A stretch of 64,000 nt of DNA. Source: Deroplatys truncata. Its lineage: Eukaryota > Arthropoda > Insecta > Mantodea > Mantidae. The position numbers and the translations under genes were made by a program. The notes beneath the pieces were generated by a model. That model searched no databases. It worked only from the letters and a program-made list of their open reading frames with translations, and was not told the origin of the DNA. Position 1 is the stretch's first letter, and every line of letters begins with the position of its first letter. Positions 1 to 64,000 of the stretch are shown here, in pieces. The stretch is taken from positions 664,156,618-664,220,617 of the forward strand of contig CM060990.1 of assembly GCA_030765065.1 (NCBI GenBank), written 5' to 3'.

Positions 1-158
1 CGCATATCTTCAGCGCTCCATCAAGCTGAGGGTCGCGGGTTTGAGTCCCGCCATGTGCATGGGTGTTTGTGTGTGCGTTATATGTGTAATTGCGGTAATA
101 AGCGGTAAAGCAAAACACAGTACTCGTAAACTGGGTAAACAAGGGTACTTAAAAAAAT
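1..158 (+). repeat. tRNA-headed SINE (type D), cut by window edge
   Basis: The copy starts inside a tRNA-like head. A B-box-like stretch (gcgggtttgagtcccgc) follows 'ctgagggtc', then comes a tRNA-unrelated body with TG-rich sequence and an A-rich end. The same sequence lies inverted at 20060-20240, where the whole head is present, so this is a dispersed family and not a functional tRNA gene. The 5' part lies outside the window. Confidence 0.65.
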
Positions 159-749
159 AACTACTTTGCCCTTCTCTGCAAATGGTATTACCTACTCTTG
201 GTTTGTTTCCCGGAGATGGTTCATATATAGATCCCAATGCGGCGAACTACCGGTCCCAGATTTACATTCAGTAGACATCATCACCTTCGGATTAATTACC
301 GTGAGCATTGAGTGTTGTAAACGTAAACATTCCAACATTCTTTGGTGCATGCTTTTTATCATTATACACACTTGTTCTGTTAGTTCTATTTCTTTATTCA
401 CAAAGAAAATGTATTACACATGTATAAGCTAATGTATGAGGGTGGGTAGTAGAGAGGCTTAATCCACAAAGTTACTACGTTTCCGAGTGTTATATGCCTA
501 ATTAGTTATTACCGGATGAACAAATACATATATTATGTGGTAGTTGTGAAAGTGTAACATATTCTACACTGACGAATGAAACACTAATGGTGTAACACAC
601 ACACGTTATTTTTAGTTGTATGAGTTTCATGTAAAATGAATGGTAGTTTATATATTCAAATTTGCAGAATAAAGAAGAACTATGGATAGAAAATGCTTAA
701 AAAAAAGCTTTCCTCACAAGATATAGTTAGATAAAAAGGGAAGCAACGA
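159..749. other. AT-rich DNA, no feature recognised
   Basis: I see only short frames on either strand, with no domain, tRNA-like head or inverted repeat. Confidence 0.5.
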
Positions 750-750
750 A

Positions 751-807
<57 letters not shown>

Positions 808-808
808 T
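750..808. repeat. (ATT)n microsatellite
   Basis: About 58 bp of nearly uninterrupted ATT trinucleotides. Confidence 0.95.
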
Positions 809-1544
809 TGCTTGATAATACGGGACATATAACCCGCCGCATTTACAAGATAAAAAAGTCTGCCATTTAGACAATGTTAAACAAGAACAATTTTGGAATT
901 TTCATACAATACGACAAGTATTAATAAATTAAACATATATGCAGTGTTGTGCATATATGTGATTGTGCATGTGTATGTTGCAAGTTTTGCTCAGCGTAAA
1001 AATAAACTGAAGGTATCAAGCGTACGGCTAAATTATTATTAATTATTATTATATTAATGTGTAGGATCATACCGTAATTACTGACAGGAGGATATAAATA
1101 ATTAAATAAAGTTAAAATACTAAGATACAGAAATATTTGCACTAAATCATTTAGTGTATTAAATCAAGATATAATGTAATTAGCTTGAGTTGAAAGGATT
1201 TGTACAAGGAACAGTTCATTCGCATTTCATGTTAGGTAAAGTTATAAGCGACCGTGTTAGTATAAAAGTTCTTGGAATGCAGTTAATCACTACACCACCG
1301 AGAACGACGACAAATACCCTGAATCTCTACCAGGTGTCCTTAAAAGGAACGAAAACATTATTTCTTGCAGACTGTGAGTCCGAATGCGACTACTGCAGGT
1401 CAAGTCATTTGAATGAAATCAGAACATTTCAGGGATTTTCAACAGTTAAACCGTAAAATAGTAAAGAATGGAGTTGCAATAACTGAACTGGTGCTAGTTT
1501 TTTTTAAAACTTAAATAATATAAGGCAATAAATTCATGAAATAG
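809..1544. other. AT-rich DNA, no gene recognised
   Basis: The longest frame (1190-1456, plus, 88 codons) has no motif that I recognise and no supporting context, so I do not call it a gene. Confidence 0.45.
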
Positions 1545-1735
1545 GTGAAATGATGCTCAAATGAGCCCGGTTTATATAGAGCTTAAAGCTACCCGACATT
1601 CCCCCGCTCAGAATAAGGGAAAGCCCAGAAAAACCTTATCCGGATAACTCACCCTAACAGAGATTTGAACTCTGGACGTCGGCTTAAGGCTAAATAACTG
1701 CAGTGAAATTTGTTAAACAACCAGGCATGCTCTTT
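1545..1735 (-). repeat. Degenerate tRNA-derived SINE
   Basis: On the minus strand a B-box-like stretch (gagttcaaatctc) is followed by 'ggtttttctgggctttccc', which matches the body just after the head in the better-preserved SINEs at 37327 and 57163. The A box is poor and the copy looks old. Confidence 0.5.
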
Positions 1736-3185
1736 TTCAAATGCACCTATTCTGGCGTAGAACAGTGGCATGGACTGGAACCCTTCAAGATGATGCTAGG
1801 TCATCGCTGAAAAACCAGAAGAGACCCCGTGCTTGAGCATCCTTACATGATTAAACTTCTTGAGGAAATACCATAACTCTACGGTACAGATGGCCCATGT
1901 CATCTCTGAAGTTAGGACCTCGTGGCAAAAACGCCATATATTCCTTCACTTTTTCATGATGTTTACAAAAAGTAAAATCCTCAGAAACATTGGACAGTGA
2001 AGGTACATCACAGGAAATATGAATTTGTTTATATGTAGTTGATACGTAGGCCTGTTAACATGATTTACATTCAGAAAACATTATTTAAGGCAGGATAAAG
2101 CTCTTTGATATGCCAGTATAAAATGTGTGGTTTTTCCATACAAAAATTATACTATACATGTTCATAATAAATGCATTTTACATTTATATTTTCCTTATTG
2201 CATAACTTACCTAACAATAATTAAACAAGTAAAACGTCAACCCTTTATTGTACAAATAATGCCTCAACAAGTGATTTCCGAAACCCAGTTTTATTCCATT
2301 TCTTGTCAAAATGACATAGCTCCCTATCCCTCTAGACCCCTTCCTTCTGTGAGAAAAATAACTTTTATCGAGGTTACTGCCATGTAATGAATGGTCTGAA
2401 ACAGCAGCAGTTTTATTAATTTTAGTAATTTTTAATTTTTGTCACCCTTGTGGCACCACTATTCATGTGTGTGAAGACGTTACAGACACCATTGTTTGAT
2501 TTATTCCTTCATTTATTTGGCTGTGTTTAACTACCTTGATCATACAGGCGACCTCTGCTTCAGAAATAACCTAATAGAAGAAAGGAATTGGTGAACAGTA
2601 AAATCAGCTAATGCAATGCTGCAAATACAATAACGTATGAAAAATACAAGTGGTATGTGTTTCATCAACTTATTGTAAGCAATACCAAGTTCATTTCTTC
2701 TGCTCAGGGTTCTAAGAAATACGATTGGTATAAAAAACTTAAATGTTGATACTGAATGTATTTAATACGTTTTTTATTCTATGTGCTTACTTAAGGTGAA
2801 ATACAATAAAGTAGTCCTTCCAAAACTCTGGGTTATGAATTAAATGCACATATCCCTAAATCGATTAAACTAACGGAAATAATGTCCTGGTTTTGGATTA
2901 TAAGATTACGGCAACCCTACATATTCCGTAGTTTTTGTTAAATGTGTTACTGTGAGGTCTGAAAGCCTCTCATTTACTCGACATTATTTTAAACGTTTTG
3001 AAGCAATTTCTCGATCTTACATAGCCGTATCGGATTGGTAAGAGACATCTAGCGGTGCAGAACCGGAGCTTCTATGTCACACGGAAGTGACTACGCCTGC
3101 CATCTGTTGAAAGTAATGCTAAAAACTGCACTTGGTTCTCAATGAGTCATGCAGAAAGCGCTAGGGTAGGCGGTAGGAAGCTCCC
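1736..3185. other. Unannotated AT-rich stretch
   Basis: I see no coding domain, array or paired terminal repeat here. The 2127-2387 plus-strand frame is low-complexity and unsupported. Confidence 0.45.
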
Positions 3186-3367
3186 TTCCCTTGAGAAAAT
3201 CGTAATTTAAAAAAAAAAATATTCCATGTAAAGGGTCTTCTGGGGTGGGGGGATTTTCTCGAAATTCTTCGTGTCGCATTTTTGACAGAGACTGAACCTG
3301 AATACCTGCCTTGGTATTTCTCCGATTCTTGGTTTTTTAGTTATCTGTTATTTACAGAAGACAGACA

Positions 3368-3412
<45 letters not shown>

Positions 3413-3545
3413 AGCGTTATCTAAAAATGCTTTTTTTTGATTCAGAGGTTCTCAAAACATGTATTTCCGGTGAAATCTCGGTATCGAATTTTTGGGTGGA
3501 ATGCAATACTTCGTGTACTAATTATAGATATGAGGGAAAGTAAAA
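3186..3545 (-). repeat. Family A repeat, partial copy with (CA)n tract
   Basis: This matches part of the full family A copy at 59620-60545 in reverse orientation: the 'tttccggtgaaatctcggtatcg' block (quoted in part: ccggtgaaatctcggtatcg), the microsatellite (CA run about 3367-3410) and the 'gattttctcgaaa' block. It ends in a 'gggaaagta' terminus and abuts the next copy, so family A units lie in tandem here. Confidence 0.7.
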
Positions 3546-3554
3546 AGAATCCGA

Positions 3555-4385
3555 TGTGTTACACTCACATGACTTTCTCTGCTCATCCAGAAACTATTTT
3601 TACAAACGTTTATTCTCCATCTACTTCATGTTAATCGAGATAAACATTTGCAGAACCTGTCTTAATGCTAATTTCCTTGTAGGTGCAAGAGGAATATGGT
3701 AGGGTTTAAGCGATGGCCAAATCTTATAAGCGCTGGTTACTATGTGGAGCATTTTAATTCTTTTTGCATGTCCAGAACATAAATACACATTTGAGAAAAG
3801 TATAAGTATTGGAAAATTCAAAAAAATAACAAGGAATATCTCAGAAATGGTTCACTTGGCAAAAACTGTAAATGACATAAGCTGTGTGGTTAAATGAGAT
3901 ACATTTTTTGTGTTGTAAAATTTTGTCTAACTCTTGTGATTTAGCGTTTATGCAAAAGACTTTTGGGGACATTCCCAGAGAACTGAAGATATAAATTTTA
4001 TTTGTCATGGAAATATCTTAAATATTTGAGTATTTAGTCAAAATCGTTAGAGCCATTTTTGAGCAAATAAAAATTTCGAAAAATGTTCCATGTGAAGGTT
4101 AATCTGGCGTGGGGGATTTTGTTGAAAATCTTCGTGGTACTATTTAGTGGTTTAGATAATAATCTAAATACCAAGTTTGGTATTTATCCGACTTTTCGTT
4201 TTGAGTTGTGCTATTCACAGACACAGAACCACACAGACACATACATGTGCACCTTTTTCTGAAAATGATTTTTTTTTGGATTCAGGAGGCTTCAAAACAT
4301 GTATTTCCGGTGAAATCTCGGTATCGAAATTTTGGGTGCAATCCAACACTCTCCGTGCTTACTATAAGTGGTAGAGAAAGTAAAA
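3555..4385 (-). repeat. Family A repeat, near-complete copy
   Basis: Beginning at 'gttacactcacatgacttt' and ending at 'gtagagaaagta', this copy covers the whole family in reverse orientation relative to 59620-60545. The two ends share a short inverted terminus (ACTTTCTCTAC/GTAGAGAAAGT). It has a short CA-rich patch instead of a long pure run. No protein is encoded. The short inverted ends suggest a non-autonomous DNA element, but I cannot assign a superfamily. Confidence 0.7.
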
Positions 4386-4910
4386 GGCGAGTACCGGAAA
4401 AGATAAAGGAAATAACATCACTGAAATTGTTAACACCACAAGAATTTTCATTTTATATAAATTGTGAGCTTTAATGAGGTCTAATGTTTTTTTTTTGGTT
4501 TTTTTTTTGTGCAGTAAGATCTTGTCTATCTCTTACGGCTTACCAATTATGCAAAATTCCTTGAGAATGAAGGGGTTTTACAGGCTCTTTGTAAAGATTT
4601 AAGATACGCATTTCATTTTTCATGCAAGTATCTTAAAGATATGGTGTTTTAATCAAAACCGTTAGAGCCATTTTTCAGAAAATCAGAAATAGCGAAACAT
4701 TTTCCATATATTTTGTTGAAAATCTTCGTGCCGTATTCTTGGAGGGAGAGGCCGAACCTAAACACCAAGTTTCAATACCGATATTTCGCCGGAAACATAA
4801 GTTCTAGGGTCCCTTGAATCCAAAACAAAACCATCTTTAGAAAAAAATGTGTGCGCGCACCTGTGCGTGTGTGTATGTGTGTTTGTGTGTCTGTAAAAAT
4901 TAAATTGAGC
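4386..4910. repeat. Family A repeat, third rearranged copy
   Basis: The sequence continues family A in the same orientation to about 4740 and then switches orientation: at 4775-4900 the 'gccggaaacataagttct' and TG-tract blocks read the other way. This is a tandem copy with an internal inversion or an A-into-A insertion. Confidence 0.55.
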
Positions 4911-5095
4911 TTTACTACTACGGTCCTTAGTGTCCCAAAGACTGGAAATTTTGCTCTGAGGCCTCTTTATCAGGCTTGAAGTTCTTTTACGTGCCGTAAA
5001 TCTACGACACGGTACTACCGGCTTTACTTCCCTTCCGAAAGAAGCCATGCTAAAGATTTTTACGCCCGAAAATTCGATTCCGGCTGGTGGCCCCT
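4911..5095 (-). repeat. SINE-B, head lost
   Basis: This corresponds to the body of the SINE defined at 41269-41563 ('cttcccttccgaaagaagcc', 'tctttatcaggcttgaagtt'). The tRNA-like head is missing and the SINE-2 body follows directly, so the copy is truncated at that junction. Confidence 0.65.
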
Positions 5096-5515
5096 CTGAC
5101 CATGGGGCAGGGTTTTCCTCTGCTGAGGTGATGTATTCTACCACAATTTCTCCTTTCCCTCATTTCCTGTTGTTTCATCTTTGAGGCAGTGTCTCCAATT
5201 TCCTAGAACGTCTGATGGTAGGCAGAGTGCATGGTCGCTGCGCTTTATAAAGATTTCTCCGCTCCAACGACAGGGCGCGTTGGCCTGCCTGCAAGCGCCG
5301 TTTCGTGGCCCTCTCGCGGGATTCCGCGTCTACTGGCCGAGAGCGGGTGTTTCAAATTGGAAATGTTATGAACTATCCTGCGTCTCTGTAATCCCGTCTG
5401 CCTGCGGACCTCAGAACTCCTATGGCTCCTTCACTTCATTCCTGCATCTCAGGGATGTAGCTACAATAGATCTAGTTGTTCGCAGTGGCGAGGTGCCCCC
5501 CCTCCGATAAATACC
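5096..5515 (+). repeat. SINE-2 body without tRNA head
   Basis: The order 'ctaccacaatttctcctttc', 'cagggatgtag' and the closing block with 'ctatggctccttcacttcat' matches other SINE-2 copies (36716, 44085). The open frame at 5181-5510 is a by-product of the GC-rich SINE body. Confidence 0.5.
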
Positions 5516-5712
5516 ACATATTGGTCTGTTTAGACAGACACAGTAGGATACATTGAAATACCCAGTAATAAAATACATCACTTGCCAAGTATTTTTGTTT
5601 GTAATTTTGGTGTAAATATTACAATCTTTTGCTGGTTTTAACTGTACAATTATTAAGTTAAGCTTTCATTGTGTGTCGGTATCACAAGAGCTTCTATAGT
5701 ACTTATAAGATA

Positions 5713-6280
5713 GACCGAGCGGGATGGCTCAGAAGATTACCTCTGTGATCCGCATTCGGGAGGTCCTGGGATCGATCCCAGCGACCGCCCACTCTGGCTC
5801 ATTGTTTTTTCGTGGCTTCCCGGGTCGCCGGAGTGGTTCATCTTCTACCACGACTCTCCTTCCTCTCATTTCCTGTGCCCATCATCTTGCTTGTTATCTG
5901 TTTCAGGGTTGTAGGACCAGGCGACGGTGATCGGCGTGTTGCGGCTGGGCGGTGGCTTGCGCTCCGTAAAGGTTTCTTCCCTGTTGTGGCTGCGGTACCG
6001 CTCGTTTCGGTCTCTCCTCAGCGTGGGGCTCCGCTCCGGGGGTCCCTGGAGTTTTGTGATTTGTGAGCAGGGACCGTGCGACGTAGGATGCGTTCTATCT
6101 GGAAACGTTGGGGACCCCGTCCATGTGCTTGTGCCCTTCGACATCGGGATCGGTTCGCCCTTGGAGTCTCTCCCCTCATTCTTCCCTCAAAGGTGTCACG
6201 TTGGAAGCAAAAAGGGCTGATTGGCCTACGCTCTGTACTCTGCCCCGTTTCCGGTCCCCCTTCCACGATACATATCTTTA
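5713..6280 (+). repeat. SINE-1, full length with target duplication
   Basis: The element has a tRNA-like head with A box (tggctcagaaga) and B box (gggatcgatccc), then the shared 'ccactctggctcattgtttt' linker and a long GC-rich body ending 'tgccccgtttccggtccccc'. Near-identical flanks (tataagata at 5704 and tataagaca at 6283) look like a target-site duplication. At about 568 bp it is long for a SINE. Transcription would be by RNA polymerase III if active. It encodes no protein. Confidence 0.75.
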
Positions 6281-7484
6281 CCTATAAGACAGCCCCTTTG
6301 CAAAGGTTTCCAGCATTATAAAAGAGGAACTAAATAGTTTAAATTGAGCTCTCAGAAAAACTGGGGAAGGATGATTGTTTTGAGGGGGATGCGCCATAGC
6401 CTTTGGGGGGGATGGGCGACCCTTTGTAATATTAAGGTAGAAATATACAAAATTGACTGTATGCTTCCACATAACTGCAACAAAATGTGTATTGGAACAG
6501 TTTCAGCCAATATTTATAATTTATTATAGGAAGTAAACAAAAAACAAGTTTATGTATGAATAACGTGTAGAATGGCTATGAATACACCTGACATAATGTA
6601 GAGAAATTAATTTCTAGGGTGGTTGGTGATAACCAGTTAACTTCCAGAAGCTACAAACGGTAATGTCACTTCTTATATTAACCACTAGTCGTTAGAACAG
6701 CAGTTCCGTTTCCAAAAACAATGGAAACAAGAAATGTGAAGTATTTCCTTGCAGAAGGCATAGAGCATCTAAGTGTGTAGTGATAAAACCACGAAGAACA
6801 GTATCCAAAGGCGTGAAAAACATAGAGATGGAATGGAAAGCAATGTGGTAAGAAGCAACGACATAAAATAGGAAGACAAAAGTATAGATGCATAGATCAA
6901 TATATTGTTACTTGGCCACAGGCCACTAGAGGACAACCGGTCCGATTCTTGGAATTGCTAAAACTTTTGTCAAGGCTTGCATTTGATTTCACGCTTTCTT
7001 CCAGTCTCCAGCATTTTTGCACCGACTCTAATTACATCGCAGGTTTAGGAGCATAGTCACATATACACTGAACAGTAGCGCAGGTCAAGGGGAGACTAAA
7101 TGGCGAGAATTGTCAAAAAATAAGACAGTTTTTGTGCAGTTTTATTAATTGTAATTTGCTCTTTAATTTTATACATAATTTTTGACACAGTAATTATGTT
7201 TTAGTATATATATATATTTAAAAAATTCACTACATATGCCATTTTACACTGTAAATTCTTCATTACTTCACAGAAAAACAAGGTAGTAACTACTACGCAC
7301 TTTGGAATGGTAAACTTTAGCACAACTTTTAGGAGAAATGTTGCTCTACAAATTGGTAACACTGTTAGATATAGCAGTTTCCTTGAACTCAAACCATGAG
7401 GTTTCTTTGCAAATATATATGCGAGTTTATCTTCTCTATTTTTGCTTTGAACGGTTTTATCTGTAAATGACATTTTCTGGTATA
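6281..7484. other. Unannotated stretch
   Basis: I see no recognisable gene or repeat structure. Several short frames exist without motifs. Confidence 0.45.
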
Positions 7485-7488
7485 TATA

Positions 7489-7844
7489 GGATGGACCATT
7501 TAAGTTGAGACTGTACACTCTCTCCAAACTAAGAGTTGTAGAAAGAAATGTCTTTGAAAAAAGTTGTTTGATATTATGGGGGAAAGTAAATGCATTAGAC
7601 GTGTTTTGTTTGGAGGACGTTATGATTGTCATTTTAGGGCCATTTAAAATTTTTAAACGGGAACTTATAATTAGGTTGAGATTAAATTGACCATAAAATG
7701 ATAATCACGATGTTCTCCAAATAAATCACAACTAATGGCATTTACTTCCTCCATGATAACAAGCAACATTTATTCAACACATTTCTTTCTATAACGCTTA
7801 GTTTTGGAGGTACTGTATAGTCTCAACTTAAATAGCCCACTCAG
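7489..7844. mobile_element. Palindromic MITE flanked by TATA
   Basis: The two halves are inverted copies of each other over about 160-170 bp: 'ggaccatttaagttgagact' reads inward at the left and its complement closes the right end. Both ends are flanked by TATA (7485-7488 and 7845-7848). Other copies are at 41732-42092 (full) and 35498-35690 and 58447-58640 (single arms). The frames across it are by-products. The superfamily is unknown; a TATA or TA duplication would suit Tc1/mariner or a related group. Confidence 0.75.
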
Positions 7845-7954
7845 TATAAATAGCTCGTTTTCTCAGAAAATATTGAAGAAAACTAAATTAAATTTTATGA
7901 TGATAAAAGCAATCTCTGAGTGTTGTTGTGAATTTACTTTGGTGTTAATAACAT

Positions 7955-8875
7955 GGGCCAAGCGGGATAGCTTAAGCGATAACGTCTGTGGCATTCAGGA
8001 CGTCCTGGGTTCAAACCCTTGCGGTCAACTAATCTGACCGAAGGTTTTTCGCGGTTTTTTTATCGTTAAGCGAATGCTGGTTTAGAGAATTTGATCCGCG
8101 AATTTTCATATCATTCCTTTCATCACCACATTTCACTTCCTTCTTCACCACCTTACCAAGCATTGGCCTGATCACCAATCTTGGATATGCTATGGTCTAC
8201 AGTTTGCTTGCTCCTCGACAGGCTACTGATCCAAGTCATTGGCTTGATCACCCATTCTGGATGTGCTATGGTCTAGAGTTTGCTTGCTCCTCGACAGGCT
8301 ACTGATCCAAGTCATTGGCTTGATCACCCATTCTGGATGTGCTATGATCCAGGGTTTGCTTGCCCCTCGACAGGCTACTGACCCAAGGTATTGGCATGAT
8401 CATCCATCCTGGATGTGCTATGTTCCAGAGTTTTCTTGCCCCTCGACAGGCTACTGACCCAAGACATTGGCCTGATCACCCGTCCTGAATATGCTATGTT
8501 GCAGATTTTGCTTGCCCCTCGACAGGCTACTGACCCAAGGCATTGGCCTGAACACCCATCCTGGATGTGCTATGATCCAGAGTTTGCTTGCTCGCTCCTC
8601 GACAGGCTACTGACCCAAGGTATTGGCCTGATCACCCATCCTGGATGTGCTATGATCCAGAGTTTGCTTGCCCCTCGACAGGCTACTGACCCAAGGCATT
8701 GGCCTGATCACCCATCCTGGATGTGCTATGATCCAGATTTTGCTTGCCCCTCGACAGGCTACATACCCAAGGCATTGGCCTGATCACCCATCCTGGATGT
8801 GCTATGATCCAGAGTTTGCTTGCCCCTCGACAGGCTACTGACTCAAGGTATTGGCTTGTAAGACATACGAAGAGG
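7955..8875 (+). repeat. SINE-3 with expanded internal repeat
   Basis: The tRNA-like head (ccaagcgggatagcttaagc; B box gggttcaaaccct) is followed by 'ctgaccgaaggtttttcgcg' and a body that becomes a tandem array from about 8160. The far end ('ttggcttgtaag') matches the 3' part of SINE-3 copies at 51128 and 30225 (minus), which contain only one body unit. Confidence 0.75.
8160..8862 (+). repeat. 76-bp minisatellite, about 9 units
   Basis: The repeating unit starts 'cattggcctgatcacccatc' and closes 'ggctactgacccaagg'. Unit starts recur at about 8162, 8240, 8315, 8391, 8467, 8541, 8621, 8698, 8774 and 8850. One unit is 4 bp longer. The 122-codon frame at 8415-8783 comes from this array and is not a gene. 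Confidence 0.9.
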
Positions 8876-9470
8876 AGCATAACCAGTTAAAGAAGACGTT
8901 TATAGCGTGGTTGGTTATTTTTAATGAAATAGTTGCTGATAAATTTTAATCAAAAGATGGTATATTTATAAGAAATAATCCTGTCTTTCTTACTAAGAAA
9001 CTTATTATGTAGAAGTGCATCACTGAACTCATAAGGCATGTATCTATATCCTTTAAAAATAGCAGCATGATATCTTAAATAGGTTTTAAGATAAAGGGTA
9101 ATGAATTTAACATATTTAAAATTGGCGAGATGGGGCTCTTCGTCGCCCCTTAAAGGCCCAAATCCCTTCGGGGAAAGAAAATTATGAATATATCAAACAA
9201 AACATGAGTGCAAACTTGAACTTGAACGCAACAAAGAAAGTCCACCACTTTTGACATTCCTCCAATTTTCTAATGACTACTGTTACTCAAATCTCAGTTT
9301 CAATTATTGAATTTCCTCCTCCAAGCATTTTCTTTGTATCGATGTCCCTCCACCTTTCATCATACTGGCGGATCAGTTGTTAAACACGGAGATGTGATAT
9401 TAAGTGTCGACTGCTATCACAGGGGGTGCCAACTTCGGAGATACTTTATAATTGTGCTATGCAGGATGTA
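8876..9470. other. Unannotated stretch
   Basis: I recognise nothing here. The DD41D element begins at 9471. Confidence 0.4.
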
Positions 9471-10243
9471 CTATAATTAATAGCCCAAACTGAAAGGGTT
9501 GAAAGTATACGGTAATAGAAGAAACAACACTCCAGTATAGATGGGTCCGCAAAGAAGCCGTGTACGATATATATTATTGCGAATGTGCGGTTATGAGCCG
9601 CCACTGACTGAATTGCTTGAGGATGTTCCCCTTGAGCAACGTTTGGGTATGTGGTACATGCATGATGGAGCACCGGCACATTTTACTGCTACTGTAAGAA
9701 GACATCTAACGCGGAGATATGGTCTAAGATGGATAGGTCGAGGGCGGCCTGTATCTTGGCCTCTACGATCACCTGGCCTCAATCCTTTGGATTTTTCTGT
9801 ATGGGGTCACCCCAAAAGTGTAGTGTACAGCACTCTCGTAGATACCGTTGAAGTAATGGAGCAGAGAATTGTATGTGCTTGTCAAGAATTCCGAGATGAT
9901 CCGAGGGTGTTTGAAAGAATTCCAAACTCACGACAGAGACGAGTGCAGTATTGCATCCAGATGCAAGGACGACACTTTGAACACCTCCTTAACAGGGAAG
10001 AGCGTGCAGTATTAATAACGTGTGACATACTTTGTAAAGTTAAGCTATGAGCAACTTAGAATGACAATTATTAAACGAAAAGTCTAGTTTTCAAATTAAT
10101 TTCTACTAATTAGGACGAGGTTGCTTAATGAAGTCAGTGGCGGCTTTTAATCACACATTTGTAATTATCACATGTTTACTGGAACGTTTTTGCTCCTACT
10201 ATCGTATGCTTACAACCGTTTCAGTTTGCGCTATTAACTATGA
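9471..10243 (+). mobile_element. DD41D-type Tc1/mariner element, internally deleted
   Basis: A pair of related inverted arms (9471-9625 and about 10110-10243) ends next to TA dinucleotides (9469-9470 and 10244-10245), the expected TA target duplication. The outer ends read 'ctataattaatagcccaaac' and, inverted, a close variant. The interior holds the catalytic half of a transposase (separate entry). The coding region for the DNA-binding half is missing, so the copy is non-autonomous. Confidence 0.75.
9592..10050 (+). pseudogene. Transposase catalytic fragment, DD41D spacing
   Basis: The translated product carries the IS630/Tc1/mariner catalytic motifs HDGAPAHF and SPGLNPLDFSVWG. Counting residues between the Asp of HDGAP and the Asp of PLDF gives 41, which fits the DD41D (rosa-like) lineage and not Tc1 (DD34E) or mariner (DD34D). 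The C-terminus is preserved (GRHFEHLL). The N-terminal helix-turn-helix and the first catalytic Asp are absent: the frame starts inside the left terminal arm and runs straight into 'LTELLEDVPLEQR'. The enzyme would cut and paste its own element; this copy cannot. The window has two other relatives, at 21477-22533 and 34911-35344. Confidence 0.75.
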
Positions 10244-10309
10244 TACGCGACTTTTGGCATTTATCAATCCTGTTTACACATATAAAAATGTGATACGTTA
10301 CCTTCATAC

Positions 10310-10700
10310 GACTTTCTCTACCCACTATCGAATACTTTAAATAGCTTCTACAAACTATTTTTAGAAAAGCTTTTTTCCCACCAACTTCATATTAATTGAA
10401 ATAAACTCGTGCAGAAATAGTTTTAATCACACATTTCGTTGTAGGTACAAGAGCAATGGAAGAATCCGCCATATGCTGGTCTTGAAATTACATGCTCTTT
10501 CCACATCACGAGAAACAAATGAAAGCAGCACCACTTTACAAAGCAGTAACAACGGATACCCCCGAAATGGCTGATGCCACAATAAAGTTATTTGAAATAA
10601 ATTGTGTGCTTTAAAGAGATATATATTTTTATCGTAGAGTGCGTTTTTGTCCATGTCTTAACGTTTACCAGTTAAACAAAGTTCTACAAAATTATTTCTT
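10310..10700 (-). repeat. Family A repeat fragment
   Basis: Blocks 'cgactttctctaccca', 'cacatttcgttgtaggtaca' and 'gaaatggctgatgccacaa' match the half of family A that is distal to the CA tract (compare 3555-3960). The copy stops where the TIR element at 10729 begins. Confidence 0.65.
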
Positions 10701-10728
10701 AGATTACTTCAAAATTCCTTCCTCCTTA

Positions 10729-11771
10729 AAAGAGATGCAGAACTCAACGGGACAGTTCCAAGTAAACACAAGTGAGTGGGAAATTGGCGAATTAGCGTGA
10801 GCGAGCTTCCTTGTTTGTTTGTTTTTTTAAGTTCCATTTATACCCTGCCTTTAACTAGAATGGTGTTATCGGCGGCCTTTCCGTTGGAACATATTACTGC
10901 CTATTGACAATGGTGTTAACTCGTGTTTGCTTGTCTTTGTGTTTACAGTAATCTTTGGGCTTTAATCATTAGATCACACCCACACCAACACACACACACA
11001 CACACATTCTCACTCTCATTCATATTTCAGAATCTAGGGAGGATGAGGAATAATCTTGGCTATAGAAAAATTCCCACTCCCCTCCAGGAATCGAACTCGG
11101 GACTCCTCGCACAGCAGGCATGTGCTCTATCGGCTGAACTACGTTCTACACCTTTTGTTTATCAGAAATACAATGAGCGGATCGCGCTCATTGAGGGGTA
11201 CCTTCCCAGGCTTCAATAGAGTGTACATCCGTGATAATAGACAAAAGCAGAGCGTTAAAGTCTTAGAATATTTTTCACCTCAGTTACACAGGCTTTATTT
11301 TCGAAGAAATAAACTCACATTTTAGACTGACAAATAATAATTAAAATGTCTATTTGACTTAACCGTATCGGCTCATAGCTGTTTTTTGTGTTACGCTGTT
11401 CTTGTCTAACATTACGGATTATAAGCATCAAACATGAGGGCACACAGTGTTTCACTGCCGTTGTTTTCGCTTGATAATATAATTATTATTATTGTTATAT
11501 CGTCAACATTATCTAACGGTATTGCTATGCTGACATCCTGATTGAATAGGATTTTTTTCCCTGTTGATTGATAGGATGTTCCAATCGTCTCCGTGTATTC
11601 ATATGGACGTTTCTAAGAACCGGTAATGGTAGTAGTAGATGTTTACGGCGCTAATGCATCAGTTCCCCACTGATTGTGCTCACTTGGAATTGCTCCCGTT
11701 AGTTCTGCAACTCTTTTAACGCACGAACGGTTATTTGCACAGATCAAATACGGCGCGGTTGGACCACCTGG
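10729..11771. mobile_element. TIR element with tRNA-like core, copy 1 (left end missing)
   Basis: This aligns along its length with the complete element at 49600-50787. The right terminal repeat is present (ggcgcggttggaccacctgg, ending at 11771 next to TA) but the left terminal repeat is lost at the junction with family A. An inverted tRNA-like block lies at about 11085-11145, with a CA run and an A-rich segment. Copy 1 lacks the 105-bp gene fragment found in copy 2. No transposase is encoded. Confidence 0.7.
11085..11145 (-). other. tRNA-like sequence inside TIR element
   Basis: The minus strand reads as a D-arm (tagttcagccgatagagca), an anticodon-arm-like region with 'gcctgctgtg', and a T-arm B box (gagttcgattcctgg). 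The second element copy holds the same block at 49955-50025. The divergence between copies and the lack of an isolated clean cloverleaf argue against a functional tRNA gene. Confidence 0.6.
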
Positions 11772-11776
11772 TATAT

Positions 11777-12110
11777 ATTTTATTTGTCGTTTAAATAATT
11801 TAAATATATTGTATTTTAATCAAATTTATTAGAGCCAATTTATAAAAGTTTCTAAATATATTCCACTTCAGGGATGATTTGGAATGGAGGGCTTTTCTTG
11901 AAAATCTTCGTCTCTCATTATTGGAAGATACTGGACTTAAGTACCAGGCTTGGAATTTATCCAAAATTTTGTGTTTTTGAGTTATGTTGTTCACACATAC
12001 ACTCGCACACACAGAGACGCACTTGTTCTATTTTTTCAAAAATGCCATTACCTATTTGGTTTCAAAGGGCCTCGGATTCGAATTTTTGGGTGGACCGCCC
12101 GGTAGGTAGA
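11777..12110 (-). repeat. Family A repeat fragment
   Basis: The 'tttattagagccaatttata', 'tgatttggaatggagggctt' and 'cacacacagagacgcac' blocks match family A. It begins immediately after the TA flanking the TIR element, so that element may have inserted into this family A copy (fragment at 10310-10700 on the other side). Confidence 0.6.
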
Positions 12111-12204
12111 CAAATGCCTGGGTGGTTTCTCATCTACGGTGATTTCCTTTCCATACCACGAAAAACCTGTATCAAATATATCAAAAGTTAGAGGACTTAA
12201 TATA

Positions 12205-13612
12205 CACTGCCGTTTGTGAAAATTGCAACACCAAGAAGGAAATGCATGAATTCAATGAATTTAATCCCACATGTTAGGTACATGACAAGTAACAAACGAC
12301 AAACTTTTCAAATCTATACATGATTTTTGAGCCCTAATATTCAGTATTTGGTGTGGCCTCCATGCGCTGCAATTAGAGCTGCTATACGCCGTGGCATTGA
12401 ATCAAAAAGGTTCTGAATAAGTTCCTGAGGGATTTTCCCACACGCAGTTTGTATTCGAGCCCAAAAATCCGTGACACTGGTTACTGGAGGACGGTGACGC
12501 ACCAGGTGCCGACCAACTATATCCCAGACATGTTCGATGGGCGACATGTCAGGCGAACGTGCAGGCAAGAGAAACAATGGTACCCGCCGCTCTTCGAACA
12601 AGGCTTGTTCATTCCTCACAATATGTGGCCGGGCATTATCCTGTTGAAATGTGGCCTGTGGAGATGACTGAAGCAGGGGGAGTACCTCAGGCTCTACAAC
12701 CACCGTTAGGTACCGGTTGCTGTTCAAAGTGCCCTCAATTCATAGGAGGCGAGATCGGTTGTTGTAACCAATGGCGTCCCAAACCATCAGACCTGGTGTT
12801 TGTCCGCTATGCCGCTCAACAATGCAGCCCTCCAGGTTGCGCTCACCACGGTACCCCCGGACACGTATGCGGCCATCACTTTAGGACACGTTGAAGAGGG
12901 ACTTGTCCAAAAAGACTACATTTTTCCACTTAGCACCCTAGTGACGGTGTTGACGTGCACATTGCAGTCGGAGGAGCTTGTGGTTTCTGGACAATGGAGG
13001 CCGACGTAATGGCATGCATGCAACCAATCCAAACTGCAGCAGACGGCACGAACCGTTGATGCAGATAAGTTCACACCTGTTGGAGTGCTCCAGCGTCGAG
13101 CCAACACTGTGGTGAAGCTGTACGGTCCGTTATGGTCATGCGGAGGACAAGATGACGGTCACCCCGTGCTGTGGTCATGATCCGTGGTCCAGTACCCGCT
13201 CTTCGCTGCGTACGACCTTCGTCTATCCACTGATTCCACAGACGCATCACTGTTGTAGCAGCATGCCCTGTAGGGGCCGAAATGTCACGGTATGACTAAC
13301 CCGCTTCCCGGAGATCAATCATTCTGCCCCGTTCGAACTCGCTAACATGCCGATATGGCTCCCTTTGACGTCGACGAGGCATACTGGCACTCACTCTAGT
13401 GTTTCCACCTTGTTTGACAGCTCTGCACTGACTACACTGGGCGCAACCTTACTTTGTCGGACCCACACGAGAGGGCTCTGCTTGGACTACGTGTACCCCA
13501 TCTCTCTGCAAACCTAATCACTTATTGATTGCACACTCTTCTATACTTTCACAAGGTTTAGAGTTATTCGGGAAATTCTTTCTTGCTGTTGCAGTTTTCA
13601 CAAACGGCAGTG
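12205..13612 (-). mobile_element. Tc1-like DNA transposon, both ends present
   Basis: Terminal inverted repeats of about 30 bp start 'cactgccgtttgtgaaaa' at both ends, each bordered by TA (12203-12204 and 13613-13614). The element is 1408 bp long, the size expected of a single-gene Tc1-like transposon. The transposase runs on the minus strand and is broken. Confidence 0.9.
12341..13382 (-). pseudogene. Tc1-like (DD34E) transposase, decayed
   Basis: Translation starts at 13382 with a basic MPRRRQREPYRHVSEFERGR segment typical of Tc1 helix-turn-helix domains. It continues through 'TPTGVNLSASTVRAV' in the second DNA-binding domain and ends with the catalytic half, which is open for 128 codons. 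There QDNARPH and SPDMSPIEHVW are separated by 34 residues between Asp and Glu, giving DD34E. The gene is interrupted by at least one in-frame stop after 'MIDLREAG' and by several frameshifts, so no active enzyme is made. The full order of domains is kept, which suggests moderate age. Confidence 0.85.
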
Positions 13613-13614
13613 TA

Positions 13615-14584
13615 GTTCAGGATATATGCACAGTAAAATACGCAAAACAATAAGGTAGGTTAGGTTACCAGCACTGAATGCAGCAAATTCAGCCATGACA
13701 GCATAAATGGGAAGCGGACCAAAAACAGTATCGTCGAAGAAATAATTTGTAAATACCACACAGGAAAAACTTCAGAAATCGACAAAATTTTAAAAAACTA
13801 AAAAATGAAAAACATTTGAGAAACGTTGGAACGCGTAAACTGTAATGCTGTTTATTCCTTCTGGATATTACAAATTAGACATTTTCTGGGGTAAGTGCAC
13901 AATCAGAAGTAAATAATTTGCACCTCTTCAGTTACGGTCTAAGTTTTTGAGATGTGTGATGTCTCTACGTCAGTGTTTTGTTATAAAGTTGCAGAGGAAT
14001 ACGTGAAGCAGCCCTACCCTATATGTTTTGTGGCTGACTCTGAGAATGGGATTCCCCTCATGAACCGACCAGTAAACATTCAGCAGGGACAGGAAAACTG
14101 TTACACAAGCAAATATACACACACGAATATCTTGACAACTCCAGCGTGAACGCGAATACAGTTGCGCAAATACGGGGTGGGTAGGAGAACTGTGCTGTTG
14201 AATAAACTTAGGGAAAAAGTGAAGGGCAGTCGGTACTGTCAACTAGGTCTGTCTGCATGTGTTTGTGTACAAATAGTCTACGTTAGTGCTAGAGGCCTAG
14301 AAATAGTACTTGTCTCGTGCAGATATTGAGGGAAATAATTCGATGTCGTTCAAAAATAAACACGAATATATACACAGTGACTCCAGAAAGTGTTCGTTTC
14401 TACTCTGACATTCAAGTCGGTTAGCTGTTCAAACAATGGTCTGAGCCACTCCTGTATCTCTTTGTATTTATTGTTTTTAAATATATGTGCTATTATTCCG
14501 TATGCATTTATTGTATACCAATTTTCACGTCAAGCAAGGGAATCTCGTGTTTAAAATTGGATTTCTCTGTAAGGGTAAAAGAAA
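13615..14584. other. Unannotated stretch
   Basis: I see no recognised domain in the 65-90 codon frames around 13950-14240 and no paired repeats. Confidence 0.4.
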
Positions 14585-15648
14585 AGGTACGTCTCACGGA
14601 GGGGCCCCCGGAACAGGGGCAGAGCACCAAACGCAGGCCAGTCGGCCCATTGTGCTTCCAACGTGACCCCTGGGAGGGAAGGATGTTGCTAAACGAAGGT
14701 CAAAAGGGCAGAGCCTGAGCCCAGCCCCTTCTAAACCCAGGTTAAGCGCCAACCAAAGTGGCTCTCCCACCATGAGGGTTTCCCATGAGGCCAAAACCTG
14801 GAGTCTAAAAGGGTTCCCCGTTTGCGCGGAGATGGAAGCGGATACGCCACTTACGCGCGTCATCCCGAAAGGGCGACTACCGATAACTTCGGTAGGGCCG
14901 AGAGCAATCTAGCATGCCGGTTACCGGCTATCCAGGGCGGCACCGGAGGTCACTGAAGCTTCTCACAACCCCGCCTGCATGGAAAAGACCACACAGACGT
15001 ACCCAATCTCCCACGGGTATCGGGAACTACTGCCTCGTAGAGACCAACCCAATCCGAATAGCTCCCCAACGGGAGGGGCTCGAGTGTCCTGCCCGACGTA
15101 CTTCTAGTAACGTCAGAAGTACCACGAGTGCTAGGGGTCCGCAGCGCCCGCACCACGGCAGCTGAAGCGGTCGGAACCCCAGGAGAGACCCGAAGGGCAA
15201 CCAAATCCGGATGCCGACGGGCGCGACGGGATCCCTAACGTTTCCAGATAGAACTCATCCCACGCCGTACGATCCCTACTCACTAGCCATCAAGCTGCAG
15301 TGTCCCCCGGAACGGATCCACACGCTGAGGGGAGACCTGAATGAGTGGTACCGCCGCGACGCCAGGGAAGAAACCTTTACAGAGCGCAAGACACCGCCCA
15401 GCCGCAACCCGCCGAACACCGTCGCCTGGTCCTACAACTCTGAAACAGATGGCAAGGAAGATGATGGGTACAAGAAATGAGAGAAAGGAGAAACGTGGTA
15501 GAATATGAACCACCTCAGCATTCGCCTGGCGACCGAGGAAACCACAAACAATCCACGGGCCATAATGGGCGGTCGCCGGGGATTGATCCCGGGACCTCCC
15601 GAATGCGGGTCACAGACGTAACCGCCTGAGCCATCCCGCTCGGTGGGC
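14585..15648 (-). repeat. SINE-1 relative with ~480 bp extra GC-rich segment
   Basis: Read on the minus strand, it has a tRNA-like head (accgagcgggatggctcagg; B box gggatcaatcccc) at 15570-15648. The SINE-1 body follows to about 15225, and the SINE-1 3' block ('gtcacgttggaagcacaatg', 'gtgctctgcccctgttcc') is at 14585-14690. Between them are about 480 bp absent from the copies at 5713, 37327 and 40201. Frames in the extra segment (14950-15204, 14594-14863, minus) have no recognised domain. It is either a longer progenitor or a SINE with an insertion. Confidence 0.7.
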
Positions 15649-16147
15649 TTCCCTGTAACTCCAATATCTGTTATTTAGCAACGAAACATAGCTATATAAA
15701 TGCAACCACACTTCGTCAGAAAACAAAATTACGGATGGGTCAATTGTTTCATCATTTCGCAAAGTCCATTTACAGAAATTTACTCAACTCTTAAGATCAC
15801 ATGAAAAATAAAGTTTATGCAAAAAGCAAAAAAACAAAAAGAAAAAACAGATTGTAAGAACTAAAAGAAAACACCAGGCGAGAAATTCACTCGATTTCGA
15901 ATATTGAACTCTCGGGTGAGAATGAGAAGAGAAAATGCGAAATATGTGGACGCAGGACAGCATCTCCAACATCTGTTATAATTAGGTTTGTGCTTACTAA
16001 CATTGTAATTGTAATTGCAACCATGAGAACGTGAGGCGGTTGCGGGGATATATAAGTGTTTTGGCGGGAGTCCGAGCTGCAGCGGCCGGCTCGCGAACAG
16101 CCATGCGGTGGCCACAGTGTGAAGGAAAAGCACTGTATTACAGTGTA
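15649..16147. other. Unannotated stretch
   Basis: I see no recognised gene. The TA at 16146-16147 is the left flank of the mariner. Confidence 0.4.
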
Positions 16148-17040
16148 CGAGGGCTGATCAATAAAGACTGAGGCTGATTTTTTCCTGTAGCTTCCTTGAT
16201 AGTTTCCTGTCTCTACCACGAATATTTGAAAAGAGCAGGGTTTCATGTATAATGTCCATAGACAGCAGCACTCTTGTATCGGTAGGTTGGCAGTAATGCT
16301 GTATATTGTTGACCCTACTTGAATTTCGCATACCACTCGACACGAGAGGAGCAATAGAATTTTGTTTTCGTTTAAATCATACAGCCTCTGAAAATTTGGA
16401 AAAGCTGAAGCAAGCATACGGTGAAGATGCACTACCTCGTGCAACAGTGTTTAAGTGGTTCAAAGACTTCAAAGAAGGGCGAGTCCTCTGTGCTAAGCAA
16501 GGTGGGCCTGGTGCTTCGGCTTCTGCTATGACTGAAGTCAACATCAACACAGCTGCTGTGATTGTTGTTCTTCCTCACACTATTGCTACAGCAGCGTACT
16601 ACACGCCAGTATTGGCTACACTTAGGGAGCACATTGCAAGGAAACATCCAGAACTTCATCAGAACGGGTGACGACTTCATCACAACAACGCATGGCCTCA
16701 CGTCGCAAATCAAGTCTAGGAATTCAACATCACCTGCGTACTGCATCCGCCTTATAACCCCAATCTTGCCCCCTGTGATTTCTTTTTTATTCCCATCACT
16801 AAAGGCAAAGCTCCGGGGCATTCGATTTGAGAGCACTGAAGCGTGCTGAGGAAAAGTGAGGCGATTCTCAAAGACCTGACAAAGAATGGCCTGCACCATG
16901 TGCTTGAGGACTGGCAGAGACGCTATAAAAAGTGCATTCAAGTAGGAGGGGACTACTTTGAAAAAGATCATGTTAACATTGAAATGGAGTAATAAATACT
17001 GTGAAAAAAATCACTCACAGTCTTTATTGATCAGCCCTCC
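16148..17040 (+). mobile_element. Mariner element, internally deleted
   Basis: The ends 'gagggctgatcaataaagac' are inverted at left and right and flanked by TA (16146-16147, 17041-17042). The 893-bp length is short of the usual ~1.3 kb, consistent with loss of the middle of the transposase. Confidence 0.85.
16340..16992 (+). pseudogene. Mariner (DD34D-type) transposase remnant
   Basis: The N-terminal DNA-binding part is clear: 'ENLEKLKQAYGEDALPRATV' and 'FKWFKDFKEGR' match mariner helix-turn-helix sequences. After a gap the catalytic half reappears around 16680-16990, in more than one frame, with 'HNNAWPHVANQ', 'HPPYNPNLAPCDFFF' and a C-terminal 'GGDYFEKDHVNIEME'. The Asp expected in the HDNARPH motif is Asn, and stops and frameshifts separate the blocks. 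The middle of the protein, with the first catalytic Asp, is not visible. The copy is inactive. Confidence 0.8.
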
Positions 17041-17134
17041 TACTATTACATGCATTTACGACAGAAATTCCTTTGATGTAAAACAGAAATTCAGGTAAAA
17101 ATGGGTTTTGATCTGTAAGCTGAATATGTGGGAC

Positions 17135-17900
17135 TGTTCCTTCAACAATGGCGAATCTACCAGCAGCTCACCAAAAATTGCGAAGTCAAATGTTTAAAAA
17201 CGGGTTACTCTACGCTGACCTCGATATTCCATACACTTGCCATGGCATCGCAAGAAACAACTATTGATGAAAACTTAAAAAAATGACAAAGAATTGAAAA
17301 ATTTGAATCGATAACAACGCGATTCTCGGCAATGTTTGATACTAAAAAAGGTTGCTCGAAATAAATTATGTGTTTTAAAGACATCCAGATTTTCTGTGTA
17401 GTAACCTTTTCTCTATCTGTTGTGGTTTATCAGTTTTACAAAGTTATACAAATAGCCTTCCGAATGAAGAGGATTTCACAGGCTACCTAGAAAATTCAAG
17501 GTATACTAATCGGGCACGACATGAGTGCGATCGGTGGAAGAGGAATTAAACAGTAACGAACAAATGCGCGGAGCATCAGAAGTGCGGAAAGGTAAAGCAA
17601 GCAGCCACACCTCCGAGTTGGATTTACTGATGAGGCTGAGGTGTACAACTGTACATTCCCACTATCGCCTTGCCCTCATTTCTCTCGGATCGCAAACCTT
17701 GACCATGGTACGCATTGTCAATATAACAGTGGCACCCCTCCTTCAAATGCACTCATATTGTGGCCGACTAGTACATGTCCTGGACCTGTTCTATGATCAC
17801 GAGTCTCTATGGTCACCAGTGAAGTAAAAGATAACGAAAAAGTTTTCTGTAAAGGGTAGTTAGGGTGGGAATTGTCTTAGAAATCGTGTCGCATCTTTGG
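17135..17900 (-). repeat. Family A fragments with an unrelated insert
   Basis: Family A matches at 17135-17515 ('cttgccatggcatcgcaaga', 'tccgaatgaagaggatttca') and again at 17835-17900 ('ctgtaaagggtagttagggt'). The 17520-17835 stretch between them is not family A and is not recognised. It may be an insertion or a local rearrangement. Confidence 0.5.
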
Positions 17901-17904
17901 TGGG

Positions 17905-19985
17905 TACTATAAGAGTCATCGTCACAATGAGTCATTAACTCCACTGTGACTATTAGTCACCAAGAACATATGGCAATTAAATGCAACATCGACACGAGAG
18001 GCCAATAGTCGCTGACACCATGAGTCACCGATATCATGAATCACAACTGCATGAGTCAGAGCCAGTTAGCCACCAATATCACCAGTCTACGACTTCAGAC
18101 ACCAACACTTTCAGCAACAAGACCACGAGTCACAAGACAATGAGCCACCGAAATATTCAGTCACATAGAATATGACTGACATTAGTCACAAACACAATGA
18201 GTCACAAAGACAAAGAGACAATGGCATAAGTCATCGAGTTGGTGACTCATGGAGGTTGTGACTCAGTCTCCGAACTCGCAAATAAGATGACTCAGCCAGT
18301 GTCCCATGTACACAGTTACTCACGGAATGTAACCCACTGACTGGGTGACTTATAGCAGGGGACTCATGTACTCGGTAATTCACATACTCGCTGACTCACG
18401 AACTCGGCGACTTACGATCTCGGGACTCATGCCCTCGGTAACTCATGACTGAATCATTCGCCGAACTACGATCCCGGTGACTCACGCCCCCGAGCCCGCT
18501 GTGATTCACGGACACAGTGACTTACGCCCTCGGTGATTCAGGGAAAACTTCTATGGGGATGGTGTCACAAGAAAAAGGTGACCCACGGTGCCTGTGACTC
18601 ACGTACTTAATGACTCGCGAATTGGTGATCTTCGTACTAGGTGACTCACGTACTCAGTTACTCACGGACTCGTTTACTCACAAACATGGTGACTCGCTAA
18701 TAAACACAAGGAAAGGTGCATCAGGGGCTCACGTATACCGTGACTCACGAACTTGATGACTGTGGTATTAGGTGACCCACGTACTTGGTTACTCACGGAC
18801 TCGTTTACTCATATTCACGGTGACACTAATTAACCTAGGAAATGGTGTCTCAGGCACTCTGTGTATTCGGTGAGTCATGGACACAGTTACTCACGGACAC
18901 GGAGACGCATTGATACGTGACTCACGAGTTCTGTGACTCGCGTACTAACTTATTCATACGCGGGACTCATTGACACAGTGACTCAATGACTTGATGGCTC
19001 TTGGACACGGTGACTTAGAGAATTGGTAACTCAATAACTCTAGTGCTCGGGGACTCACACGGTGATACAAATTAATGCTAGGAAACGGTGTCTCAGGTGC
19101 CCTGTGCTCTTGCACTCAGTGACTCGCAGACACAATTACGCACGGACAGTGGGACTGATTGACACGGTGACTCTCTGACTTAGTGACTCTCGTACTCGGT
19201 GACTCGCTGTTACAGTTACGCACGGACACGGAGACTGATTGACACGGTGACTCACTGACTTAGTGACTCACGAACACAGTGACGCACGGACACGGGGACT
19301 GATTGACACGGTGACTCACTGAATTAGTGACTCACGAACACAGTGACGCACGGACACGGGGACTGATTGACACGGTGACTCACTGACCTAGTGACTTTCG
19401 TACTCGGTGACTCGCTGTTACAGTTACGCATGGGTACGGGGACTGATTGACACGGTGACTCACTGAATTAGTGACTCACGAACACAGTGGCGCACGGACA
19501 CGGGGACTGATTGACACGGTGACTCACTGACTTAGTGACTCTGGGACTGGGTGACTCACGGACACATTTACACACGTTAACAGGGACTTATTGACACGGT
19601 GACTTATGGACTCACTAATTCACTGACTCACTGACCTTTGACTCGGCGACTCATTGACTTAGTGACTCCTGGACTCGGTTGACTCATAGACACATTTAAG
19701 CACGCAAACAGAGACTTATTGACACGGCGACTCACAGACTCGGTGACTCACTGACTTAGTGACTTTCTTACTCAGTGACTCACGGGCACGGGGACTCATT
19801 GACAAGGTAGTTCACTGACTTGCTGACTCTTGGACTGCCTGACTCTTGTACTCTATGACTCTGGGAATTAATGATTCACCATCTCTATAACTCTTGGACA
19901 CGTTGACACAGGAAATTGGTAACTGACGACCTCCATAACTGGTACTCCGGGACTCACGTGACTCACACTTTCAAGTTTTCGGTTA
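17905..19985. repeat. Degenerate satellite built on TGACTCA
   Basis: About 2 kb of loosely periodic sequence in which a ~15-bp core 'gtgactcacgnacncg' recurs. At 19140-19560 a better-ordered higher unit of about 60-65 bp is visible ('ggactgattgacacggtgac' followed by 'tcactgacttagtgact'). By eye I count roughly two dozen exact TGACTCA right of 18240. Left of about 18235 the core is inverted (atgagtcac), so the array switches orientation. No gene is encoded. Confidence 0.85.
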
Positions 19986-20059
19986 CTTTATTTCCCCTTG
20001 TATGTCAAAGTACGCACTTAATATCACAAAACTATTTAGAATTGACTAGGAGATATAAC

Positions 20060-20240
20060 CTAATTTTTTTTAAAGTTCCCTTGTTTTTACTGTTTTGTTA
20101 CTGCTTATCACCGCAATTACACAACACACAGACACAACACAAACACCCATGCCCATAGCGGGACTCGAACCCGCGACCCTCAGCTTGGCGGAGCGCCGGA
20201 GCTATGCACTCCAGCAATCACGGCTACGTAGGCCGGCAAC
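20060..20240 (-). repeat. tRNA-headed SINE (type D)
   Basis: On the minus strand a complete head (tgccggcctacgtagccgtg, then gcgctccgccaagctgaggg, B box gcgggttcgagtcccgc) is followed by a TG-rich body and an A-rich end. It is the same family as 1-158. The cloverleaf is not clean, and the identical non-tRNA tail in both copies marks it as a SINE. Confidence 0.7.
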
Positions 20241-21476
20241 CTAATTATGTAAATGCTGAATAATTTAATCGTATAGCTACTGTGCTAATTAAAATCTTCA
20301 CTAGCTTATTGTACTTCCCATATTCATCAACGCAAACATTTAAAATCCTTAGAGAACGCCTTTCCCTGCTGAACATAAAACAATCTCCAGGCAAGATCGT
20401 GTCAGTAGATTGTTGCTTGCTTCCAGAGTTCAATAAAGCGTTCCTCCAGGACACATGTTTTCACAGCGATTTGACGGGGAAGTACCATCCTTTCAACAGG
20501 AATTGCAAGTGTTTTGGGCTACACAAAGGGCTTCCTGGACCACAGCTTTGGTAGCAGGTGATGTGGGAAGATTCTAGTAGCTTCGGCCTGCTCTTTTTCA
20601 CCAAGGTCAGTGAAATGGAAACCTGATAAAAGTTGTTCACCAGCGTAGCAATGTAGGGAACCAAACATTAAGGGAACGGCTCTCGACTTTGTCCTGCAAT
20701 ATTACTTCCACGTCGTGACGCCATTAGCGTTCTTTGCACAAAGTTCTTCAAGCAACTCACATTGAAAAAGGTGTCTTGAAAAGATAGCAGAAGTATCTCT
20801 ACTACCCCAATGAAAACCCTCCGAAGGGGCACAGCCTTGTGTTTCTTTTCAAACTTTGGTACTTACTTACTTTAGCACCCGATGACCGATTTCTTTCAAA
20901 TCTTTCCTAATATAAGCTAAATAATGCTTTAATGACGTTTTGGGGTACTTTATTGGGGTAAAACTTACTTTGGCTACAAATAAACGTTTAAAAGATCTGT
21001 GGTGTTATACCTGTGGAAAAAAAATGAGTCATATCTTGAACGCCAGTTTTTTCTAAGTCCTACACGGCACAGCGCATTGTTTACACCATACGCAATACAG
21101 TTGTGTAGCCGCTGTAGCAAGATGTTATACGGCTTTACTAAATATGTTACTTTACCTGTGTCTTCTCTGTAGCGCTCTGGCAAAGCGTATGGTACTTCTG
21201 TGGTTAAGAGCGCAGATTCGCTTCTCGCACGTAGCAAACACTTTCTTCTGTTTATAATGTTTAATAAATACATAGTGACTAATTATTTTCGATATACACC
21301 ATTTCATACACGGCATTTGGTAAAGTTCATAATAGAATAGTTATTAAAATGAAAAATACGTGGCATCACAATTTCATCATGGTCGGATATATGTATGTTG
21401 TTGGATATCAAGGAACGGTCCAGGTGTGTTGTGGCAGCTTGACGATACACTGAACAGTGTGCAATACACGATAATA
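20241..21476. other. Unannotated stretch, possible very old coding relic
   Basis: Minus-strand translations at 20245-20760 are unusually free of low complexity but contain stops and match no family I know. I do not call a gene. Nothing else is evident before the TA at 21475-21476. Confidence 0.3.
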
Positions 21477-21693
21477 CAGAGTGAGCCAAAAGACTCCGAA
21501 CCGCCTGCGCGGTGTTTTTCTGACCGCGTCCTCGGCGCTCGTTGCCGTCTGCTGCTATTATAGAAAGGTGCGGATGAAACCATACAACAGTTTTAAAACT
21601 ACTTTTAAAGGCTTTACTTACCAACTTTATGAAAGGAAATGCTGAAACTGGCCAGCGTTGTTGTCCACACATTTTTGGCACCTCTTTAGGGAA

Positions 21694-21973
21694 CTATCCA
21701 TCATGGAATTTTTGGAGGGAATTTTCGAAACGATGACCGATGTCGTTTAATGCTTCTTCGGTAAGAACTGGACGCCGTCTTTTAGATTTCTGAGCCTGAA
21801 CACTTCCTGTGGCCTGAAATTTACTGTAAAGTTCATGGATTGTTGTACGGCCTGGAACTTTTACACCTGGAAATCTTTCTGCAAATCGTAATTTCTCTTG
21901 GCGAGCTGACCGAGCTGACATACGAATCATAAATAAATACACGCTGCGTAGTAGAAAACATATACTCAGCCAT
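21694..21973 (-). pseudogene. Transposase N-terminal fragment (DD41D type)
   Basis: From an ATG at 21973 the product begins MAEYMFSTTQRVFIYDSYV. It shifts frame once and continues 'EKLRFAERFPGVKVPGRTTI', 'HELYSKFQATGSV' and an arginine/lysine-rich linker 'QKSKRRRPVLTEEALNDIG'. This is the helix-turn-helix half of an IS630-type transposase. It is joined almost directly to the last codons of the same gene (21710 downward), so the catalytic core has been deleted. It is too short to have enzymatic activity, though a DNA-binding fragment is conceivable. Confidence 0.7.
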
Positions 21974-22196
21974 AATATACTTTGTGACTAAGTACCTACA
22001 GGACAAAATAATAAATAACTCATAATAACTGAACCACATCACATCACCGTCAACTCAAAACTGCACTTCACACTGCAGAGCAAAACCACAACAGCGTGAC
22101 TTTCTTTATAGCAGCGGTGCGTTATCATGTTTTGATCATATTTCCACACGCCCAGTGGAAAAAAAACCGCGCAGCCGGTAATATTATTCATAAAAC

Positions 22197-22383
22197 ACCC
22201 CTCCGGGGTAACTTAAAACATAAAGTATACAAGACAAACTCTCACACCCTGGAAGAATTAAAACAAAATATCTACCAGGAAATTTCCCAGCGTGAACTAC
22301 GGCGAGTGATGGATAGTTTCCTAAAGAGGTGCCAAACATGTATGGAGAACGACGGTGGCCAGTTTCAGCATCTCCTTTCGTAA
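22197..22383 (+). pseudogene. Transposase C-terminal fragment in right arm
   Basis: Plus-strand translation gives 'GNLKHKVYKTNSHTLEELKQ', then 'SQRELRRVMDSFLKRCQTCM' and the terminal 'GGQFQHLLS' before a stop. These residues match the C-terminus of the related transposase at 34911-35344 (NNPHTLEELK) and the GRHFEHLL end of the copy at 9592. It is oriented opposite to the N-terminal fragment next to it. Confidence 0.7.
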
Positions 22384-22539
22384 ATTTGGTAAGTAAAGCC
22401 TTTAAAAGTAGTTTTAAACCTGTTGCAGGTTTCATCCGCGCCTTTCAATGGTAGCGGCAGACGGCAACGAGCGCCGAGGATGCGGACAGGAAAAACGCCG
22501 CGCAGGCGGTTCGGAGTCATTTGGCTCACTCTGTACTTG

Positions 22540-22860
22540 AGGATAGTTTTATTCCCTCTGTGAGGATGAGATATCCTGATGGAATTGTTGAATTCGTATA
22601 GGATAATAATCTTGTCCACATATGACGAAAGGTTTCAAATTGGTTCTCAGAGAGGCAGGATATGAAAGTGATAGACTGGGCTTCCTGTTCACCAGATTTG
22701 AACCCTATTGAAAATGTGTGGACCATTGTAAACAGGGAGCTGTGCTCGAATTTTCTTGCAGGTGCGTGAGGAATTCAAGAAGCCTGGAATGTTGTAGCTT
22801 CTCGTCCATGTTGCTATAGGGATTTAATTTAATCTACAACTCGAAAAGTGAGGGCAGTTA
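22540..22860 (+). pseudogene. Tc1-like (DD34E) transposase fragment
   Basis: A short stretch translates to 'DNNLVHI', a stop, 'RKVSNWFSERQDMKVIDWA' and 'SCSPDLNPIENVWTIVNREL'. It contains the final catalytic Glu in the SPDLNPIE motif typical of Tc1. The 5' half is absent, and the sequence starts directly at the TA bordering the DD41D element, which may have inserted here. No terminal repeats were found. Confidence 0.75.
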
Positions 22861-23049
22861 TACGTGCTCAGGTTTCATACACCCGATATTAATTTTGTTT
22901 GTGTTTTAGTTTTAGAAGGTAATAGTTTATTTCCATTGATTTAAAATGAGTACTTTAGTAGAATTATGCACTTATGTGCTTAGATAAGCATAAAACCTAA
23001 AATGCCAAAGTTACATTAATGCAATATTATGTTCTACACATATAGTTAT

Positions 23050-23150
23050 AAAATTAACAGTAACTAATGCGAGATTTGAACCGATGACCTTCTGAGCTCA
23101 AGCGGTGTTCTTAATCTCTCGGCCAACGAAATCTTGTTCCGCCCTCATAT
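23050..23150 (-). repeat. tRNA-like sequence, pseudogene or SINE head
   Basis: The minus strand reads 'gttggccgagagattaagaa' (D-arm, A-box-like), then 'ttgagctcagaaggtcatcg' and a T-arm-like 'ggttcaaatctcgc'. The 'ggccgag...' start resembles Leu or Ser tRNAs, but there is no proper long variable arm and no intact acceptor pairing. Confidence 0.45.
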
Positions 23151-23711
23151 TTTCAGTAGCTTATAAGCGTCACTACCGAGAAACACCGTATTCAGGTGAC
23201 CACTGCGCTTACAGGCACAGACCATTCTCAGTAACTGCATGTGCGTTGTGAACACAGCGTTACGAAGGCACACGAAGCCTCCGATTGTCAGATGGAATAT
23301 GGGGATGACTTTTTTGACCATGGGTGTACATTCATATAACTTTCCTTAACCACTCTCATTTATTTTTATATAGCTTCCACAAATTATTCTATATTTCTAT
23401 CTACTCCATGATAAAACTAGTCTGCATTTTCAAACTTTTTGTCAGATGGTTTCTTAAAAGAAGGTGTTCTTGAATCAAGTTTTTATGCTGATTCCAGAAA
23501 TAGCTTCCGTTTTTTTCTATCACGTCAGGTTTTTACACAAAATAAGACGTAATGTTTTGGCAATTTTACTAATGAGCGCAGAAAAGTATTCAAATACCAT
23601 TTCACACAAGGTAAGTTTTTATTCAAGAAACATTTTAAGAATACTCTCAGGAACTCCCCTAATTTATTTCATGACTACATTTTAACAAAACAAAAAGCCA
23701 AAGTGTTTCAT

Positions 23712-25319
23712 TTAATTTTTTTCAAACTTTCTCTTCTTTGACTTCCTTTCAGATCCTTGAAGATGACTGTCCCTCCTCAACATCCAACAGTAGTCGGCCA
23801 TCATAGTTTCATTCCATCTTGGTACCTCCTCTCCATTTCCTTAATATCTGGGTGAAAACGTTCACCCTGCTCTTCACTATAATGTCCCAGATTTTCTGGA
23901 AAATAGTCGATATGTGAATGCAGAAAATGCACCTTTACACTCATGTTACAACCCATCTTCTTGAAATTTTCCAACATTGTTTCGACAATGGCCTTGTAGT
24001 TAGGATCTTTGTTATTGCCTAAGAAGTTTTCAGTAACTGATCGAAAGGCGGTCCATGTTTCTATTTCTCTCTCATTCATGGTCTTCTCAAAATCTTCATC
24101 CTTCATCAATTTCTTTATTTGAGGACCAACAAAAATTCCAGCCTTTAATTTGTCTTGTGTAATGAAGGGAAATTTCTTGGAAAGGTACTTGAAGCAGGGT
24201 CCATCCTGTGGTAGAGCCCTTACAAATTGCTTCATCAAGCCCAATTTTATGTGTAGTGGCGGAAGCAATATCTTGTCTGTCTACAAGCGGTTCGTGCAGG
24301 ATGTTTTTAGTTCCAGGCACCAAGTTTCTCCGCTGTGGCCATACTTTCACACTCCAATGTCTTTTTTTGCCCGACTGTCCCATTCGCAAAGAAAACAAGG
24401 CATTTTTGTGAACCCAGCTTGTTGTCCTAATAGTATTCCAATAACTTTGAAATCACCGCAGATACACCATTGGTGTTCCTCATATTGGATACTTGTTAAA
24501 AGTATCTTCATGTTTTCAACTGTCTCTTTCATTTGAACTGAATGTGCGACAGGAATGGACCCATACACATTCCCATTATGCAGTAACACACCTTTCAGGC
24601 TCCTCTTTGATGAATCTATAAAAAGGATCATGTTCAGTGTCATAAAAGTGCATTAACTCGTTTATGTTAGTGCAGTAAACCAAGGACTCGATCTGTGAGA
24701 AAAAAGGAACTAGCTCTTGTTCTCTGTGTCTGTACCACGAGTAAGGTGTTCCTGGTTCCAGAGGATTCTTATTTTTAAGACGGGAGCCTAGTAACTCTGC
24801 AGATTCCTTAGACAAATTCAAATCACGTACTAGATCATTTAGTTCACTCTGAGAGAACAGTTATGGAATCACGTCGTATTCAGGGTGGTAGACATCATCA
24901 GAATCGTCTTCGGTGATTGCATGAGGTTCACTTTCAACACCATCTTCTTCCAAGTTCTCTAAAAACAGCTGGAGAAAGAGGGGCAGGCAGATCTTCTCCG
25001 TGTGGAACTGGCCTGATGGCTGACGGAATACTTAGATACATAATGTTTTTCTTATTTTTCGAATTGCACCTCTGAACATTAACTAAACAGAAATAACAGA
25101 TTTTTTTTCTTTTATCCACAATCTTAACCTCTCAACACAATAGCGGCAAACTGTCTTTGGAGCCCAGGCCTTGCCTTGGTCACCAAGTTTCATTTTAAAA
25201 TAAGCATGGTACACTTTCTTCACAAAGTCTGTTATGTCAGTTCTCTGCTGAAGCACTGTACAATTTCCACAAATGTAGCATAAAACATTTGGATTGTTCA
25301 CACACTTGCGTGTAGACAT
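23712..25319 (-). pseudogene. Decayed copy of an uncharacterised multicopy arthropod gene family
   Basis: Successive minus-strand blocks keep one gene order. At 25319 it starts MSTRKCVNNPNVLCYICG, with Cys pairs C14/C17 and C58/C61 in a C4 zinc-binding pattern. Then come CYFC...IPSAIRPVPHG, an acidic linker, 'FSQSELNDLVRDLNLSKESA', 'LFIDSSKRSLKGVLLHNGN', 'KPCFLCEWDSRAK'-like cysteines, 'PPLHIKLGLMKQFVRALPQD' and 'GCNMSVKVHFLHSHIDYFPE'. It ends with MADYCWMLRRD and a basic tail at 23712. I recognise the arrangement as a recurrent predicted protein in arthropod genomes with no assigned function. Its copy number suggests mobility, but I cannot name a transposase class. The copy has several frameshifts, a stop before 'LFSQSELND' and a deletion near 25090. 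Part of it recurs at 50363-50467. Confidence 0.75.
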
Positions 25320-25679
25320 AATGTATTTATAACTTCAATCACGATATAGCACTGGTAATGCAAACCTCTGATATTAACAACAATGCCTAAATTACAAATA
25401 GCAACCAGCATCTATAGGTGTAACAACCTAAAGACTTACAAGTCTGTATTGAGAAATTTCCCTCCAAGAAGTGATATATTTTCCCTTCAGCAATACTCAT
25501 CATCTATTGGCTCAACTCTATATTTTTGAAGTAAAATTGTGAAAAAACTGTACGTGATAGAAAAAAAAACTAAAAGCAGTTCTGAAATCAGCTTAAAAGT
25601 GAGTCAGAATCACTTATTAGTTTTCAGTCATCCGATATCATGCAAACTAGTGTCATCAAGATAAACCTTTCCAGAAACA

Positions 25680-27135
25680 GTTTCATTATACATTTCGTTG
25701 TAGGTGTAGGATGGATAGAGAAAACCGAATCGTTAGTCAGTGTTTGAAAGGGAGTGGCTATATGCTAACCTTGAAATTCCATACTCTTCCCATGATATCG
25801 CAAGAAACAGCCTAATAGCGACAGCGATTTAAAAATGATACAGTATTAAAGAATTGAAACCAATAATACAGGATATCTCAGAAATGGCTGATACCACAAA
25901 ATGTTATTTTAAATAAGCTGTGTGTTTTAACCTTCAGACTGCTATGCTTTTGTACCTCCTTAAACCAATGAGAGGGGTCCAAGTGGACCCCAGGCAGAAA
26001 ACTCGAATCAACACAATATAATTATCTTATATTCTACTTGGAACAAATAAAATCATTCTAAAACAATTCTGATGTCTCAACAATGTTTACCAACAATGTG
26101 CTTCAAAATTGACATTGTCAAACAAACAACCGATTTAAAAATTACGATACTATTTTTCTTTTTAATCATTATCGCATTGGATGAAATAATTTGTTTTATT
26201 TTTCACTGGGATTCGCAACTGCATTTTAACGTTTTTATAGTGCACTACCAGTACCGTTTAAGTTTTTACATGGATTTTTATGATTCATGTTCACTAAGTG
26301 TAACATCCAAGACACAATACTCTCTGCATTTTCTTACAGTGGGTATCACAAATGAATTTCTTGCAACTCTCATACTTTGTTCTAGTTTTTCTATCATTTC
26401 TTCTTGAACATAACTGGCATCAGCCTTTTAAAACTTTCACCTTTCCTTTTCGAGATGACTGCACCTTACAATAAACACTAAGTGAGTACTAAACTGTTTC
26501 CACACAATTTCAAACCAACAATGCATGCTAGAATAAGTAAAAACACAAGGTAACCAACATAAAACTCTTAAGATGCAGAAAACTTTATGAGACTTGAACT
26601 GCTATGAGGGGTCCAAGTGGACACCAAGTTTTATTTTTTAAAATTGTATTTATTTAACATTTTACAGAACTATTTTTTGTAATAAAGCTGATTAAATTTT
26701 TAACACATTACAAAATTTTCAAAATTCTAAATTAGATGTTTCACTCATAAGTAATAAAAAGTTTGAAACTTGGTCCAGCTGAACCCCGCATAACTATCTG
26801 AAGGTTAGACCTAAGCAAGTTTTTGTCTTTCTCTTAAGATTTAGCAGTTATACAAAATTATACAAAAATAACATGAATAAGGACTTCACAGACTATTCCT
26901 AGAAAATTCAAGATACACACTTTGTTTGTCATGTAAATATCCGCAACGTATGCTATTTTAATTATAATTCTGAGAATAGTTTTTGAGAAAATGTAAATTA
27001 TGGAACATTTTTCCATGCAAAGGGCAGTTTGGAATGGGAGGATTTTCTTTAAAGCCCTCTTGTCCCATCTTTGGAAGACACTGAAGGTACTCTGAAATGG
27101 TCAAAAATCATATTTTTTGTTTTAAGCAGTAATAA
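25680..27135 (-). repeat. Family A repeat split by a piggyBac-like MITE
   Basis: The left part (25680-25930: 'acatttcgttgtaggtgtag', 'gaaatggctgataccacaaa') and the right part (26809-27135: 'ttacacaaaat'-type block, 'ccatgcaaagggcagtttgg') join into one family A sequence when 25931-26804 is removed. Confidence 0.7.
25931..26804. mobile_element. piggyBac-like non-autonomous element
   Basis: Ends 'ccttcagactgctatgc' and, inverted, 'ccttcagatagttatgc' are bordered by TTAA at 25927-25930 and TTAG at 26805-26808 (one change from TTAA). Subterminal palindromes such as 'ggggtccaagtggacccc' occur near the left end. TTAA targets and CCTT-type ends fit piggyBac. The 874 bp hold no recognisable transposase. 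Confidence 0.7.
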
Positions 27136-28014
27136 AATCTCTATTATTTCCAGTTTCAGAAAATATCTAATTTTTGGGGGTTAAGAGGCTTTTAAGACAT
27201 TTAAATACCATTCAAATGCCAGTCTGCATTCCTTTAAAGTCATGCAACGCCCATTTTTTACAACATTTTGGTATCTTTCAACAACAAACGACTATATCAT
27301 ACCCAACGAGCAGTTCAACAATTAACAAAAGAGCCCAGCACCAAGAGAAGGCAATCAAAAAAGCTGAAGAAATCCATTAATGAAAGTGCACATGATTATG
27401 ACCCTGAAATGTACTGAAGTGTGTCAGAATTTTAATGTTCAAACCTAACATTCAGTTTTCTCAAAACAACATTTTTAGAAGATACTTATGTACCTTTCTC
27501 TCAGAAAGTATGAGAGGTAGAGAGCTGAAATTTTCAGTACATATATACAACACACAGTTAAACTTTCTGAACCACAATAACAATTTTATAATGTATATTA
27601 GTGATATTAAGAGAGTAACAACATTGCAAATTTTCCACATTTTTAATTTTTTGACTTTGCAAATATTTTTTTTTCAATTTCTAGTGAATTGATATACATA
27701 ACTAAATAACTGAGGTTCAGAAGATATCTGATTATACTAAGAACAAGCATGAAAAAGTGTAATTCTGTATTTCAAGTAGTATTAGAGAAAAAGGTACATG
27801 AATTCACATGTTTAAACAGTAAATTTTATTATTTTTCTGCTGAATTAAATAATTTTTATGGACTCAACTACATGAGATATCAATGCAAACAACCAATTGA
27901 AATAATTGTCATGATATATAGAATAATTCATAAACATTTCAGTTTAAAACCATTGATAACTTTAAGAGCAATGACAATTTAACACACGTAAGGTGTAGTT
28001 TCCATATGTTCAGA
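27136..28014. other. Unannotated AT-rich stretch
   Basis: I see only short frames without motifs. Confidence 0.4.
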
Positions 28015-28235
28015 CTACCTTGTCCCCTGAACTTAAATACGAAGTTTGGTATTGCAGAATTTTCGTTTTTGAGATGTGCTGCTCACACACACATGCACAT
28101 GGGCCTTTTTCTAAAAATGCTCTTTGGAGTCACAGAGCCTCGAAACGTGTATCTCCGGTGAAACCTCGATGTCGAATTCTTTGGGCGGAACGCAACTCCT
28201 CTACCTCCTAAATACGTGGTAGAGAAGGTAAAGGC
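28015..28235 (-). repeat. Family A repeat fragment
   Basis: The 'cgaagtttggtattgcagaa', CA-rich, 'tctccggtgaaacctcgatg' and 'gtggtagagaaggtaaa' blocks are in family order. Confidence 0.65.
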
Positions 28236-28602
28236 AATAATATTACAACGCGTATACTTTACGCCATCCTGCCATAACAATACGCAGGAACACAAAAGAG
28301 GATTTCATGGCAATGCATTTGAAGTTCCCTGAGGTTAATCCCTCTGAAATCCAATATATTTGCCATTAAGTTAATATACGTGTCCCAACATTGTGTCGGT
28401 GTCAGTTCTGCTTCTTCACTGATCGTTCTCTTGTGTCACATTTTATACATTTCCTCCAATCACACTTCAGTTTACCCTTCATGCTTGCTTAGGCTTTTCT
28501 CACCGATAGATAAAATTACTACTGAAACGAATGTCCTCTCCCTCGCAGTTTTAACAAGAACTGTTTCTTTGAAAATGTTACTAAATTCAAAAAATAAGTT
28601 TT

Positions 28603-28890
28603 TTATTTTTGGACGCTCTTAGCTGCTATGGTTCTTAGCGTCCCATTCTGTATTGGGCGTGAAAGGCCGGAAATTTTGCTCAAACGCCTCCTTTATCAGG
28701 CTTGAGACTCTTTTGCGTGCCATAAATCTACGACACGGCACCACCGGCTTTACTTCCCTTCCGAAGGAAGCCATGCTAAGGATTTTTACAGCCAAAAAAA
28801 AAATCCATCGCCCTCCGCCGGGTTTGAACCCGCGATCTCGAGAACTAGAGGCTAGTATGATAATACTAGACCACTGGGGACAGCTGTAAA
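28603..28890 (-). repeat. SINE-B copy
   Basis: On the minus strand the tRNA-like head (gtccccagtggtctagtatt, B box gcgggttcaaacccgg) is followed by the SINE-B body as in 41269-41563. The head resembles Asp/Glu-type tRNAs. Confidence 0.75.
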
Positions 28891-29829
28891 TGTTTTCTAT
28901 GCCAGTATTATAAATAGAGAAAGTGTGTGTGCGTGAGTGTGCATGTGTCTGTTTGTGTTTTACTTTCAAAAGCCACTCAAACGATTCTGATAATTCTTTC
29001 ACCATTGAAAAGCCCAATTCCTTTTACGGACATGGGGCTATAAAACGCTTTCTAATTTCATTTAATAAATTACTAAGCGATTAAAAGGTATTTACAAAGT
29101 CCTTGTACTTGAATACGAGCACATTGGCATATTGGAGCGAAGGCCTTGACTTTTAGTTGAGTGCTCCAGAGAATATAAAATGTAACAAAAGCCGGTTACA
29201 GTTTATTGCAAAGATAGTAGATGGCCATGAGTAACGCATCAGCAAACAGAAGACATAGTTTAAGAAGCGACAATCGACACTGTGTTATATTTGTTTCTTT
29301 AATTCTCATTTATCAAATACTGCAGATGTGTATGTAACCAAATGGTGTCAAAACATCTGAATAACCTTTATCCTAATTCTAAAGATGTGTGTATTGAAGT
29401 ATCTGGATGTCAAAACCTTCTAATAATTCTCGTGTAAGAAAGTTTTTATTTCATTTGTATTTACATTTGCAATCAAGTTTGTTAGCTGGACAAACTAAAT
29501 AATTGTATAAAGAGAGAAAACTGCTAACATTACAAATCAGTGAACTGATATTTTATATTAACTGAGATTATTATTTGTTGTTATTAAATGAGATTATTTA
29601 TTATTAAATGAGATTATTTATTATTAACTGAGATTATTTATTATTAACTGAGATGTGTCTTTGTTTGGTGGTCTGGGAGTGCGGAATCTCATTTCGTTGT
29701 ATATGTTAGTGGTTTCTATATTATGTGAAAATGATTTAGCTTTTATTATAAAATAACCATGGGACCAAACAGAAGGTATAAAGGTTTAAAATTTAACCTG
29801 CTATAATTATCTTAAAACATTATTACTCG
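28891..29829. other. AT-rich stretch with a small tandem repeat
   Basis: At 29575-29655 a ~22-bp unit 'gagattatttattattaact' is repeated about four times. Otherwise I recognise nothing. Confidence 0.6.
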
Positions 29830-30220
29830 ACCATTCCGACCGAGGATTCTTCCGCCATAGGATTACGTTACGGAGGGGGCACCTAGCACCTTGCCCCAAA
29901 CAGGGATCTTTTGTGCATACACCCCCGGGAGAAATGGATGAGATGAAGGAACCATAGTGACGTATGGGCTGCAGGACCGGCCGACGCAGGCAACAGAGAC
30001 GCGCAGAGTTCCCTAACAGTTACAAGCTTGACCACTCAGCAGGAGAACGCTCAAGGCAGCCCTACCAAACCACCGGAGGGTGACTCACAGTGGAGACCGG
30101 GGAAAGCTCGACTAGGAGGCTAAGGAAGCCAGATGTTCCGCCGATATTTTACATTCTTTTGCGTGAATATCGGGAGTATTTGGGGCTGTCTTCTTCTTCT
30201 TTAACGGATTACCCTCCACT
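29830..30220 (-). repeat. SINE-2 body
   Basis: The order 'gtgcatacacccccgggaga', 'ggaaccatagtgacgtatgg', 'gcaacagagacgcgcagagt' matches the minus-strand SINE-2 at 44588-45072. No head is seen; it abuts SINE-3. Confidence 0.6.
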
Positions 30221-30224
30221 TTGC

Positions 30225-30543
30225 AGGATTTTCACCCCCAAGGTCTTACAAGCCAATGTCTTGGGTCAGAAACCTTTCGAGGAGAAGTGAACTCTGGATC
30301 CCAGCATATCCAGGTTGGGTGATCAGCCCAATGGTGGTGCAGAAGAAGCCAATGGAATGTAGTGATGAAAGGGATGATAGCAAAATTCCCGGATCAAATT
30401 ATCCAACCTAGCATTCGCCTAACTACCGAAGAAAACCACGAAAATAACTTCGGTCAGGTTGGTCGAACCCGGGGGTTTGAACTCGGGACCTCCCGAATGC
30501 GAGTTGCACACGTTACCGCAGTGCCACCTCGCTCGGTAGCCGG
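30225..30543 (-). repeat. SINE-3 copy with a single body unit
   Basis: The minus strand has the head (accgagcgaggtggcactgc, B box gagttcaaacccc), 'cctgaccgaagttattttcg' and one copy of the ~76-bp unit that is amplified at 8160-8862, ending 'cattggcttgtaag'. It provides the unexpanded reference state. Confidence 0.7.
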
Positions 30544-31199
30544 GACTATACGTAATTAAAATTATAAAGGGTAAGTGGAAGGATTAACTATAACACTCCT
30601 TTAGTTCATTCTACAATAATTTCTTAAAGAACGGGTGAGGTAAATGAAATTAATTCCTCACTGTGAATTGTAGCAATATTTCCGCCTGAGTACAACCGCA
30701 GAAAAACGAACTTTTAACCAATTACCATTTATGAATTATTAGTGCTTAATTAACACGCCACTTGATCTTCAATTTCAGCATGATTGGATTAAAAAACTAT
30801 ACCGATCAAGAGCCCCTCAAAAACGTAAATACATATGTTGTATGTTTCATAAATACTGTCAAATAAATAAAGGTGTAATTGCGTAAGGACGTCTGCAAGA
30901 TTTAGATGAAATAGAGTAACTTCGCTTCGAAATGTTCATTGTATTTCTCGAGCGTGGGGACATAAAACTAAGTTTCTTTGTAGTTCGAGAGGATGGCCCG
31001 AGTTTCAAGAGAAAGTAGACGCTGCGAGCAATGGTCTCTTTTTTACCGTTTATGCTTCAGATTTTCAGCCAATAAAAATATACAATGATTGCTAGCACCA
31101 ATGAGAAGTTAGAAAGACGTAGCTTAATGTAAAGGAATCCGAAGGCTAGTAATAACTTGACATATGTGAACGTAAGCGTGGATTTTACCCAGTTCTAGG
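30544..31199. other. Unannotated stretch
   Basis: I recognise no gene or repeat. Confidence 0.4.
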
Positions 31200-31330
31200 G
31201 CTATGTCGAGCGATTCTTTTGCAGTAATCGATTCATACGATTCGTTCACGATTCATGAATCGTCCCCTTACCTATGTTTGCTGGCCTGCCCTAGTGCACG
31301 ATTCGCTCATGAATAGTCCCCTACCTGATG
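31200..31330. repeat. Dispersed units of the 'gattcatgaatcg' repeat
   Basis: The motif 'acgattcatgaatcgtcccc' and variants related to the minisatellite at 32150-32710 occur here as scattered copies. The two regions may be the edges of one element, but I could not pair clean ends. Confidence 0.5.
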
Positions 31331-32144
31331 ATATTATGAAAAGTGTTATTATTGTTATTATAATTATTTATCGCTGATATAAGAGCCTGCTAGTAAAAAA
31401 ATATTATATCGATTTCATTTCATCAAATTCGAGGAACATTTTATGCATGCAAATACGCTTAGTTATACCGATGCATGTTCCTACATTTTTAATATAGATT
31501 ATACTATATAAATTAATGTCTTTAGATTATATCAATTTAAACTTTTAAATATTTTATAATCAAAATGCTGTTAAAACAAGAATTTTAAAATTCCCTATTA
31601 TTTCCCTTCATTCAGCACATATTTTGGTACTGTATATAATACCTACGACACTGTCATCACGTAATACTGTATGTGAGATCTCTCAGTAAAATAATGAAAA
31701 TTGCTTCTATTGTTTATACAACGTGCTGCAGCCTCCGTTCATCCGTTGGTAATGTTTACGTTTCATTTTGCCGTGCTTTATAGTTTACGCTATCGTTTTT
31801 AAGAATTACTCTTTTTCGGCTGAACCCGGTCCTCTTGGGTTATGACATCAGCATCTCAAAGAATCGTGTTGGCTACCAAATCATATTTTAAATTCTAACG
31901 GCTCTTTTAACCTGGACAATTCGTTCAATACTTTGATGATTCTGGCCTACTCCGAATCGACAGAAGTCGACAATATTCAATTTTGACTGCTGTTCGGTTT
32001 TCATATACCGTGTTATAACATCATAATGCGTGGTAATTTCCCCGCGCATCGTAGTACTCACTCGGCAGTATTCGCCCGGGCTCGGCTTGGCAGCCAAAGC
32101 TAAGGATAGTAAACAAAGCGCAAGCGAGAATGAATCGAGAATGT

Positions 32145-32712
32145 CCTGGTCACGATTCTTTTTGAACGACGATTCATGCACGATATAGTTTTTGAACGAA
32201 GATTCATGCGTGATTCTTTTTAAACGACGATTCATGCACGATATTCTTTTTGAACAACGATTCATCCGCGATTCTTGGGATTCTTTTTGAACGACGATTC
32301 ATACACGATTCTTGCGATTCTTTTTGAACAACGATTCATGCACGATTCTTGCGATTATTTTTGAACGACAATTCACGCATGATACTTGAGATTCTTTTTT
32401 AACAACGATTCATGCACGACTCTTGCGATTCTTTTTGAACCACGATTCATGCACGATATTCTTTTTGAACAACGATTCACGCACGATTCTTGCTATTCTT
32501 TTTGAACAACGATTCATGCACGATTCTTGCGATTCTTTTTGAACGACGATTTATACACGATTCTTGCGATTCTTTTTGAAGGACCATTTACGCACGACAT
32601 TCTTTTTGAACAACGATTCATGCACGATTCTTGCGATTATTTTTGAACGACGATCCATGCACGATATTCTTTTTGAACAGCGATTCTTTTTGAACGACGA
32701 TTCATGATAAGA
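32145..32712. repeat. 37-bp minisatellite with ~30-bp variants
   Basis: Repeating pattern 'gattctttttgaacaacgat' followed by 'tcatgcacgattcttgc'. Shorter units lack part of the second half. About 16-18 units, imperfect. The minus-strand frame at 31888-32265 runs into it and is not a gene. Confidence 0.85.
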
Positions 32713-33086
32713 CTGACACGATTAATTAATTCATTCATGAATCGCCCCATTTCTACTACATAGTTCGTCATGATTTCTTGATAAGGGAACAGTAATGCTC
32801 TTTTTCGGAAAAGGGCGCGAATTCATTAAATTTGTTAAGTACCGCGTAGGGTGCCGGAACTAACTTCTAATAACGACGAATATTTATCCAATGTTTTAAT
32901 AACAATTGCCCGCGCACCTTCACAAACCTATAAATAAATGCCGTGAAGAACATATACATCAAGTGGCTATTTCAAGTGAACACGCGAACATAGAGTGGTG
33001 ATGAACGCATTAATCTGTTGAATGAATTAGCCGGAGCAAAACATATTAGTGAAACTAGTGATAAAATCGTGGGAGTGTGTAGTTAA

Positions 33087-33293
33087 TCACCTAAAATAAT
33101 GACCAAAATAATCTTGCAGGATTTCCCGCATAAAACGCGCAGGAATGAAAAAGTGAAAGCGTGTTTCTCCTAGACAATATGCAGGAATAACCTCACTCCC
33201 GACTTCTACCATCACATAACCACTATAGGGGACCAAGATCGATTCGCCGCCAGCAGAACCCTGAGACATCGTGGTGTGCTTCCTGGCTGACAT
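33087..33293 (-). CDS. Small hypothetical frame behind a TATA-like box
   Basis: A 68-codon minus-strand frame opens MSARKHTTMSQGSAGGESIL and ends YFGHYFR before a stop. I do not recognise it. In its favour, the upstream region (33300-33410) is GC-rich with an AT-rich TATATAG at about 33385-33392, and composition changes sharply at the frame. Against it, it is short, has no known domain, and a second frame from the ATG near 33335 overlaps it. It might be a first exon, since 'aggtgatt' at its end could serve as a donor, or chance. Confidence 0.2.
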   Translation of the reverse strand: MSARKHTTMSQGSAGGESILVPYSGYVMVEVGSEVIPAYCLGETRFHFFIPARFMREILQDYFGHYFR

Positions 33294-33964
33294 TGTCGAG
33301 TTTGATTCTAGACGACGGCGTCGACCCCGACGCCATAGCGACCAGATTATAACGACACAGTTAAGGCGACGACAAAAACCACTATATACCTGACTTCCGA
33401 AATCCTAACCGTGCAACGTCGGGTAATCCAGGTAGTGCTCTATAAAACCCTGCAAAACCTGACGTTCGTTACGTTAAATGTCGTCAAAAATTCCGTTTTA
33501 TACAAATTACAACTAAATTTCCCTTTAAATGTCCAGCATGGAAGCAACTGGCACCATGCTTTGATTCTTGATTGCGCTTGCCTCTTCGGTTTGTTTTATA
33601 AATTATTATACGCCTTCAAGTTATCATTTTCTTAAAAAATAAGCATATAAAATGAAATGAACGTCCATTGTTATAATTTACTGAAAAAACTATGCAACTT
33701 CCGCCAAAAAAAACCTTCATAGACGGATATGAACCGCAAAGTTAAAAACCGAATTCGAAGCGTAGGTTCGTACATGACGAAACGGCCGAGATCGCTAGAG
33801 GACCGATCAAAGATGATCTTCGTATCCTTCCAGGTGACATCAAAGTGTCTTTAGGAAGACAAAGGTAAGCTATAAACAGCAGTGTGAAAATGCACTATAA
33901 GGGTTAAGGTGTGGGGGAGGTGAGCAGGAGGCAAACACGAAAACGACGGAGTGAGGTGTTAAAG
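33294..33964. other. Unannotated stretch
   Basis: Beyond the TATA-like sequence noted for the 33087 frame, I recognise nothing. Confidence 0.35.
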
Positions 33965-34258
33965 AAAATTAAATTTAGTTTTATTTATGGACGCTCTTTA
34001 ACTACTGTGCTTCTTAGCCTCCCATTCTATATTGGGCGTGGAAGGCCGGTAAGTTTGTTCAGAGGCCTCTTTATCAGGCTTGAGGTTCTTTTACATGCCG
34101 TAAATCTACGACACAGGACCACCGACTTTACTTCCCTTCCGAAGGAAGCCATGCTAAGAATTTTTACGCCCGAAAAAATCCATTGCCCCCGCCGGGTCCC
34201 CGCGACCTCAGGAACTAGAGTCTAGCATGGTAACCACTAAACCACCGAGGACGACGCA
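33965..34258 (-). repeat. SINE-B copy
   Basis: The body is well preserved ('ctttatcaggcttgaggttc', 'tacttcccttccgaaggaag') and the tRNA-like head at about 34195-34255 is degenerate. The sequence is opposite in orientation to 41269-41563. Confidence 0.75.
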
Positions 34259-34315
34259 ATGAAAATGAGTTGTAGGGACCCCAGTTAATCCGTATAACAT
34301 TTTTATCTTCTTAAA

Positions 34316-34625
34316 GTAGGGAGTTGGGGTAGCACTGTGTTTTCGTTTCCGGCTCTCGTGCTGAGGGTCCGGGGTTCGATTCTCGGCTCTGGGGTGTCGC
34401 TGTTACATAGACCCTATCCAAGTCTTCACCTCTGACCTGCTCTTGTGAAGCATTCCCAAGGGCCAACGTGGTCCACGGTAAAAGCTGTAGGTCTTCTCCT
34501 TCCGCCACAATCCTTACCACCCTACCATCGGAGACAACAGATTCTGCCTCCACCTCAGAAATGGGTGCAGTCATCGCTTGGTGGAATGAGCTATCCTCCG
34601 AAGGTCATAGGCAATTCTGAGCGTT
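34316..34625 (+). repeat. tRNA-headed SINE (type E)
   Basis: The head 'gggagttggggtagcactgt' with B box 'ggggttcgattctcgg' is followed by a ~230-bp body. I see no second copy in the window, so family status rests on the promoter-like head only. Confidence 0.5.
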
Positions 34626-34910
34626 AGAAACGACGACTTTTTAAATTAGTTCCTAAGCTAAGTTTTTGCACCGAAAACATCATTAGGATATTATTTAGCA
34701 AATATTAAGGAGGTTTGAAGTAAATCGGTAACCAGGCTAAACTAAATAATTACCATTTAGATGGAAGAATTACTATTCTAACCCGCAACAATAATGCTTA
34801 TCATCTGAGTACAAACGCAATTAAATCACTGACCTAATAACAGCATTTCTTGATCTTATCATTGACCGTAACATTATTAACCATATTTAATATATAGGGT
34901 GGAAATCTTA

Positions 34911-35344
34911 TCGGAGCTTTCATTTGGACGCGTGGTCGGCCTAGCGAAATTCACTTGTCACCGGGAGGCATGCTCTTTGCCGGCGGAGTCGGATATTCAT
35001 AGCCGCTTAAATTCAGGCACATAGATTTCTCATGCAAGTTATAACTACAGTAACTGCATGTAGAAGATATTGGAAATGATGGAAAATTTGCATTAGGACT
35101 CATTAATCATTCTTCTGGAATTGCAAAATTTTGTCTTACTATGTTCACTTTTAGTTCTTCCAACGTATGCGGATTGTTCCGGTTGTTTTTTAAGGTTCCC
35201 CATAAATAAAAAATGCACACGGATGGGAAATCCGTGCACTTGAATGTAAGGGGCTTCAAACATCCGACTTCACCGGCAAACAGCATGTTTGTTGTTGCCA
35301 AGCAACTTTCCGTTAGACCGGCCGTGCATCCAAACGAAGGTTCT
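34911..35344 (-). mobile_element. DD41D-type element, internally deleted, long inverted ends
   Basis: Inverted arms of about 130 bp (left from 34911, right to 35344) share 'tttgccggcggagtcggat'-like sequence and border TA dinucleotides (34909-34910, 35345-35346). The interior encodes on the minus strand 'FYLWGTLKNNRNNPHTLEEL', the segment just after the third catalytic residue in DD41D transposases. The rest of the gene is gone. It is the third relative in this window, after 9471 and 21477. Confidence 0.7.
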
Positions 35345-35497
35345 TAGTTGTGAAAAAGCTTGAGAGGGCAGGGGTATGCAGAGAGCCGCAAACACAGTAA
35401 GCAAATGTACGATAAACATGACAGCGCTGTCACGTTTCTGACCCTGTCACAAAGGTAAAGCTAAACGTACGGACAAAAAGAGGAGGTCAATTTAAAT

Positions 35498-35690
35498 TCA
35501 CCCTAATTGTAGATTCCTATTTAAAAGAAATAAATTGACCCGAAAATGACCATCCTAATGTTCTCAAAACAAAACAACTAATGGCATTTACTTTCCCCAT
35601 AATATCAAACAACTTTTATTAAAGACGTTTCTTTCTACAACGCTTAGTGTTGGAGATATTGTACAGTCTCTACTTAAGTGATCCACCCCT
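35498..35690. mobile_element. Single arm of the palindromic MITE
   Basis: This matches the right half of the MITE at 7489-7844 ('tggcatttactttccccata', 'gtacagtctctacttaagtg') and ends next to TATA at 35691. Confidence 0.7.
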
Positions 35691-35694
35691 TATA

Positions 35695-36070
35695 CATATG
35701 TAGGAAGCATTTTTATATTGATTGAATAGTTGCTCTACCTTAATGTGGTGGCAGAAAAGGTACAAATACACCACCCACAGAGATTTAACATGGACTTCTA
35801 ACTTTCAAAAAGGGTCCAGCATCTATCAAGAATGCGACATAAAGATTTTCTCGAAATTCTCTCAAAGCAGGTGTGACGGTTTTGATTTGGTTTCTGCACA
35901 GGAGGAATTAAATATATATTTTTAATTTTCTGTGAATAACTTAAAAGATTCCTTCATTTTGTTTGAATTTTATATAACTATTGAAACTATATGAGACAGA
36001 CAAAAGCTCACTTTACACAAAAATGTAAAGCTCATTAGAATGTACAATACCAATTTTTGTAGCTATAGAC
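35695..36070. other. Unannotated stretch
   Basis: I recognise nothing here. It lies downstream (minus strand) of the promoter at 36380-36490 and contains no heat-shock protein coding sequence. Confidence 0.4.
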
Positions 36071-36075
36071 ATATA

Positions 36076-36383
36076 CCTGATATTTCCTTTTGCTGGTCGT
36101 AATTTCCTGCACATCAAGCTACATACTTTTGGAATGTTACGTCTGTTATTAAGTTTCTCATCAAGCCATGCAAAAAGTATTCACAGTATTGAAATACCAG
36201 TTACTGTGAAACACACTTAATTTATTACTTAGGCACTCAGCATAGCACAAAGTTACACTTGAGTCACATTGGCACACCCTCGGAACACAGCATAACTGAT
36301 CCGTCGAATCAAATCACAACTGAACTGTTGAACTTCACCGGTATTGTCTACTTTTCACTCGTCACTTCTTGACTAACAGAACT
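36076..36383 (-). other. Putative untranslated leader of a heat-inducible transcript
   Basis: From the initiator the minus strand begins 'agttctgttagtcaagaagt' and continues for about 300 bases, with only very short ATG frames. A splice-donor-like sequence (tcaggtatat) lies at about 36080-36071. The start resembles the A-rich leaders of insect heat-shock genes in style. I see no coding exon of HSP70, HSP90 or a small HSP downstream to position 1. It could be a first non-coding exon, a non-coding heat-shock RNA, or a captured promoter. Confidence 0.4.
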
Positions 36384-36415
36384 GAACTATCGGGGCAAGA
36401 GCAGCCCCTTATATA
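36380..36415 (-). promoter_or_regulatory. TATA box plus initiator, minus-strand core promoter
   Basis: On the minus strand TATATAAG spans 36415-36408 and an arthropod-type initiator TCAGTT spans 36385-36380. The distance from the first T of the TATA box to the initiator A (36383) is 32 bp, normal for RNA polymerase II. With the HSE array above, this is a complete heat-shock-type promoter. Confidence 0.75.
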
Positions 36416-36449
36416 GGCACCATATACAAAGCGAAACGTTCTAGATAAG

Positions 36450-36486
36450 GAACCGACTGGAACATGCGGAAGTGAATGTTCCGGAA
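36450..36486 (-). promoter_or_regulatory. Heat-shock element array
   Basis: Pentamer units in 5-bp steps: GAA at 36469, GAA at 36474, TTC at 36479 and GAA at 36484. The last three give a perfect nGAAnnTTCnnGAAn. Two further GAA units sit at 36450 and 36460, ten bases apart. This is the binding pattern of trimeric HSF. It lies 59-72 bp upstream of a minus-strand TATA box. Confidence 0.8.
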
Positions 36487-36715
36487 CTGGTAAGGGGCAC
36501 ATAAATGGGTTATTATGACACACTGGCTAATTGTTCCTCAAGCCCATTAGCCTAACCCGCGCCTGTAGATGAGCCGGGGGACGCTCGCACCGTCGTTCCA
36601 CAGGCAACCTAGCGCGCGCGGTCACAGTATCAAGACTAGCTCTTACATACAGTGAGCTAATTTTTAAACTTTGGACCGTATACTTCTATGTAACTAGAAC
36701 ATTGTGTGTATTAAA

Positions 36716-37160
36716 AGCGAGCGCAATGGCTCCGTGTGAGTCTCCCATTCTGGTTCATTTCCGTCGACCGCCCATTCTGATCTTGGGTTTTGTCATAGTT
36801 TTACCTGGTCTGTAGCGGAATGGTAGTTTCTCATTTACCACGTTTTTCTTTCCCTCATTTCCCTTTCAAACCGTCTCCTCATCTTTCAGATATGATTCTA
36901 GGTTTCGTGGTGTATGGCGGTGCCGGACATGTGGCGCGGATGCTTGTGCAAGGGAAAGGGTATTCCTCGTGGACACTGGGGGAGCTAGGAATGTTAGGAA
37001 CTTACGCGCTTTTCTGCGGCCTCTCTGCTTGCTGCTTGTAGCCTACTGTGGTTCCTTCACTTCATCCTCCTGCGGGATGGTAGCTAGTGTGTAGATCTTC
37101 CGTAGGTCGCAGTATGCGAAGTGTTCCCTGCGCTGTATACCCTATACTCTACGTGTATAG
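36716..37160 (+). repeat. SINE-2 copy
   Basis: The decayed head ('gcgagcgcaatggctccgtg', 'gaccgcccattctgatcttg') is followed by 'ctttccctcatttccctttc', 'tgtggttccttcacttcatc' and the closing 'gctgtataccctatac' block shared with 44085-44570. Confidence 0.65.
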
Positions 37161-37326
37161 ATACTATTTTAGAAAACCTTTTTCACGATTAACAAGTAGT
37201 AGAAAAATAAGTTGTTTTTATAGAAATATGCAAAAGAGACGAGAAAGTAAATTATAATAGATAGGGAAATATGTGTTTGTAAACATCAGATTTTTATAGA
37301 ACAGGTTCGATATTCAGTCCCTCGAA

Positions 37327-37842
37327 ACCGAGCAAGGTGGCGCCGCGGCAAAGTGTGTGACTAACTGTCGGAAGGTCCTGGGTTTGATTCCAGGTGACCG
37401 CCCACTCTGACCCATGGGTTTTTCGTGGTTTCCCCAGGTCAGAAGGCGAATGCTGGGATGGTTCATATTTTACCACGACTCTCCTGTTTCAGGGTATAGG
37501 ACCAGACAACGGTGTTCGGCGGGTTGCGGCTGGGCGGTGGCTGTGCGCTTTGTGAAACTAAATTCGTCCAGGAACTTCTCGGCTGGAACCCGCCTCAGGG
37601 TGCTTTCGGGCGGGACTTCCTTCGTGGGACTCTCTAGAGTGGGCTTGGGCGGCGTTGGAAACATTAGGAAACATGTCTGTGCTTGCACCCGTTGGCATCC
37701 GGATCTGATCGCCCTTCGGGTCACTCCCCTCATCCCCCCACCCGGTGGTCAGGTAGAAGCGTACAGGGCCGGATGGTCTGCCTGTGGTGCTCTGCCCCGG
37801 TTTCGGGGGCCCTTCCGTTCGTCCGTAACGTTACCTTTCTAA
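37327..37842 (+). repeat. SINE-1 with 12-bp target duplication
   Basis: The copy is bounded by perfect direct repeats cagtccctcgaa at 37315-37326 and 37843-37854. The tRNA-like head (accgagcaaggtggcgccgc; B box gggtttgattccagg) leads into the SINE-1 body ending 'ggtttcgggggcccttccgt'. The insertion lies 24 bp before the ATG of the LINE ORF1, within what would be its leader. Confidence 0.9.
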
Positions 37843-37866
37843 CAGTCCCTCGAAGTTGACTGAGAG

Positions 37867-39132
37867 ATGGCGAAGAGGAAGCATCGCAGACACGCCGAGC
37901 CTCCTAAGGCAGGAATCTCCTCTTCTGCCCAGGCATCTGCCGAGGGAATTTCGCCGCAACCGCCACAGCCTGAGCCAACCTACGCCTTGGCCGCAGCTTC
38001 GCCGCCCGCCAGCGCATCTTCGCCGCTACCGCACCAGCAGTCGCTGTCACACTCACTGGCATCCACGCTGCCGATTCTGGGAACTTCCCAGCCACCTCAG
38101 AGCCAGCCTGTGCTTCAAGGGAGGAATAGTGGTGTTATCAGAGGGGTCCCGAAGGACCTGCCAGCCAGGTTCCTCACCACCGCAGATCACCAGCAGTGGC
38201 CTTCAGCCTTGAAGGCCACCAGGATCATCAGAGCACAGGGACCCACGTCGTTCCTCAGGATGCAGTTTGCAGACCCTAGCGACTACGAAGCGGCCTTGAA
38301 GGCGGGCCTGCCCTTGTTAGGGCGGTGCTTACGCATCGAGGCCAGCCGAGTGGAACGCCAGGCTCCCTGCCGACGCTGCTGTGCCTACGGGCACAGTGAG
38401 ACGTCCTGCACAGCACAACCGAGGTGCCACTACTGTGGCGCCTGCAGCACCACTGCTGCGTGCAAGCAGCACGATCTGCGCCGTCGCCGCCGTTATTGTG
38501 CAACTTGTGGAGGTACGACTCTCTTCACCGGCCAAGCACTCTGCCTCCTGCATCCTCGCAGGAAGGCATCGCCGAAATCGCCTGCTCTTTCCACGCCACC
38601 GCAGCTGACACCATCACCACCACTACAGCCTACAACAGTCACCTTGGAATCATCACCAGCACACTCGACCGGAGCCATTCAGGATCTTCATGCCGAGTTC
38701 CTGAACTTCAGTGCCCGTATAGCCGCTCTGGAAGCGTCCATAGCGGACATCACACAAAAACTTCAAATTCTAAAAACATTTGTGGATATTAACCATCAGG
38801 CCATCGCCACCGAAGTTCCAGCCCGGCTAGAGAAGGTCTACGACCGCCTCTACGCCGTGGAGAGCTTGGTAGCGAACTTCAACACGCCGCCGAACAGAAG
38901 GCATCACCGTCACCAACCTTTACCACTACCACCAGGAAGCCTTTCTTATCCTCACTTTAACTTCGCTGAAGAGGCAGGCTGGGCCTTGGTCAAGCCTGTC
39001 TCCCAGCACACAATCCTTACTCCTCTGGCGACCGCACTGCGGCCAGTTTCAACCATCACCTTGGAATACGCGGGTGCTTTAGGCAGTACCGCAGCAAACC
39101 TTCTCCTTTCAATCTGGTGGAGGAGCTTTTAG
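37867..39132 (+). CDS. Non-LTR retrotransposon (LINE) ORF1, Gag-like
   Basis: An open 421-codon frame starts at the first ATG after the SINE (context gagagATGGCG). Residues 1-85 are Pro/Ser/Ala/Gln-rich. Residues about 88-160 (VIRGVPKDLPARFL ... LGRCLRIEAS) have the RRM-like layout that precedes zinc knuckles in Jockey/I-type ORF1 proteins. C168, C171, H176 and C181 form a perfect CX2CX4HX4C knuckle, and two looser Cys-rich motifs follow (from C187 and C211). Residues about 285-345 look coiled-coil (LNFSARIAALEASIADITQK). Such proteins bind the element RNA and form the RNP. No endonuclease or reverse transcriptase frame follows: after the stop there are about 110 bases and an A/G-rich tail. 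It may be 3' truncated or an ORF1-only element. Codon usage is GC-rich, unlike its surroundings. Confidence 0.8.
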   Translation: MAKRKHRRHAEPPKAGISSSAQASAEGISPQPPQPEPTYALAAASPPASASSPLPHQQSLSHSLASTLPILGTSQPPQSQPVLQGRNSGVIRGVPKDLPARFLTTADHQQWPSALKATRIIRAQGPTSFLRMQFADPSDYEAALKAGLPLLGRCLRIEASRVERQAPCRRCCAYGHSETSCTAQPRCHYCGACSTTAACKQHDLRRRRRYCATCGGTTLFTGQALCLLHPRRKASPKSPALSTPPQLTPSPPLQPTTVTLESSPAHSTGAIQDLHAEFLNFSARIAALEASIADITQKLQILKTFVDINHQAIATEVPARLEKVYDRLYAVESLVANFNTPPNRRHHRHQPLPLPPGSLSYPHFNFAEEAGWALVKPVSQHTILTPLATALRPVSTITLEYAGALGSTAANLLLSIWWRSF

Positions 39133-39280
39133 TGGGTATGCCGACTATTTGGTGAGTCCCACACTCCCAGACCCGACTCCCATCGGGGCTGGGGTTAGTG
39201 ATTAAATCATTTTCTCCTCCACTCGAAGAAAAAAAGAAAGGAAGAAAAGAAGTTGATGGAATAGGTGTAAGCCTTGTGTT
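39133..39280 (+). other. Tail of the ORF1 element
   Basis: A short GC-rich segment ('cccagacccgactcccatcg') gives way to 'gaagaaaaaaagaaaggaag', which could be the 3' UTR and purine-rich end of the retroelement. I could not match a target duplication for the whole element. Confidence 0.35.
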
Positions 39281-39897
39281 TATAGTAAACAGGAAATTAC
39301 AGACTTCTTTGAAAGTTTTGTTTTTCAATAAATCATAATGATCTTAAACTAGTTTTGCTTAAGTATCTGCTTGCAACGTGTGCTGGTATATTGCTAAAGG
39401 CTTTACATCTCTTCCTAGATTCAATAATGCTCTAGGCGCATTTAATTACGTCTATAGCAGTATTCTGTCCTTAATTTGCCTTCAAAGAAGTCAGAAAGCA
39501 CTGCTTTTGACATAATCTTTGGAGCTAATACTTCAGGTAGCTGCAGGCGATGATAATTTTGCGTGTTATCTAAAATCTAACTGGCAAAGTTACGAAAGCG
39601 TATATTCCTCATACTAGAAGACTCGCTGTAAATCAGAATGTAATGCAGATTGAATCTGATATGTTAACATCTCACTATTTCATTCTCCTCACTGCAACTT
39701 ATTTTCACATCTCACATAAACTATTACTTCAAAGGCTTGTTTTTTGCGTGGGTAATCCCACAAGCGGATACAAGTATATCGATAGATTCGCGAGTGCGAA
39801 GGTCGAGCAAATTTATCCGACAAAGCTCCTAACCTGGGGAGAAATTCAGTAAGACCATTCCATGAACAAAACGTAACCGATTTTATAAATAATAATT
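39281..39897. other. Unannotated stretch
   Basis: I recognise nothing. Confidence 0.4.
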
Positions 39898-39990
39898 ACA
39901 GTCCAATCCTGTTTAGCCGAGATAAAGGAACAGAGCCGTTTCGGATATAGAATTTTTCAGATAATCGATAGTAACGATTTTAAGCAGCTG
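39898..39990 (+). mobile_element. Possible pogo/Tigger-type terminal fragment
   Basis: The block 'ggaacagagccgtttcggat' followed by 'tttttcagataatcgata' resembles the end sequences of pogo-like Tc1/mariner elements, which carry repeated 'ggataatcga' motifs. Only one end is present. Confidence 0.4.
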
Positions 39991-40200
39991 ACTCTTGTAT
40001 TAGTGTGTTGAGTAATACTTGTGTGAAATTGTCTCCTATTCTGACTTATAGTTTTTGAGAAATTCTGTTCACATACACACTTATACACACAGCCCCTTTT
40101 CTATTTTTTGTTTAACTCAGGGAAGCTCAAAACTTATTTTAACTGAAATGTCGAGATTAGATTTATGTGTGGAATGAAATACTTTCTCTATATACTATAG

Positions 40201-40737
40201 CAAAAGATACAAACGAACGGAAGGGGTCCCTGAAACCGGTGGCAGAGCACCGCACCAAGTCAGTTGGCCCCTTACGTTTCTGCAATGACCCCTGGGAAGG
40301 AAGAACGAGGGGAGAGGCCCAAAGGGCAATAGATGACTGGCCCCTAATGTTTCCAGATTGAACGCCTCCAACGCCTCCGAGCCCTCGGGGGCCCCGAAGG
40401 AACACCTGCCCGAAAGCACCCAGAGGCGGGTATCCAACCGAGGGTCCCTGGACGACTTCAGGAAGATACCTTCACAGAGCACACAGCTATCGTCCAGCCG
40501 CAACGCGCCGAAAACCGTCGTCTGGTCCCACAGCTCTGAAAAAGATGACAAGAAAAAGGATGGGTGCAAAAATCAGGGGCAGGGGAGTCGTGGTAGAAGG
40601 TGAACTACCCCGGCAATTGCCTCTCGACCCAGGGAAACCAAGAAAAACCAATAGAGCCGAGTGGCGGTCGCCGGGGATCGAATCCGAGACCTCCCGAATG
40701 CGAGTCGCAAACGTTACCGCGGCGCCACCTCGCTCTG
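40201..40737 (-). repeat. SINE-1 with 12-bp target duplication
   Basis: Direct repeats TATATACTATAG (40189-40200) and TATATACCATAG (40738-40749) bound a 537-bp SINE-1. The minus-strand head is well preserved (agcgaggtggcgccgcggta; B box cggattcgatccccgg). The frames inside are by-products of its GC-rich body. Confidence 0.9.
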
Positions 40738-41268
40738 TATATACCATAGGTAAGCGGCAGAGAACCTAAAACAAGAAAAAAGACGAATGTGTTTCATTCA
40801 TATGACTTTCTCTACTGGAGTCGCGTATCTCTTCTGCAATCTGTTGTTACAAAATTTGTATTTTGCTATCTACTTTGGGCTTAGCGACATAATCATTTGC
40901 AGAGATTATTTTATTACACATTTCGTTATGGACACACGGTGGTCAAATGTTTTAAAATCCCTCGCTATTTGCTGGATTCCAAATTCGATACCCCTTTCAT
41001 GACATCTCAAGGAACAACTGAAAGGCGACAGTACTTTTAAAAATGATCTAGCACTAAACAATTTAATGGTTGATGCCACAAAAGACGTATTTGAAATAAA
41101 CTGCGCGTTTTAAAGAAACTTACATTTTTCATATAGCACGTTTTTGACTATCCCTTAATGTTTACCAGTTTATTTGGAAGTAATTTTGTATGATTTTGTA
41201 TAAGTGAACTTTACAAGCTATTCTCAGAAAATTCAAGATATACACCTCCTTTGTCATGTAAATATCTT

Positions 41269-41563
41269 GTCCTCCGTGATCTAGGGGTACCATGCTAGCT
41301 TCTAGTTCCCGAGGTCGCGGGGTTCAAGTCCGGGGGAGGGTGATGGATTTTTTCGGGCATAAAAATCCTTAACATGGCTTCCTTCGGAAGGGAAGTAAGG
41401 CTGGAGGTTCCTTGTCGTAGATTCACGGCACGTAAAAGAACCTCAAGCCTGATAAAGAGGCCTCTAAGCAAAATTTCCGGTATTTCATGCCCAATATAAA
41501 ATGGGGTGCTAAGGACCAAAGTAGTTAAGGGGCGTCTATAAATACAGCTCAGTTTAATTTATA
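41269..41563 (+). repeat. SINE-B reference copy with 10-bp target duplication
   Basis: Perfect TAAATATCTT repeats at 41259-41268 and 41564-41573 define a 295-bp SINE. The tRNA-like head runs from 'gtcctccgtgatctaggggt' (A box) to 'gcggggttcaagtccggggg' (B box). The body includes 'cttccttcggaagggaagta' and ends near 'gtctataaatacagctcag'. Other copies: 28603-28890, 33965-34258 and a fragment at 4911-5095. Confidence 0.9.
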
Positions 41564-41731
41564 TAAATATCTTAAATATATAGAATTTTAATCAAAATCG
41601 GTAGAGCCACTTTTGAGAAAATAAAAAATTTCGAAGAATTTTTGCATGTATGGTTAGTTGGGGATTTTCTTGAGAAACTTCGTGTCGCAACTTTGGAAGA
41701 TATTAACCTAAAATACCAAGTATGGCATATA

Positions 41732-42092
41732 GAGTGGACCATTTAAGTTGATACTGTAAAATATCCCCAAAACTAAGCGTTGTAGAAAGAAATCTCTTTA
41801 TTAAATGTTGCTTGATGTTATGGGGAAAAGTAAATGCCATTGGTCGCGTTTTGTTTGGAGGACGTTATGATGGTCATTTTAGGATCAATTTAATTTGGCC
41901 CTAATTGTAGGTTCCCATTTTAAAAAAATTAAATTAACCCTAAAATGACTATCACAACGTCCTCCAAGTAAAACAGGACCAATGGCATTTACTTTCCCCA
42001 ATGGTATCAATCACCTTTTATTTAAGGCATTTCTTTCTACAGTGCTTAGTTTTGCGAATATTGTACAGTCTCAACTTAAATGGTCTACCCTG
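41732..42092. mobile_element. Palindromic MITE flanked by TATA
   Basis: A 361-bp near-palindrome with 'gagtggaccatttaagttga' at the left and its inverse at the right, bordered by TATA (41728-41731 and 42093-42096). Removing it restores the family A block 'accaag(t)atgg...cggcttttcg'. It is the same family as 7489-7844. Confidence 0.85.
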
Positions 42093-42159
42093 TATATACG
42101 GCTTTTCGTTTTTTAAGTTATGCTGTTCATGGACACATATACGATATAGAAACATGTAC

Positions 42160-42560
42160 ACACACGGTCTTTTTATTAAAAATGATTATTTTTTGGATTC
42201 AGGGGGTCTCAAAATACGTATTTTGGGTGACATCTCAAAACACACGGACCTTTTATTAAAAATGATTATTTTTTGGATTCAGGGGGCCTCAAAATACATA
42301 TTTTGGGTGACATCTCAAACACACGGACCTTTTATTAAAAATGATTATTTTTTGGATTCAGGGGGCCTCAAAAACATATTTTGGGTGACATCTCGAACAC
42401 ACGGACCTTTTATTAAAAATGGCTATTTTTTGGATTCAGGGGGCCTCAAAATACATATTTTGGGTGACATCTCAAAACACACGGACCTTTTATTAAAAAT
42501 GATTATTTTTTGGATTCAGGGGGCCTCAAAATACATATTTTGGGTGACATCTCGATATGT
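42160..42560. repeat. ~79-bp tandem repeat, 5 units, inside family A
   Basis: Units start 'cacacgg(a/t)cctttttatt' at about 42161, 42240, 42318, 42397 and 42477 and end 'gggtgacatctc'. The unit is a family A segment amplified in place. It keeps open the 202-codon frame at 42001-42609, which I do not regard as a gene. Confidence 0.9.
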
Positions 42561-42600
42561 AATAGGGCACAGTATCTTCTCCACCCACTACGTATTCTGG

Positions 42601-44084
42601 CTTGCATAAAATGTGGCCCATAATGGAACGGAGCTGATTATATTAGTACTGACAAAATCTGGACCCACCCCCTACCAGCGTGACCACCTCTGTTTTTCGA
42701 GCGTAATTCTAGCCTTTAGATTGGCAGGGTACCTTATCTCCCCCAAAGTATGGCCGAATTCTCGAAGGGTAACATTACAACTTAAACCTTATGTTTTCAT
42801 GCTACATTACCGTTTTCTTATTGCCGTTTAGTAGCGACAACAGCTGTAACCTTCGTCTCCATGTCGCTCTCATATATGTAAATGTAGCGTTCAGTTTAAC
42901 CTCACATGTAAATAATTCTTCATCCCTCCCTCTATAAGGACAAATTATATTGTAATTGTTTTAGCCTTTACTTGTGTACCAATAGTAGCGAAACTCTTTC
43001 ATAGAGGTATTATCCTAACCACTCCATTCCACATAGATTATAAACATCGTTCTTTAGTTAGTTTCTTTGTCCCTGTATTGTTTTTCAGTGCAGTCACATA
43101 GAGAACTGATACCGGCTGGATGGAGTTAAAAGTTGGATACTCAGGCGATCTAAGGAAATGAGCCACTTTTTATGTACGTTAGTGTACGTGGTAAAGAAAG
43201 TCAAAAGACTGAAAAATTTTAACCGACTCGCCCCACTTTATGAATAAATATAATCTTACTATTTATAACACTATAAATGAACTGCAGTGTTCTGTCATTT
43301 ATTAAAACAGACTAGCCCTGTTATAACGCATATCACAACTGCCAATTAAAACCAAACCTAGCCTTAATATTAAACACTGCTAACGTATGTTCTCACATGG
43401 GACCCCAAATCTCCTAATTTTGAAGTTAAAATGGCGACGTATTTATAAACGGAAGCCTACCGTGGTAATGTCAGTTATTTATCCTCTTTATACGAAAGAA
43501 ACGAGCACACTATATAATATGCGATTATATGGGGAGGTCTATATAACGCACGTGCTGCCTTTATTACCACCTCCATTTCAGCATTCAACTAACGGCACCT
43601 TTTCACGTAATTACCGATGTAGAAGAGCTCTCCACGTTAACAAAGTAGATGTAACCTTGTTATATCTGAGTGTTCCACCTGGTTATTTGAAAATTTTAAT
43701 CTAATTGAAGTGACACATTATTGCTGTGGAGACCGCTATTTATGTACCCAGAGAGAAAATAGTTCACGAGAACTCGCTGTATCGTACTGCTTTAAAACCA
43801 CGTGCTCCGCTGATACGTTAGACATGTGATTAAAGTAACTGCTATCGTTTACGTAAAATAGCACCATGAATGTAACATCTGTTCTTTGTTAGTAACAACA
43901 CTGTTTGGCCAGAAATAAAACAAGGAAGCAGAATATGACCACAGTCAAATATCCAATGAAAATCTCTCTCTAAATATAAGCAGTTTGCATAAACTTTCGT
44001 TGTTTGGATATTTAAGGAAATTAGTGAGCATGAAAAAGCATGTTTTAAACTTTAATGGGTTGTACATGCATATAACGAAACTAG
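42601..44084. other. Unannotated stretch
   Basis: Frames of up to 105 codons (43387-43704, plus) have no known motif. I see no arrays or paired ends. Confidence 0.4.
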
Positions 44085-44574
44085 TTGGCTACGCGGTAAC
44101 ATGTGAGGCTCGCATTCGAGAGAGCCCGGGTTTGATTCAGGCCCACCACGCTTTCTGACTGTGTTTTTCGTGGTTTTCTCTGGTCAGTAGGCAAATGCTG
44201 GGGTGGTTTCTGAACTACCACGATTTCCTTTCCCTCATTTACCTTCCATTTCGCTACCTTCTCCGTTTTGTGGCTTGAGGCGGATGACGCTCCGAGGAAA
44301 GAGTATTCTCTCACTAGAGGGCTGCTTGGTTGGACGGGTCGTTCATCATACTTTCTGTCCTCCAGTGCTGGGACGGGTCTTCGAGTCAGGAAATCTTAAG
44401 GATTTCCGCGCATCTCATCGGCCTGTGGTCTCCTGTGGTTCCTTCACTTCAACCCTTTCTCCGTCCGTTGTATACCCTATACATATACATTCAAACTTAG
44501 TTGATGTAGGTGGCGAGTGTATAAGTTCTGCCGTATGTTTTTGAGATTGCGGTGTATAAATCTTTGTCAATAGT
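44085..44574 (+). repeat. SINE-2 copy
   Basis: The head 'ctacgcggtaacatgtgagg' with B box 'cgggtttgattcagg' is followed by 'gtgtttttcgtggttttctc', 'ctttccctcatttaccttcc' and 'tgtataccctatacatatac'. The next SINE-2 lies inverted immediately to its right. Confidence 0.75.
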
Positions 44575-44587
44575 GGACTGGACTGGA

Positions 44588-45072
44588 CTGGACTAATGAG
44601 GGAGGCGACATCTAGCACTGCGACCCTCAAGGCATCCATTGTGTGTATACCCCCGGAAGGAACGGATGAGTTGAGGGAGCTGCAGGAGGCATACGGGTTG
44701 CAGAGCGAAGCCGGCGCACGTGAACAGAGACGCGCAGTATTCCCTAACAGTTCCGGACTTGACCACCCGGCCACGGTAGGGCCGCTCTGAGACGTCCCTC
44801 CAGTGTGACCGGGGAAACATTTCCAAAGCGCAAGCCTCCGCCCCATCTGCACGACACCGACCGAAACACAGCCCCGGAATCAACCTGAAACACGAAAGGA
44901 AAATGAAATGTGAGGCAATGGGGAAGAGAAGAGAGTCGTGCGGGGACATCCCACTCCAGCATTCGCCTTTGTAATCCGGGGAAAACCACGAAAAACCCAT
45001 GGTCAGAATGGGCGGTCATCGGGACCTTCCGAATGCGAGCCTCAAACGTTACCACTGAGCCACCTCGCTAGA
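44588..45072 (-). repeat. SINE-2, inverted, with 13-bp target duplication and AGTCC tail
   Basis: Direct repeats tgtcaatagtgga (44575-44587 and 45073-45085) bound the copy. On the minus strand the head lies near 45072 and the element ends in four AGTCC pentamers (about 44583-44603 on the plus strand). It inserted into or just beside the 3' end of the neighbouring plus-strand SINE-2. Confidence 0.85.
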
Positions 45073-45254
45073 TGTCAATAGTGGATAGACAGTAAGCTTT
45101 ATTTACATTTTAACATATCCATAGTGTTGAAAGTAATTTTAGCCGATAATAGTTAAGCTTGTTTCAGTGCTTTTTACAAACATAATCAATAGTGAACATC
45201 CGATAAAGACTTATAAAAATTTAGTATTTATTTATGCGAGGCGTGGTTTTAAAG

Positions 45255-46195
45255 TTGAGGCAGTATTTTAAACACTTAAATGATTTTGGTCAAATTATAT
45301 AATATAAATTCAATAACAGCCCGCCTTAAAGCAATATGTGTATGTAACAATATATAAAAAGTGTATATTACAGTCATTGTATATGTTTATATTATTGTAT
45401 ACATGTAATAATATTATGTGAATGTATTACGTAATTTAATAATGTAGGAGCTGTGAGAATAATAGGTTAGAAGTTGCTAACAATGAGGTAACCTTGAGGC
45501 AATAATGAATTTGAAAGGTTAACAATACTACTTGTAATTCTTGGAAGCAATAATGTGATTTTAGTGACAGTTCATAAAATAGCCAATCAACAACCAGAAA
45601 AAGCTTTAGTTAAATGAAGGTGTTCTATTGGAGTAGGATTAGCCAATTAGAAGCTGAATTATAGCAAAATTTTCAAATTCAGAGTTCAGTCGCTTGTAGA
45701 CAGTGCTCCTAACTGGACGCGTTGGTTGTAGGCAGACCCGAGACACGTCCTAAAAAAATGTAATACGTATTCAGTGTGAGACAAAAATAGTTTACGTGTT
45801 AAAAAGTGCAAGTAATTAACAAAAGAATCTCACAGCTCTCTATATCAGTGAAGTGTTATTTAAATCGTGTCAAGCATTAATAAATGGAGTGAAGAAAAAC
45901 TTAAAATCTGTGTAAGCCTACATTCTTCAGTCGCACCACGCCCTGCTAAGACATGCATGTCTCTAACAAAAATACTGACGCAGCCGAGGCAAACATAAAG
46001 ATATAATATTTAATGAAACAGTCAAAATTACAAAGTTAATATTTGTTTTAAACATTTTTGGGGGGGGGCAAAGGCCACCGGAAAGTACATTTGGGGCCAA
46101 GGCTACCGGAAAGCGGGTACCATACGTGCGGTTGCAACCAACTTCAAGTTCGGTTTCCCAAAAGTTGAAATATAATACAACTCCTTCTAAAATAT
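45255..46195 (+). repeat. ~0.9 kb repeat of unknown class, copy 1
   Basis: This aligns, inverted, with 48110-48983 over nearly its full length ('gcctacattcttcagt', 'actgacgcagccgaggcaaa', 'ggtaccatacgtgc'). It carries no coding frame. Terminal shape is unresolved. Confidence 0.75.
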
Positions 46196-46206
46196 ATCTT
46201 TCTCAA

Positions 46207-46622
46207 AGTAAGTACCGATAAGTTTTAAAAAATAACAGAACATTATTTGCCGTAACGGGAAACCAGATTTTGTATGCCTTCGTCAAAGAATGATGCCGCT
46301 TGTGACGAAAGTCAAGTCGGCACTTCCTGGTTCACAAGCCCGATAGGGCACCAAGCAATTTTCATTTGTTTCTTCATCTGAAGCAATTCCTTGGTGGAAA
46401 ACATATCAACGACGATGATGTGAAACAAGAAATGCAAACTTGGCTTTCACCACAGGCGGCATCATTCTTTGACGAAGGCATACAGAAACTGGTTTCCAGT
46501 TACAAGTGCCTGAATAACGGCGTTGACTATGTGGAGAAGTAGTAAGGTGTAAGGTAATGAATGATAATAAAGTATTTGGAAAATAATGTTGTGTTATTTT
46601 TAAAAAATTATCGGCATTTACT
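46207..46622 (+). mobile_element. Mariner-derived hairpin MITE
   Basis: Inverted ends of about 47 bp ('agtaagtaccgataagtttt' and its inverse) enclose a transposase C-terminus. A further 47-bp inverted pair is internal: 46258-46303 is the reverse complement of coding sequence at 46451-46497. The left side is therefore an inverted copy of the element's own 3' part. Confidence 0.75.
46333..46542 (+). pseudogene. Mariner transposase C-terminal fragment
   Basis: The frame reads 'HKPDRAPSNFHLFLHLKQFL', 'GGKHINDDDVKQEMQTWLSP', 'QAASFFDEGIQKLVSSYKCL' and 'NNGVDYVEK' before a TAG. This is a typical mariner C-terminus. The Asp expected in 'APSDF' is Asn, and everything N-terminal is missing, so it is inactive. 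Confidence 0.8.
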
Positions 46623-46734
46623 TTAAAAACAAGCCTCGTATTTCAAGTATAAAATCTTAGCCCTATGTATGTCCATTAAAATGTATGTATATAATAAAAC
46701 AGTACCATATTTTTTCTTTCTCTAGCACATACCT

Positions 46735-47155
46735 ATTGGATTTACAACGGAGGCGAACACCTCGCGCACTGTGGCCTACGTGATATCTATTGCGCCTACC
46801 AATAAGTGGGAACCACAGAAGGTTACACGCCGCAGGCAGACAGGCCACAGAGAGGCGCGGAAGTCCCTAACAGTTCCTAGCTCGAAGACCCGTCCACGGG
46901 GAATACTCTTTTCTTGGATCAGACAACCGTGCCATCTTTCTGGCACTGCCTCACGCCAGGAAATCTAGAAGCACACCTAAAACATATGAAGGAGACGGAA
47001 TGAAAGAGAAATTCAGTAGTGGTAGATGAGAAACCGCTGCAACATGCGCCTATGCCTATCGACCAGGTAAAACCAGAAAAAACCCAAGGTCAGAGTTGGC
47101 GGTTAACGGGAATCGAAGCCGGGACCTCCAGAATGTGAGCCTCCCTCGCTCGGTA
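46735..47155 (-). repeat. SINE-2-type copy
   Basis: On the minus strand the decayed head (about 47090-47150, 'ccgagcgagggaggctcaca', B box 'ggcttcgattcccg') is followed by the '...ggttttacctggtcgat' linker and the SINE-2 body with 'ctgtggcctgtctgcctgcg'. Confidence 0.6.
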
Positions 47156-47480
47156 TACCTACAGAAGTACTTAGTTTTGGGGCACTTTTAATCAAAAGAA
47201 ATCCATTTTAAAGATGTATGTATGCGTGTATATGAACAGCATAATTCAAAAAGGAAAATTCAGATGAATACTAAACTTGGTGTTTAAGATTGGCATCTTC
47301 CAAATATGCGATACAAAGATTTTTAAGAAAAAACTCACCCTAAACTACCCTTTGTATGGAACATTTGTCGTTATTGTTTATTTCCTCAGCATGCCTCTAA
47401 CGATTTTGATTAAAGTACCAGTTGTTTTACACATTTCCACTAATAATATGTATATTTTGACTTTTCTGTGAATAGCCCTT
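47156..47480 (+). repeat. Family A repeat fragment
   Basis: The blocks 'gaacagcataattcaaaaag', 'gatacaaagatttttaagaa' and 'ctctaacgattttgattaaa' are in the orientation of 59620-60545. Confidence 0.65.
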
Positions 47481-47699
47481 TATTTAACAACATTTTGAAT
47501 AGTTTTGTTTAAAGGGAAACAATAAACCACAAAGCTTACAAGAGAACAAGAGTAAAAGTTCATTAAAATGCATACTTTTTTTTAATAATTCCTTTTCGTA
47601 GCGTTAGCAAGTTTTGAAATATTCCATTTTGCACGTTTACACTCTTCTCGAATGTGATAGTATCATATAAGGGACATGCTCGAAACCCTGCGACCTTCT

Positions 47700-49430
47700 A
47701 TTTTAGTTTCTCTACCACGCATAGTAGGTAGAGAAGGTATTGCATTCTACCGAAAAATTCTATACCGAGATTTCACCGTAAACACGTGTTTAGAGGCCAC
47801 GTGAATGCTAAAACTACATTTTTAGAAAAAAGGTCCATGTGTGTGTGTCTGTGAATAGCACCACTCAAAAACGAAAAGTCCGATAAATACCAAACTGGGT
47901 ACTTAGATTCAGTACCTTTCAAAGATGCGACACGAATATTTTCAACAAAATCCCCCACCCCAAATTACTCTTTACATGGAACATTTTTTCGGAATTTTTT
48001 ATTTTATAAAAATGGCTCTAACGATTTTGATTAAAATACCATATATAAAAGATATTTACATGATAAATAAAATGTGTATCTTGAATTTTCTGGGAATAGC
48101 TTGTAAAGTGAAGAAGTTATTTTGTTGTAGGAGCTGTATTGTAGTTCAACTGTTGGGGAGCCGAACTTGAAGTAGTTGCAACTGCACGTATGGTACCCGG
48201 TAGCCTTCGTCCAAAAAATTAAATATTAACTTTGTAATTTGACTGTTTCTTTAAATATTATATATTTATGTTTGCCTCGGCTGCGTCAGTATTTATATTT
48301 GTTTTAGAGACATGAATGTCTTAGCAGGGAGGTGGTGCTACTGAAGAATGTAGGCTTATACAGATTTTAATTTTTTATTCACTCCTTTTTATTACGAGTA
48401 ATTCTTGATACGATTTATATAACACTTCACTGATATAGAGAGCTGTAAGATTCTTTTATGAAATACTTGCACTTTTTAAACACGTAAGCTATTTTCTCAC
48501 ACAAAATATGTATTAAATTTCTCGAAGTCACATCTCGCAATCGGTTAGGAACACTGTCTGCAAGCAACTGAACTGATTTCTACCGCCTAAATTTGTAAAC
48601 TTCTGTATTTCAAGTCTCTGATCGGCTATACCTAATACAATAGAATACTTTTATTTAACTTAAGCTTTTCCTGGTTGTTGATTGGCTATTTTATAAACTG
48701 TCACAAAAATTACATTATTGCTTCCAAGAATTACAAGTAGTATAGTTAAACTTTCAAATTCATTATTGCCTCAAGGTTACCTCATTGTTAGCAACTTTTA
48801 ACCTATTATTCTTACAGTTTCTACATTATTAAATTACGTAATACATTCACATAACATTATTACACATGTATACAATAATATAAACATATACAATGACTGT
48901 AATATTCACTTTTTATGTATTGTTACATACACATATTGCTTTAAGGCAGGCTGTTATTGAATTATATTAAAAATACTGCCTCAAAAGTCCTCTTCATTCG
49001 GAAGGAATTTTGTGTAATCTTGTGTAATTGGTAAATGTTAAGCGATAGACGAAAACATATTACACAAAAAAGTGTAGATCTATTTAAAACCCACAATTTA
49101 TTACAAATAAGCTTTTTTGTGGCATAAGAAATTTCTGAGATCCGTTGTTAATATTTTGAATTGTTCAATACTTAGCCATTCTTTTAAAGTTGTGTCGATT
49201 TTCAGTTGTTTCTCGCGATGTCATGGAAAGAGCTTTTAAGGCCAATGTGTAGCGGCCAGTTCTTAAACATTTTACTATCGCTGTTCCCTTTTTACCCTAA
49301 CGAAATGTGTACTGTAGCAGTTTCTGCAAAGGTTTATTTGATTAAAGCTAAGTGGATAGAAAAATAGTCTTTAGTAAGAATAGTTTGTGTACTCACTAAT
49401 AAACGATGCGAATGTAACAGGTCAGAGTTT
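47700..49430 (+). repeat. Family A repeat split by an 874-bp insertion
   Basis: Left part 47700-48109 ('gtagagaaggtattgcattc' to 'ctgggaatagcttgtaaagt') and right part 48984-49430 ('cctcttcattcggaaggaat' onward) are continuous in intact family A. The gap is filled by the repeat at 48110-48983. Confidence 0.75.
48110..48983 (-). repeat. ~0.87 kb repeat of unknown class, copy 2, with 5-bp direct repeats
   Basis: Family A sequence on both sides fixes the limits. AAAGT occurs at 48105-48109 and 48984-48988, consistent with a 5-bp target duplication. The copy is inverted relative to 45255-46195. A 5-bp duplication and the absence of coding frames would allow a solo long terminal repeat or another non-autonomous element. 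I leave the class open. Confidence 0.7.
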
Positions 49431-49954
49431 TTTTTTTGTATTCTAACTTTCTTTTCATCGCAAGAGGTTGACACCACAAATAACAATTTGAATGTTGTTT
49501 TCGCTTGTAGTAACTAAGCACTTGTTGCTTAATTTGAAACCAATCCTTAGTAAAAATATACGTTGGGTAACGTAACGCGATGAAAATGTCACCTTTTTAC
49601 CAGGTGGCCCAACCGCGCCGTATTTCAAGTGTGTAGATCTCCCTTCGTGTGTTGAAAGAGTTGCAGAAATCATCGGGGTAATTTCAAGTAAACACTGTCA
49701 AATTAGTGTGAGCGAGCATTTTTTTAAAGTTCCACTTATATCCCTCCATTAATTATAATGGTCTTATCGGTGGACTTTCCTTTGGAACATGTTATTGCCT
49801 ACAATGGTGTTAACTCGTATTCGCCTGTTTTTGTGTTCCTAGTAAACTTTGGGCTTTATTAATTAGATCACACACATTCACACTCTCATTCATACTTCCA
49901 AACTACGGGGAGAATAGGGAATAATCTTGGCTAGACAAAAATTCTCTCCCCCAC

Positions 49955-50025
49955 CGAGGAATTGAACCCGATATCCCTCACACAGCAGGCAAGTGCTCTA
50001 CGGACTGAGCTACGGCACCAGTAGA
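49955..50025 (-). other. tRNA-like sequence inside TIR element
   Basis: The minus strand reads 'gccgtagctcagtccgtaga', an anticodon-arm-like 'cttgcctgctgtgtgag' and a B box 'cgggttcaattcctcgg'. The arm can pair with wobble positions, with a loop giving GCT, but the long variable arm of a serine tRNA is absent. I regard it as tRNA-derived, not a working gene. Confidence 0.55.
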
Positions 50026-50362
50026 GCTTTGTTCTACGACCCTTACTTATCAGCAAAGACGATGAGCGGATCGTACTTCCCAGGCTTGCAATAGAGTGTA
50101 CAGTCCGTGATGATAGACAAAAACAGACCCTGCCACTAGAGTGTACACTCCGTGTGATGATTGACAGAAATAGAGCGAGAAGGTCTTAGAGTATTTTCCA
50201 CTTCAGTTACACAGGCTTTATTTTCGAGGGAATAAACTCACTTTTTAGATTGACAAATTAATTACAACGTCTTTCTTTGACTTATAAGTTTCTGCCTTTA
50301 GCTATTGTTTTAATTGCTGTTCTTGCCTAACATTACAGACCATAATCAACAAACATGAGAGG

Positions 50363-50467
50363 ATGTTGGAAAATTTCAAGAAGATGGGTTGTAACATGAG
50401 TGTAAAGGTGCATTTTCTGCATTCACATATCGACTACTTTCCAGAAAATCTGGGACATTATAGTGAA
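50363..50467 (+). pseudogene. Captured 105-bp fragment of the gene at 23712-25319
   Basis: The block is 104/105 identical by eye to the reverse complement of 23873-23977. It encodes 'MLENFKKMGCNMSVKVHFLH' and 'SHIDYFPENLGHYSE'. The one difference is synonymous (TAC/TAT, Tyr). It sits at a point where copy 1 of the same TIR element has about ten unrelated bases. Immediately after it, 'tttcactataatg' (50468-50480) is the inverted repeat of its last 12 bases. Confidence 0.85.
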
Positions 50468-50789
50468 TTTCACTATAATGTTTTCGTTTGCTATTATAAA
50501 TGTAATTGTTTCTATTATTATCATCATCTAACGGTACTGATATGCTGACTTCTGTCATTAATTAGGCGTTCGACATTTTCCCATTTGATTGATACGATAT
50601 TCCAACCGTCTCCGTGTATCCATATGGATGTTTCTGAGAACCGCTGATGTAGCAGCAGCAATGCGCCAGTTCCCCACTGACCTGTGTTTATTTAGAATTT
50701 AGGAATTATCCCGTTGAATTCTACAACTCTTTAAACGCACGAAGGGGTATCTGCAAACGTCAAATACGGCGCGGTTTGGCCACCTGGTA

Positions 50790-51127
50790 TTATTGCTGTA
50801 ATTGTAACAGATATGTGTGAATCTGCCAACAGGTAGAGAGAGACGTGTGAATGCATCCATTATTGTTTTATCTTATCGTATTTGTATTACCTTTTTTGTA
50901 ATTTTAGATTTTGGTTGCAGAACGGAACATTGACGTGTAAAATGAGGTATAGTGAAGCAAAAAATATAATCTTCAAATTTTGTGTGTGTGTTACTCTTTC
51001 GCTCAGGAATAATCGAAAGGATTATTATAAAACTTGGTTTATAACATACCTTAAATACCTTTTTGAGAATGTGCTATAGGTACAGGATGGGTGAAAATAA
51101 TGTGCGGAAAATTGCAGAGTAGAAGGG
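50790..51127. other. Unannotated stretch
   Basis: I recognise nothing. Confidence 0.4.
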
Positions 51128-51420
51128 CAGTACGACCGAGGGAGGTGGCGCCGCAGTAAAGTGAGCGACTCGCACTCGGGAGATCCCAGGTACCGGCCAA
51201 CCTGACGAAGGTTTTTTCGCGATCTTCCTCGGCCGCTAGGTGATTGCTGGGTTGGATAATTTAATCCGTGAATTTTCCTATCATCCCTTTAAGAACTACA
51301 TTTCATTTCCTTCTTCACCGCCATGCCCGGATATGCTATGATCTAGAGTTTGGTTGCTACTGACACAGGTTATTGGCTTGTAAGTCCTTGGGGGTGTAAT
51401 TCCTACAACGAGAAAGGTAA
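51128..51420 (+). repeat. SINE-3 copy with partial body unit
   Basis: The head 'cgagggaggtggcgccgcag' is followed by 'acctgacgaaggttttttcg', 'ggataatttaatccgtgaat' and a shortened form of the 76-bp unit ('ggatatgctatgatctagag'), ending 'attggcttgtaag'. Confidence 0.7.
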
Positions 51421-52710
51421 TCCGTTGAAGAAGAAAGCTCTTATCAAACTAAGCATTTTGAGGTTAGGAGCATGGAGTCACAGTTAGAGTTATAACACCA
51501 GAGCTGCATGAACATGATTGAAATTTCACTTTATGAAACATCCTCATTTGCCAGTCAAAATGACATGTAACTCACACGACAGGTGTGTACGTACTGTCTC
51601 AACTAATGAGTACAGGTACACGATGAGAAATAACATTACATGTGTGTACTGTACTGTACTCTTTGTAGTGGACAAGACGAGCGTTCGATATTACCGTAGC
51701 ATCCAGCAGGCTTCACAACACAAATGCGGCATCGAACATCAGACACACCTAACGACAGTAACTAGTACTGTACAAGGGTGCGCTTTGTTTACATCCTACA
51801 TACCACGGGCCGGTTTCAGAATCGGAGACACTAACATTTACTGTTGACACAGTAAAAAATCTTCTGTGACTCCTTGTTCCTGTCCTCAAAATGCATATTT
51901 GGGTACTGCCTTTCTACTCTACAGTTTTCCGCACCCAGTATAATATCCTAGTTACATTCTCCTTAAAGGGGATTCTAATGAGGGACAAAGTAAAAATGGA
52001 AATAGCTTTTCATCAGTACATTTTTTTAAAAATAAAGCGTACACTGTACAAGTTTATAAATATATATCCGATGAGTTTTTTGTTTATAAGATTTGAATAG
52101 AAGTATTAGTTTTGGTTACTATTTTTCGTTACGTAAACCAGTTTCTATGGAAATATGTCAAGCATAACGAACGCGGGAATTCGTGTAATTCTGTTAACAC
52201 CACCAGAAAAAACAGTTTTATTAACCGTTTATGAATTTATGACATGCCATGGACTTTGAGCAGACGAAGAAGGGCTGACGGAGGGGAAGAGAAGGAGAGA
52301 AAGAGAGACACAGATAAAAGAATCTTCCGAGTTAAATCAACAACGCGAGCGCAGCTAGAGGTTTGCTAGCAAATACTATTAGCTATAACTGTGCTTCAGT
52401 GCAGAAAACTCGTACATGCAGGAAAAAAGTAAAAAAGAAAAAAGGTTGTAAAGTTTTAACTTTGTATTCCCACTTATTCTGTCTCAACAGGAGGCCAAAC
52501 TCGGTTAATTTAATATTGTCGAGATAGGACCTTTTATCTGCCCTTTAACTGTAGCTGCCAGGGACAGCATGCTAACTTACCGCTCTGTGCCGAATGCGAT
52601 TTGAGTCAGCATACTTAAATTCAAGTGTTCACGGCGGCCGATGAGATTACTAACTCTGCTGAATGTTAGCATTGTTCCTCTTGGTTTCTCTGAATGCAGA
52701 CCCTGCATGG
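51421..52710. other. Unannotated stretch
   Basis: A 109-codon frame at 51518-51847 (plus) has no recognised domain. Nothing else is evident. Confidence 0.4.
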
Positions 52711-54417
52711 TAGAGGTCTGCACGGGCCGAAATTCTGTGTCCCGGCCCGATTCGGCCCTGTTAGAACCGAGCCCGAGATTAGTTTATATTGTATCAACTG
52801 GTCCGGCCCGGTCAGAACCGAGCCAGAGATTAGGTTATACTGTACCAGCCGGTCCGGCCCGGACAAAACCAAGTCCGAGCCCGAGATTAGTTTATACTGT
52901 ACCAGCCGGTCCGGCCCGGACAAAACCGAGTCCGAGCCCGAGATTAGGTTATACTGTACCAGCCGGTCCGGCCCGGACAAAACCGAGTCCAAGCCCGAGA
53001 TTAGTTTATACTGTACTAGCCGGTCCGGCCCGGACAAAACCAAGTCCGAGCCCGAGATTAGTTTATACTGTACCAGCCGGTCCGGCCCGGACAAAACCAA
53101 GTCCGAGCCCGAGATTAGGTTATACTGTACCAGCCGGTCCGGCCCGGACAAAACCAAGTCCGAGCCCGAGATTAGTTTATACTGTACCAGCCGGTCCGGC
53201 CCGGACTCAAAACAAGTCCGAGCCCGAGATTAGGTTATACTGTACCAGCCGGTCCGGCCCGGACAAAACCGAGTCCGAGCCCGAGATTAGGTTATACTGT
53301 ACCAGCCGGTCCGGCCCGGACAAAACCAAGTCCGAGCCCGAGATTAGTTTATACTGTACCACCTGTTCCGGTCCGGACAGAACCGAGTCCGAGATTAGCT
53401 TATATTGTACGAACCGGTCCGGCCCGGTCAGAACCGAGCCCAAGATTAGGTTATACTGTACCACCCGGTCCGGCCCGGTCAGAACCGAGTCCGAGATTAG
53501 GTTATACTGTACCACCCCGTCTGGCCCGGACAGAACCGAGCCCGAGCCCAGGTTATACTCTTCCAGCCGGTCCGGCCCGGACAGAACAAAGCCCGAGATT
53601 AGTTTATACTGTACCAGCCGGTCCGGCCCGATCAAAACCGAGCCCCTGCCTGAAATTAGGTTATACTGTACAAACCCGGACTGGCCTGGACAGAATTGAG
53701 TCCGAGATTAGTTTATACTGTACAGCCCGTTCCGGCTCGGTCAGAACCGAGCCCGAGATTGGGTTATGCTGTACCACCCGGTCCGGTCCTGTCTAATTTG
53801 GATTTAAACAAAATTATTTTGCAGTTATTTATTATTACTTTGATTATTATCGTCACCATCAGTCCACAAAGCGCTACGCCTTAGGTGCGACGGTAATCGG
53901 GTTCGAATTCAGGACCAATTGGAGAAACACTTCACAGAAATAGTGGCGCTGAGGTGCTGGAATCCGCAAGTAAAGAGACATGTTGACGATATACTGCCTT
54001 ATTGATCACATACCGCTCCTATTACTACATTCTGCCCAGGATGTCCTGGATATGGGTGGACGGAGGGAGGCGGAGTTTGCAGCTGCCGTGCTGTGGTAAC
54101 ATTATACGCAATTGGCCAAAGCGAGCATTTGTTATTACTGCGTAGTATTACTACTGCATTGGATGTGTGCAAGCTGCGATAATTGGGCCATTCAGGGAAC
54201 TTAAAAAAAAGTGATAAATTAATTGTTTTTCTTTATTTTCCCTTTACATTGAAACGTTTTCGTTATTTTCTTTCTCAAAGGCGAAAATAATATGTTTTAT
54301 TAAAATACCATAACTTTAAAGATATTTAAATCACAAAATGCATATATTAAATGTGATAAATTAATAGTTTCTTCCTTATTTTCAAGTCCGAGCCCAGCCC
54401 GCCCGTGCAGATCTCTG
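52711..54417. mobile_element. hAT-like non-autonomous element with internal minisatellite
   Basis: Ends 'tagaggtctgcacgggcc' and, inverted, 'cagagatctgcacgggcg' match over the inner 16 bases with one difference. The CAG start and short ends suit hAT. I could not find an 8-bp target duplication, so the class is tentative. The interior is a GC-rich minisatellite plus about 600 bp of AT-rich sequence. Confidence 0.6.
52757..53790. repeat. 57-bp GC-rich minisatellite, about 18 units
   Basis: The unit 'ccggtccggcccggacaaaa' + 'ccgagtccgagcccgagatt' + 'aggttatactgtaccag' is 57 bp. Variants lack 6 bp (51 bp). Since both lengths are multiples of three, several frames stay open: plus 52641-53699 (352 codons, 19-residue repeat YTVPAGPARTKPSPSPRLV), plus 52694-53233, and minus 52666-53157 and 53207-53635. 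A protein role is unlikely. A solitary related unit at 54384-54408 marks the far end of the host element. Confidence 0.9.
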
Positions 54418-54986
54418 TTTATAGGACGTATACTAAACGATTAATACTCCTTTGAAACGCATATAAACCAGGGAAATATATTGTGTAAATAGAGGAATTC
54501 AAAATGATATCGGTATCCGAAATAAAAGCCAATAAAAGGGGCCCAGTATATTATTTATAGGAGAGACAATACTTTCCGGAGCACACAGATGTCAGAAACT
54601 AAACCAAATTGCGTGTTGGAGCCACGATAGAGGACAGCGTTCCGACGGATATAGCCGTCGTTAGCAGTGAAAGGGTTAAGAGGTCGATTATCTGCACTTT
54701 ACTTTCTGACGGACGTCTCTTAGATGGGAGATGGAAGATATTGGCCGCAGTCATAAAGGGGAACATAAAATAAAAGAAAAGAGGACAGAGGAGGCGACAG
54801 AGAGTGAAACCAGGTAAGCTACATGCGTTCGATATCGGGACATCCGGTCATCGGTGGGGAAGTACTAATGGAAAAGTGTAGTTGAAAACTCGCAACATGT
54901 GCCCTGTCTTCACGTCCCCTCCTCCCATTGTAAAGAACTAGAACGTCGGGATACTGTTCTTCCACTTGTCAGAATAAAGGGTCCTT
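54418..54986. other. Unannotated stretch
   Basis: I recognise nothing. Confidence 0.4.
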
Positions 54987-56482
54987 TCACGTACGCCGTC
55001 TTAAGGTAATGCATCTATGAAATTTATGAAATCCACAATATGTAAGATATCTTGTTGAAATGTATGCCAAATATGATATTTTTGCTATGTTTCAAAATTC
55101 TAGCTTGCATGGATATTTAAATATTAATTTTTATTGCATAAAATTCATTGTTTTTCTTATTTTCAGAATTGTCAACCCTATTTTACATATAGATGTGTAT
55201 TAGGGTTATAGTTTACAAAAATAAAAACTAAATACTAAATAACAATAATGCATGAACGTGTCGGATAAAACTAGCTATTATAACAATATTGATTTTTAAA
55301 TAAATGATACAGAGGTGTACAAAATTGATTATTAAAGTTAGATAAATGATTAATAAAGAAATATACTTTAATTTCGAAAATCGGACAGTCAAATAATAAA
55401 CATTTCACTGCCACAAAGACATTGGCAAGTACTTCTAGCATTCATATGGAACCTTTTGAAGCAATCTTGAAATTTTTCATGGCCTGTGTGCATACGAAAT
55501 TTGGATGAACGTTTTTTTCATTTAAAGGGAGTATTTAAGTCTGGAAAAAATAGAGTCTTAGTGATATGTCCGTAGGTGCTATTTATCCAGTATCTATTAA
55601 TTGATTCCAATATTCTATCTTCCCACGAGATGCTAGACATTTTGAGTAACTGAAATTATTTGTGACTGTTTGCAGCTGCCCATGCTAATACTTCTGCTCT
55701 TTTATTGTCTAATAATCTTTCATGACCCTTGACCCATGACAAGGATATAAGATTATTATAATTTATGTTTTTTCTAATAACTATGGCTATGGGTTGCAGA
55801 TTGAATTTATCTGATATAGCGTTAATAACAGACTGAGAGTCGGTATATGTATATACATGCTGTATAGTCATTATTAATGATCCAGTTAACAGCTGTTGAA
55901 TGGCAAATAATTCAATTCATAAATTCATTGTTCTAGTAAAAGTGTTCTACATGATGCAATTGTAAAACAATTTACATAACAGGTTTTGCAGTAAATGAGT
56001 TTACAAAACGATCTATCATATGAAACTTTTATATAACTCCTAATCACGGTAGAAAAATTGTGACTGTTTGTAATCTTCAAAATTATTGATTTTTCAAATG
56101 TTAAGTTTATTTATGAAAACTGGAGCATTATTTAAAAAACTATATAGTCATTTTCTTTAAAGTATTTTTGAGAGGTAGTGCAACAATTTTGAAACAAATT
56201 AGTAAAAAATTGCATCGTGTGGAGCATTTTGAGTATGGAAAAATGATGAAAAAGAGTTTGCGAGAAAACAAGGTTTAAAGTTGGGCGAACCTATTAATAA
56301 GCACGCATCTGTCCATTTATAGCTTCAGTTAATTTGAAGTTTAAATGCGCCAAGTTGAAAAAACGATGTTCTCTTAAACTTTACAAATCATATTATTTGA
56401 TTACGAAAAATTGTTTAATTACTCACAATTTTTTATCAAATTTCACACATGCATTACCTTAAAGAGTATCTGTAAGCACGTA
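54987..56482. repeat. Possible TIR element enclosing a LINE relic
   Basis: 'cttaaggtaatgcat' with 'tgaaattt' near 55000-55030 recurs inverted at 56440-56462 (about 24 of 27 bases). The outer bases do not pair well and no target duplication is clear. Confidence 0.4.
55656..55920 (-). pseudogene. LINE ribonuclease H domain relic
   Basis: The minus strand translates to 'IELFAIQQLL' (catalytic Glu region), 'YTDSQSVINAI' (catalytic Asp) and 'LISLSWVKGHERLLDNKRAE' followed by VLAWAAA. This is the order seen in RNase H domains at the C-terminus of non-LTR retrotransposon ORF2 (I, Jockey and R1-like groups). The final Asp of the usual 'NERAD' is Glu. No reverse transcriptase is visible upstream (minus strand), so only a small piece survives. 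Confidence 0.75.
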
Positions 56483-56569
56483 ATTCTGTTTTATAACCTC
56501 AAGACTTCGTTCACGCAGGGATAAATAAGCGAGAGGTATTCTTTTAGAAGTTAAATCTTATATTTATAA

Positions 56570-57700
56570 ATTCACTTTTATCTTTTCGCTGCCACCTACG
56601 CATAATATATAAGAGGGAGTATTGCTTTCCACCCACAAATTCGGTATCGAGATTATTCCACCGGAAGAAATGAAGCTTCCTGAATCCTAAGAAGGCGTTT
56701 CTGGAAAAACGTCCGCGCATGCGTGTGTATCTGCATGTCTGTGTGCTGTGAATAGCTTAATTAAAAAATGAAATCTTCGATAAATACCAAACTTGGTATT
56801 TAACAACAGTACCTTGCAAAGATGTGACACAAAGATTTTAAAGAAAATCCCCCACACTAAACTACCCTTTACATGTGAATTTTTAGAATTTTTTTATTTT
56901 CTCAAAATGTCTCTAACGATTTTGATCAAAATACAATATATTTGAGATATTTACGACATATAATGTACATCTGAAGGAGTTTTGTATAATTTTGTTTAAT
57001 AGGTAAACCATAAAAAATAAACAAAAGCTTACTACACAAAAGAAGTGCATTTATAAAACACGCAATTTATTTAAATAGTTTTTTGCGGCATCACATATTT
57101 TCTAAGATATCCGCTGTTATTAGTTCGAATTTCTCAATACTCCAACTGTCGCTATTCAGTTGTTACCGAGCGGGATAGCTCAGGTGGAACGTCTGTGGAC
57201 CGCATTCGGGAGGTCCCGGGTTCGATCCCCGGCTACCGTCCACTCTGACCCATGGGTTTTTTCGGACTTTTCCCGGGTCGTCAGGTTGGAGTGGTTTCTT
57301 TCAGCCCCTGAATTTCCTGAGCCTCCATTTCGTTCCATTCAACATTTCCTTCATCCCGTTGGTCTATTTCAGGGTCCTAAGTGTCGGCGATGGCGCTTCG
57401 TTGCAGCGTGGAAGAGGAAAAGGATGCTCTGTGTAAAACTATCTCCCTCCCTTGGATTTCCCTCTTGAAGGGCGTTGGACCCCTCTGTGTGGGGTAGGGT
57501 CCTCGGTAGTGTCCTCAGCATATGGCGACCCGCTTTTAAGCATCTGACTATTGCTGCGTTTTTCTGCAACCCCCTTTTACGTACAACGAAATTAATGAAG
57601 CTATTTCTGCAAAGGTTAAATGGTTAACATAAAGGATAGCTTGTAGAATCTATATAAAATAAATGAGAATGGTAAGAGAAAGTTATGTGACTGTATCACA
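56570..57700 (+). repeat. Family A repeat split by SINE-2
   Basis: Family A blocks run 56570-57160 (with 'acttggtatttaacaacagt', 'ctctaacgattttgatcaaa') and resume at about 57575-57700 ('aagctatttctgcaaaggtt'). The SINE occupies 57163-57570. Confidence 0.65.
57163..57570 (+). repeat. SINE-2-type copy with excellent Pol III boxes
   Basis: The head 'accgagcgggatagctcagg' (A box) and 'cccgggttcgatccccgg' (perfect B box) are the best preserved in the window. They are followed by 'actctgacccatgggttttt' and a GC-rich body. Confidence 0.75.
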
Positions 57701-58446
57701 AAAGAGTTTTCTAAATTTCTTTTCAGTATGTGTCCCGGTTTGTTTTTATACTCCACGTGATGAACTCATGGTATACGATCGTGTTCAGCACCATGTATTC
57801 TCAACATACGAGCTCTGAGAGAGGAAGAAAGGAGCAAATTTATTACGACGCCTACCTTTAGAGAGACAATACCCTTTGTGATCGTTGTTTAAAGCAGGTC
57901 ACCCTTTCCATTACCTATTGAGACATTTGCTCCAAGTGGGGCACAATGCACTTAACTCGACTTGAGAGCTTCCGATATCTATGAAATAGAAAGTGCCGAA
58001 GTTATATTAGCAGGTATCGTTGCGTGCCGTTCAGTCATTTACCAAAAGTGGAGGTGTAGAGTGGACGTCTGACTTTACGTTTCGGCCAATGACTGCGGTT
58101 ACTGAAAAGGACGATGAAAGGGATCTGCAGTATTTGTGATCTCTTGGTAAGCAAATATTTCTTAAGAATTTTGGAAATTTTACGTGGTCTTTACTCAACA
58201 GTTGTGAGTTATGCGTTCCCATAGGTGAAACTTGCAGTCTTTATCTAAATATTTGCAAAATTTGGCCACACACTGCTCAACCACAATTATAAGCGTGTTA
58301 TAATTTCAATTATCTTTAATATTTTTGAGAAAAACTATTTTACTTTCATTATGCTAATTAATTACGCGTGCCATGGAATGTAGAAATCGTAGTGTTGAAA
58401 AAATACTACACATTATTTAAATATCCATATACAGAACTGGCATGCA
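57701..58446. other. Unannotated stretch
   Basis: I recognise nothing. The 58031-58222 minus frame is unsupported. Confidence 0.4.
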
Positions 58447-58640
58447 CAACCTACAATTAGGGTAAAATTAAATTGATCCTAAAATGACTATCATAACGTC
58501 CTCCAAACAAAACACGACTAATGGCATTTACTTTCCCCCATAATATCAAACAACGTTTATTCAAGACATTTCTTTCTACAACGCTTAGTTTTGGAGATAC
58601 AGTACAGTCTCAACAAATGATCCTCCTGCATAACCTGTGG
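58447..58640. mobile_element. Single arm of the palindromic MITE
   Basis: It matches the right half of 7489-7844 ('aatggcatttactttccccc', 'gagatacagtacagtctcaa'). Confidence 0.7.
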
Positions 58641-58756
58641 CAGTATCAAGATAAAAATATTGCTACCATTTGGAGAATGACAAACAGGAACAATTTACAC
58701 ACAGAAAACTACTAACAAGTACTTATTCAGTGAAAAAGCTATCGCCTTTACAGTCT

Positions 58757-59465
58757 TTTGTAAAGTGAGTATCGAGTATCGGTGCTAAAATATCAGTATC
58801 GGTATCGAGACATAGTGGTATTGTCCCATCAATACCATTTAAGATACCAGACTGAATCTTTTACAGGATGTAGATATTTGTCTCCTTAGTCCACTAATCT
58901 ACGTTTATATAATAAGTTTGTTTATTAAGAAAGGATGTTTTTTTTAATTACACATTTTAAAATTAAAATTTATCAGCAATGATATTTTTTAAATATAACT
59001 AACCAAGTTATTAACACCAATCTAGATCAGTAACATAATTGAGGTGCTTTTTATTATATAAAAATTTCATTTACCTATCTTCAGTAATTTAAAAACTATT
59101 CAAAGTAAAACTGGAGAAGAAATTGCATATATACTTCCAAAGAAAAACATTACAAAGAATCACATTGCTTGGACACATGGGAGCTGCCATATTTATGCTT
59201 TTTTCTGTGAATTGCTGCAGATTCAGATTACAAAATAATATATGCAGTAAAATTTCTAAAAAATACATTTTAAATATAATTATCGTACCTACAATGATAA
59301 AAGACATATCAAATTAAAGAGAACATTCTAGTTTTTAAGATTACTCTAAAAACTATAACCGTCATTTTTTGGAAAAGTTTGATTTAGTCTCTCCTGACAG
59401 GACGATACCACTATTTCTCGATACTCGCTATCGATAATGATTTTTGAGCACCGATACTTGATACA
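58757..59465. mobile_element. TIR element of unknown class
   Basis: 'gagtatcgagtatcggtgct' with 'gtatcgagacatagtggtat' at the left recurs inverted at about 59400-59465. The ~60-bp ends enclose about 580 bp of AT-rich DNA without a recognised gene. I found no convincing target duplication. Confidence 0.6.
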
Positions 59466-59619
59466 CCAGACTCTCTTTATAAGAAACTGAAAAACGATAG
59501 CATGTTCACTAAAAATGTTCTTATTAGTAGTTTTCTGTATAAATGGATGTAACCAATTTAGTATTGTATGCTAATTCCAAAGCTGTTTCTGTTTGACAGT
59601 CTCCAATTGGCAGCAATTT

Positions 59620-60545
59620 TTACTTTCTCTACTACGTATAGTAGGTAGGGGAAGTATTCTATTCCACCCTAAAATTCGATACCGAGATTTCACCGGAAAT
59701 ACATGTTTTGAGACCCCCTGAATCCAAAAAAAGCATTTTTGGAAACATGTCCGTGTGTGTCTGTGTGTCTGTGTGTCTGTGTGTGTCTGTGTGTGTGTCT
59801 GTCTGTGAACAGCATAACTCAGAAACGAACAGTCGGATAAACACCAAACTTGGTATTTAGGTTCAGTATCTTCCAAGGATGCGACACGAAGGTTTTCAAG
59901 AAAATCCCCCCACCCCAGATTACGCTTTACATGGAAGATTTTTCGAAAATTTTAATTTTTTCAAAAATGGATCTAACGATTTTGATTAAAATATCATATG
60001 TTTAAGATATTTTTATGACAAATAAAATGCATATCTTGAACTTCCTGGGAATGTCTCCAAAAGTATTCTTCAATGTGAACGACTTTTGCATAACTGGTAA
60101 ACCATAAGAGATAGACAAAATTTTACTACACAAAAAATGTAGATCGCGTTAAAATACACAATTTATGTCATATACATTTTTTTTGTTGAGTGAAGCATTT
60201 TCGAGATATTACTTGTTATTCCCTTAAATTTTTCAATAGTTATTTTCTCAAATGGGAATTCGTTATTAATTTTTTTTGTCTTGGATATGCAAAGAGTATT
60301 AATCTGTGGGAAAGGGAATGGTGCTGCACCTAGCAACCAGCTATTAAAGAGATATGTATGTGCTTAAAGGCTACTGTATTTCCAAATTGCCCTTGTAAAT
60401 ATATATTCCCCTTGCATCTACAAGAAAATTAGCAATAAGATAGAGTCTGCAAATGTTTATCTCGATTAACATGAAGTAGATGGAGAATAAGCGTTTGTAA
60501 AAATGGTTTGTACAAGAGTAGGGAAAGTCATGTGAGTGTAACACA
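59620..60545 (+). repeat. Family A repeat, reference full-length copy
   Basis: From 'actttctctactacgtatag' to 'gtagggaaagtcatgtgagt' this 0.93-kb unit includes the 'accgagatttcaccggaaat' block, a (TG)n/(TGTC)n tract (about 59753-59810), 'aacaccaaacttggtattta', 'atctaacgattttgattaaa' and 'aaatgtttatctcgattaac'. At least a dozen other copies or fragments lie in the window on both strands. It has short inverted ends and no coding frame. The (TG)n tract varies in length among copies. Confidence 0.75.
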
Positions 60546-62329
60546 TAAGATTTTTTATCTTGATAATGCCATAGGTTATATATCCTCTAATGTTAGTGAA
60601 GGCTAACAATAAATAATAATAACATTATTTGTTTCTCTTTTTGTGTAATAATATCTCGAGTTGAAAACTTTATTTTAAAGAATTTTCTGCCGATACAGAA
60701 AACAAATATTAGCAATTATATTTATATAATAATACTCTGTAATATTGAAAATATAAGCTAATATGTATATATTTTCATGAAGCTCCAACAACTAAAAATA
60801 ACAAACATTTCCATGCGTCGTATTATCTTACATCTTAAGTTTTGGCTTATTTCTGTCGATTCACGGATTTTGGTCACCGGAGCAGCAAAATGTAATGGCT
60901 GAGAGTGAGTCACAAACCAGGCTATTGCAGAAACGTGATTTAGTGCGTCAGCTATATCAGCTTCATTCACAACTCAGTCAACACTGCATGTTACACGAGT
61001 ATCTCTACTCCTTCCCCTATTGTTTTGCATTTTTAATTTAGACACAGCAGTCTATGTTCCATTCATTCAACCACAGGAAACGACGTCAACGTCTATCAAG
61101 AACTATAGTCCAGCAACTCTTTGGGAACACGTGCAAAGCGATAATGTGAAGTTTTGTCTCCTTTAATTTTTTATTTAGCATAAAGTTAAACGTAACAACT
61201 TTCAATAATGTTTATCTCAAAGTATTATTGCATTAAGTGTAAATATTGGTCAAAATTTTAAACAATTAAAAATTTAGCTTTTATGTCTAAAAATACTTTG
61301 AACCTTTAGGTTCAATTACATACTTTGCCTTTTGCTCTCAGAGTCTTTTAAAATTTCAACACGTGACCATTTAGATGTCCAAGAGCACGCGGCTTAATGA
61401 CCTGAATTTATTTCCATTACCTTCTCGATTTTGATTTTACTTACACTTCTAAATTGCTCAAGATATGCTTATTTCGACCACTGAGGACATATTACAAAAA
61501 TTGTATTTAAAGGTTTAAAACTTTTTTCAAAAACAACCAGAAGATTGAAAAAAATGTATGCTGGGTTTGTGTATTAGTATTTAAATCATAGGGTAGCATT
61601 TTTCAAAATGACGATTTCTATTAAATTAACTAAGTAATGTGCATTTAATATAACTGCATTATGTTTAAAACATACTTATAATTGTAATAAAAAAGTATGT
61701 AACAAAATTTTGAAAACATTTGGACAAAAACTGCAAGGTTTAGAATTTTCACCTGTGCGTACCTTAAGATAAATAGAGTTTACTCATTACAAATACAAGC
61801 AAATGTATTCGCAAATCGTTTATGTTATGTAATGTGTTAGGTATGGGAGATTTTTCCTGTAAATGTTTCACGTTTGTCTACTTTACTTCGTAAACCTGTG
61901 ATAATGATTCTAGATATTCAGTTCACGCTTACAATTGTTCACGATCATTACGAACTGTAAATGTGTCCGCAATTTTTAGATAAATCAGTGTAATACTTTC
62001 AATTCTTGAAGAATCACCCTCTCATTCATAATTTAGCGACCAGGCTTGAAAATATCAGATCAGAACATTAGAGCAGTATCAATAATACAGCTTGTGTGCG
62101 ATGGAAAACTCAAATATTTGCAATAAAAAGTAAATTTTGAAGCGCTGTAGTTATTCTGGGTAGTTACTGCTTTGATGCCTCACCTATATATCTATATTTT
62201 GTTTGGTTGCAAGTTATGAACAAGGATTGTGTAATATCTGGAGTTTATGGTAGCAAAAATCTATTGGGTTTATATTTTCTAAAAGTTCACAAATCCATTA
62301 TTCTTGAATTCCTCAGTTACTCTTGTACC
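60546..62329. other. AT-rich unique DNA
   Basis: The only frame of note (60758-60970 minus, 70 codons) has a protein-like composition but no recognised domain. I see no repeats. Confidence 0.4.
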
Positions 62330-62712
62330 ACTGGATGGGATGATTAAAGCGATAGCGTCTTAGTTTCGGGAGCTCTTGGGCTCATACTCCGAGCTGACCG
62401 ATCATCCCGACTAAAAGTACTGTCCTGTGTTTCCCTGGTTGCTGGGGGAATAGTCAATACTTAAATGGATTCTTGCGTACCAAAATTTTCCTGTCCCTCG
62501 TTCCCACTTCCCTGTTCATGTTTCAGGGATGCGGGACCAGGCGCGGTGGATGGTGGTGTACGGTGTATGCGTTAGATGTAGATACTTTGAGGAGAGAACA
62601 TTGTCGATACTTGTTCTAGGGGACAGGGATGGTATTGGAGAGCCGCTCTACCGGGTTGCACAGTCTGGTAACCTTAGACTTCCCTCTATATGGACGATTC
62701 CAAGAACACACT
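62330..62712 (+). repeat. SINE-2-type copy
   Basis: The decayed head 'ggatgggatgattaaagcga' with a poor B box is followed by 'tgtttccctggttgctgggg', 'tttcagggatgcgggaccag' and a GC-rich body shared in order with other SINE copies. Confidence 0.6.
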
Positions 62713-62758
62713 TTTAATATTTTGGAGAAAGCACAAGCTCTTTTTTTTTTGTAACATA

Positions 62759-63951
62759 CATTATGTGATCAAAAGTATCCGGACACCCCACAAACATACG
62801 TTTTTCATCTTAGGTATATTGTGCTGCCACCTACTGCCTGGTACTCATTATCCATGACTTCGAACGTGGTCAGGTGATTGGGTGTCACTTGTGTCAGAAG
62901 TCTGTACGCGAGATTTCCACACTCCTAAACATCCCTAGGTCCACTGTTTCTGATGTATTAGTGAAGTGTAAACATGAAGGGACATGTACAGCACAAAAGA
63001 GTACAGGCCGACCTTGTCTGTTGACTAACAGAGACCGCCGACATTTGAAGAGGGTCGTAAAGGGTAATAGGTAGACATCTATCCAGAACATCACACAGGA
63101 ATTCCAAACTGCATCAGGATCCACTCCAAATACTATGACAGTTAGGCGTGAGGTGAGAAACCTTGGATTCCATGGTCAAGCGGCTTCTCATAAGCCACAC
63201 ATCACGCAGGAAAATGCCAAACGACGCCTCGCTTGGTGTAAGGAGCGTCAACATTACACGATTGAACAGTGGCAAAACGTTGTGTGGAGTGACGAATCAC
63301 GGTACACAATGTGGCGATCCGATGGCAGGGTGTGGGTATGACGAATGTCCGGTGAACGTCATCTGCCAGCGTGTGTAGTGCCAACAGTGAAATTCGGAGG
63401 TGGTGCTGTTATGGTGTGGTCGTGTTTTTCCTGCGGGGGGGGGGGGGCTTGCACCCCTTGTTGTTTTGCGTGGCACGATCACAGGGTAGACCTAAATTGA
63501 TATTTTAAGCACCTTCTTGCTTCCCACTGTTGAAGAGCAATTCAGGGATGGCGATTGCATCTTTCAACACGATCGAGCACCTGTTCATACTGCACGGGCT
63601 GTGGCGGAGTGGTTACACGACAATAACATCCCTGTAATAGACTGGCCTGCACAGAGTCCTGACTTGAATCCTATAGAACACCTTTGGGATGTTTTGGAAT
63701 GCCGACTTCGTGCCAGGCCTCACCGACCTACATCGATACCTCTCCTCAGTTCCGCACTCCGTGAAGAATGGGCTGCCATTCCCCAAGAAACCTTCCAGCA
63801 CTGATTGAAAGTATGCCTGCGAGAGTGAACGCTGTCATCAAGGCTAAGGGTGGGCCAACAGCATATTGACCTCCAGCATTACCGATGGGGGTCGTCACGA
63901 ACTTGTACGTCATTTTCAGCCAGGTGCACGGATACTTTTGATCACGTAGTG
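62759..63951 (+). mobile_element. Tc1-like DNA transposon, both ends present
   Basis: Inverted ends 'cattatgtgatcaaaagtat' and 'cactacgtgatcaaaagtat' are bordered by TA (62757-62758, 63952-63953). The 1193-bp element has a single transposase gene on the plus strand. Confidence 0.9.
62856..63804 (+). pseudogene. Tc1-like (DD34E) transposase, lightly broken
   Basis: The N-terminal helix-turn-helix reads 'DFERGQVIGCHLCQKSVREI' and 'STLLNIPRSTVSDVLVKC'. After a stop at 63072 the same frame continues through the second DNA-binding domain and the first catalytic Asp ('NVVWSDESRYTMWRSDGRVW'). A stop and frame change follow at about 63341, a pure G run lies at 63437-63449, and the last 95 codons hold 'FQHDRAPVHTARAVAEWLHD' and 'WPAQSPDLNPIEHLWDVLEC', with 34 residues between the Asp and Glu. 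All catalytic residues are present but the frame is interrupted at least three times, so it is inactive. It is the best preserved transposase in the window. Confidence 0.85.
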
Positions 63952-64000
63952 TACCTTTATGGAAAAGAATCCCTAAACGAAACCTCCATATCAACGTGAC

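Follow-up and report, generated by a model that had tools for sequence, protein, structure and literature searches.

A heat shock element (HSE), a TATA box and an initiator were identified in promoter-like order on the minus strand of a 64,000-nucleotide stretch of the Deroplatys truncata genome (hereafter, the window), while no recognisable chaperone coding sequence was present in the scanned DNA. The element belongs to a known kind. It is best explained, tentatively and with somewhat less than even probability, as an RNA polymerase II promoter of heat-shock type that, together with its leader, became separated from a chaperone gene and would yield no more than a short non-coding RNA. Four alternatives were ranked below this explanation, in descending order of probability: chance coincidence of motifs, the first exon of a distant gene, carriage by a mobile element, and a non-coding RNA gene resembling hsr-omega. 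If the promoter fires, it would offer an HSF-type promoter without a chaperone, useful for asking by what route non-coding DNA comes under heat-responsive transcription; a silent promoter provides a measured example of the chance rate for such motif sets in a large genome. The features concerned are as follows.

36474–36486, minus strand: core heat shock element of three perfect units, TTCCGGAACATTC (sequence read and motif scan)
36433–36471, minus strand: five additional GAA/TTC units, starting on the plus strand at 36433, 36439, 36450, 36460 and 36469
36408–36415, minus strand: TATA box, TATATAAG (sequence read)
36380–36385, minus strand: initiator TCAGTT, predicted +1 being the A at 36383
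36227–36383, minus strand: predicted leader, in which the first ATG (+91) opens just nine codons
36209–36226, minus strand: AATAAA at +158 followed by GTGTGTTT, a putative polyadenylation site
36049–36732, no strand assigned: stretch between repeat matches, for which the window contains no significant second copy
32151–32703, no strand assigned: tandem array of 553 bp in units of about 30–37 bp, 3.7–4.2 kb downstream; any link to the promoter is speculative

Promoter motifs and their counterparts in other insects

An HSF-responsive insect promoter should contain at least one HSE with three alternating nGAAn units, followed downstream at canonical distance by a TATA box and an initiator; both features were observed. 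The alternating units occupied 36474–36486 and read, on the plus strand, GAA (36474–36476), TTC (36479–36481) and GAA (36484–36486), exactly as the first-pass annotation had described them. Its distances were also accurate: the core HSE started 59 bp upstream of the first T of TATATAAG, and the initiator A (36383) lay 32 bp past the same T. Eight GAA/TTC units in total were contained in 54 bp (36433–36486), since TTC 36439 and GAA 36433 can be added to the GAA units previously noted at 36469, 36460 and 36450. The spaced units at 36460 and 36450 were both present. However, GAA 36469, which had been taken to extend the HSE, lies 5 bp from GAA 36474 in the same orientation, so alternation is broken and the alternating HSE is limited to three units. 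The five further units were spaced at 6, 11, 10 and 9 bp, out of the alternating 5-bp register of the core, and the site did not appear among the best four-unit HSE matches listed from a scan of the window. The presence of a single true three-unit HSE, all remaining units being half-sites of mixed spacing, argues against a detached heat-shock promoter.

The layout appears to be that of an insect hsp70 promoter, and would be driven by HSF. On heating, HSF trimers would be expected on the core HSE and, with weaker binding, on the spaced half-units; TBP would occupy TATATAAG, and a leftward transcript would begin at 36383. The likeliest origin of such an element would be the 5' end of a heat-shock gene that was duplicated or rearranged, its coding part having been lost or moved among transposons.

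The hsp70 promoters of Drosophila, Stratiomys and Oxycera, as far as published excerpts describe them, resemble the site in having HSEs within about 100 bp of the TATA box; they differ in having three or four candidate HSEs, as opposed to one perfect three-unit HSE here. For Stratiomys singularior hsp70, passages of PMC3071340 report TATA boxes (TATATATA), a start at AGT, a variable number of HSEs, and a start codon 230 bp downstream of the transcription start. The TATATA form and the AGT start are shared with the present site, and no canonical GAGA site is needed; canonical GAGA sites are missing from stratiomyid hsp70 promoters in the sections of PMC4336284 that deal with them, and an altered TATATA form was without effect in the reporter used there. 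Together, these parts of PMC4336284 and PMC3071340 indicate that working hsp70 promoters of stratiomyid flies can have TATATA boxes, lack canonical GAGA sites and vary in HSE spacing, which speaks for a detached promoter here. Unlike the insect hsp70 promoters, the window site had no hsp70 coding sequence about 230 bp downstream. The Oxycera hsp70 pseudogenes are comparable as debris of heat-shock genes, but the relevant passages of PMC3071340 describe the reverse case, in which coding sequence is kept and HSE and TATA are lacking, and this weighs against a stranded promoter. No closer published case than those cited here was found among the matches listed, and the literature search returned no match for a heat shock element in a cockroach hsp70 promoter.

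Expected frequency of comparable motif sets

There were 108 TATA-like sites on the two strands of the window. Four of these had an initiator at fitting distance, and one had a perfect HSE no more than 150 bp upstream; the latter also had the initiator, making it the only HSE-TATA-initiator combination in the window. That the set was complete, at canonical spacing and without a second case, favours a detached promoter. Perfect three-unit HSEs occurred twice (36474 and 56672), against 1.1 expected from simulation, and near matches with up to one mismatch occurred 36 times, against 24.5 expected. None of 100 windows simulated with an order-3 model contained all three elements. With an order-4 model, a TATA box, an initiator and a perfect HSE 15–110 bp upstream of the TATA box were found together in 45 of 24,000 simulated windows; when at least eight units were also required this fell to 13 of 24,000 (about 5e-4 per window), using match criteria that were fixed after the site had been seen. 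For a genome of 2–3 Gb, which is an assumed size, this corresponds to about 17–25 such sites by chance, and the figure counts against a stranded promoter. In a single window such a site is uncommon, which favours a detached promoter, yet chance at genome scale is not negligible.

A coincidence of HSE, TATA and initiator-like words in non-functional intergenic DNA is therefore the foremost rival, being unlikely by our estimate, if appreciably less so than the others. Besides the genome-wide expectation, the retrospective choice of criteria speaks for it, as does the failure of ORF family scans and tblastn to find a gene attached to the promoter. Conversely, the combination is improbable in one given window, the spacing is canonical and the initiator match is exact. 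We guess that the chance sites are roughly matched in number by real promoters of the same type that have no chaperone gene close by, and chance thus retains a sizeable share. The first-pass annotation had left genome-scale chance out of its weighing. Its reading of a promoter-like order without a recognisable chaperone gene was upheld, but none of the three options it derived from this (a distant exon, a heat-induced non-coding RNA or a promoter copied by a mobile element) was established.

Downstream sequence and the search for coding exons

No chaperone domain was found in any of the 146 minus-strand ORFs (at least 49 aa) below 36400, as judged by the best 25 of 33 families, those beyond being weak by the ordering used. 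The same was true of 146 of the 159 other ORFs listed, as judged by the best 25 of 39 families. The strongest family matches among the ORFs were to transposase parts and one RNase H, and weak matches concerned zf-AD, PET122 and metallo-beta-lactamase. When five human chaperones were compared with both strands by tblastn, 36 rows were returned with E values from 0.26 to 9.4 and nothing below. One HSP60 row, located in the leader on the plus strand (36283–36369, E = 4.8), was attributed to chance. ORF scans and tblastn thus placed no coding sequence for hsp70, hsp90, hsp60, hsp40 or a small HSP downstream of the promoter within the window; the earlier statement that no HSP exon follows is sound within the limits of these scans, which could miss small or diverged exons. 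Nor did tblastn find a chaperone gene relic, and this counts against a stranded promoter, given that a lost gene might leave one.

The predicted leader was not A-rich (28% A across the first 188 nt), which is a further point against a heat-shock leader. The stretch after the AATAAA at +158 was GT-rich. Splice donors were scored by donor frequencies; the best in the first 1.8 kb were at +373 (score 3.1) and at +107 and +1551 (2.4), where the 99th percentile of GT-site scores was 3.7, and the first donor to exceed this value was at +1867. Early AATAAA followed by GT-rich sequence, in combination with weak donors only, supports a detached promoter, whose RNA would have no coding content here and might terminate shortly past the AATAAA. 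HSF1 drives non-coding RNAs in other animals too, according to passages of PMC9032817. The ratio of observed to expected CpG was about 1 over the promoter, but was dropped as promoter evidence because this was merely the 71st–78th percentile of the window. No tRNA was detected by a tRNA scan of the window.

Alternatively, the leader could be a first non-coding exon, with coding exons that lie to the left of the window or are too small or diverged to recognise, such that heat would induce a spliced mRNA. Some heat-shock genes start with a non-coding exon, Drosophila hsp83 among them, and the donor at +1867 had a good score, with that at +373 being weaker. Against this, the first 1.8 kb contained no donor above the 99th percentile, and this had the effect of weakening the distant-exon option as originally proposed; moreover, over 36 kb passed without a recognised host exon (146 ORFs), the zf-AD/PET122 match at 25086–25334 being weak and below its cut-offs. 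We regard a distant gene as distinctly unlikely.

Flanking repeats, mobile elements and tandem arrays

The stretch containing the promoter was bordered on its left by a fragment 71% identical to 60021–60162, and on its right by repeats that began at 36733–36757 and were 70–74% identical to other copies. Repeats on both sides are consistent with a promoter carried by a mobile element, which could bring HSF control to adjacent DNA; TATA box, start and AATAAA within 200 bp resemble an LTR, and passages of PMC6927752 describe how Helitrons have dispersed HSEs in Caenorhabditis. As in Caenorhabditis, HSEs are found here apart from chaperone genes and in repeat-rich DNA, but the window site has a complete core promoter, and neither a Helitron-like end nor a significant copy was found in the window. 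LTR-like borders were no more frequent than at 300 random positions (1 versus a control mean of 1.07 with a 6-bp target site duplication, TSD; 0 versus 1.08 for TSD plus terminal inverted repeat, TIR). A long TIR was not found near the site, where inverted repeats were imperfect and 11–21 nt long, and were taken as chance; nor was a Helitron-like hairpin end found in 35701–36900. Old, degraded ends could escape this search for terminal repeats, target duplication and hairpin. The earlier suggestion of a copied promoter consequently gained no support inside the window, the second copy being missing and the element ends not being beyond chance, and it is considered less probable than a distant gene. 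Exact words of 23, 25 and 22 bases from the promoter, leader and neighbouring repeat had no matches in viral contigs, where insect DNA is hardly expected. Phage records gave one 36-base match (E = 0.7), shared by two entries for a single phage.

Least probable of all, and very doubtful, is the view that the site drives a long non-coding RNA gene which is induced by heat and serves much as hsr-omega (93D) does in Drosophila, with the array at 32151–32703 in its tail; such an independent analogue outside Drosophila, a heat-inducible non-coding RNA gene with a tandem-repeat tail, is equally doubtful. The word ATAGGTAGG, presumed to be an hsr-omega repeat word, had 0 matches where 0.29 were expected, and Rfam yielded no match at gathering thresholds. 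The two do have in common a heat-type promoter without a protein-coding gene and tandem repeats some kb downstream, but passages of PMC9865238 describe the heat-induced hsr-omega RNA as having a 23–27-codon ORF in exon 1, an intron of ~700 bp and 5–15 kb of 280-bp repeats, whereas here the first ATG opens 9 codons, an early intron would have to rely on weak donors (best, +373), AATAAA comes early, and the unrelated array is much shorter in both unit and length. The array was rich in GAA and TTC, which were not in the 5-bp alternating register of an HSE.

Several other elements were observed in the window. Mariner/Tc1-type transposase pieces were present on the plus strand at 16297–16668 and 62814–63801, with matches to HTH_48 (E = 1.9e-11), HTH_SB-like (6.6e-8) and DDE_3 (6.8e-12) domains. 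Transposase pieces of this type and the style of the core promoter point to an insect source. A 422-aa open frame at 37864–39129 (plus strand) contained cysteine/histidine clusters that, by eye, were like a retrotransposon gag zinc knuckle; it had no Pfam match at 0.01. On the minus strand, ORFs between 25334 and 23804 looked like fragments, either of a coding gene or of an old gene derived from a transposon; the one at 25086–25334 produced the zf-AD and PET122 matches, both under cut-offs, and the ORF at 23804–24280 produced none. Two inverted copies of a 105-bp sequence (23873–23977 and 50363–50467) were 99% identical despite being 26 kb apart in otherwise unrelated DNA. Both encode an identical peptide stretch, and the pair appears to have arisen through recent copying of a portion of some coding-like segment. 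Lastly, a 57-bp tandem array of 18.7 copies at 52767–53786 had several frames open on both strands, of up to 364 aa.
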